From NCBI GenBank assembly GCA_018820315.1, contig JAHJOQ010000154.1, positions 1 through 40,606 of the forward strand: DNA of 40,606 nt. The letters run 5' to 3'. The position numbers and the translations under genes were made by a program. Positions 1-40,606 of this stretch are shown here, in pieces. How positions within the stretch are numbered: position 1 is the stretch's first letter; every line of letters starts with the position of its first letter. The notes beneath the pieces were generated by a model. The model was not told where the DNA came from. It worked only from the letters and a program-made list of their open reading frames with translations, and made no database searches. The stretch comes from Candidatus Zixiibacteriota bacterium. Lineage in GTDB: Bacteria; Zixibacteria; MSB-5A5; JAABVY01; JAHJOQ01.

Positions 1-679
1 CTGCTGGTTCACGAAAAAACTCTGTACCTGAATGAGATTTCTCTTGACAATTCCGCATAATTAGCTAACTTGCTTGCGGTTTGAACGTATCGACTAAGTT
101 TGTAGTTGTGGTTAGGCCCGCAACTGTAAACGTCTTCTTCAAAGCGTAACGATAGCTACAGGATAACAGAGACAGAATAAGTTGTTTCTGTCCGGTATGT
201 TTTAGTTCGCTTGTATCTTCTTTCTATCACCTCATCTCTTTCGTTACTATGCAAACGTTAACTTGAAACAAGTCTTATGTTATTTGTTAGCATACAAATC
301 GGGAGGTGATACTAAGTTACCCGGGAGGTATCTTTAGTCGGCATAGTTACAGAATCACTTAAACTTGAATACAACTTTTTCGGGGTTTGTCTCAAGGCAG
401 TGTCGGAATTACCGAAACATGAATTGAGACTGAGCTCCTGACTCCAAAAGTAGGAATCTGTTTTGAAGAAGTCGGCCCTGATTTAGACATTGAGAACGCC
501 CTAGACAATCGCTCTCTTTGTTTGATTGGTCTGAATCTTCAATATTCTTCGCGAGGCGCGAATGCGTTTCTCGGAGAACGAACCTATCAACATAGGAGAA
601 GAGTATGGACCGGTGGGTTCACGTCCGCCTATGGCTGGCTTTCAAAATGACACATTTCCTAGCTATAAGGAGGAAATAG
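1..679. other. Long non-coding stretch upstream of the giant secreted protein gene
   Basis: No open reading frame with a credible ribosome binding site lies here; the only ORF touching it, on the minus strand at 619-861, is antisense to the next gene. A TTGACA hexamer at 44-49 lacks a convincing -10 partner. The octamer CGGGAGGT occurs twice, at 300-307 and 322-329. I recognise no tRNA or known riboswitch. It may be a long leader of the following gene, or intergenic DNA at the contig edge. Confidence 0.5.
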
Positions 680-3600
680 ATGTGTAAAAAACTTCTTGTT
701 GCTGTTTTTGTTTTGAGCTTCCTACTGGCTTTGAGCAGCGCAGCATTTGCTTTCAAAGACCCTAACCATCTCAAGCGATTGCCGAATTCGCTTCCCGATG
801 CACCGAAAGCGTCATTCGAGCGTAATGTGGCGTTCCCGGAGATGCCACCGCAGTACAGCAAGCCAGTATCGGCTGCTCAGCCTGCGGTTGTCAACGGTAC
901 GTTTACTCGCGCTCCAGCCGATTGCGAAACGCTTTCGTACTGGGACGGCACTCCGTATTGGTTCTGGCCAATCCCCGACATGTATGGAGATGATTTCTTC
1001 AACATGAGGTTTACGCCTGCGGCGGGAACGGCCACATTAGACGTAGTGTATCTCGGTTTCTATGACGGAAGCTCGGTGGTCTCGGGTGATGGTGTCGACA
1101 TTGTTGTGTGGGACGATGACGGTTTCGGATTCCCCGGAACTGAACTTGCCCGCATCAATGTTGCTGCCGTCGATATGGTTTGGTACCCGACTGCCCTCGT
1201 GGTAGATTTCTCCGCGCTCGCAATAGAAGTTACGGATGCGGACTTCCATGTCGGCTTTACAACGGTTAATCAGACCGACGACGTCTATGCCTTACTGTCA
1301 GACGAGGGCACGACCGGTAGTCTTCGTTCCTCAGAGTTCTATACTGGAATGTGGGGAACGATGGGCAACGACTGGGGACTTGATGTCAACTTCGTGATCG
1401 AAGCTGATGTCTGCTATGGTGATATCCCCATTCCGGAATGCGCTTGGCTGTTCTATGGCACTTATTCCGCGTACTATTACTGGACGATTCCTGACGCGTA
1501 TGGAGATGATTTCTTCAACGAAAGATTCTCCAACGATGAAGCTGTCGCGTGCACACTGAAGACCGCCGAGATCAATATGTATCAGGGTGGTTCAGTTGAT
1601 GTCACCGGCGAAGGAATCGATCTATATGTCTGGAACGACGATGGCGGTGGATTTCCGGGTTCTGTTTTACAGATCGTGAATATCCCGACTGCGTCGATCA
1701 CCTGGTATCCAGGTGCGACACTCGTCGACCTGACATCTTACAACATCATCATTCCTGCAAACTCCGATTTCCACATCGGATATACTACTGTCAACCAGGG
1801 AGCCGGCAACGTGATGGCGGTTCTTTCGGATGACGGTTCCGGTCCTGCAGAGTATCGCAGCTCTGAGCTCTGGGCCGGTTACTGGGGATTGATGATCGAC
1901 GATTGGGGTGTTGATGTCGACTTCATGATAGCAGCCGAAGTCTGCTGGGAAGTGGCACCTGCACCTGATTGTTATCTCCTTACTTACAACGGCGACGCGG
2001 CTTACTACTGGACCATTCCTGACGCGTATGGCGACGACTATTTCAATACTCGTATGACCATGCCCGCCATGGGTTGCTGGCTGATGGATCTGAACATCGC
2101 CTTCTATCAGGGTGGTTCTGTAGGCGCTCCCGGCGCTGACTTCATCGTCTTCAACTCAGACGGCACGTATCCGACGGATACTGTCGCTGTCTATCCGGTG
2201 CCGGTTGTAACAAGCTGGTTCCCGGGTTATGAGACTGTTGACGTGGAAGCTGACAACATCATCATCTACGGCGAATTCCATCTTGGCTACACTCCGATCT
2301 ACAACGATCCGGGCGATGTGCTGGCAGTTCTGTCTGACGACGGTTCATCAGCCACAGGTCGCGGCGGTGAGTGGTGGAACGGATACTGGGGCCTGATGGT
2401 TGACGACTGGGGATATGACGTCTGCTTCCTGATGGATGTCAATGTCTGCTGTCCTGTAGTCGAGCCAACGGAGCATTTCTGTATTGATGCGAAGGCAGAC
2501 TACGACTGGCCGACACTCTCTCACGACTACGCTCGTACTGGTGATAGTCAGATCGAAATCGGTGATCTTTGCGGTTTCCAGAAGATCTGGGAATACTGGT
2601 CACCGGTAGACTATTGCTACTTCGCGAATCCGGTAATGGCCAATGGACTCGTCTATGCTGCATTCGGTGTGCACCTTGAGTGCTTCACCGTTGCAGGTGA
2701 CGGCGCCGGCAATCCGGTTCCGGTATGGAGCACGTTTACGGCCGATCCTCTGTACCCGCAGATTCTCGGTGGCAGCTTGCGGGCAAGCCCGACCATCGAA
2801 GATGGCTTCATCTATTTCGGCGGTGGTACATTTGAATCGTTCGTGAAGGCGGATGCCTTCACCGGAGCTGTTGTCTGGCATCGGTCACCGATACTTGGCA
2901 CTGCTCTTGAAGGCGCTCCAGGTGCCATGCGCTTCACTCCGGTTGTCATTATCGGCGACTTTGTCTACTTCGGTGGTGACGGTGGTACGATGTACAAGCT
3001 CGACAAGTTCACCGGCGTTACGTCCGCGTGGGCTGCCACTCCTTACGGCAATAGTGTCTGGGTCTCCCCGTCATCTGACGGCACCGATCTCTATTTCGGT
3101 TGCTCGGCAGGTCTGACTGGTGGCGATGCAGGCGCTGGTGCTGCTGTTGGTGGCATTTACAAGTACACACCGAATCTCGCACTCCATCCCGGATGGCCTT
3201 ACGGCGGATTTACCGGCCTGCTCGGATGGAACGAAGGTTCGACAAATGGTGCGAGCTATGCTGCCTCTGTTGACCAGTTGTTCACGCAGCTTGGTCTGGC
3301 TGATCATACCTCGTTCGATCATTACAACATGATCATTAATGCGGCAACCGGTGACCCGGCAACTGCCGACTATTGGGTCTGCGGCCAGGGCTTCTATGCG
3401 AACATTGCTCTGTTCGAAGATGCCCAGTTGTACTACTATGGCAACGTGGGCTATAAGGATGACCGGTTTAACGGTATCTGGTGTCGTACTTATGACAACA
3501 ACACTGTGTGGCAGGATTTCACCAGGGGTGCCATGACTAACCCGGCTGGTCTTACCTGTGACGCGAATGTATTCTGGGGTACTCGTGTACCTCCGTACGG

Positions 3601-5548
3601 AACATTCAACTGTTCCAATGCGGATAACGGAGACCCGATCTTCACGTACAACCTTACCGGCTATGGTTTCGGTCCCGCGATCGCGAAGTATGCTGGTGTC
3701 CCGTACGTGGCGAATACGCAGCTCTGGTCTGACTGCGGAAGCGGCGGTGGAAGACTTACTATGTATTCCATGGGCGCCGACCGTCCGAGATTGGTTGCTC
3801 CCGGTGCGATCACAATCGAGCCACCGCTTGAATTCATCGATCCGGCCGGTACCGAGCGTACTGTCGACGATGCATTCTGCAACGGCGGTTGTGTTTCTCT
3901 CGAATACTGCCTGGCACTCGAAGCTCATCCATCCTATCCGGCGGCAGCTTATGTCACGACTGTCAATCCGTACAGTCTGACTCAGGCAGACAAGAACGCA
4001 GCAAAAGTGACCGAATACACTATCGACGACTTCAACGCAATGGACGGATGGAAAGCTGCAAAGATGCAGAACAAGTCAGTCCTGAGGTCCGAGTATGGCG
4101 ATCGCGTCATGGAAGCCAAGCAGTCTGACTTCAGCCTTTCGGTTCCACCGACCTGGGTCACACTCGTTTCTGCTCCGACAGGCGTTCTTGGCCCCTACGC
4201 GTGCTATGATGCAACATTTGCGTTCGACACACCGAGTATGGGTCGTGGATCGAACCTGTTCTATCTTGTTGTTGCGACAGATGATCCTGACTACAATGAG
4301 TGTCCATCTGCTCTTCCGCTCTGCAATGGGCTGGAAGTCAACGCAATGATTGAGATGGAAGCTATTGTAGGATTTGCATTCTGTGAATTCTACCTTGACT
4401 TTGGATTCGGCGGCGACGATTGGCAGTACACGAACAACTCCGGTTGGTTCGATGATGGCAACGGCGGCGACAACTTCATAGTCGATGATATGGACGATCC
4501 TCTCTATCTGGGAACATTCTGGTGGGGAACCAGAGCGAACAGATTGGCATGGCTCGAAGAAGGTGGTAACGGCTACGATCACCTGTTTGCAGATGAAACG
4601 TGCATAACCGCCGAAGAGATTCTCCTCGACGAGTTCTGCGACGGCACTGAAATCTATGGTGACTACTTCGAAACCGCTGTCATCGACTCAATCTTCAACT
4701 ACGCTGATGGAGTGCTTGCCGACTCACTGACACTGGGCATGCGCATGGTGTACAGAGAGTATGGTGCGTTTGCAGAGAGCGGAACCGACTACTTCAACAA
4801 CTTCAAGCTGATTGCTTATGACTTAAGCAACCGCTATGCAAATCCAGTGGACGATCTCTACTGGGGTCTGTATGCTGACTGGGATATGCCCGGTGATGCA
4901 GGTGGTTACGAGCAGGTCTACGGCGACATCGATGCCAGCGCAATCTGGCAGTACAATGAAGTTTCCGGTGAAGTAGCTGGTTACGGTGCGTTGCCGCTTG
5001 ACTGCAGCTTCCTCTGCCCGACCGGAGATCCGACCGGCGGAATGTACAATGCTGTCGGTCTGAACAACCCGGATGATGTCTATCCGCCTGCGGAATTGCC
5101 ATTGACCTTCATGGACAAGGTAATTGCGACAGGCCCGGACAATGTCGGGTACAGCCCGAATGCGATGCCCGGATCACCTCCGGATGATAGAAGTGAAATC
5201 ATGACTGCGGGTCACCACAGCTTTGCCGGTTACGAAACCGTGCAGGGTGCGATGGTTGTCTTCGCATACCCAGGCGGCGCAACTGTTGGCGAAATCACCG
5301 ATATGATGAAGTTTGCCAATAAGTGGGCTGGCTACGGACGTGGCGATGTCAACGATGACGGTGAGATTGATCTTTTAGATCTTGTCCACCTGATCGGCGG
5401 CACAGGCGGTCCTTGCGGTCCTATCTGCCCGTTCGAGTACCTCGGCGACATCAACTGTGACGACGTTGTCGATGCAGCCGATGCGCAGTACATGTACGAC
5501 TGGATGTTCAACGGTGGTCCCCCGCCGATGAGCAAACTGGTTCGATAG
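680..5548 (+). CDS. Giant secreted protein: three tandem modules, PQQ-like propeller, C-terminal dockerin
   Basis: This encodes a 1622-residue exported protein of unknown function. Residues 1-25 form a signal peptide (two lysines, a hydrophobic core, an Ala-rich cleavage region ending AFA). Residues of about 82-253, 254-430 and 431-595 are three tandem modules of about 170 residues. Each begins with a Cys and an aromatic-rich segment around IPDxYGDDFFN and ends with a DDWG-D-V-F stretch. Residues of about 600-900 start with DWPTLSHDYARTG and contain repeated YFGGG/D-hydrophobic strands typical of PQQ-like beta-propeller repeats. The last 70 residues hold two dockerin-type calcium loops (GDVNDDGEIDLLD and GDINCDDVVDAAD). 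A strong Shine-Dalgarno, AAGGAGG, supports the start. A strong terminator follows, so it is probably monocistronic. Surface attachment through the dockerin is inferred; substrate unknown. Confidence 0.85.
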   Translation: MCKKLLVAVFVLSFLLALSSAAFAFKDPNHLKRLPNSLPDAPKASFERNVAFPEMPPQYSKPVSAAQPAVVNGTFTRAPADCETLSYWDGTPYWFWPIPDMYGDDFFNMRFTPAAGTATLDVVYLGFYDGSSVVSGDGVDIVVWDDDGFGFPGTELARINVAAVDMVWYPTALVVDFSALAIEVTDADFHVGFTTVNQTDDVYALLSDEGTTGSLRSSEFYTGMWGTMGNDWGLDVNFVIEADVCYGDIPIPECAWLFYGTYSAYYYWTIPDAYGDDFFNERFSNDEAVACTLKTAEINMYQGGSVDVTGEGIDLYVWNDDGGGFPGSVLQIVNIPTASITWYPGATLVDLTSYNIIIPANSDFHIGYTTVNQGAGNVMAVLSDDGSGPAEYRSSELWAGYWGLMIDDWGVDVDFMIAAEVCWEVAPAPDCYLLTYNGDAAYYWTIPDAYGDDYFNTRMTMPAMGCWLMDLNIAFYQGGSVGAPGADFIVFNSDGTYPTDTVAVYPVPVVTSWFPGYETVDVEADNIIIYGEFHLGYTPIYNDPGDVLAVLSDDGSSATGRGGEWWNGYWGLMVDDWGYDVCFLMDVNVCCPVVEPTEHFCIDAKADYDWPTLSHDYARTGDSQIEIGDLCGFQKIWEYWSPVDYCYFANPVMANGLVYAAFGVHLECFTVAGDGAGNPVPVWSTFTADPLYPQILGGSLRASPTIEDGFIYFGGGTFESFVKADAFTGAVVWHRSPILGTALEGAPGAMRFTPVVIIGDFVYFGGDGGTMYKLDKFTGVTSAWAATPYGNSVWVSPSSDGTDLYFGCSAGLTGGDAGAGAAVGGIYKYTPNLALHPGWPYGGFTGLLGWNEGSTNGASYAASVDQLFTQLGLADHTSFDHYNMIINAATGDPATADYWVCGQGFYANIALFEDAQLYYYGNVGYKDDRFNGIWCRTYDNNTVWQDFTRGAMTNPAGLTCDANVFWGTRVPPYGTFNCSNADNGDPIFTYNLTGYGFGPAIAKYAGVPYVANTQLWSDCGSGGGRLTMYSMGADRPRLVAPGAITIEPPLEFIDPAGTERTVDDAFCNGGCVSLEYCLALEAHPSYPAAAYVTTVNPYSLTQADKNAAKVTEYTIDDFNAMDGWKAAKMQNKSVLRSEYGDRVMEAKQSDFSLSVPPTWVTLVSAPTGVLGPYACYDATFAFDTPSMGRGSNLFYLVVATDDPDYNECPSALPLCNGLEVNAMIEMEAIVGFAFCEFYLDFGFGGDDWQYTNNSGWFDDGNGGDNFIVDDMDDPLYLGTFWWGTRANRLAWLEEGGNGYDHLFADETCITAEEILLDEFCDGTEIYGDYFETAVIDSIFNYADGVLADSLTLGMRMVYREYGAFAESGTDYFNNFKLIAYDLSNRYANPVDDLYWGLYADWDMPGDAGGYEQVYGDIDASAIWQYNEVSGEVAGYGALPLDCSFLCPTGDPTGGMYNAVGLNNPDDVYPPAELPLTFMDKVIATGPDNVGYSPNAMPGSPPDDRSEIMTAGHHSFAGYETVQGAMVVFAYPGGATVGEITDMMKFANKWAGYGRGDVNDDGEIDLLDLVHLIGGTGGPCGPICPFEYLGDINCDDVVDAADAQYMYDWMFNGGPPPMSKLVR

Positions 5549-5577
5549 ATCGAATTTTTCGATTATCGAATAGATGG

Positions 5578-5610
5578 AAAGCAAGGGCTTCTGCCCTTGC
5601 TTTCTTTTTT
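5578..5610 (+). terminator. Rho-independent terminator of the giant secreted protein gene
   Basis: A perfect 11-bp stem, AAAGCAAGGGC with GCCCTTGCTTT, closes over the tetraloop TTCT and is followed by C and six T. It starts 29 bases after the stop codon. Confidence 0.93.
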
Positions 5611-5676
5611 GCGTGCATTTTCTGAACCAATCCCCGATACTATTGTAGTAGTTCACAGAGATTGATTCGCAGAATT

Positions 5677-5877
5677 CGTTGAGAAAGTCACGATCTTGCG
5701 AATCAACGTCATCGCGAGGAGCGAAGCGACGTGGCGATCTCCTATACTGCGCTGTCAGTAACCCCTTCCTGCTGACAGCTGAATAAATCGGGCAGGAAAG
5801 GATTCCCACCCGCGCATAATACGACGATATTGCCACGCTTCGCTCGCAAGGACGATGTCCAGGGTTTTTCAGCAAGC
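5677..5877. repeat. Dispersed palindromic repeat (MITE-like), copy A
   Basis: Inner arms at 5708-5741 (GTCATCGCGAGGAGCG...) and 5826-5856 (...CCACGCTTCGCTCGCA...) are near inverted repeats of each other. Weaker outer ends at 5677-5689 and 5863-5876 also pair roughly. The same architecture recurs at 9368-9513, with different sequence between the arms. This family of GCGAGGAGCG/CGCTTCGCTCGC repeats is common between genes in many environmental bacteria. It has no coding capacity. The right arm overlaps the upstream extension of the next reading frame, which is one reason to start that gene at 5896. Confidence 0.8.
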
Positions 5878-5895
5878 TCGTCAAGAGGAGCTACC

Positions 5896-6996
5896 ATGTC
5901 GACTGATCAACTCGAATTGCAGCGTGTCGGAAAACTTCTGTATCCCGAGGTATCTCAGTTTGCAGACATCGTTGCTGTATACCATCGAGGCGGTGATGTC
6001 ATCTTCGAGATAGCACCGAAGATTGCTCCTCAGGTCTGGCTAGAAGCGCTCAAGCGCAGGTTCTTTGATCTCGGTTTCTTCCTCCACCTGTACGAGCGTG
6101 ATGGGTCTTTTGTCATTGTCGCAAAGGACATCCGCCCTCAGAAGTCGAGGGTGCCGTGGCTGAATATCGTCCTGGCGGTCTTGACTGTGTTTTCGATGGT
6201 CTTTAGCTTCAGCTACCTCAACGGTGGAAATGCTATCTTCGAAGATACGAGTCTTTTGCTGCCCGGGGTTTGGTTCATGCTCGCGCTCATGTGCATTCTT
6301 GCGTTCCACGAATTCGGACACTACTTCGCCGGGCGGTATCACAAAGCCGATGTCAGTCTGCCGTATTTCATACCGGCTCCGACGTTGTTCGGCACGCTGG
6401 GGGCGTTTATCAAGTCGAGATCACCGTTTAAGAATCGTACCGAACTCTTCGACGTGGGGGTTGCCGGTCCGCTGGCAGGATTCGTTCCGGCACTGATAAT
6501 TCTCATTGTCGGATTCGCTACGGCGACATTTGAGCCGACGGCTGCACCGAAGCCGGGAGATACGTTCTTTGAGTTTGGTGACTCGCTGCTTCTCATGGTC
6601 CTCAGCAAGCTTTTCATGCCGACCGTGCCGGAAGGTCAACAGCTCGTCTTGTCACCTTTGATTTACGCCGGCTGGGTGGGACTGTTTGTCACTATGATGA
6701 ACCTCCTGCCGATGGGCCAACTGGACGGCGGACATATAATATATGCGCTCGTCGGGCGGAAGAGGCACCGTCTTATAGCAAATACAGCTCTGGTAGCGAT
6801 GCTGGGGCTCGCTTTCATCTGGACGGGATGGCTGTTCTGGGCTGCTCTGGTGGTATTCATCGTAAAAGTGAAGCACCCCCCGACTCTTGATGATGAGATC
6901 GAGATTGATCCTGTGCGCAGAAGGCTGGGCTGGATCGCAATCCTAATCTTCGTGGTTACTTTTATGCCGCTGCCGTTGAGTGTTGTTTCATTCTGA
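5896..6996 (+). CDS. M50 family (site-2 type) membrane metalloprotease
   Basis: A 366-residue membrane protein of the site-2 protease/M50 family, which cleaves substrates within or near the membrane using zinc. After about 85 soluble residues there are several hydrophobic segments. The zinc motif HEFGH lies in the second one (FHEFGHYFAGR), and the family's second signature, MNLLPMGQLDGGH, lies in a later one, giving the third ligand Asp. The N-terminal soluble part resembles that of bacterial and plant EGY-like M50 proteins. I place the start at 5896 because GAGGAG lies just upstream; an in-frame start at 5830 would be encoded inside the dispersed repeat. Natural substrate unknown. No anti-sigma factor gene is adjacent, so a sigma-E-like role is not supported here. 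Confidence 0.88.
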   Translation: MSTDQLELQRVGKLLYPEVSQFADIVAVYHRGGDVIFEIAPKIAPQVWLEALKRRFFDLGFFLHLYERDGSFVIVAKDIRPQKSRVPWLNIVLAVLTVFSMVFSFSYLNGGNAIFEDTSLLLPGVWFMLALMCILAFHEFGHYFAGRYHKADVSLPYFIPAPTLFGTLGAFIKSRSPFKNRTELFDVGVAGPLAGFVPALIILIVGFATATFEPTAAPKPGDTFFEFGDSLLLMVLSKLFMPTVPEGQQLVLSPLIYAGWVGLFVTMMNLLPMGQLDGGHIIYALVGRKRHRLIANTALVAMLGLAFIWTGWLFWAALVVFIVKVKHPPTLDDEIEIDPVRRRLGWIAILIFVVTFMPLPLSVVSF

Positions 6997-7001
6997 CACT
7001 T

Positions 7002-8555
7002 CTAACCGGACTGCACAGTTATTCCCTCGCGGCTCTTAGCATTGTCCAGGTTACCACTCCCGAACGAGTCCGCGTCTACCTGACCGCAGAGGGACCTCAG
7101 GTCCAGCTTCCCGGATTTCCAGAGCTCCACGAAAGCGTCGACCAGATCCGGATCAAACTGCACTCCTCTGAATTCAAGCAATTCGTCGATCACTTTTTCG
7201 GGAACGTTGGCTTTTCTGTATGGTCTGTCTGAGAGAATGGCATCCACCGTGTCCGCAATCGCCAGCAGGCGACCTTGGATAGGAATGTCAGTTCCTTTGA
7301 GACCGTGCGGATAACCTCTACCGTCCCACCTTTCGTGATGATACAGAATGTACGGTAGAATGGGTTCGAGGAATGGGATGCCGTCGAGCATCTTCGCTCC
7401 CATCTGAGGATGCTGTCGCATGATTTCCGCTTCATCCTGATTTAGCGGCCCCGGCTTGTTGAGAATTCGATCGGGAATCCCGATCTTTCCAATGTCATGC
7501 AAAGTTCCGCCAATTTTCAGCCACTTGACTTCATCTTCGCTCCAGCTTAGTTCGCGGGCAATAGCTTCGGCCACGTGAGTGACTCTGTCAGTGTGACCGC
7601 GCGTATAGTGATCTCTCGCTTCGACCGAATTTGCCAGTGCCCTGATTGTGGAAAGGTACGCGTCCTCCAATTCGTCGTAAAGCATCGAGCTTTCAAGCGC
7701 AGATGCCGCCTTTGAAGCCATGATCGACAGCGAATGCATATCGCCGATCGTGAAAGAGCGGTTCATGCCTGTTCGAACGATGTTCAATGTGCCGATTACA
7801 TTACCCTTGGCATACAGCGGCACGGAGACACCGGCGGCTTCGTCTATCCGCCTCCTACCGTCCGGACCTGTCACGGGCATTCTGACATCCCTGACCATCT
7901 CTGCTTTGCCGGAATTGATCACCTTGGTATTGACCCTATCCTCGCCGATTAGCAGAGGCACTTTCGCAATATCATCCCAAATGCCATGAAAGGCACGGAG
8001 CTGCACTCCCGGGGCGTGTGGATCTATCAGAGAAATGGTAGCCATGCACGCGTTGAATTCAGCAACGATGGAATTCAACACGAGTTTCAGTAACGCGTCA
8101 ACGTGAATGCTGCTGCCCATCGCTTCCGAAATTTGGTACAATGAGACTGTGTTCTTCAGTCGAACATTTTCGCGACTCAGGCACAGTTTCTCAAGTGCTC
8201 GCTCGACCGATGCTTTGAGATTTTCGAGCTTGAACGGCTTCACGAGATAATCATACGCGCCGAGCTTGAGAACAGAGATTGCGTTTTGAACAGTCGGGTG
8301 GCCGGTCATGAAAACGACGACACAGTCCGGCTGATATTTCATGCTGGCCTTGAGAATATCCACGCCGCTTACGTTGTCCATCACCATGTCAGTGAGTATC
8401 AGATCGACGCGTTCATTCTTAATCAACTCAAGGGCCTTACGAGAGTCGGTACAGCTCTTCACAACTCGACTCTTCTCGTCAGCCAAGGCATTGTGGACAA
8501 TCGAGCAGATGTAATCTTCGTCATCGACGACCAGGATGCGAGCTCTTTTATTCAT
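7002..8555 (-). CDS. Response regulator with GAF and HD-GYP domains (probable cyclic-di-GMP phosphodiesterase)
   Basis: A 517-residue RpfG-like regulator. Residues 1-125 are a receiver domain with acidic pocket D11/D12, phosphoacceptor D56 in LILTDMVMD, T84 and K106. Residues of about 145-290 read as a GAF sensor domain. Residues of about 300-480 are an HD-GYP domain with HDIGK at 353-357 and the signature HHERWDGRGYP at 406-416, so the metal-binding and GYP residues are intact. HD-GYP proteins hydrolyse cyclic-di-GMP to pGpG or GMP. The start is preceded by GGGAGG. No partner kinase is adjacent. The gene ends a few bases from the convergent protease gene. Confidence 0.92.
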   Translation of the reverse strand: MNKRARILVVDDEDYICSIVHNALADEKSRVVKSCTDSRKALELIKNERVDLILTDMVMDNVSGVDILKASMKYQPDCVVVFMTGHPTVQNAISVLKLGAYDYLVKPFKLENLKASVERALEKLCLSRENVRLKNTVSLYQISEAMGSSIHVDALLKLVLNSIVAEFNACMATISLIDPHAPGVQLRAFHGIWDDIAKVPLLIGEDRVNTKVINSGKAEMVRDVRMPVTGPDGRRRIDEAAGVSVPLYAKGNVIGTLNIVRTGMNRSFTIGDMHSLSIMASKAASALESSMLYDELEDAYLSTIRALANSVEARDHYTRGHTDRVTHVAEAIARELSWSEDEVKWLKIGGTLHDIGKIGIPDRILNKPGPLNQDEAEIMRQHPQMGAKMLDGIPFLEPILPYILYHHERWDGRGYPHGLKGTDIPIQGRLLAIADTVDAILSDRPYRKANVPEKVIDELLEFRGVQFDPDLVDAFVELWKSGKLDLRSLCGQVDADSFGSGNLDNAKSREGITVQSG

Positions 8556-8722
8556 CGATTGTAGTACCTCCCTATCAACACCGTTATCGGTTTCCTTTAG
8601 TTTTTGATTAGGTGACCGGAGTCCTGAAATAGCGATTTGACCTTTATTTAAGCAGCTCTTGGTAGATTTAAGATGTTTATGTTTGTCCAGCTTTTCAGCC
8701 GGCAGGCAGATCGATTATAGAG

Positions 8723-8751
8723 TTGACAGACTTATAGCGAATGCTTACAAT
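8723..8751 (+). promoter_or_regulatory. Sigma-70-type promoter of the PadR gene
   Basis: TTGACA at 8723-8728, a 17-base spacer and TACAAT at 8746-8751. The predicted transcription start falls about 6 bases before the ATG at 8764, so the mRNA would be almost leaderless. The upstream in-frame start at 8659 lies before this promoter and is therefore unlikely. Confidence 0.65.
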
Positions 8752-8763
8752 GGGGACGAGACT

Positions 8764-9306
8764 ATGACACTGACTCAAACAGACTATATCATACTGGCTT
8801 ACCTTGCAGGTGGGCCGGAGCATGGCTACAGGCTAATCGAGCGCATGAAAGAGGACAACCTGGATGCCATCGTTGGCTTCTCTGTGCCCAACGTATATCA
8901 CGCTTTGCGCAAACTGCATGCCCAGGGTGCGGTCGGTCTGAAAGTTAAGAAAAACAAGTCTCGCCCTGATCAAAAGATATACAGCCTCAACGATCTGGGG
9001 CGCCACGTACTGGAGGGCTTTCTTGAGGATGATTTGATATTCGGGCAGCAAATTCGCTTCAGGTCGGATATGATATTCCCGCTTGCAGATAAGATCGGGA
9101 TTGACGGTGCGGGCGTGAAAAAGGCCATTGAAAAGCGGCTGGAAAGCCTGTCGTCTGATCTGCTGGAAATCCAGGACGCATGGCGTGAGGCAGAGACGGC
9201 TGAGCAAAAATCATCTCCCATCAGCGAGATCGCAATACGGCACCGGATTAGATTCCTCAAGAACGAGATCGATTTCTATAAGAAAACGTTTAAAGAACTG
9301 AAGTGA
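8764..9306 (+). CDS. PadR family transcriptional regulator
   Basis: A 180-residue regulator. The N-terminal winged helix matches PadR: a hydrophobic ILAYLAGGPEHGYRL helix, a V-Y-ALRKLHAQGAV recognition region, and a wing with SRPDQKIYSLNDLG. The C-terminal half is a long, charged helical region (residues of about 100-180) like the dimerisation domain of longer PadR-VirR proteins. PadR proteins usually repress stress or efflux genes in response to small molecules; the ligand and targets here are unknown. It is transcribed away from the HD-GYP gene. Autoregulation is plausible because its promoter sits right against the start codon, but I found no clear operator. Confidence 0.88.
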   Translation: MTLTQTDYIILAYLAGGPEHGYRLIERMKEDNLDAIVGFSVPNVYHALRKLHAQGAVGLKVKKNKSRPDQKIYSLNDLGRHVLEGFLEDDLIFGQQIRFRSDMIFPLADKIGIDGAGVKKAIEKRLESLSSDLLEIQDAWREAETAEQKSSPISEIAIRHRIRFLKNEIDFYKKTFKELK

Positions 9307-9367
9307 TTCCAACCTAAACCGCATCATCACCAAAAGATCAGCGACGCTGTCATCTCAGTAAACGGCC

Positions 9368-9513
9368 TGTTGCAAAAGCCGATGTCGCGCTAAACTCTGT
9401 CATCGCGAGGAGCGGAGCGACGTGGCGATCTCTCTGAGAGGCGACGCAATTTTGAGACAGCGAGACTGCCACGCTTCGCTCGCAGTGACGGTTGCGGGGG
9501 TTCTTCAACAAGT
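9368..9513. repeat. Dispersed palindromic repeat (MITE-like), copy B
   Basis: Left arm 9399-9434 and right arm 9462-9490 match copy A at 5677-5877 (GTCATCGCGAGGAGCG... and ...CCACGCTTCGCTCGCA). The outer ends TGTTGCAAAAGCC (9368-9380) and GGTTCTTCAACAAG (9499-9512) form an imperfect terminal inverted repeat. The central segment is shorter than in copy A and unrelated to it. It lies between the convergent padR and lipA genes. Confidence 0.8.
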
Positions 9514-9546
9514 CCTAATGCGGGAATGCGCTCACTGCTGCCGACT

Positions 9547-10458
9547 TCACGAAGTTGGAACGTCTCGGAGAAACCTGTCCTGCATAGTCTCGCGGCTGGT
9601 CACTCCATTAGTCTGCTCGCGAGCATGATAAGATGATCTGATAAGGGGACCGGCAAGAACTGAAGAGAAGCCAAACGTCAGTGCCGACTCTCTCAGTCCA
9701 TCGAATTCCTCGGGTGTGTAGAACCTCTCCACGGGATGGTGTCGCTCAGATGGCGATAAGTATTGACCTATGGTCAAAAGTTCGCAGGAAGCCTCGGCGA
9801 GGTCTGCGAAGGTTCGCTTGAGTTCATCAATAGTCTCGCCAAGACCGAGCATCAAGCCAGACTTGCTCCTGATATTTCCACCCCATTCTGAGACCCTTCT
9901 GAGCAGTTCAAGGGATCGGTCGTAATCCGCACCCCTTCTGATTACTGGAGTGAGGCGTCGCGTGGTTTCAAGATTGTGATTTATCACATCGGGGGCCGAC
10001 TCTATCACCTCCATCAAGCTTTCTTTGCTTCCCCTGAAGTCAGGAATGAGCACTTCAACTCCGATGCTTTGTCGGATGTCCTTGAGCGCCCGCACCGTGT
10101 CTGCGAAGATAGATGCGCCGCCATCCGGAAGATCATCGCGTGTAACCGAGGTTATCACCACGTATTCCAGCTCCATGCGATCAACGGCTTCGGCAACACG
10201 CCCCGGTTCGCCGCGATCGACTTCGCCCGGTTTCCCGCGTGACACATCACAGAAACTGCACCCACGAGTGCATACATCTCCCAAAATCAGAAAAGTCGCC
10301 GTTTTCTGCGACCAGCATTCCATCCGATTGGGGCAATTCGCCTCCTGGCAGACAGTGTGCAGGGAAAGTCCGCCGAGGATCTTCTTCACTTCGGAATAGG
10401 TTTCACCGAGAGGAGCCTTGACCTTAAGCCAGGGAGGTTTTCGCCGCGCGAGGGTCAT
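9547..10458 (-). CDS. lipA: Lipoyl synthase
   Basis: A 303-residue radical SAM enzyme that inserts two sulfurs into protein-bound octanoyl groups to form lipoyl cofactors. Both iron-sulfur sites are visible: the auxiliary cluster cysteines C37, C42, C48 (CQEANCPNRMEC) and the radical SAM cysteines C63, C67, C70 (CTRGCSFC). The C-terminal RSSYHA motif carries the conserved serine ligand. Length is normal for the family. The ATG overlaps the trxB stop by 4 bases (ATGA), so the two genes are translationally coupled. No lipB or lipoate ligase gene is in the window, so the octanoyl donor step must be encoded elsewhere. Confidence 0.97.
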   Translation of the reverse strand: MTLARRKPPWLKVKAPLGETYSEVKKILGGLSLHTVCQEANCPNRMECWSQKTATFLILGDVCTRGCSFCDVSRGKPGEVDRGEPGRVAEAVDRMELEYVVITSVTRDDLPDGGASIFADTVRALKDIRQSIGVEVLIPDFRGSKESLMEVIESAPDVINHNLETTRRLTPVIRRGADYDRSLELLRRVSEWGGNIRSKSGLMLGLGETIDELKRTFADLAEASCELLTIGQYLSPSERHHPVERFYTPEEFDGLRESALTFGFSSVLAGPLIRSSYHAREQTNGVTSRETMQDRFLRDVPTS

Positions 10459-11408
10459 GCCTTGGAGGCTTTCATGTCCAACTGCTTGTCGTGGAGCTTC
10501 TCAATGTGTTTCTCAGAGGCTACGGCGGCAGTCGTACCATCACCTACCGCGTTTGTGATCTGACGCACCAGTTGAGCGCGAACATCACCGATTGCAAAGA
10601 TGCCGGGAATGGACGACTCCATCTTATGGTCCGTGATGATATAACCGCCCTCATCCTTCTTGATGTCCTCTCGAACGATGTTCGAATTCGGAACGAATCC
10701 GATGAAGACAAAAATCGCACCGACATCGAGAGTCGAAGCCTCACCCGTCTTAACATTCTTGAGGCTTAGCGATCTGACTCTGGAATCGCCATTGATCTTC
10801 TCGACGACTGTATCCCAAATGATATTCAATTTCTCGTTTGCGGCAGCGCGAGTTTGGATAATCTTCTGTGCGCGGAGTTGGTTGCGACGATGTATCAGAT
10901 GAACAACCGATCCGAACTTCGTCAGGAACATCGCCTCTTCCACAGCTGCATCGCCTCCGCCGACAACGGCAATCACCTGACCCTTGAAGAATGCACCATC
11001 GCAGATGGCACAATATGAAACACCCTTGCCGGAGAATTCCAGCTCACCCGGCGTTCCCAGTTTGTTGGGACTACCACCGGTGGCAAGAATTACGGCCTGC
11101 GCGGTAAGTTCGCGTTCCGAAGTCTTGACGACTTTGATATCATCCCGACAGTATATCTCTTCCACCTCTTCGGAAGCGATTTCAAGACCGAATTTCTTCG
11201 CATGATTGGTCATTCTCATTGCGAGTTCCGGGCCGGAGATATGCTCAAATCCCGGGTAGTCTTCGACTTCCTCAGTATTGGCGATCTGCCCGCCGGGGAG
11301 GTACTTCTCGAGGAGAATTGTCCTCAGCTCCGCCCTGGCACCGTACAATCCGGCGGTAAGTCCACCCGGGCCGCCTCCCACTATGATGATATCATAATCT
11401 GTTTTCAT
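10455..11408 (-). CDS. trxB: Thioredoxin reductase
   Basis: A 317-residue flavoprotein that reduces thioredoxin with NADPH. It shows the N-terminal FAD-binding GGGPGGLTAGLYGAR, the redox-active CAICDG (C133 and C136), the NAD(P)-binding GGGDAAVEEA and the C-terminal FAD-binding GIFAIGDVR. GGGAG precedes the ATG. It lies 53 bases after cobO and overlaps lipA by 4 bases. A ferredoxin-dependent or NADH-using variant cannot be excluded from sequence alone, but the motifs fit the standard low-molecular-weight enzyme. Confidence 0.96.
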   Translation of the reverse strand: MKTDYDIIIVGGGPGGLTAGLYGARAELRTILLEKYLPGGQIANTEEVEDYPGFEHISGPELAMRMTNHAKKFGLEIASEEVEEIYCRDDIKVVKTSERELTAQAVILATGGSPNKLGTPGELEFSGKGVSYCAICDGAFFKGQVIAVVGGGDAAVEEAMFLTKFGSVVHLIHRRNQLRAQKIIQTRAAANEKLNIIWDTVVEKINGDSRVRSLSLKNVKTGEASTLDVGAIFVFIGFVPNSNIVREDIKKDEGGYIITDHKMESSIPGIFAIGDVRAQLVRQITNAVGDGTTAAVASEKHIEKLHDKQLDMKASKA

Positions 11409-11461
11409 TCTTTGTCTCCCAGCTCTGAAACACTGTTTGCCCCAATAAACAGGATTCGGCT

Positions 11462-12010
11462 TTAGAAGTCAACTCCCTGCTGAGCGAGAATGCCCTTCTG
11501 AAATGGGTGTTTGATTTCCTTCATTTCCGTGACAAGATCCGCGAGCTCTATGACTTTCTCGTGAGCGTCTCTGCCAGTGATTACAAGGTGGAGGCTCTCC
11601 GGCTTGCTTCGAATGAGCTCAAGGACATCGTCGAGCTTTATCAAGTTCAATTTCAGAGCAACATTGAGTTCGTCGAGAATCAGAATATCGTACTTGCCGG
11701 ACAGCATCACCTCGCGCGATCGAGCGAGCGTTTTCCCGGCTGCAGCGATATGAACAGAGATGTCTTCTTTGTCATCGATTATTCCGACGAAGCCCTTGCC
11801 CATCTGCTCCAGATCGACGAATTCCGAGAGAAGTTTTATACCATCGAGCTCGCCATAGTGCCAGGATCCTTTGATGAACTGAATGATCTTGACCTTCTTT
11901 TTGTAACCTGCGGCTCTAATGCACATCCCAAGCGATGCAGTGGTCTTGCCTTTGCCATTACCCGTGTAGACTATCACCAGACCCATCGGTTGTTTCTTAG
12001 CTTCGTTCAT
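11462..12010 (-). CDS. cobO: Cob(I)alamin adenosyltransferase, CobO/BtuR type
   Basis: A 182-residue ATP:corrinoid adenosyltransferase that makes adenosylcobalamin from reduced cobalamin. The P-loop GNGKGKTT lies at residues 17-24, and the family motifs KIIQFIKGSWHYGE and DILILDELNVALKLNLI are present. AGGA precedes the ATG. It sits 30 bases downstream of the FAD/Fe-S oxidoreductase and 53 bases upstream of trxB. No other cobalamin gene is nearby, so it may serve salvage. Confidence 0.95.
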   Translation of the reverse strand: MNEAKKQPMGLVIVYTGNGKGKTTASLGMCIRAAGYKKKVKIIQFIKGSWHYGELDGIKLLSEFVDLEQMGKGFVGIIDDKEDISVHIAAAGKTLARSREVMLSGKYDILILDELNVALKLNLIKLDDVLELIRSKPESLHLVITGRDAHEKVIELADLVTEMKEIKHPFQKGILAQQGVDF

Positions 12011-12040
12011 TAATTTCCTTTCCAGTATGCGATTTAGATT

Positions 12041-14776
12041 CTAACAGGTAAGGTCATCTACAAGTTCCACCACATGCATAACCTTGCGAGGAGCCTTCAG
12101 GCCGTCAATGAATTGAAGAACGCAAGTCGGGCAACTTGATGTGACAAGATCGGCGCCGGACTTCTCGAATGCAGCTCTCTTGCGACCGAATATCTGCATG
12201 CCGTTCTTGTACTGAAATACGTTATATGTTCCGGCGGCACCGCAGCAACGATCCGCGTCCTCCATCTTGACCAGCGTTACTCCCGGTAGCGATTCTATCA
12301 TTCTGTGAGATTCAGCTACTCTGCCGACTTCCCGCAAGTGACACGGTTGATGGAATGACACTTTTCTATCGGAATCCGCATCTCTGAATCGAAGATCCGA
12401 AAACTTCCACAGAAATTCGGAAATATCAAAGCACTTCTCTGCAAGCTGCTCGGCGCGCTCGCGGTAAATCTCATCGTCAGCAAATAGAGATCGGTAGTGA
12501 AGCAGCTCTCCAAGGCAGGTGGCGCACGTTGTTACGACATAGCGGTACTTGCTGAGGCTGTCGATATTCTTGCGAGCAAAATCCGCTTCATGCCCGAAGA
12601 AGCCATAACTCTGCTGAGGCATTCCGCAACAGTGCTGCTTCGGAAGCGACACAGAGAATCCGGCTTTCGACAACACCGAGATCGCGGCAGGACCGGACGC
12701 CAAATCCATCAGCTTGTCAGCGCAGCCGAAAAAATATGCAATGTCCGCTCCGTCATTATCAACCAACTCAGGGAACCGCTCAGGGAGTGTCTTTGAAGCG
12801 ATCTGCGGCATGATTCGATTGCGGTCGAGATGGACAAAGGGACTGGTGGCCAGGCCGAAGAGGAATCGCGCGGGAGCGTTGTTTATCAGCCGCATCGCTC
12901 GTCCACCTCGTTTGACCCACTTGTCGAATATTTCAGGATCAGCTTGCAGATCGAAGATAGTGCGAGCAATCGTCCCATGCTTCTCTGAGCGGCGATCCAT
13001 GACGTATTCGGAGACGTCCACACCTGCCGGACAGACCATAAGGCAATTCTTGCAGTTCAGGCAGCCATCAAGCACACGTTCAGCTCGACTCCGGCTGTAC
13101 TCTGAGGAGAGCATTATCCTCACCCAACCCCGAGCACTCATCTCTTCAGTGCGGTAGACATCGAACGCCGGGCAGTAGTTGTTGCATTTGCCGCACGATG
13201 CACAGAGTCGCGTCACTTTCTCAAAATCGAGGTTCTCTGTGAAATCGACTCGACTTAGCTTCACATCCGGATTGATGCTCTTGTCAGGATTGAGTTCCTG
13301 GTGGATTTTCCTGAATATCTCGTACAGTTCAGGACCGTACAGCCGCTCAACCATGGCCGCTCTTAGTCGACCATCGCCATGCTCTGCCGTCGTGGAACCG
13401 CCCAGGCTGATTACATGCTCGTACACCTTGCTGTAGAGCCGTCGCGCACATTTAAGACCTTCGGAGGTCGATAGATCGACAACAGGCCGCAGGTGCACAT
13501 TCCCGTCGCCTATGTGACCGTAAATGCCTGAGGTCAGTCCCTCGTCCGCGAATGCCCTGTTGACAAATCTCACAAGTTGAGGCACTTTCTCGATCGGCAC
13601 CTCCACGTCCTCAATGAATCCAAACGGCTTGGCTCTACCTTTGTTACGGTACAGGGTCGGTACGATCGCCTTGCGAGCCTCCCAAAGCTCGCCCTGCCTC
13701 GCCGGATCGGTTTCCACAGCAACTGCTGCAGTCAGATTGAACTTTCCGGCAATCTTGCGAGCATCTTCGATCTTCTCGTCGAAAGGTCCCTCATCGTATT
13801 CGACGATAAGCATGGCGTCGGCTGCTGCCGGAATCTCGAACTTGTCTCTGCCGATAAGATCGAGCGATGAACCGTCCACAAGTTCAAGCGCGGCCGGTCC
13901 TGTTGGGAGGAGTTCCATAACGGCCTCTCCTACTTCATTCAACGAATTGAATAGAATCTGCAGAGTAACTTTCTTCGAGGGGAGTTTTGCAAGTCTCAAC
14001 CTTGCACCAAGAAACATGCCGAGTGTGCCCTCTGATCCGACAAAAAGTCTTGGCAGCGAGAAAATGCCTTTGTCGAACTGATCGACAACGGAGAGCAGAT
14101 TGTAGCCGGACGAGTTCTTCTTCAGCCTCGGAAAGATCTTTCTGATAAGATCGGCCTTGGCCTTAATGATCCTGTATATCACTTCGAACGGTCTGTAGGC
14201 ATCGAGAAGCTGTCTGAATTCGGAGCTGTCTATTCTCAGGTCGCTGAGCTCGAACCTTCTGCCATCCGGGAGCAGGACATCGATCATGTCCACGTAATCC
14301 GCGGTAGTCCCGTATTTTACAGATCGAGGACCCGATGAGTTATTGGCAAGAATTCCACCGACCTGGCAAGTGTCGCTTGATGATGGGTCAGGTGCGAACA
14401 TCAGCCCCATCGGCGCAAGGCTGTCATTGATCCTGTCAAGCACTACGCCTGACTGAACTTCAATCGTCTTGCGAGAAATATCGATCTTCTGGATTCTATC
14501 GAGGTGTGAGAGATCCATGATGACGCCCGTGCCGAGTGCGCCACCTGCTAAGCCTGACCCACCCCCACGAGGATGAATCGAGACGCCCGCTGACGCACAA
14601 ATGCGCCTGGCAGCGACAGCGCTTTCGACTGATCGGATCAGCACAACGGCAGCCGGCTTCACAGCATATGGTGAGGCATCAGAGCTGTATGCCTGCAGGG
14701 CACTCCACTCTGTGAGCACGCTATCGGGGCCGAGGTCCTTCTTCAAACGATAGATGCACGATTTCAATCCAGCCAT
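12041..14776 (-). CDS. FAD-linked oxidase fused to Fe-S and CCG-domain oxidoreductase (GlcD-GlcF or D-lactate dehydrogenase type)
   Basis: A 911-residue fusion. Residues of about 35-180 are an FAD-binding type 4 domain (HPRGGGSGLAGGALGTGV, then SSSDTCQVGGILANNSSG). Residues of about 220-490 are the matching C-terminal domain, with GHIGDGNVHLRPV and TAEHGDGR motifs. Two [4Fe-4S] cysteine motifs follow near residues 525-590 (CASCGKCNNYCPAFD and CLNCKNCLMVCPAGVD). Two CCG modules follow (HCCGMPQQSYGFFG and RCCGAAGTYNVFQ), as in GlcF and heterodisulfide reductase subunits. Such fusions oxidise 2-hydroxy acids, commonly D-lactate, and pass electrons to membrane carriers; the exact substrate cannot be read here. 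It leads a minus-strand run with cobO, trxB and lipA. Confidence 0.92.
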   Translation of the reverse strand: MAGLKSCIYRLKKDLGPDSVLTEWSALQAYSSDASPYAVKPAAVVLIRSVESAVAARRICASAGVSIHPRGGGSGLAGGALGTGVIMDLSHLDRIQKIDISRKTIEVQSGVVLDRINDSLAPMGLMFAPDPSSSDTCQVGGILANNSSGPRSVKYGTTADYVDMIDVLLPDGRRFELSDLRIDSSEFRQLLDAYRPFEVIYRIIKAKADLIRKIFPRLKKNSSGYNLLSVVDQFDKGIFSLPRLFVGSEGTLGMFLGARLRLAKLPSKKVTLQILFNSLNEVGEAVMELLPTGPAALELVDGSSLDLIGRDKFEIPAAADAMLIVEYDEGPFDEKIEDARKIAGKFNLTAAVAVETDPARQGELWEARKAIVPTLYRNKGRAKPFGFIEDVEVPIEKVPQLVRFVNRAFADEGLTSGIYGHIGDGNVHLRPVVDLSTSEGLKCARRLYSKVYEHVISLGGSTTAEHGDGRLRAAMVERLYGPELYEIFRKIHQELNPDKSINPDVKLSRVDFTENLDFEKVTRLCASCGKCNNYCPAFDVYRTEEMSARGWVRIMLSSEYSRSRAERVLDGCLNCKNCLMVCPAGVDVSEYVMDRRSEKHGTIARTIFDLQADPEIFDKWVKRGGRAMRLINNAPARFLFGLATSPFVHLDRNRIMPQIASKTLPERFPELVDNDGADIAYFFGCADKLMDLASGPAAISVLSKAGFSVSLPKQHCCGMPQQSYGFFGHEADFARKNIDSLSKYRYVVTTCATCLGELLHYRSLFADDEIYRERAEQLAEKCFDISEFLWKFSDLRFRDADSDRKVSFHQPCHLREVGRVAESHRMIESLPGVTLVKMEDADRCCGAAGTYNVFQYKNGMQIFGRKRAAFEKSGADLVTSSCPTCVLQFIDGLKAPRKVMHVVELVDDLTC

Positions 14777-15081
14777 GGCATCACTAAAATACGCATTCAG
14801 AATAGAGACGAAAGAAGTTTCTGCGGCATTTGATTCATACTATCTCTGAAGCGTATGCGGCTCCAAATTACTGTCGGCAAGTTAGTAACGAGATGTCTTT
14901 GTGAAAATGATAACTTTCCCCTTGACATACCGGATCACAAGGGTATCTTTATTATTTGGCAGCGGTAGCAAGTGACTGTTCTTACGGTTGCGGGCACTGA
15001 GGAAATATCGTTCAACAAGGACCTGAGCTTGTGAATTTTTTAACAAGCACCGGGTCGATATCATGAGAGTCGAGGTCGCAA
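14777..15081. other. Divergent intergenic region between the FAD/Fe-S oxidase and the Rrf2 gene
   Basis: Both flanking genes start here, so both promoters should lie within it. A good plus-strand promoter is listed separately. I found no equally strong minus-strand promoter. A 60-codon minus-strand ORF at 14882-15064 crosses the plus promoter and has no family resemblance. Confidence 0.5.
14922..14949 (+). promoter_or_regulatory. Promoter of the Rrf2-dcd unit
   Basis: TTGACA at 14922-14927 and TATCTT at 14944-14949 are separated by 16 bases. The same pair of hexamers with the same spacing precedes imuA. The leader to the ATG at 15082 would be about 125 bases. Confidence 0.6.
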
Positions 15082-15510
15082 ATGCAGTTCACTAAGGCAG
15101 AAGACTATGGACTCCACGGAATTATGTACCTTGCCGATCAACCCAATGGTAAGGTGACTCCGCTCTCGGAGATATCCGATGCACAGCAGGTGCCGGAGAA
15201 ATTCCTCGCGAAGATATTCCAGAGCCTTTCGAAGACCGGACTGGTGAAATCTCACAGAGGAGTAAAGGGAGGGTTTTCGATGGGTAAGCCTGCGGACCGG
15301 ATCACGGTCAAGGAAGTACTTGAATCGATCCAAGGTCCGTATTATATTTCCAAATGCCTGGCGGATGCAAGCATCTGCAAGCAATCCGGCGACTGTTCCG
15401 TCAGAAGGCTACTTCAGATGACGCAAGACCGGATTTTGGAAGTTTTCGAGGGCAACACCATCTCGGACCTGGTCATCTGGGGCAAGAAGGACAGCCTTCC
15501 CACAAGCTAG
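15082..15510 (+). CDS. Rrf2 family transcriptional regulator with putative Fe-S cluster cysteines
   Basis: A 142-residue regulator of the Rrf2/IscR/NsrR family. The N-terminal winged helix starts MQFTKAEDYGLHGIMYLA. The wing region SHRGVKGGFSM is typical of the family (consensus S-x-RGxxGGY-L). Cysteines C92, C99 and C105 have the spacing C-x6-C-x5-C, close to the IscR cluster site, so a redox- or iron-responsive [2Fe-2S] cluster is likely but not proven. dcd follows on the same strand after 66 bases, then nifJ. Control of the oxygen-sensitive nifJ enzyme is an attractive inference from position only. Confidence 0.9.
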   Translation: MQFTKAEDYGLHGIMYLADQPNGKVTPLSEISDAQQVPEKFLAKIFQSLSKTGLVKSHRGVKGGFSMGKPADRITVKEVLESIQGPYYISKCLADASICKQSGDCSVRRLLQMTQDRILEVFEGNTISDLVIWGKKDSLPTS

Positions 15511-15576
15511 CATCCAGCAGGTGACCTACTTCTGAGATAGGTCGAATGTGAGGATAACTAGCAACAAGGAGCAGGC

Positions 15577-16131
15577 ATGCCGATTAAGGCAGACCGTTGG
15601 ATCAAGGAGATGGCGACCAAGCACCGCATGATTGAACCGTTCAGCGATGCACAAGTCAGGGATAACATTATATCGTATGGTGTTTCCTCGTACGGTTACG
15701 ACATACGGGTAGCAGATGACTTCAAGATTTTCACGAATATAAATTCTGATGTCGTAGATCCAAAGAACTTCGCAGCAACTTCGTTTGTGGACATCAAAGC
15801 AGATTCGATTCTTATTCCCCCCAATTCATTTGCGCTCGCAAGGACGGTTGAGTACTTTCGGATCCCGAGAAATATACTGACAATCTGTCTCGGGAAATCG
15901 ACTTACGCTCGCTGCGGTATAATTGTAAATGTCACACCGTTTGAACCTGAATGGGAAGGGCACGCTACACTCGAAATTTCCAACACCACACCCTTGCCGG
16001 CCAAGGTCTACGCAAATGAAGGTATAGCACAAATCATCTTCCTTCAGGCGGATGAAATGTGCGAAGTGTCATACAGGGACAAGAAAGGAAAGTACCAGGC
16101 TCAGACCGATATCACACTGCCGAGGATATAG
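15577..16131 (+). CDS. dcd: dCTP deaminase
   Basis: A 184-residue enzyme of the dCTP deaminase/dUTPase fold, forming dUTP (or dUMP in bifunctional relatives) for thymidylate synthesis. Visible signatures are SSYGYDIRV near the N-terminus, the active-site segment [19 protein letters not shown] with the serine and arginine used in phosphate binding, and [12 protein letters not shown] with the catalytic glutamate region. Length matches the family. AGGAG lies upstream of the ATG. Whether it is mono- or bifunctional cannot be decided by eye. Confidence 0.95.
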
Positions 16132-16172
16132 GATCGATCCCGACAGCATCCCGGCGGAACTCGGTGGCGACT

Positions 16173-16210
16173 CCGAGGCTCGAATGAGTGTGATCTCGGT
16201 TTTTATTTTT
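16173..16210 (+). terminator. Candidate terminator between dcd and nifJ, with alternative pairing
   Basis: CCGAG at 16173-16177 can pair with CTCGG at 16195-16199, directly before a T-rich run at 16200-16210. An earlier CTCGG at 16160-16164 can pair with the same CCGAG, so two mutually exclusive hairpins are possible, as in an attenuator. No leader peptide is evident. Confidence 0.5.
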
Positions 16211-16242
16211 GATAAGGAACTTCTGATTCAAATATGATCCAT

Positions 16243-16264
16243 GCGATCAACAGTACCTGATCGC
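16243..16264. promoter_or_regulatory. Perfect inverted repeat upstream of nifJ
   Basis: GCGATCA at 16243-16249 and TGATCGC at 16258-16264 form a perfect 7-bp inverted repeat with an 8-base centre, 31 bases before the nifJ start. It could be an operator or a leader hairpin. It does not match a regulator site I know. Confidence 0.4.
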
Positions 16265-16295
16265 TGTTAGGACTTCTGTGGAAGGAGAACAGTAG

Positions 16296-19200
16296 ATGGC
16301 AAACAAGGCAGTACCTGCAGGCCAGATCAAACCTGACGGAGCTTCTTCGTCCGGAAAGAAGAGCGAAGTCCGGAAGATGATCAACATAGACGGCAACATG
16401 GCGGCGGCATACGTTGCGCATGCAACAAACGAAATCTGTGCGATTTATCCAATCACGCCCTCCTCTGCGATGGGAGAGATAGCGGATGCCAAGTCGGCTG
16501 CTGGAGAGAAGAATATTTGGGGGACGATTCCGATTATATCTGAGCTTCAATCTGAGGGTGGCGCCTCTGGCGCGGTCCACGGTGCGCTGTCGGCCGGTGC
16601 CCTGACTACGACGTTTACTGCGTCACAGGGCCTGTTGCTGATGATCCCGAACATGTTCAAGATTGCCGGCGAGCTTACGCCAACAGCATTTCATGTCTCG
16701 GCTCGCGCAGTGGCATCACACGCTCTCTCAATCTTCGGCGATCATTCTGATGTCATGGCGACTCGTAGCACCGGATTTGGGCTGATATGTTCCGGTTCGA
16801 TTCAGGAGGTCTCCGACATAGCACTGATAGCTCAGGCTGCAACATTGGAAAGCCGCGTACCCTTCGTGCACTTCTTTGACGGTTTCAGGACATCACATGA
16901 GGTCCAGAAGGTTATCGAAATCTCGAAGGATGAAATGCGCAAGATGATTCCGGATGATCTGATAAACGCTCACCGCTTGCGGGCGCTTTCACCCGACAGA
17001 CCGACACTTAAGGGTTCTTCGCAGAATCCGGACGTGTTCTTCCAGGCGAGAGAGACAGTCAACCAGTTCTATCTTGCTGCCCCGGATATCGTCCAGAAGC
17101 ACATGGACAGATTCGCAGAGGTTACGGGTCGAACATACAAATTGTTCGACTACTTCGGCGATCCGAACGCAGAAAACGTGATCATCATGATGGGTTCCGG
17201 CGCAGAGTGCATGCATGAGACAATCGATTATCTCAATGAGCACGGCGAGTCTGTTGGAATGATCAAAGTGAGGCTCTATCGTCCGTTCTCTGTTGAGGCA
17301 TTTGCAGAGTCGCTTCCGGCCACGGTCAAACGAATCTCCGTTCTTGACAGAACGAAGGAGCCCGGCGCTGTTGGCGAACCGCTCTACGTTGATGTCCATG
17401 CGGCACTGAACGAGGCGATATCGCTGGGAATAACTAAGTTCAAATCACTACCTATGGTTGTGGGAGGCAGATATGGTCTTGGATCGAAGGAGTTCAATCC
17501 GGCTCATGCCAAAGCTGTCATTGACAATCTTGCTTCCAGGTCGCCGAAGAATCACTTCACGATCGCAATCAACGACGATGTGACGCACACCAGTCTCGAC
17601 TTCGACCCTGACTTCAGTGTGACTCCGGATGATGTGTTCCGTGGCATGTTCTTTGGGCTTGGCGCTGACGGGACTGTCGGTGCAAACAAGAACTCCATTA
17701 AGATAATCGGCGACAACACGGACAGCTACGCACAAGGGTACTTCGTGTACGATTCCAAGAAGGCCGGAGCTGTCACTATATCTCATGTCAGATTCGGGAA
17801 AGATCCCATCCGCAGTCCGTATCTCATCGACAGAGCGAATTTCGTCGCCTGTCACAATTTCTCATTCCTCGAGAAATTCGACATGCTCGGAAATATCGTG
17901 AATGGCGGCACGTTCCTTCTCACAAGCCAGTATGATAAGGATAAAGTCTGGGACAAGCTTCCTTATGAAGTCCAGGAATCAATAGTCAATAAGAAGCTCA
18001 AATTCTATGTCATCGATGGTATCGGATTGGCCAGAAAGCTAGGCCTGGGAGCAAGGATAAACATGATCATGCAGACAGCTTTCTTCATGATATCGAGTAT
18101 CCTTCCGAAAGACAAAGCTGTTGCCGCAATCAAAGACGCCATCCGCAAGACCTACGGCAGCAAGGGTGAAAACGTCGTTAAGATGAACTTCTCAGCGGTG
18201 GACACCGCTCTTGAGAACGTAGTCGAAGTTGCGGTCCCGGACAAACCGACGAGCAAGACGAAGAGACCTCCGATCGTTCCTGCCGACTCGCCGGAATTCG
18301 TGAAGACGGTTGTCTCACAGATCATGCTGAACAATGGCGACGAACTGCCGGTGTCTTCTATGCCGAACGACGGAACGTTTCCGACCGCCACGACTCAATA
18401 CGAGAAGCGGAATATCGCGGTCGAAATTCCAGTCTGGGATGAAGATATTTGCACGCAGTGCGGCCAATGTGTTCTGATCTGTCCTCACGCGGCAATCCGG
18501 ATGAAAGCCTATGATCCCAAGAATCTCGATGGGGCACCATCGACGTTCAAGTCGGCAGATGCGCGGACTTCGGCGTTTGAGGGACTGAAGTACACTGTGC
18601 AGGTTGCCCCCGAGGACTGCACCGGCTGTAATCTCTGCGTCTTTGTCTGCCCGGCACACAAGAAGGGCGCCGACGGCAAGCTCACCGATGAGAGAGCATT
18701 GAAAATGATGCCGCAACCACCGTTGCGTAAATCCGAAAGAGACAACTACTCATTCTTCCAGAGCATTCCTGAGACCGATCCCGCTCTTTATAACGTAGCG
18801 ACGATCAAGGGAAGTCAGTTTGTCAGACCACTCTTCGAGTACTCGGGTGCATGCGCAGGTTGTGGCGAAACACCATATGTCAAGCTGCTGACACAGATGT
18901 TTGGTGATCGCCTGATGATCGGCAACGCGACAGGATGTTCATCGATCTACGGTGGCAATCTACCGACGACACCGTACGCCAAGCGGGCAGATGGCCGCGG
19001 TCCTACATGGTCCAACTCCTTATTCGAGGACAATGCCGAGTTTGCATTCGGTATGCGGCTTTCGGTCGACAAATTGAATGAGCATGCAAGGGAACTTCTT
19101 GCAGAGTTGCTTCCGGAATTGGCTAATGACATTATCGCAGCCGATCAATCGACGCAGGAAGGTATCGAAGCGCAGAGAGCGCGAGTTGACGCGGTCAGGG

Positions 19201-19934
19201 CGGCTCTTAAGGGCAAGAATGACGATCGTTCATTGAGGCTGTTATCGATAGCCGACTATCTCGTCAAGAAGTCCGTATGGGCACTGGGCGGAGATGGCTG
19301 GGCATACGACATAGGATACGGCGGCCTGGATCATGTGATGGCATCGGGTAAAAATGTGAATGTCCTCGTGCTCGACACCGAGGTCTATTCGAATACCGGT
19401 GGTCAGATGTCGAAATCGACACCTCGCGGCGCAACGGCTCAGTTCGCTGCTGCGGGAAAGTCACTTCCGAAGAAAGACCTTGGCATGATGATGGCGACCT
19501 ATGGCAACGTATATGTCGCGCGTGTTGCGATGGGATCAAATCCGACGCAGACAGTCAAGGCATTTATGGAAGCTGAGGCCTATGACGGGCCGTCCATTAT
19601 AATCGCCTACTCGCACTGCATAGCTCACGGCATTGACATGACTAAAGCCACTGATGCTCAGAAGCGGGCCGTCCAGTCCGCACATTGGATTCTGTTCCGC
19701 TTCAATCCGGATCTTATCGCACAGGGTAAGCGGCCATTTTTACTCGACAGCAAACCTCCGAAGATCAAGTATGAAGAGTACGCATATGCCGAGAACAGAT
19801 TCCGTGCATTGCGCAAAATCGATCCTGAGCGTGCAGCAAGGCTCCTAAAGCTGTCGCAGGAAGATGTCAACATGAGATTCAAGATGTATCAGCAGATGGC
19901 CGAGATGGATTATGTCGATACGCCGGATGCCTAA
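16296..19934 (+). CDS. nifJ: Pyruvate:ferredoxin (flavodoxin) oxidoreductase
   Basis: A 1212-residue single-chain enzyme that converts pyruvate and CoA to acetyl-CoA and CO2, reducing ferredoxin. Domain order is normal: the N-terminal pyrimidine-binding domain (NEICAIYPITPSSAMGE), the transketolase C-like and EKR regions, and a double [4Fe-4S] ferredoxin domain with CTQCGQCVLICP from C719 and CTGCNLCVFVCP from C775. The C-terminal TPP domain follows, with CAGCGETPYVK, GNATGCSSIYGG and GGDGWAYDIGYGG. The N-terminus carries about 28 extra residues before the conserved start; GAAGGAG supports the ATG at 16296, but an internal ATG at 16380 is possible. It implies anaerobic or microaerobic pyruvate metabolism. 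A strong terminator follows. Confidence 0.97.
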   Translation: MANKAVPAGQIKPDGASSSGKKSEVRKMINIDGNMAAAYVAHATNEICAIYPITPSSAMGEIADAKSAAGEKNIWGTIPIISELQSEGGASGAVHGALSAGALTTTFTASQGLLLMIPNMFKIAGELTPTAFHVSARAVASHALSIFGDHSDVMATRSTGFGLICSGSIQEVSDIALIAQAATLESRVPFVHFFDGFRTSHEVQKVIEISKDEMRKMIPDDLINAHRLRALSPDRPTLKGSSQNPDVFFQARETVNQFYLAAPDIVQKHMDRFAEVTGRTYKLFDYFGDPNAENVIIMMGSGAECMHETIDYLNEHGESVGMIKVRLYRPFSVEAFAESLPATVKRISVLDRTKEPGAVGEPLYVDVHAALNEAISLGITKFKSLPMVVGGRYGLGSKEFNPAHAKAVIDNLASRSPKNHFTIAINDDVTHTSLDFDPDFSVTPDDVFRGMFFGLGADGTVGANKNSIKIIGDNTDSYAQGYFVYDSKKAGAVTISHVRFGKDPIRSPYLIDRANFVACHNFSFLEKFDMLGNIVNGGTFLLTSQYDKDKVWDKLPYEVQESIVNKKLKFYVIDGIGLARKLGLGARINMIMQTAFFMISSILPKDKAVAAIKDAIRKTYGSKGENVVKMNFSAVDTALENVVEVAVPDKPTSKTKRPPIVPADSPEFVKTVVSQIMLNNGDELPVSSMPNDGTFPTATTQYEKRNIAVEIPVWDEDICTQCGQCVLICPHAAIRMKAYDPKNLDGAPSTFKSADARTSAFEGLKYTVQVAPEDCTGCNLCVFVCPAHKKGADGKLTDERALKMMPQPPLRKSERDNYSFFQSIPETDPALYNVATIKGSQFVRPLFEYSGACAGCGETPYVKLLTQMFGDRLMIGNATGCSSIYGGNLPTTPYAKRADGRGPTWSNSLFEDNAEFAFGMRLSVDKLNEHARELLAELLPELANDIIAADQSTQEGIEAQRARVDAVRAALKGKNDDRSLRLLSIADYLVKKSVWALGGDGWAYDIGYGGLDHVMASGKNVNVLVLDTEVYSNTGGQMSKSTPRGATAQFAAAGKSLPKKDLGMMMATYGNVYVARVAMGSNPTQTVKAFMEAEAYDGPSIIIAYSHCIAHGIDMTKATDAQKRAVQSAHWILFRFNPDLIAQGKRPFLLDSKPPKIKYEEYAYAENRFRALRKIDPERAARLLKLSQEDVNMRFKMYQQMAEMDYVDTPDA

Positions 19935-19965
19935 CGGAATCGATAGTTGTTGATTGTATACGTTT

Positions 19966-19993
19966 AAGAGCCGCGACACCCGCGGCTCTTTTT
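19966..19993 (+). terminator. Rho-independent terminator of nifJ
   Basis: The perfect 10-bp stem AAGAGCCGCG/CGCGGCTCTT closes on ACACC and runs into T residues, 32 bases after the nifJ stop. Confidence 0.95.
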
Positions 19994-20101
19994 GTATGAT
20001 TCAAAATGAAACAGTCTTGTTCCTCCCCGAAGACTTAACCTCAGCAGATTCCTACCGATATACAGAATAATAGAGTGCCTTTAAATTCTATGGGAGGTTT
20101 T

Positions 20102-20976
20102 ATGACAGGCAAGGAGCGTCTGTTTCTGTTTTCGATTCTGTTGATCACAATGCTGCTACTCCCGCTGACTCTCAAGGCGGCTTCAGAAGAAGAGATGGTT
20201 CAGCAGTTCCTGGCAAAGAATGATGCCGTAAAAAAGCACACGATGGTGGCTCCATTCTTCTCATTCTCTTATGGGAAAGTCGATCCAGCCGGTTACCACA
20301 ATTTCACGGGCGAGACCAATAAGTATGTCAGAATGGTGAATTCGACAGACGCCACGGCTCTTGCCAGCATCCACCGCATAACGAGCTTTGAAGGGGGTCT
20401 GTCGCTCCTCGTAGATCGGGGACTCCTGTCGGCGGCATTTGACTACTGGCTGACCGTGGGATCGTCGAAAAAGGGTGATTTCGAGTTTTACACAGATTTG
20501 ACTGCGGGCACGCATGAAGACGTGGAAGACTTCAATCTCAGAAGCGAAATCAAAGTCTGGGGAGTATATCTCGACTACCAGTATTTCTTTCACAATCCGC
20601 CGGTGCCGTATTTCGGCATCAGAGGACTATCGGCGAGGGCTGGGGCAGGCATCGGCATTATGGCGCCTATTGGGATCTGTGGGAAGGGTTTGCTGGATTC
20701 ATAGAGGGCACTGATGAGTACTACGTACTCACCGATCATCTGAAGGGTTCCGGACCGGGATTCCATCTATCAGCCGGCATTGAATATCCAGCATGGAAAG
20801 GTCTGATTCTTGCCGCTGATGCGAAATACGTTTGGCTCAAATTCGACAAGCTCAGCAAGCAGATGACTGAAACGTATGAACTGTATCTGGTCAATTCCGA
20901 CACGCACCAGCCGATTGACATCGACTTTTCGGGTCCGAGACTGAATCTGTCGATCAAGCATTACTTTACTCTTTGA
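20102..20976 (+). pseudogene. Outer-membrane beta-barrel protein gene interrupted by a single-base frameshift
   Basis: Frame one starts at 20102 after GGGAGG with a signal peptide (hydrophobic core, ending LTLKA). It runs as alternating amphipathic strands (VWGVYLDYQYFFHNPPVP) up to about 20656. There the reading continues in another frame, from CAT at 20656 through HYGAYWDLWEGFAGFIEG and further aromatic strands to a stop at 20974-20976, ending SIKHYFTL with the terminal aromatic strand typical of porin-like barrels. Adding one base near 20654-20657 would restore a 291-residue protein. It is either a true pseudogene or a sequencing/assembly error. As it stands, frame one alone ends at 20704 with an unrelated tail. 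Function of the barrel unknown. Confidence 0.8.
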
Positions 20977-20987
20977 GCCAAAACGGT

Positions 20988-21016
20988 TTGACACAGCAGG
21001 CCTGTTTTATTATAGT
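20988..21016 (+). promoter_or_regulatory. Promoter of the TolB-like propeller gene
   Basis: TTGACA at 20988-20993, a 17-base spacer and TATAGT at 21011-21016. Two adjacent hairpins follow immediately in the predicted leader. Confidence 0.65.
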
Positions 21017-21019
21017 TCG

Positions 21020-21054
21020 GGTTGCAATAACGTGCAACCTGGCTTGAGAGCCGG
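21020..21054 (+). promoter_or_regulatory. Tandem hairpins in the leader of the TolB-like gene
   Basis: GGTTGCA/TGCAACC (21020-21039, 7 bp, 6-base loop) and CTGGCT/AGCCGG (21039-21054, 6 bp with one G-T pair, loop TGAG) sit back to back at the predicted 5' end. No T-run follows, so these are not terminators. They may stabilise the mRNA or act as a small regulatory leader. Confidence 0.4.
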
Positions 21055-21104
21055 TGTAAAAAGGCAAGAATAGACACCAATAATACCAACATGGGAATCA
21101 GACC

Positions 21105-22094
21105 ATGACCGAATTAAGGCCGAGTATAATTCTCGCAGTTCTTTTGACTGGCGCAATCCTGGTGGGATCGTCGGGAGACCTCTCAGCTCAGACCGCCATG
21201 GCAGGAGAGCAGATCGCTTTCATCCGCAACGGTGATATCTGGTTGATGAACCCGGACGGGGCTGATCAGCGTCCGCTGGTGGGTGGCATCCAGAACGCCA
21301 AGGGCAAACTCAGTTGGGAGCCCGGCAACAAACGCATTGTGTTTTCCCGCTCAGGCAGTCTTCAATTGAAGTATCCAGATGGCGGCGGCGGCAACCATCG
21401 AGTCTATGACCTTTTCTTTGCCTTCATCGACTCAACAAACAACTTCTGGATGGGAATTACTGAGACTCTCGGGGCTCAGAGTCCGGAATGGTCAAAAGAC
21501 GGCTCCAAAGTGACATTCACGTATGACGTCAATGGCGCTATGGCCAATTCAACCTGGCCTGAGTATCGTGTTGGTTTCTACGATGTCAAAACCAGAGTTA
21601 TCTCAGATATTTCGCTTCCTCGCTCAAGTGACGCACTGTTTGCAATGACTCCGACGCTCTCTCCTGACGGTTCCAGAGTCGCGTTCAATCTCGCTCGCTT
21701 TGACGGGAAGCAGGTAATACCGATTGGAATTGTGGTCACGAGTGCTACGAAAGTCACACAGACGGCAGAAGAGCTAATGGCGGCGGCAAAGAAACTGTCC
21801 GGCTCGACATCGCCATCGTGGTCGCCTGACGGCAACTGGATTGCCTATGTCTCTTCTGATCTCAGTAACGCAGGTTTATATTTTATCCATGCTGACGGCA
21901 CCGGCAAGAAGCTGATATATGAGCCTCCCGCAGGGATCACGCTGGCTGGTTCGCCTCCAACATGGTCGCCCGATTCCAAGAGACTGGCGTTCGGAACGCT
22001 GAATGGTGCGATTTTCACTATTAACAGCGACGGCAGCAACGCCAAGATGATCTCAGGACCGGGATCAGACACATTCCCAGCCTGGAGCAGATAG
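21105..22094 (+). CDS. Exported TolB-like beta-propeller (PD40 repeat) protein
   Basis: A 329-residue protein with an N-terminal signal peptide (hydrophobic segment, cleavage near LSAQT). It has five to six PD40/WD40-like repeats marked by PxWSPDG-x-I-AF/Y and xI-NxDGS-x-x: IWLMNPDGADQRPL, PEWSKDGSKVTF, PTLSPDGSRVAFN, PSWSPDGNWIAYVS and PTWSPDSKRLAFG. It lacks the N-terminal domain of true TolB, and no Tol-Pal genes are near, so it is better called TolB-like. A periplasmic binding or scaffold role is inferred. A bidirectional terminator separates it from convergent pepA. Confidence 0.85.
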   Translation: MTELRPSIILAVLLTGAILVGSSGDLSAQTAMAGEQIAFIRNGDIWLMNPDGADQRPLVGGIQNAKGKLSWEPGNKRIVFSRSGSLQLKYPDGGGGNHRVYDLFFAFIDSTNNFWMGITETLGAQSPEWSKDGSKVTFTYDVNGAMANSTWPEYRVGFYDVKTRVISDISLPRSSDALFAMTPTLSPDGSRVAFNLARFDGKQVIPIGIVVTSATKVTQTAEELMAAAKKLSGSTSPSWSPDGNWIAYVSSDLSNAGLYFIHADGTGKKLIYEPPAGITLAGSPPTWSPDSKRLAFGTLNGAIFTINSDGSNAKMISGPGSDTFPAWSR

Positions 22095-22120
22095 ACAGAG
22101 CAGAAAGATTTCTATGAGAA

Positions 22121-22151
22121 AGCGCCGCTGAATTCAGCGGCGCTTCTGTTT
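22121..22151. terminator. Bidirectional terminator between the TolB-like gene and pepA
   Basis: The perfect palindrome AGCGCCGCTG-AATT-CAGCGGCGCT at 22121-22144 is followed on the plus strand by TTCTGTTTTT. On the minus strand it is followed by a weaker T-containing sequence. It lies between two convergent stops. Confidence 0.85.
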
Positions 22152-22180
22152 TTCGATGATCAGGTCTGCCTTGCGGATAC

Positions 22181-23674
22181 CTACCAGCTTCGCAGAAAAT
22201 CAATCAACAAACGTGCTCCGAGTCCCGATGAGCCTTTCTTGACATAGCTGCCACCTTTGACATCGACGTCGACACCGGCGATGTCAATGTGCACCCATTT
22301 GTTGTTGCCGACGAAGTTCGCAAGAAACGCTGCCGATGTGCAGAGTGAACCCGCACGCCCTGCGGAGTTCTTGATATCGGCCAGATCCGATTTGATATAT
22401 TCCTGGTAGCCTTCCCAGAGCGGCATCCTCCACACTTTCTCGCAACTCGTGTCAGCGGCATTCTCGACCTTTTTCGCCAGCCGGTCATCGTTCGAGAAGT
22501 AGGCCGCGCCGGTGTATCCGAGAGCGATCTTTGCCGCACCAGTGAGCGTTGCGATATCGATTAGAGCGTCCGGCTTGAACGTATCGGCATATCCGAGTCC
22601 ATCTGCGAGAATCAGCCGCCCCTCAGCGTCGGTATTCGTAATCTCGATAGTCTTGCCGTTGTAGGAGGTGAGGATATCTCCCGGCTTGTAGCCTTTGCCG
22701 GAAACAAGATTCTCAGTGGTCGGAATGAGTCCGATCACATGCACCGGCAGTTTGAGCCTTGCAGCGGCAGCAATCGACGTCAACACGCACGCTGAGCCGG
22801 CCATGTCGCCCTTCATGTCGAGCATGTTCACTGCATCTTTGAGCGAGTAACCGCCCGAATCAAAAGTGATACCTTTTCCAACGAGACAGACTTTGCGTTT
22901 GTGCGCCTTCGGTCCGACATATTCGAGCACGATGAATTTAGGCGGTTGATCAGAACCGGCGTTCACAGCCAGAAGGCAGCCCATCTTGAGCTTCTTGATA
23001 TCAGGAGTAGAGAGCACTTTGCACTTGAAGCCATACTCTGCGGCGAATTGCTCAGCGTATTTTGCCAGCTTGGTTGGTGTGAGAAACATTGCAGGCTGGG
23101 AGACCAGTTCACGCGTGGTATTCTGCGCCCAGGCGGTGATTTCGCCGATCGCTCCCCCCTTGTCGACCGCCGCAACCATGCCTTTGGCTGACGGACTGAG
23201 ACAGATTTCGGTCGGTAGCTTATCCGGCTTCGGATCAGATTTGTATTCAGTTATCGTGTGTGATCCAAGTAGTATGCCTTCTGTCACCGTCTGACCAATC
23301 TGTACCGCAGAAATCACCGACGACTTAGCTTCCGGAAGAAACACCGTGCACGTTTCGGCCTTGAAATCCTTGAGAGATTTGCCGATGGTTCCGCCGTACT
23401 CTCTGACTGCTTCCGGTTTGAGATCACTTTTCTTCCCGAGTCCTACCAAAAGAATCTTCTTGACAGGGATACCATCCTTGGGAAACACCTGTGCTGTCTC
23501 ATTAGCCTTTCCCGAAAACTGCTCCAGAGAAAAGAGATTGGAGAAGTATCCATCAAACCACACATCCGCATCCTTGAGGTGAGTGTTGGCTGAAAACTTC
23601 CCTTCAAAGGCATAGAATACAGCGAGTTCACTCCCGGGTGCTTCAACTGTCAGGTGTCGCGACACAAACTTCAT
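22181..23674 (-). CDS. pepA: Leucyl aminopeptidase (M17)
   Basis: A 497-residue cytosolic aminopeptidase releasing N-terminal residues, using two metal ions. The C-terminal catalytic domain shows VGKGITFDSGGYSLK, with a conserved lysine and metal-binding Asp, and the signature NTDAEGRLILADGL. The N-terminal alpha/beta domain is divergent, as usual. GGAGGA lies 6 bases before the ATG at 23674; an upstream in-frame start at 23716 lacks such a site. Some PepA proteins also bind DNA, which is not testable here. Confidence 0.95.
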   Translation of the reverse strand: MKFVSRHLTVEAPGSELAVFYAFEGKFSANTHLKDADVWFDGYFSNLFSLEQFSGKANETAQVFPKDGIPVKKILLVGLGKKSDLKPEAVREYGGTIGKSLKDFKAETCTVFLPEAKSSVISAVQIGQTVTEGILLGSHTITEYKSDPKPDKLPTEICLSPSAKGMVAAVDKGGAIGEITAWAQNTTRELVSQPAMFLTPTKLAKYAEQFAAEYGFKCKVLSTPDIKKLKMGCLLAVNAGSDQPPKFIVLEYVGPKAHKRKVCLVGKGITFDSGGYSLKDAVNMLDMKGDMAGSACVLTSIAAAARLKLPVHVIGLIPTTENLVSGKGYKPGDILTSYNGKTIEITNTDAEGRLILADGLGYADTFKPDALIDIATLTGAAKIALGYTGAAYFSNDDRLAKKVENAADTSCEKVWRMPLWEGYQEYIKSDLADIKNSAGRAGSLCTSAAFLANFVGNNKWVHIDIAGVDVDVKGGSYVKKGSSGLGARLLIDFLRSW

Positions 23675-23722
23675 AGTGTCTCCTCCATTCTGATATATGA
23701 AAGAAAGATTTTCCAACCTCTA

Positions 23723-23780
23723 ACGTGCGTTTCGTGGCACACCGAAATCGTACCGCATGCAGACTGATGCAACGCACGTT
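23723..23780. promoter_or_regulatory. Ten-base perfect inverted repeat upstream of pepA
   Basis: AACGTGCGTT at 23723-23732 and AACGCACGTT at 23771-23780 are exact reverse complements separated by 38 bases, between the HDOD gene end and the pepA start. They could form a long-loop leader stem or a pair of operator half-sites. Confidence 0.4.
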
Positions 23781-23821
23781 GAAGCTTTAAAAAACTGAGA
23801 GACGGCTACAATGTCAAGCTA

Positions 23822-25198
23822 TTATCTGGAAGGCTCTGTGGGGGAAGCAATTTCACGATCTGGCTGGGTCTCATCGAAGATCTCCATACCCTGCACGGCC
23901 ATCTTGTCCATTCTTCGCTGGATGCTCTCATCTATGTTGATTGCATCGGAATCGTTGTAGAATTTGAGATCATCCAGTGAACTGAGTGATTTCAGTTCGG
24001 CAAGCACAGCCATGATCTTCAGAAGAGCTTCGTCAATGATCTGAAGTGCGCTATCGAGCTTACGGTCGGGATCCTCAAGTTGATCCGATTTGAGCATGAG
24101 CTGCAGCAATTGGGTTCGTCCCGATATTATGGTGGCTGCATTGTTTATATAGTGCGACAGCGTTGCAATTGCAATGTCCTTGCACCGCATCGCACCGATG
24201 CGGTGCTCTTCCTGGATGATACGGCGAGACAGCTCACGGCGCTCTCTGAAAAGATCTTCCACAGTGGCATAGGCCTCGAACAATCTGCGATTGGCTTTCT
24301 GTAGCACCTTTAAAGGATCACCGATATCGACACCGAGAAATTCCGCAGCCATCATGATATCGTTCAGCAGCTTGAAGCTGACCTCGCCTGCGGTGCTGGG
24401 TTTCAGTCCGAGTGCATCTGTCAACACGCTGAGGGCTTCAAGACTCGACTCGATATTCTGTTCAGAATCGGAGTAAATTCTCCCGGCAAGAAAGTCAGCA
24501 AACAGTACGACGAGATCGAGCTTATCCAACTGCATAACGCTGTCGACGCTCACATTGCAGTGGTGATTCTCGATCGCGCTTCTGAAGCACTGCGGAAGAT
24601 GCCACTTGGCTGCTATCAGACCGCCAAGCTCGGCATGGTCGATGCCATAGGCCTCTCTCTCTCGTACCGGAAGATCCTGGTCGAACTGATGCTTCAGCAG
24701 CAGCTTCATGTGATGATCGGGATATACCTTGAGAAGGAACAGATGTCCCAGATCGTGAAGAAGCCCTGCAGTAAACGCTTCTTCAGGGCGACTAAACCCC
24801 GCCTCTTCCGCAATGAATTTGGCGGCGATCGCGGTACCGAGACAGTGGCTGTAAAGATCGCGAATGTCAAAGCTCTTGTCTTCATCAATCAGTGCTTCGG
24901 ACTGGAAAATCGATGTGGATAACGCCAGACACTTCACCATCGATACTCCCAATATCAGAATTGCCTGCTTGACAGTTGTAATTTCTTTGCCCCGACTGTA
25001 GAAGCTCGAGTTGGCCATCCGGAGCAGCTTCGCGGTCATATTGGGATCATGCATGACTACTGTTGCGAGCTTGCTGGCCGTCGTCTGCTCATTGTCGACC
25101 ATGTGAAGAATCTCGACCAACACTTGAGGAAGGGCGAGCATCTCATCCATCTTATCAAGATGAGCAGTTATGTCTGTCTGCTGATTGATGTCTGTCAT
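23822..25198 (-). CDS. HDOD-domain signalling protein with a C-terminal histidine-kinase-like dimerisation helix
   Basis: A 458-residue protein. Residues of about 15-220 are an HDOD domain (LPQVLVEILHMV, then LATVVMHDPNMTAKLLRMANSS, then a GLLHDLGHLFL segment), a degenerate HD output module common in two-component and c-di-GMP networks. Residues of about 300-400 form helices including LSHYINNAATIISGRTQLL. This resembles the H-box of HisKA domains, with H349 as the candidate phosphoacceptor. No ATPase domain follows: only about 60 polar residues remain. It lies 142 bases downstream of the large sensor with a receiver domain, so it may work in the same phosphotransfer pathway. The phosphorylation claim is inference. 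Confidence 0.8.
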   Translation of the reverse strand: MTDINQQTDITAHLDKMDEMLALPQVLVEILHMVDNEQTTASKLATVVMHDPNMTAKLLRMANSSFYSRGKEITTVKQAILILGVSMVKCLALSTSIFQSEALIDEDKSFDIRDLYSHCLGTAIAAKFIAEEAGFSRPEEAFTAGLLHDLGHLFLLKVYPDHHMKLLLKHQFDQDLPVREREAYGIDHAELGGLIAAKWHLPQCFRSAIENHHCNVSVDSVMQLDKLDLVVLFADFLAGRIYSDSEQNIESSLEALSVLTDALGLKPSTAGEVSFKLLNDIMMAAEFLGVDIGDPLKVLQKANRRLFEAYATVEDLFRERRELSRRIIQEEHRIGAMRCKDIAIATLSHYINNAATIISGRTQLLQLMLKSDQLEDPDRKLDSALQIIDEALLKIMAVLAELKSLSSLDDLKFYNDSDAINIDESIQRRMDKMAVQGMEIFDETQPDREIASPTEPSR

Positions 25199-25340
25199 AG
25201 TGCCTTCACACTAGTTATCGGCCTACATGCAATTAACTTAACAATGCAATGTCTCAATGCCAGACCACATGATTCACAAACGGGTATTCTTCGGAAAGCC
25301 ACACAGCTTCCAGGAAAATGTCACATCAAAAGCAGTTGAA

Positions 25341-28277
25341 TCAGGCAGTAGCTTTGCGGGTTTTCACTTTTTCAATTAATTCGCTGAGATTCTCGAGGCG
25401 GAATGGTTTCGGCAGAATGTGGTCTATCCCCATCTGCTTCGCCTTTTCCACTTCCTGTCCCAACCCCCAGCCAGAGATCATGATTATCGGAATATCGGAG
25501 ACTCGTCCCCTGATCTTCTCCGCGACAGCCCAGCCATCGATATCGGGAAGCCCGATATCAGTTATGACGAGATCGTAGTGCTTCTTCCCGAACGCCTCCA
25601 CGCCTTCGATACCGGAAGAACAGACAGTTACACTGTACCCAAGCTGCATCAACATCCCCGAGAGAAGTTCGCGTATTATCTCCTGATCGTCAATAGCAAG
25701 GATGCTGAATATGGACTCACCGGTCTCATCGACAACGGCTGCGCTGTGATTGAACCTCAGACACAACAGGCGGACACCATCCTGCAGAGTGTCGTTATGA
25801 TACGATACCCCGAGGTTTCTGACATCAGCGATGATGTCGCTCTGGGACAGATCAGGATGCATTCCTATTGGCCTGAATGAGTAATTGTCAACGTTGGACT
25901 CCTCTTCCGACAGATTCTCATCAGAAATTGTAAGATAACTGAAGTCGCCCTTGTCTTTCAGTGCTATTACCATGCGCTCATCAACTCCGAACTCATCCCA
26001 GGCATACTGGATAACTTCATTTAGCAACGGTCTTACCTCATCAATGCTCCCGCGTGCTTCAGCAGTTGCCGGAAGATCCGTCTCGAACGCTATGGTCGGA
26101 TTCTCTCTCAGATAATGCAAATGCGGGTCGCTGCCGTATCGTACAATGGAGACATTCTGCAGAAGCTCTGAGAGATTAAGAGTCGGTGGTTCGCCGCTCA
26201 GTGGCTCCTCTTTCCTGATTGCCCGCTGCAGATTCTTGACGATCTCGCCAGCCTGGAATGCCTCATCGGCGACCATATCTAGATTTAGCAGTACGCTGTC
26301 TTTCTCGCGCATTTCATCATCGCGCAATCCGAATCCGAGCAACTGCGCCTTCCCAATAATGCCCGTCAGTATGTTGTTCACTTGATTGAGGCTGTAAACT
26401 GCATCGCCTTCGAGAGGCAATTGATCGAGGCCCTCAATCTTACCGGAGCCGACCGATATCTGCTTTAACTTGAATGCAAGCAGGTCCTGAAGCATCCTGT
26501 CGAATAGGCTGTCACGCCTCTGCTGAAGTGTGTCCTCAGCCCCTTCAACAAACAGAACTCCCACGTTCTGACCTCTGTACACAAGCGGTACCGCACGGCA
26601 GTATGCAGGCAGTCTTCTGCCGGAGATTCTCTCCATGAACCAGGTGAGCTCGTTAGCTGCGAGGGAGAGGAACATCTCATCGAGTTCCTTGCGCTCATCG
26701 CAGAAGACCTCAGTACCGAGCCTGACGGCTCTTCCCCACGGTCCTCCCCCCGTTTCCAGCTTGAAATCGCTCACTCTGCGGCCATCGTAGCCAAATGAAG
26801 AACAGACTCTCATGTACCGTCTGTCTGTATCGACCGCAAGCAGCATGCCCGCGTCAAACTCCGGCATGGTCGCGTAGACCACCTTCTCGATCCCGCTTGC
26901 GAGCCCCGTGACTGAGGTTGACTGCAGAACCGATCTGAAAGCCTCTGTGAACTCATCCGAATCGATGGATGCTTCAGGCGCGCTTTCATCCGCGTGCGAG
27001 ATTAGCATCCCGACCAGTTTAAGTACAAGCTGCAATTGGTTGATTTCGTCAGACGTAAATGACTCACGGCTTGATGAGACTGATGCAAGCAGTACAGCGG
27101 TTTCGGAGGTCCCTGTCTCTACGGGGAACACCAGGAAACGCGACTGCGCGCCATTTTTGAATGTGCTCTTCACAATCATAGGCTTGCCATTTGAAACAGC
27201 CTTGTCGAAGTGTCGAGCGAAATTTTCGGAGATATCGACATCAAATGTTGAGTCGTCGGTCGACCTGATTATCTTCCACTTACCATCGGCAGCCCTCACA
27301 GCAAGCAGGCTGCCATCGCCATGCACAATTTCCTCAGCGTGTTCGAGCAGAATGCCGATATTCTCCAATTTCGAGTTCTTTCCTCCAAGCTCACCGATAA
27401 TTTCGAGCTGCCTGCGGCTCTTTTCCACTGTTGAATCGACTCGATCATTAAGCCTGCGAATTTCACGCTCCATGCGAAACGATGCAATGACCGGGCCGAG
27501 CAGGTTAGCGGCAGAGCACAGGATTTCCGACTCGCGCCTCGAGAATTGGTACGGCTGCTGACCAAAAATTGCAATCACACCGACGGGACCGTTCCTTGAC
27601 ATCAGCGGGGCAGTCAGCGCCGAATCCACACTTCGCCCTGCCAACAGTGCCTGCGTAGCCTTGTCAGAGTTCGTCATTTTGCCGACTGCATGCGACCTCG
27701 ACATCTTCTGAGTGCGCGATATAATATCTCCCCCGATGCTTATTCGCTCGAGATTTCTTTCCAGCGCCTGATCGAGCGCTATCGAGGATGACAGATAGAG
27801 ATCCCGAGCCGACGGGTTGTAGATGAATATCGCCCCTCCACAGTTATCGAGTGTATGCGAGATCTCATTTAGTGAGAAATTCAAAACTTCGACGAGAGAG
27901 TAAGGTTCGAAGATGATGTTCTTGAGATTGTCCAGAAACTGAAGCTGAGATTCCTTCTGCTTATCCGACTCCTTATCGATCGCAAGCCTTCGCACTGCCA
28001 CAAATACCGACATTGCTACAATAGTAGCTCCGACAGCGACCACGATGTCGGCTATCTGCGCAACAAACTCCGGAATGCCTCTCATGAACAATTCCGCGAA
28101 ACTGTCGATAGACAAAACGGCACGTGCAAGAAACGAGAGAAATATGAGAACCATGCCGAGAAGTGCAGTTTTCCAGCCAGCCAGACCGTAGCGACTGAAA
28201 CGATCCGAGAACGCCAGGAGTGATACTATCACCAGCGCGGTGAGAACCGATCCCATCCAAAGAGGCAGACTTGTCAT
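25341..28277 (-). CDS. Membrane sensor with GAF domains, degenerate kinase core and C-terminal receiver
   Basis: A 978-residue protein. Three hydrophobic segments near residues 8-25, 36-55 and 75-95 anchor it. Three GAF-like domains follow at roughly 115-260, 300-420 and 450-610. Residues of about 620-690 resemble a HisKA helix pair, but the segment SLNQVNNILTGIIGKAQLL has Asn (N631) where the phosphoacceptor His of HE-x-NN belongs. Residues of about 700-845 align loosely with an ATPase domain, but I see no G1 (DxGxG) or G2 box. Residues 859-975 are a good receiver: D907 in LVITDIGLPD, S935, K957 in LPKPF. It is therefore probably not a kinase itself. GGGGAGG precedes the ATG. Confidence 0.85.
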   Translation of the reverse strand: MTSLPLWMGSVLTALVIVSLLAFSDRFSRYGLAGWKTALLGMVLIFLSFLARAVLSIDSFAELFMRGIPEFVAQIADIVVAVGATIVAMSVFVAVRRLAIDKESDKQKESQLQFLDNLKNIIFEPYSLVEVLNFSLNEISHTLDNCGGAIFIYNPSARDLYLSSSIALDQALERNLERISIGGDIISRTQKMSRSHAVGKMTNSDKATQALLAGRSVDSALTAPLMSRNGPVGVIAIFGQQPYQFSRRESEILCSAANLLGPVIASFRMEREIRRLNDRVDSTVEKSRRQLEIIGELGGKNSKLENIGILLEHAEEIVHGDGSLLAVRAADGKWKIIRSTDDSTFDVDISENFARHFDKAVSNGKPMIVKSTFKNGAQSRFLVFPVETGTSETAVLLASVSSSRESFTSDEINQLQLVLKLVGMLISHADESAPEASIDSDEFTEAFRSVLQSTSVTGLASGIEKVVYATMPEFDAGMLLAVDTDRRYMRVCSSFGYDGRRVSDFKLETGGGPWGRAVRLGTEVFCDERKELDEMFLSLAANELTWFMERISGRRLPAYCRAVPLVYRGQNVGVLFVEGAEDTLQQRRDSLFDRMLQDLLAFKLKQISVGSGKIEGLDQLPLEGDAVYSLNQVNNILTGIIGKAQLLGFGLRDDEMREKDSVLLNLDMVADEAFQAGEIVKNLQRAIRKEEPLSGEPPTLNLSELLQNVSIVRYGSDPHLHYLRENPTIAFETDLPATAEARGSIDEVRPLLNEVIQYAWDEFGVDERMVIALKDKGDFSYLTISDENLSEEESNVDNYSFRPIGMHPDLSQSDIIADVRNLGVSYHNDTLQDGVRLLCLRFNHSAAVVDETGESIFSILAIDDQEIIRELLSGMLMQLGYSVTVCSSGIEGVEAFGKKHYDLVITDIGLPDIDGWAVAEKIRGRVSDIPIIMISGWGLGQEVEKAKQMGIDHILPKPFRLENLSELIEKVKTRKATA

Positions 28278-28579
28278 TCTCAGACCTCCCCTACATAGTC
28301 CAATACATCAGCCCACTGAAGTGACATGAATTCGGAGACATCATACAAACGAACCGATGTGTAAGCTTTTTCGAAGTGTCGGCTGTGCAAGAACCTATGC
28401 CGGCACACGGCCCAATCTTCTCATCGCCTATTATGATACGATTCGATTCAGGGGATTCAACAAAAAACTTGGTAAATCGCAATGAAATAGCACCATCCCT
28501 TCGTCACAAGCTTCTCCAAACAAGCAGAAAGCCCGAAGGCAGAACCTCCGGGCATTCCATTACACTCTTCAGCGCGCTT
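28278..28579. other. Intergenic region upstream of the sensor gene
   Basis: It holds the terminator of the M1 peptidase gene and presumably the promoter of the sensor, but I could not pick a convincing -35/-10 pair. A short plus-strand ORF across it is antisense to the peptidase and not credible. Confidence 0.4.
28531..28553 (-). terminator. Terminator of the M1 peptidase gene
   Basis: Read on the minus strand, GCCCGGAGG pairs with CCTTCGGGC (one G-U pair) around TTCTG and is followed by TTTCTGCTT, just after the stop at 28580. Confidence 0.75.
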
Positions 28580-30862
28580 CTATTTTGCCGTTACACACCC
28601 TTCAAGAGAATCTGGCCCGCCAGTGAATATGTAAGCTATCAGATAGACGACATCGTCGATGTCCACAGCGCAGCTACCGTCAGCGTCACCGGAATCGATC
28701 GGAGTCGGAGCCGGTCCGCCGGTGAATATGTACGAAATCAGATAGACTGCGTCGTCCAGATCCACGGTGCCGGAACCATCGGCATCGCCCGGAATATAGG
28801 TCGATTCCCCGATAAATAGCGTGTACTCAGCCTGTTCAAAGTCGAGCCCATTTTCGGCAGCTCTCACCGTGAATGTGAACAGGCCACTCTCGGTCGGAGT
28901 GCCGGTAAACTTCCCGGTCGCGGCTCCCAGTTCCACTCCGGTCGGCAGGCTTCCGGCTATTATCGAATACGAATACGGCGTCGCCCCACCCTTGGCGATC
29001 ACCGAGTCGAGATAAGGTGCGAATTGAGTGCCATCGGCCAGCGGATCGTAGAATAGATGGAATTTCAGCGTTTCCGAGCTGGCAGTCTTAAGAATCCAAT
29101 CGTTGCGGTCGACCGAAATCGACTGGGGCGGATTGGCTGCTCCCGTCATATACAGGATGTAATTCTGTCCGCGCTGGTCGTTTTGCACGACAAACGGATG
29201 ATATGCTGTGCCATCCCAGACATCGACATCAACCGGCATGTCGAAAACCTGCGGGTTGGTCGTCTGTTCCTGTCGCAGATGCAGGTAGACATAGTAGTTG
29301 CCCGAACCTGCCGGAGCATACGTGTACGAGTATCTGTACTTAGGATAGTACTCGCCGAAAATCCAGTCATCAAAGTAGTCATGCAGATCGATTCCTGAGA
29401 CATCCTCGCAAAGATCGCGGAATTCGAGCGAGGTGATGTCACCCCACTTGTAACGAGGATCATCGTAATACGTGGCGAGAATATCAAAGAATGTGGCATC
29501 GCCGACGATATGCCTCAGCATGTGAACCGCCCAAGCGCCTTTGTCATATACGCGGCTGGAAAAGATTGACCATACGCTGGTCGTGTCCTGACAATAGATC
29601 GTCCCACCCGATGTATATCGCATGCCGTTCATGTAGTTCTTGTAAGCGGTGGCACCTGACTGCGACTCAACCCAGAGAGCTTCGACATACGATGCGAATC
29701 CCTCGTTCATCCAGATTTCATGCCAGTTCTCGCAGGTTATCATGTCGCCATACCACTGGTGACCTAGTTCGTGAACGATAATGCTTTCGTAGTACGCCGA
29801 GGAGCTCATTGAAGTATTGGTCTGATGTTCCATCGCCCCGCCCCAGGTAAATTGGGACATCGCATACTTCTCTTCGATGAACGGGTACTCCCCCATCACC
29901 GGGGCAAGTGCCCCTATCATGTCGACGGTGACCGGATAGGCGGAATTAGCAGGCGACCAGTTCTCAGGATACACCCAGTAATCTACCGGCATGCTGTCGC
30001 CTTCCATTGAGACGTACCAGTTCGAGAACGTCTGGTAGTTTGTGACACAGATGGACACAAGATATGTTGTTATAGGATATTGCTCATGCCAGTGAGTTGT
30101 CGCGGTACCATCAAAATTGTTGATGATCGAGACAAGTGTACCATTCGAAGCACAAACAAATTCAACGGGATGCCTGATTGTGATATCAACAGAATCAGCT
30201 TTATCGTCCGGGTAGTCCTTGCAGGGCCACCATGTACGGGCAAAATATGGCTCGCTCAACGTAGTCGCAATGTCGGTTGCCGGGCTTCCGTGACTTGAAA
30301 ACTCGAATGCCTGGAAGCCGCCTTCCGTCGGGTGGCCACGGTAGTATGTCGTGATAGTAAATTGATCACCGTCATCGTATCCAGCATCAAGATTGGCCGT
30401 CACAAGATCTCCCGATCTGCTGTATGCAATCTGAGAGCCATTCTGAACAATCGAATCGATAATCATGCTGAAATAGAGATCAATCTCCACTGAAGTCAGG
30501 CCGTCAAAGAGACTGGTGGCCATCATAGTGACATAGCCGTCAATGATCTCCGTGGTGAAATTAATGTCGAAGTAGATATCATAGTAGTTGGCGTCATATT
30601 GCCATTGCGATACGGCCGCCTGCTTGGTGAAGTTCTCAGCCTGTGCATTGCGTGCCTTCTGCAGTCTCTCAGCCTTGCCGATTCTGCACATATCGTGGCA
30701 TTCCTGAATGTATTCTCTCAGCTCTTCAGGCGACATCTTGTCAAGATCAGACGCCTTCACGATTTTGTGGTCGTGCCCGGGACTGCCATCCTCGGCAACC
30801 GCAGGAAGTGCAGACAAAAGAACAACGAAAACAAATGATGCTAGCAGAATGATGATGCGCAC
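28580..30862 (-). CDS. Secreted M1 family metallopeptidase with Ig-like domain and dockerin
   Basis: A 760-residue exported zinc aminopeptidase-like enzyme. A signal peptide (IIILLASFVFVVLLSALPAVA) is followed by an M1-type beta-sandwich. The substrate motif WGGAMEHQ corresponds to GAMEN, and the zinc site is complete: H364, E365 and H368 in HELGH, with E387 eighteen residues on in WMNEGF. After the catalytic part come an Ig-like putative domain (He_PIG type, LPTGVELGAATGKFTGTP) and two dockerin calcium loops (GDADGSGTVDLDD and GDADGSCAVDIDD) at the C-terminus. The start is GTG with AGGAGG 5 bases upstream. Extracellular or surface peptide degradation is likely; anchoring by the dockerin is inferred. 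Confidence 0.93.
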   Translation of the reverse strand: MRIIILLASFVFVVLLSALPAVAEDGSPGHDHKIVKASDLDKMSPEELREYIQECHDMCRIGKAERLQKARNAQAENFTKQAAVSQWQYDANYYDIYFDINFTTEIIDGYVTMMATSLFDGLTSVEIDLYFSMIIDSIVQNGSQIAYSRSGDLVTANLDAGYDDGDQFTITTYYRGHPTEGGFQAFEFSSHGSPATDIATTLSEPYFARTWWPCKDYPDDKADSVDITIRHPVEFVCASNGTLVSIINNFDGTATTHWHEQYPITTYLVSICVTNYQTFSNWYVSMEGDSMPVDYWVYPENWSPANSAYPVTVDMIGALAPVMGEYPFIEEKYAMSQFTWGGAMEHQTNTSMSSSAYYESIIVHELGHQWYGDMITCENWHEIWMNEGFASYVEALWVESQSGATAYKNYMNGMRYTSGGTIYCQDTTSVWSIFSSRVYDKGAWAVHMLRHIVGDATFFDILATYYDDPRYKWGDITSLEFRDLCEDVSGIDLHDYFDDWIFGEYYPKYRYSYTYAPAGSGNYYVYLHLRQEQTTNPQVFDMPVDVDVWDGTAYHPFVVQNDQRGQNYILYMTGAANPPQSISVDRNDWILKTASSETLKFHLFYDPLADGTQFAPYLDSVIAKGGATPYSYSIIAGSLPTGVELGAATGKFTGTPTESGLFTFTVRAAENGLDFEQAEYTLFIGESTYIPGDADGSGTVDLDDAVYLISYIFTGGPAPTPIDSGDADGSCAVDIDDVVYLIAYIFTGGPDSLEGCVTAK

Positions 30863-31039
30863 CTGGTCCTCCTATTGTGTCAAAAGCAGCTTCTGCTCCA
30901 TATATGTATCTCAATCATATTATCGATTAAATAGCCTTATAAAGACAGGCACATCTGTAACTCTTTTCAAATTACAAGGCGCGGTGAGTAACCTTCAGTT
31001 CGTTGTGCGAAGCTAACCTATTGAGCCTCAGCCGGATTG

Positions 31040-31068
31040 AATATACTAAATCGTACCTTATGTGTCAA
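31040..31068 (-). promoter_or_regulatory. Promoter of the M1 peptidase gene
   Basis: On the minus strand, TTGACA (31063-31068), a 17-base spacer and TATATT (31040-31045). The hexamers and spacing are the same as in the zinc-ribbon/helicase promoter. The leader would be about 170 bases. Confidence 0.7.
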
Positions 31069-31172
31069 TGTTTATATGCGTCTGCGCGCCACAATGCATC
31101 CGCATGTCTGTAGTTTTACACCATTCGATAGTATCAACCACGCTCAGAACGTCAATGTTCCATCAATAGAAA

Positions 31173-31197
31173 GCCCGGGAAGAGACTCCTCCCGGGC
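31173..31197 (-). terminator. Terminator of the BACON/dockerin protein gene
   Basis: A perfect 8-bp stem, GCCCGGGA/TCCCGGGC, with a 9-base loop. On the minus strand it is followed by TTTCTATT, 24 bases after the stop. Confidence 0.8.
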
Positions 31198-31220
31198 CTG
31201 TATCATCAATGATTAGCCAC

Positions 31221-33554
31221 CTATTTCATGTCATCCTGAAAGGTATGAACCGCAGGAGCCAGAGGCGGCCCCACATCGTAATCACACGGGGCAGGACCGT
31301 GCAAGAAAATCCACGCGATCAGATAAACCGCGTCATCAATATCAACAGTGTGCGAGCAATTTAAATCACCCACCCAGATTTCCGGGCAAGGTGCGGGGCC
31401 ACCCAGGAAGACATATGCGAGATCATATACCACATCTTCAATGTCAACCTGACCGTCGCAGTTGGCATCCCCAAATGTCCAGATGTATAGATCTACATCG
31501 ACCTCGATTGGGCCGTTGGTCGCATCATTCGAGTTGATCTCGAATGAGCCTGACGTCTTGCCAAGCGGCAGTCCAAAGCCATTGACACCGACCCAAACGT
31601 CGTCATTTATTCCGCCGGAGTCAGGAGAGACATCCAGCCATGTAGTGTTTTCCGTCGCGTACCAGTCCATACACCCGCTGGCCAAATTCACAATGTCAAC
31701 GGGCTGCTCGTTTGTGCCAACCTGCTTATTCTTGAAAATGAACCGATAATACGTCTTCGGAACACCCAGTACAGGAGTCAGCGTCTGTTCGGAAATGGTG
31801 AGGACAACTTCTATCGATTCCGGCGGATTGATGGACAGCTCGGGAACGATAGCAACCGTGTCAATATAGGTGCCAATCGGCATTCCAATGATGCTCGCGC
31901 TGGCATAGATGGTCTTGTCATTGACACCTGTCGATGGAGATATCGAGAGCCACGGTGCATCCCAGTAAGCCGTCCAGTTCAGGAATTCTCCTCCGATATT
32001 TTCGACTGTGATCGGTACGGGAGTCAGACGGGGCCAATTGTAGCATTCCCAAGCGTTGATGACGACCGGATTGGGTGACACGCTGAGTTCTGGAACATTA
32101 CCCTCCATCTTCCAGATAGTGACCGGAATCTCCTGCGGAGAATTCAGGGCCGATGGTGCAGTAACGAGTATGGTGTCGTAGCGCAATCCATAATTGAGGG
32201 GATCGGTGCTGAATGAAACAATCGGGGCAACGGTCTCCCCTGCCAGGACCGAGTCGATATTGGGCGTGAAGGACATCCACCCCTTCTTCGATGTGATCGT
32301 GTAACGCAGCCAGTCTCCACCCTCATTGGTGATGAATATCGGCCTGTCGTACGGATCGATGCCGGCGGTCGCGGCGCAGTAGAAACTGTCGGGCTCCAAT
32401 GCTATGATCGGGAAACCAGACACAATCGTCAGTTCGACCGGTGCTCGCTGAGGCGAATTGCTGGCCGCAGGATCGGTGACTACGATTGTATCGAAGTAAG
32501 TCCCGAATGTCATGCCGGTGATGTCGACCATAAGATCGACTGAAGCGCCAGCCGTGCCGCTGTATGCGGAGAGAGTCAGCCACGCCTCTGAGTTTGCCGC
32601 AGTCCAACTAAGCGCACCCGACCCATTGTCATTGATCTGCATCGACTGTATTGCCGGATTCGCGGAATCCTGCTGCGCAAGAAAAGTGAAGTTATCCGGA
32701 ACCAACTCAATAATCGGAGGGGGAACGATCACATCAAGCGTGACGACCACTTGCTGTGGTGAATTGGTCGCGTTCGGATCGGTCAATGTGATAGTGTCCT
32801 CGTAAGCACCTGCCGGAAGAGCCGATATGTCGGGGCTCACTGTTACTGTCGACGGCGCAGTTCCGGTCGGAGGACTCACATTCAACCACGATGAGTTCCA
32901 TGCCGCCGTCCAGTTGAGCGTCTGCCCACCACCGTTTATAATACTAAACGTCTGCGGAGTCGGATCGGGACCACCTTCAAATGCTTCGAAATCGAGAGCG
33001 CCGGTAGAAACAACGAACTCGGGAGGGGGTTGCGGATCACCAATAATAATCTTGCCCTCAATGTACTGAGGTCCAAAACTCGCCGCGCCACCACCTATGT
33101 TGAACTTCCAGGTTCCCGCCGGGGGTACGAATCCCGAGTCGATCAGGATTATCTGATCGACAGCACCACCATCAGCCGTAAACCAGAGGGTCGCAAGAAG
33201 ACTGTCCCCCGGTTGGATCGGCGCCTCAAATATCTTGATGACACCAATCAGGACGCTGAAGTTCACGTTGTCGATGCCAATAGGTCTTGTCGAAATGTGA
33301 ATGGCATTTGATCCTATCCACGATACAGAATCGAGAAATACATCAGGATCATTCCACCAGAACCCCAGAGATATAGCCTCTACAGTCTCGTCGTTGAACA
33401 TGCGAATGGGTACAGGGAAGTGATCTCCTGCGTCAACGTTTGCGACGCCGACCTGAATTGTGTCCAGCGCGCCCGGATCCTGGGCATGCGATGGAACGGT
33501 CAAGATAAATGCTGCGGCTAAGGCCACCAGCAGGGCAATATGCTTCCTATGCAT
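31221..33554 (-). CDS. Secreted cohesin-like, multi-BACON, dockerin protein
   Basis: A 777-residue exported protein with no enzymatic motif. After a signal peptide (ending PSHAQ), residues of about 28-175 resemble a cohesin fold: VGVANVDAGDHFPVPIRM, then GDSLLATLWFTADGG, then a closing EGKIIIGD strand. Residues of about 180-700 hold five repeats of about 100 residues like BACON domains (WLNVSPPTGTAPSTVTV, then AGAYEDTITLTDPNATNSPQ). The C-terminus has two dockerin loops (GDANCDGQVDIED and GDLNCSHTVDIDD). One chain carrying both a cohesin-like and a dockerin module could chain surface proteins together. Binding partners are inferred, not shown. Confidence 0.82.
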   Translation of the reverse strand: MHRKHIALLVALAAAFILTVPSHAQDPGALDTIQVGVANVDAGDHFPVPIRMFNDETVEAISLGFWWNDPDVFLDSVSWIGSNAIHISTRPIGIDNVNFSVLIGVIKIFEAPIQPGDSLLATLWFTADGGAVDQIILIDSGFVPPAGTWKFNIGGGAASFGPQYIEGKIIIGDPQPPPEFVVSTGALDFEAFEGGPDPTPQTFSIINGGGQTLNWTAAWNSSWLNVSPPTGTAPSTVTVSPDISALPAGAYEDTITLTDPNATNSPQQVVVTLDVIVPPPIIELVPDNFTFLAQQDSANPAIQSMQINDNGSGALSWTAANSEAWLTLSAYSGTAGASVDLMVDITGMTFGTYFDTIVVTDPAASNSPQRAPVELTIVSGFPIIALEPDSFYCAATAGIDPYDRPIFITNEGGDWLRYTITSKKGWMSFTPNIDSVLAGETVAPIVSFSTDPLNYGLRYDTILVTAPSALNSPQEIPVTIWKMEGNVPELSVSPNPVVINAWECYNWPRLTPVPITVENIGGEFLNWTAYWDAPWLSISPSTGVNDKTIYASASIIGMPIGTYIDTVAIVPELSINPPESIEVVLTISEQTLTPVLGVPKTYYRFIFKNKQVGTNEQPVDIVNLASGCMDWYATENTTWLDVSPDSGGINDDVWVGVNGFGLPLGKTSGSFEINSNDATNGPIEVDVDLYIWTFGDANCDGQVDIEDVVYDLAYVFLGGPAPCPEIWVGDLNCSHTVDIDDAVYLIAWIFLHGPAPCDYDVGPPLAPAVHTFQDDMK

Positions 33555-33905
33555 TTCCCCTCCAAACGTTAAATGTTATCAGAATGAACCGAAGCGTTTC
33601 TTTGATAATGAATTTCCCACCCTAATCAAGGCGTCCCACAGATAAGATAAGTCCATGCGATTGGTAACCTTACTTGAAGCTAATGCTTGAAGGACGATTT
33701 GTCAAGTCTGTATTTGAAATGGGGTGGGAGGAGTCGGAACCTGATTAGAAAGGCAGTTGAGCGGATCGAAAACATCGCGGAGCGCCGTCATACCGTTGGA
33801 TGAGGTAATTCAGCCGATGTCATTCCCATGAAGGGGACATATCGACAGTAGCGCGCATGATGTGGCATACGGGATATCTCCCGTCCACGCCGCAAGATGG
33901 TTGAG
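33555..33905. other. Intergenic region between lon and the BACON protein gene
   Basis: It contains a possible promoter for the BACON gene and a hairpin ACGGGA-TATC-TCCCGT at 33869-33884, 22 bases after the lon stop, without a T-run. No credible gene was found. Confidence 0.45.
33677..33705 (-). promoter_or_regulatory. Possible promoter of the BACON/dockerin protein gene
   Basis: On the minus strand, TTGACA (33700-33705), a 17-base spacer and TAGCTT (33677-33682). The -35 is perfect, the -10 weak. Confidence 0.4.
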
Positions 33906-36386
33906 CTACTTCTTCCTGTTGGAAGCGGATCGCTTCCTCTTCTGCGACGCAGGGCCGCGACCATACTGGCTCTGCTTCCGGATATTCCTCGTCGCCTTGA
34001 CGATTTCGTTCTGCACCATCTGCTGCAACGAGAGCACGTCCGGATCAAAATTCAGCAGTGTATACTCGAACACATCCTCGACAGTTTCGACGAAGATAAA
34101 CACCATGTCATCCTGAAGTTGACTTGGCAGAGATTTGATATCTTTTCTGTTGCCCTCCGGAATCGCGACATTATGGATTCCCGCCCGGTGAGCCGCCGAG
34201 ACTTTCTCCCGAAGGCCCGAGATGGTCAGCACCTTCCCTCTGAGCGAAACCTCGCCGGTGACAGCGATATCGTTTCTGATCGGACAGTCCGACATCACTG
34301 ATGCTATCACGACACAGACCGCAAGACCAGCCGACGGACCATCTTTCGGAATGCCGCCTGATGGGAAATGTATATGGACATCATAGTTGCCGAAATCAGC
34401 GTAGTCGATGCTGAGGAGTTCCGCTTTCGATCGTATGTACGAGTGCGCGGCCTGAATCGACTCTCGCATTACCTCGCCGAGAGAACCTGTCGTAAAGACG
34501 TTACCCGCTCCCGGCATGCGGAGCCCTTCAACCATCATCAATTCACCGCCCGATCCGGTCCAGGCGAGACCGGTCGCCAGTCCGACTTCCGGCTGAGTCT
34601 CCGCGACCTCTGGTATGTAGAGTGGCGTGCCGAGATACCGTTCGAGATTCCTCTCACTGATTTTCCACGACACTTTGCCGGATGACGCTTTCTGTCTCAC
34701 ACATTTGCGGCAGATCACTTCGATCTCTCGCTTGAGACCCTGAAGCCCCGATTCGAGCGTGTAATATCTAACGATTCTCTTCACCGCATTCGGTGAGAAC
34801 TTGAGGTCTGATGGCGCAAGTCTGTGCCGTTTCATGAGCCTTGGAATTATGAAGTTCGTCGCGATTCTGACTTTCTCATCCTCGATGAAACCGATCGATT
34901 CGATAACCTCCATCCGTTCAGCAAGCGTATCGGGAATCGAATCGAGAGATTCGATGGTGGCAATGAAGATCGCATTCGATAGATCGAACGGTAGCCCGAG
35001 ATAGTAATCGATGAAATTCCGGTTCTGCCTGGGATCGATGATATCAATGAAAAGGAACGGCAGACTGTAGCCGAGCTGATGCTCGGAAAGCTTGTCGAGA
35101 TCATCGAGCAAAATCACTGGATTGCAGCTCTTCAGATTGGAGAAAGCGCGAATGATTCTGCCGGGAACGGCTCCGAGGAACGTGCGGTTCCTTCCTCGAA
35201 TCTCCTCGACCGATGTCAGGCCAGCCGCATTGATATTTACAAATTCCCTGTTAAGCGCCTTGGCGATCAATTCCGCCACCGACGTCTTCCCGGTGCCAGG
35301 AGGCCCCGCGAGGCAAAGTACTGGCGAGCGAATATCTGCTGTCAGCTTTCTGATTGCGAGATATTCCAGGATCTCCGTCTTCACAGACTCGTGGCCGTAG
35401 TACCCTTCTGTTATGATCTCTTCGATTTTAGAAAGGCTATTTTCTTCCGGCTGAAGCTTGTTCCAGGGGAGTCCTAACAGCAAGTCGAGGTAGCCCTTTG
35501 CCGAACCATATTCGGCGGAAGCCGGCGAGAGATTACGCAATCTTTCTGTTTCGAGAAACGCACGATCGCGCACGTGGTCGGGAAGGTTTGGGCTGACTTC
35601 AATCTTTTCGAGGTACTCCTTGACAAGCTTCTCATCGGGGTCAGTCTCGCCGAGTTGTCGTCTGATTTCAGCAAGCTGCCGTCTCAGGTATGTCTCTCGC
35701 TGGTTCTTCTCGATTGACAATTCCACCTTGGACTTCAACTCCCTTTCCAGAGTCGCCTTTCCCAGCTCTTCGGTCACAATGCCGAGAAGAACGCCGGCGC
35801 GCTCGGTCACACTGAGTGCATCAAGGACTCGCTGCTTCTGTTCGAGCGTGATGTGCAGCTGATTGGCGATAGTATCGCAGTAGAAACGCGGTTCGTCGCG
35901 CGACAGATCGAATAGATTGCATTGCTCCGGTGAATAGCGATCGTCGCTTCCAATTAATCTCCCGACAAGTTCAGCAATCCGCTTCGTAAATGAAAACTGC
36001 TCGTTGGGATTGCCGAAGTCCTCGTTCGCCTCTTCAACGTATGCGGTATGGTACGGTTCTTCCGTAACGAATCTCTGAATCCTGACCCGCCTCTCCGCTG
36101 CGAAAGTCACTACAAGGCTCTCTTTGAGCGACTCCTGAATCTTGACAATGTGCGCGAGCACACCGATTTCGTGCAAATCGTCACACTTGATTTCACTCGC
36201 AAGAACATCTCGCGCAAGCGACAGAACGACGCATTTACCGGTTTCTTTTCTCTCGTGAATGAGACTAATGCTCTGCCTTCTGCAAATGTGCAAAGTCGCA
36301 ACAGATCCGGGAAAAACGACAGTGGTGAGCAGGGGCAGCACAGGATACGCTGCAGATTCAATCTCGTTCCGGTTATCCATACCCAT
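33906..36386 (-). CDS. lon: Lon-type AAA+ protease with altered ATPase residues
   Basis: An 826-residue protein with the LonA order: N-terminal substrate domain, coiled coil near 220-290, AAA+ module, then protease. The protease dyad is intact (S685 in PKDGPSAG, K728 in LREKVSAAHRAG). Walker A is normal (GPPGTGKTS, K367), as are the pore-loop segment FLGAVPG and the arginine finger R491. However, Walker B reads LLDDLDK, with Asp (D429) for the catalytic Glu. The sensor-1 Asn is Glu (E479 in FIATIES), and the sensor-2 Arg is Gln (Q549 in GLQGLKRE). The C-terminus is a basic tail. ATP hydrolysis may be slow or lost. A second ATG two codons in fits the Shine-Dalgarno AGAGGT about as well. Confidence 0.93.
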   Translation of the reverse strand: MGMDNRNEIESAAYPVLPLLTTVVFPGSVATLHICRRQSISLIHERKETGKCVVLSLARDVLASEIKCDDLHEIGVLAHIVKIQESLKESLVVTFAAERRVRIQRFVTEEPYHTAYVEEANEDFGNPNEQFSFTKRIAELVGRLIGSDDRYSPEQCNLFDLSRDEPRFYCDTIANQLHITLEQKQRVLDALSVTERAGVLLGIVTEELGKATLERELKSKVELSIEKNQRETYLRRQLAEIRRQLGETDPDEKLVKEYLEKIEVSPNLPDHVRDRAFLETERLRNLSPASAEYGSAKGYLDLLLGLPWNKLQPEENSLSKIEEIITEGYYGHESVKTEILEYLAIRKLTADIRSPVLCLAGPPGTGKTSVAELIAKALNREFVNINAAGLTSVEEIRGRNRTFLGAVPGRIIRAFSNLKSCNPVILLDDLDKLSEHQLGYSLPFLFIDIIDPRQNRNFIDYYLGLPFDLSNAIFIATIESLDSIPDTLAERMEVIESIGFIEDEKVRIATNFIIPRLMKRHRLAPSDLKFSPNAVKRIVRYYTLESGLQGLKREIEVICRKCVRQKASSGKVSWKISERNLERYLGTPLYIPEVAETQPEVGLATGLAWTGSGGELMMVEGLRMPGAGNVFTTGSLGEVMRESIQAAHSYIRSKAELLSIDYADFGNYDVHIHFPSGGIPKDGPSAGLAVCVVIASVMSDCPIRNDIAVTGEVSLRGKVLTISGLREKVSAAHRAGIHNVAIPEGNRKDIKSLPSQLQDDMVFIFVETVEDVFEYTLLNFDPDVLSLQQMVQNEIVKATRNIRKQSQYGRGPASQKRKRSASNRKK

Positions 36387-36567
36387 TGTACCTCTTAAGC
36401 AAACGTTGCAAATTGCCGGATTCCTTAGTCTTAGTATCGGCTAAATCCAATTCGGCAATACTGCGGATATGACTGCAGGTACGAGATTGAGCCCGGTTTG
36501 CTATGTTATCTGACCAAGCAACGATCCGTATCCTGTTTCATTCTGATACGGTCATTTCGATTTGAAG

Positions 36568-39186
36568 CTAAGACATAGACATAAGGCGCTTCGAAATCTC
36601 GGCGACTTCGTAGTCATCTGATCCGCTCAGCGTTGAGAAGTCGAAGCCGATTTCATTCGGAGGTAGGTTCAGCCTGTATCCTCCGCGCCGGTCATTTTCG
36701 ATGACTTCGTTTCCATTGTCGCGTTGCACTGAAAGCTCTCTCTTCAGATTGTAGAGATAACGAGCCTGATTGAATCCCGGCTCAAGATCTTCCTTGTCTA
36801 CCCAGCCCTCGGCATCCAGTTTTCTCTGCGCAGCTAACTTAAAGAGATACTTAAAGCTCTTGGCCGTAAGTAACAGTGGTGCACTACAATACATCACACG
36901 AAACCTGTCCCGCACCATCGACCCAGAGAGATGCAACTTAACTCTCCCCGGACCACCACCATACTCGCGCCCTGAGACTTCGGTTCTGTTCGAAGAGCGC
37001 TTCTCGATCGAATTTCTCATGACTTCCTCCAACCTCGAGTGTCCAATTAAACTTGCAAGAAAGTCCCTGTCACTTGAGAGGAATGATCCGACAGTCGAAA
37101 TCCCTTCCCCCGCCAATAACAGAAGGTCCCTTCTTGATAGATGATTTATCACTATTGCGTGCAGCTTGCGCACAGACACCGGCAAGCCGTGCTTCACCTC
37201 AAATGCAAGCTTCTTTAGCCGCAGCCTTCGCTTGCGATCGATGCCAAGTGCCCCCATCAGATGAAATGCTCCCTCTGCAAGCCAGGCGATAGTCTCCCCT
37301 GCATTACAGATCGTCCCCGCACAGAGACGGTAGCGCTGCTCGATTTCCATGAGATCTCGGCCCGCCATCCAGTCACAGAGGGCGAGTACCAGCCTAAGTC
37401 GCGAAATCGTTTCTCTGCCAATTCTTCCGGGATTCTCAATAATACTCACAAGTCGTTTCGTAAGTGACTGGCTTCCTGTGATCCGCGACTTAAATTCATC
37501 GAGAAGATGCTGTTCAACATCTTCCCTGAGATTATTCGAGAGGAGTACGCGCTTCCCTTCAAAACTGTCTGCCAATTCGAAGAGCCAGACTATTTCAGAG
37601 AAATCCTCATTCGATTCGAACAGCTTGCGGAGATTGACTCCCGTTGCCACAGATATCCCCTGATGAGCGAGCCTCTGCCCATAGGTAGTAGGCACAAGAA
37701 CACCTTCGCATTCGTGGATCAGTTCTTCGGTGCAGAGTTCCGCGATGATACTATCGATCTGCTGCGGCATCTCCTCCGGCATTACGCTGAACGCCCCCTG
37801 CAGCAGACTTACAACAGATGCACGATCTCTGGCGCATCTCGAAACGATAGCATCGAGAAGCAAGTCGGGAAGTTGACGCGAAAACAACTGCCCGGTCAGC
37901 GATTCCGGTTTGCCACGGATATAATTCCTCCAGAGCATCTCGCATTCGATCTCACTCTCGGAAATGATGATCGAGCGACCGTAGCTGCTGGGGAATTTCA
38001 GCCTTCCGGCGCGGCCACACATATTCTCATAATCGCTCCATGAGAGAGGTTCGATCACAGGTTTGCCCGTATAGTCTCCCTGGCGATATCTGTACGTTTC
38101 GAGAAAAACCGTCTGTGCGGGAAGATTCAAACCGAGCGCAAGCGTTGTTGTGGCAAACACCACCCTGATATCACCCGCCATATAATGCCGCTCGACGATG
38201 TGCCTCTCGCGATACGAGAGATCGGCATGATGAAATGCTATGCCCTGCCTGACAGCGTTCATCAATGGCTCGCAGAGGACTGTCATATCGCCCACCGCAA
38301 GCTCTTCGGCTGCAGATTCGCAGGACCAGAACGACGACCGCTCCGCAAGCATGGCGGCCAACTGAACGCACGAACTCTTACTCTTCAAAAACACCAAAAC
38401 CTGATCGCCATCGTTCGCAAGATGGGCGACGTTCTCGAGAAGAATCTCCACTGGAGTCGCATCTTCGAGCGGCGACATACTCTCAACCCCGCGCTCGCAC
38501 GAATTGAAACAGCGATACGAGAACGTACCGTTATAAAGAACCCCTTGTCTCAACTCGACCGGTCTGTGAGATTCAACCATCAGCCGTGCACCGATCCACT
38601 CCGCGATGTCGGCAGCATTGCTCATAACCGCAGAGAGACCGATAATCCGGCACCCGAAAGATGTACTCAGTATTTTCAGGATTATCATTTCGAGGACAGC
38701 ACCACGACTCTCATCAGCCAGCATCTGAAGCTCGTCGATAACGATCAGGTCTATCGATTTGAGAAGATCAAGATTGCGGAGCAGCATCTGGTTGAACTTC
38801 TCATAGATTATTACACTGAGATCGAACTTCCCCTTTTCGATATCCCGATCACTCTCGAAATGATCGTGCGTCGAGACAACTGTCCGGATGCCGAGCGGCT
38901 CATATTTTTCCCTGAACTCACGATAACGCTCCTCGGCCAAAGCCTTAAGTGGTACAAGGAAGACCGCCTTCTTCCGCTGCGAAAGGGCGCTTGCTGCAGC
39001 AAGCTCGCCGCAGAATGTCTTGCCTGACGATGTCGGCGCAGATATGATCAGTGATCCGCCACTAAGAAGACCATGCTCCCTGATAGCTCGTTCCTGGAGA
39101 GGAAGCAACTCATCTCCCTGCTTCTCCCCCCACGCATCGATCAGTATCTGCGGCAATCCATATTCCGCCAGTGTTGATATTTTCAC
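36568..39186 (-). CDS. Ski2/Hel308-like superfamily 2 helicase with C-terminal OmpR-type winged helix
   Basis: A protein of about 872 residues. Helicase motifs appear in order: Q-like LLPLQERAI, Walker A APTSSGKT, Ia VPLKALAEERY, II VIDELQML (DELQ instead of DExH), III LSAVMSN, IV VLVFLKSKSS, V TTTLALGLNLPAQ, VI MCGRAGRLKF. A winged-helix/ratchet region follows, and then an HhH-like LLLLAGEGISTVGSFL. The last 110 residues (nt of about 36661-36936 on the minus strand) read like the DNA-binding domain of OmpR/PhoB regulators: LTAKSFKYLFKLA, then ARYLYNLKREL, then DRRGGYRL. The start is GTG at 39186 with GGAGG 5 bases upstream; earlier in-frame starts overlap the preceding gene. A role in branched-DNA or fork repair is inferred from family and from the SOS-like promoter. 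Confidence 0.88.
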   Translation of the reverse strand: MKISTLAEYGLPQILIDAWGEKQGDELLPLQERAIREHGLLSGGSLIISAPTSSGKTFCGELAAASALSQRKKAVFLVPLKALAEERYREFREKYEPLGIRTVVSTHDHFESDRDIEKGKFDLSVIIYEKFNQMLLRNLDLLKSIDLIVIDELQMLADESRGAVLEMIILKILSTSFGCRIIGLSAVMSNAADIAEWIGARLMVESHRPVELRQGVLYNGTFSYRCFNSCERGVESMSPLEDATPVEILLENVAHLANDGDQVLVFLKSKSSCVQLAAMLAERSSFWSCESAAEELAVGDMTVLCEPLMNAVRQGIAFHHADLSYRERHIVERHYMAGDIRVVFATTTLALGLNLPAQTVFLETYRYRQGDYTGKPVIEPLSWSDYENMCGRAGRLKFPSSYGRSIIISESEIECEMLWRNYIRGKPESLTGQLFSRQLPDLLLDAIVSRCARDRASVVSLLQGAFSVMPEEMPQQIDSIIAELCTEELIHECEGVLVPTTYGQRLAHQGISVATGVNLRKLFESNEDFSEIVWLFELADSFEGKRVLLSNNLREDVEQHLLDEFKSRITGSQSLTKRLVSIIENPGRIGRETISRLRLVLALCDWMAGRDLMEIEQRYRLCAGTICNAGETIAWLAEGAFHLMGALGIDRKRRLRLKKLAFEVKHGLPVSVRKLHAIVINHLSRRDLLLLAGEGISTVGSFLSSDRDFLASLIGHSRLEEVMRNSIEKRSSNRTEVSGREYGGGPGRVKLHLSGSMVRDRFRVMYCSAPLLLTAKSFKYLFKLAAQRKLDAEGWVDKEDLEPGFNQARYLYNLKRELSVQRDNGNEVIENDRRGGYRLNLPPNEIGFDFSTLSGSDDYEVAEISKRLMSMS

Positions 39187-39203
39187 GTAAACCTCCATGA
39201 AAT

Positions 39204-39404
39204 TCATCCACACGGGCTAAATCCACAGGCAGGACACAAATGGCAGCCAGACTGGAATTGCAGAGCCCCCCCGCATTCCGGACAGCATGACTGTATAGTT
39301 GTTCTGAGAACCGTGTGCCCCGTTCTCCTGCACGACAGATCAGCATTGGATTCAGATCTGTCCTCTTGCCCGCTTTTGACTATTTCTTCAATCCACCTTC
39401 TCAT
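39204..39404 (-). CDS. Small zinc-ribbon protein, first gene of the helicase operon
   Basis: A 66-residue protein. The C-terminal 26 residues form a four-cysteine-plus ribbon, CPECGGALQFQSGCHLCPACG followed by FSPC. Such CPECGG...GC-x2-CPxCGFSxC tails occur at the C-terminus of B12-dependent ribonucleotide reductases and as free-standing small proteins. The N-terminal part is short, charged and helical. GGAGG lies 8 bases before the ATG at 39404. Its stop is 17 bases before the helicase GTG, so the two are co-transcribed from the promoter at 39449-39477. It may be an accessory nucleic-acid-binding or metal-binding partner of the helicase; no function is known to me. Confidence 0.75.
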   Translation of the reverse strand: MRRWIEEIVKSGQEDRSESNADLSCRRTGHTVLRTTIQSCCPECGGALQFQSGCHLCPACGFSPCG

Positions 39405-39448
39405 TTCTCTTTCCTCCACCCGCTGCAACCAATTCGCGGGCGAAGATC

Positions 39449-39477
39449 AATATACTGCACATTTGTGCACCTGTCAA
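39449..39477 (-). promoter_or_regulatory. Promoter of the zinc-ribbon/helicase operon
   Basis: On the minus strand, TTGACA (39472-39477), a 17-base spacer and TATATT (39449-39454). The spacer contains the palindrome TGCACA-TT-TGTGCA, placed where a bound repressor would block RNA polymerase. Confidence 0.8.
39456..39469. promoter_or_regulatory. Probable LexA-type operator (SOS box) of the zinc-ribbon/helicase operon
   Basis: TGCACATTTGTGCA, a perfect 14-base palindrome of the form TGCAC-N4-GTGCA, lies between the -35 and -10. It matches the LexA box form (TGCNC-N4-GTGCA) that I recall for Fibrobacter. A second site of this form precedes imuA. Confidence 0.7.
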
Positions 39478-39566
39478 TTATTTTCTTGAATCGACAACCA
39501 AAAAAGTTTTTGAGTAGGCGGTGTGCCTTATAACTAATTGATGTCCAATGTATTACAACTAAACAA

Positions 39567-39594
39567 TTGACAGGCGGAAATTATTATTTATCTT
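39567..39594 (+). promoter_or_regulatory. Promoter of imuA-imuB
   Basis: TTGACA at 39567-39572 and TATCTT at 39589-39594, 16 bases apart. The palindromic operator starts 5 bases after the -10, across the predicted transcription start. Confidence 0.7.
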
Positions 39595-39599
39595 AGTAC

Positions 39600-39613
39600 T
39601 GCACAAACGTGCA
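39600..39613. promoter_or_regulatory. Probable LexA-type operator (SOS box) of imuA-imuB
   Basis: TGCACAAACGTGCA, form TGCAC-N4-GTGCA, extends to a CTGCAC/GTGCAG inverted repeat. It overlaps the predicted +1 of imuA, a gene type that is SOS-controlled in many bacteria. Confidence 0.72.
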
Positions 39614-39643
39614 GCATTAGTTGTTACAATATTGGGTGATCTG

Positions 39644-40303
39644 ATGGACATGAAAGAAGTGAAAACTATGAGATCGTCGTATGATGAGCTCAGGGAACTT
39701 GTGAAAAAGAAATGGCCCGAATCATTGAGTGCGGCATCCGAGCGAAGTGATCGGGTATTCGCGACCGGTATGGATGCTTTCGATTCCCTCTTCCCAGGAA
39801 AAGGGATCCCACTTGGGCAGCTTGTTGAAATCACCGGTAGCCTGTCATCGGGTAAGACAAGTTTTCTCTTCAGAATTCTTGCGGCGCTCACAAAGAAACA
39901 AATCGCAGCATATCTCGATTTCAGCAATTCATTCTTCCCATCTGCGGCTGAGTCGTCTGGAATCGATCTCAGCCGGATATTGATTGTCAAATCGAATGAT
40001 ATTCGCGAGGGATTGCGTGCTGCGGAGTTGATCCTACGGCATGAAATCGCAAGCTGTATCGTATTCGATCTGGTCAAGAGCCGGGGAATTCTTCCGCTTG
40101 CGATGATGCACAGGCTGCGTCAGAAGACCCTGAAAGCGGGATCGATAATCATATTCCTGACAGAGAACAATTCGGAGATCATCCCGACGAGCATGATCGC
40201 GCTCAGGATTGAAATAGAGAGGATCGGCAGCACTCGGCTTGTCGCTACGGTCACAAAGAGCAGGATTTCGAAAAAAGGTTTTAGAGTGGAGTTGGTTGCA
40301 TAG
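39644..40303 (+). CDS. imuA: ImuA-type RecA-like mutasome protein
   Basis: A 219-residue RecA-fold protein. It has a Walker A-like GSLSSGKT, preceded by the family segment FATGMDAFDSLFPGKGIPLGQLVEI, and a Walker B-like SCIVFDLV. It lacks the RecA N- and C-terminal domains. In the error-prone mutasome, ImuA works with ImuB and DnaE2 in damage-induced mutagenesis. The stop codon abuts the ATG of an imuB start, which supports the call. GGTGAT lies 3 bases before the ATG at 39644; an ATG two codons later is also possible. The gene sits behind an SOS-like operator. Confidence 0.85.
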   Translation: MDMKEVKTMRSSYDELRELVKKKWPESLSAASERSDRVFATGMDAFDSLFPGKGIPLGQLVEITGSLSSGKTSFLFRILAALTKKQIAAYLDFSNSFFPSAAESSGIDLSRILIVKSNDIREGLRAAELILRHEIASCIVFDLVKSRGILPLAMMHRLRQKTLKAGSIIIFLTENNSEIIPTSMIALRIEIERIGSTRLVATVTKSRISKKGFRVELVA

Positions 40304-40498
40304 ATGCCTAAAAGATTCGCATGCGCATATATACCGGATTTCCCGCTGGAGATAATCTTCAGGGAGAAGCCGTCGCTCTCCTCAAAGCCTGTCGCACTCA
40401 CTGTAGAGTGTTCCGGACAGGAGAGAATCATAGAACTGAGTGACAGAGCTGCAAGGGCTGGAGTACGGAGATATATTCAAAAGTTGTGGATAGAATAG
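40304..40498 (+). pseudogene. imuB: 5' fragment of imuB, truncated by a probable insertion element
   Basis: The 64-codon ORF begins like ImuB, a Y-family polymerase homologue: MPKRFACAYIPDFPLEII, then KPVALTVE, then ERIIELSDRAARAGVRR. The family normally continues with G-M-x-L-A-x-A-R for about 450 more residues. After residue 56 (about position 40471) the reading turns into unrelated sequence and stops at 40498. An inverted repeat and a new gene start follow at once. ImuB links the beta clamp, ImuA and DnaE2 in lesion bypass, so this copy should be non-functional unless it is an assembly join. Confidence 0.75.
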
Positions 40499-40500
40499 AA

Positions 40501-40564
40501 TGAGCGTATCCTCTTAATAGTAAACAAGAGAACTCGGGTTTATCCGAGCAGGAGGACACGCTCA
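40501..40564 (+). promoter_or_regulatory. Long stem able to sequester the ribosome binding site of the partial ORF
   Basis: TGAGCGTATCCTC (40501-40513) pairs with GAGGACACGCTCA (40552-40564) at 12 of 13 positions. An inner hairpin CTCGG/CCGAG lies at 40533-40548. The right arm covers most of the AGGAGG Shine-Dalgarno (40550-40555) and the A of the ATG at 40564. Confidence 0.55.
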
Positions 40565-40606
40565 TGAGGAATAGTAATGTAAGTAATTTGGAAAGTCGAG
40601 TGGAAA
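40564..40606 (+). CDS. Start of an unidentified ORF, possibly a transposase (partial)
   Basis: AGGAGG lies 8 bases before an ATG, and the 14 visible codons read MRNSNVSNLESRVE without a stop up to the window end. There is too little for family assignment. The position at the edge of a disrupted imuB and the RBS-masking stem suggest a transposase. Confidence 0.35.
   Translation, partial: MRNSNVSNLESRVE

Follow-up and report, generated by a model that had tools for sequence, protein, structure and literature searches.

A Hel308-like helicase operon as a predicted SOS target in the uncultured phylum Zixibacteria

The locus described here raises the question of whether a DNA-repair helicase of archaeal and eukaryotic type is controlled by LexA in an uncultured bacterial phylum. 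Repression by LexA, its relief by DNA damage, and the 3'-5' translocation and fork-repair role of Hel308 are established knowledge. Our literature search found no paper joining Hel308 to LexA control and none joining Zixibacteria to SOS. The window (the whole stretch of DNA that was analysed, 40,606 nucleotides) is contig C154 in full, from a 3.78-Mb genome of Candidatus Zixiibacteriota in 173 contigs, and its protein-level relatives all belong to Candidatus Zixiibacteriota or candidate division Zixibacteria, save for two records labelled 'FCB group bacterium' and 'uncultured bacterium'. By computation we established the sequence and position of the operators, their conservation in the phylum, their sharing with lexA, their co-variation with the lexA operator, and the match of the helicase to the Hel308 fold.

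Two palindromes in divergent promoters

The palindrome TGCAC-N4-GTGCA occurs twice as an exact match, at 39456-39469 (operator 1; TGCACATTTGTGCA, minus strand TGCACAAATGTGCA) and at 39600-39613 (operator 2; TGCACAAACGTGCA). Operator 1 fills the 17-bp spacer of a sigma-70-type promoter on the minus strand (39449..39477), which was read directly from the sequence as TTGACA-GG-TGCACAAATGTGCA-G-TATATT, with the -35 element at 39472-39477 and the -10 element at 39449-39454. This promoter leads into an operon of an ORF for a 66-aa zinc-ribbon protein (39204..39404, minus strand), with paired C-terminal cysteines (CPECG...GCHLCPACGFSPCG), and the gene of an 872-aa Hel308-like SF2 DNA helicase (36568..39186, minus strand), which starts with GTG at 39186 after GGAGG and stops at 36568. 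On the plus strand, the imuA promoter (39567..39594), also read directly and with an arrangement kept in the relative G006, has TTGACA at 39567-39572 and TATCTT, a weaker element, at 39589-39594, and is followed by operator 2, which thus covers the likely transcription start of imuA. A first-pass annotation of this DNA had placed two palindromes of the same form at repressor-blocking positions, and this was borne out for the minus-strand spacer and the plus-strand start site alike. The overlap of operator and promoter, as expected of a LexA (SOS) regulon, would allow the predicted binding to block polymerase.

Within its own genome, the exact motif was found four times in 3.78 Mb, compared with ~3.6 occurrences expected from ten fixed bases, and the remaining two matches lie inside long ORFs. 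Roughly 45 sites with one mismatch were inspected, and nearly all of these fell within coding ORFs. The motif in this genome alone is therefore no commoner than chance; it is position and conservation that raise the pair above chance. A further site, which precedes a WD40-like gene at 21023 (TGCAATAACGTGCA), was set aside since TTGAC was not at the right distance.

Conservation of the operator across the phylum

Upstream of 29 helicase genes taken from named Zixibacteria records, 17 exact boxes were found in 14,852 bp, whereas the remaining 292,621 bp of these loci contained none. When the -35 context was included (TTGAC-N3-TGCAC-N4-GTGCA), 92 occurrences were detected in 75 of 133 Zixiibacteriota genomes, whereas the reversed control gave one. 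By downstream gene, these 92 promoter-embedded operators were distributed over the helicase (69), lexA (11), a dinB-like polymerase (5) and other genes or contig ends (7), i.e., in 69 genes for this helicase across the phylum, an operator of the operator 1 type is placed within the promoter as it is here. Downstream DNA was examined for 81 of the operators (63 helicase, seven lexA, five dinB-like polymerase, two HD-domain, one SocA-like operon and three contig-end), and one of the 63 helicases was a C-terminal remnant; the other 11 operators come from the window's own order (six helicase, four lexA and one SocA-like operon). A LexA operator is now defined, computationally, for an uncultured phylum, and our verdict from the sequence comparisons is that the helicase is in all likelihood a real, phylum-wide SOS target.

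Link between the operator and LexA

A single LexA is encoded in the genome of the window. It scored 201 bits against the NCBIfam lexA model TIGR00498 (cut-off 111) and, by sequence, is a cleavable LexA with an Ala-Gly cleavage site and the conserved Ser and Lys. The lexA promoter, TTGACA-GC-GGCACATTAGTGCA, carries the box in its spacer with one mismatch, and a weaker second copy lies 18 bp further on, a tandem arrangement that is kept in G006 and G007; in four relatives (G001, G002, G003 and G006) the box upstream of lexA is exact. In candidate division Zixibacteria RBG-1, both half-sites are altered with symmetry retained, and the lexA operator and the helicase operator have the identical variant TGAACATCCGTTCA; the operator of the helicase is thereby linked to LexA. 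We regard this co-variation as the strongest single argument for the LexA assignment, which itself stays a prediction. Together with the lexA box, it supports the earlier suggestion of an SOS-like regulon that would include the helicase/zinc-ribbon pair.

The first-pass annotation had also proposed that the box be sought before lexA, recA and dnaE2. It was present before lexA, with one mismatch here and exactly in the four relatives, but absent from recA, which sits behind a thpR-like gene, in the own genome and five relatives (six genomes). For dnaE2, no promoter of its own was in view, and the gene sits downstream of imuB on contig C107. Considering that recA is without an operator in these genomes, the regulon is not a textbook SOS regulon. 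The form of the palindrome agrees with TGCNC-N4-GTGCA, which we take to be the LexA box of Fibrobacter. The two systems presumably share the 5+5 palindrome with a 4-bp spacer, operators at lexA and imuA, and promoter overlap, whereas the main conserved target here is the Hel308-like helicase operon and recA has no operator.

A second LexA-like gene is present in G001-G004 and G006. At four loci of family f2 (L030, L031, L033 and L040), a second, divergent LexA-like gene lies directly before a Y-family polymerase, and these genes have their own conserved promoter element (TTGTTCGGGTATTTTATGG) and no TGCAC box.

The imuA-imuB-dnaE2 arm

The imuA gene (39644..40303, plus strand, ATG start) adjoins imuB-dnaE2 and encodes a RecA-like mutasome protein of 219 aa; its match to NCBIfam ImuA_translesion (E=4e-14) stays under the curated cut-off. 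In G006, imuA has a box at the same position with one mismatch (TGAACATATGTGCA). The imuB gene is represented in the window by a 5' fragment of ~55 codons (40304..40467, plus strand), which breaks off at 40467, where the left end of an insertion sequence begins and runs off the contig (40468..40606, plus strand; terminal repeat GAGATAT..TCAA.AGTTGTGGAT). A 9-bp target duplication (TGGAGTACG) is found at 40459-40467 and at C107:141-149, and contig C107 opens with the other end of the insertion sequence (within 1-149), continuing after the duplication with the remainder of imuB and with dnaE2. Across the empty site, the joined frame of C154 and C107 is open for ~500 codons. The insertion sequence in imuB is the cause of the contig break between C154 and C107.

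The proposal that imuA-imuB would be a target of the box needs correcting on this point: an operator precedes imuA, but imuB is not intact, and the assembly has imuB split between two contigs in place of an uninterrupted imuA-imuB-dnaE2 operon. The gene order behind a LexA-type operator is that of the standard imuA-imuB-dnaE2 mutasome cassette, which differs from the present assembly in that imuB is here interrupted. Because of this split, the SOS mutasome is probably inactive in the assembled strain, with the helicase arm intact. Since imuA was found in only 2/8 genomes of the order, the helicase has its operator independently of a neighbouring imuA.

A Hel308-like helicase and its zinc-ribbon neighbour

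Pfam searches with the helicase returned DEAD, Helicase_C and the archaeal helicase domain 4, and the best NCBIfam models were those of Hel308 (E 1e-101, residues 15-742). Scores were below the curated Hel308 cut-offs (341 vs 887 bits and 275 vs 1200 bits), and the protein is therefore named Hel308-like. In PDB profile and sequence searches Hel308 came first, colinear with 2va8 and 2p6r over query residues 18-741, and the full Hel308 domain order was found, i.e., two RecA-like domains, winged helix, ratchet and helix-hairpin-helix. An AlphaFold model based on 22 Zixibacterial sequences reached a pLDDT of 86, and its top nine Foldseek matches were all Hel308/Hjm crystal structures, followed by POLQ; the Hel308 matches extended over ~690 residues with a target-normalised TM of 0.85-0.90. 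The last ~120 residues form an extra C-terminal winged-helix domain that is absent from Hel308 and that, when modelled separately (pLDDT 84), showed a weak likeness to OmpR/PhoB-type winged helices (best E 0.015, TM at most ~0.6). The helicase gene was detected in 122 of 133 genomes and in 77 of the 79 of good quality, usually as one copy.

The colinear SF2 core, winged helix, ratchet and helix-hairpin-helix are shared with archaeal Hel308/Hjm and animal HELQ/POLQ. Unlike these, the Zixibacterial protein is bacterial, is preceded by a LexA-type operator, has a zinc-ribbon gene in its operon, reads DELQ at motif II (DE[VL]H in Hel308/HELQ/POLQ) and carries the extra C-terminal winged helix. According to two papers, bacteria lack Hel308 (PMC7776575; PMC12278908). 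This statement is too strong, as plasmid searches also find Hel308-like cores in other bacteria. The two plasmid cases inspected, from Bosea and Hymenobacter (L232, NZ_CP126308.1; L233, NZ_CP095849.1), lie in apparent defence loci and have an N-terminal caspase-like domain fused to a helicase core that is ~31-37% identical to the Zixibacterial one.

Between operator and helicase, an ORF of 60-110 aa ending in CPxCGxxxvRxGxCfxCPxCGfgxCg was present in 53 of the 63 loci examined and was not seen in the other 10; in families f12-f14 it is missing and the operator stands directly before the helicase. For the zinc-ribbon protein, Pfam gave no match above chance, and searches against PDB gave weak zinc-ribbon look-alikes only. 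The ORF may represent a small new family and a candidate helicase partner.

Competing explanations

The palindromes could be chance matches, or ordinary promoter-proximal repeats that no regulator reads, and the genome-wide count (4 vs ~3.6 expected) by itself agrees with this. Conservation throughout the phylum at promoter positions refutes such a reading: 17 exact boxes fell in 14.9 kb against none in 292.6 kb, the promoter-embedded form outnumbered its reversed control by 92 to 1 in 133 genomes, and the RBG-1 lexA and helicase share a variant that preserves the palindrome. We therefore give chance practically no credence. Alternatively, the operators may be real but read by a repressor other than canonical LexA, e.g., a second LexA-like protein, for which genes exist in part of the order (G001-G004 and G006). 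This seems very improbable, considering that the own genome has a single LexA, that at least 11 genomes have the operator at canonical lexA itself, and that the second LexA genes are without such a box, four of them sharing a different promoter element.

With regard to function, it is also conceivable that the helicase is a damage-induced anti-phage protein, akin to Hachiman or to caspase-helicases, and not a fork-repair helicase. Among the bacterial matches found outside the phylum, the closest are the caspase-domain helicases described above (~31-37% core identity), and PADLOC HamB models match the helicase partially; a Ski2-like core is common to all of these proteins. Defence genes, however, are patchy, whereas this helicase is near-universal in the phylum (77/79 good-quality genomes, usually once) and has the full Hel308 domain order. 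No HamA-like nuclease gene or caspase partner was found adjoining the helicase, the operon partner being the zinc-ribbon ORF, which has no PADLOC match, and the Hel308 models (E 1e-101, residues 15-742) outscore HamB (E 2e-37, helicase core only). A defence role thus appears unlikely, though less so than a different repressor.

Predicted regulation and role

We consider it highly probable that the palindromes are LexA operators, that DNA damage releases both operons and that the helicase works at stalled or broken forks. From what is established for LexA and Hel308 we infer LexA binding and damage induction at both boxes, along with the activity and fork substrate of the helicase; any contact between helicase and zinc ribbon is likewise a prediction. 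Zixibacterial LexA would bind operator 1 (zinc-ribbon/helicase) and operator 2 (imuA-imuB-dnaE2) and keep RNA polymerase off both promoters. Upon damage, RecA on single-stranded DNA would trigger self-cleavage of LexA, by which both operons would be released. At replication forks that have stalled or broken, the helicase would next translocate 3'-5' along single-stranded DNA, in the manner of Hel308 in archaea and HELQ/POLQ in animals. Recognition of DNA or of a partner may be aided by the zinc-ribbon protein and the C-terminal winged helix.

The helicase appears to be a main output, not reported before, of the emergency DNA-repair response of Zixibacteria; a bacterial damage response would then have a repair helicase of archaeal/eukaryotic type at its centre. 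A further reading, that SOS has been rewired such that its principal conserved output is a dedicated fork-repair machine of zinc ribbon and Hel308-like helicase with its additional winged helix, a LexA-controlled bacterial counterpart of HELQ/POLQ, with recA outside the regulon, is put forward tentatively, and we lean slightly against it. A near-universal homologue under a LexA-type operator may offer a bacterial system for studying the roles of HELQ-type helicases.

Other genes preceded by the operator

At L058 (G005:C80, 1501) and L170, a LexA-type operator lies in the promoter of operons led by a SocA/Panacea-like antitoxin protein. These operons, named by eye, are apparent SOS-controlled toxin-antitoxin pairs. 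At L180 and L190, the operator precedes an HD-domain phosphohydrolase-like gene (430-450 aa, also named by eye). At L172 (G094:C66), what lies behind it is a 189-aa ORF with just the C-terminal winged-helix portion of the helicase, apparently an internal deletion that kept the promoter and the C-terminal domain.
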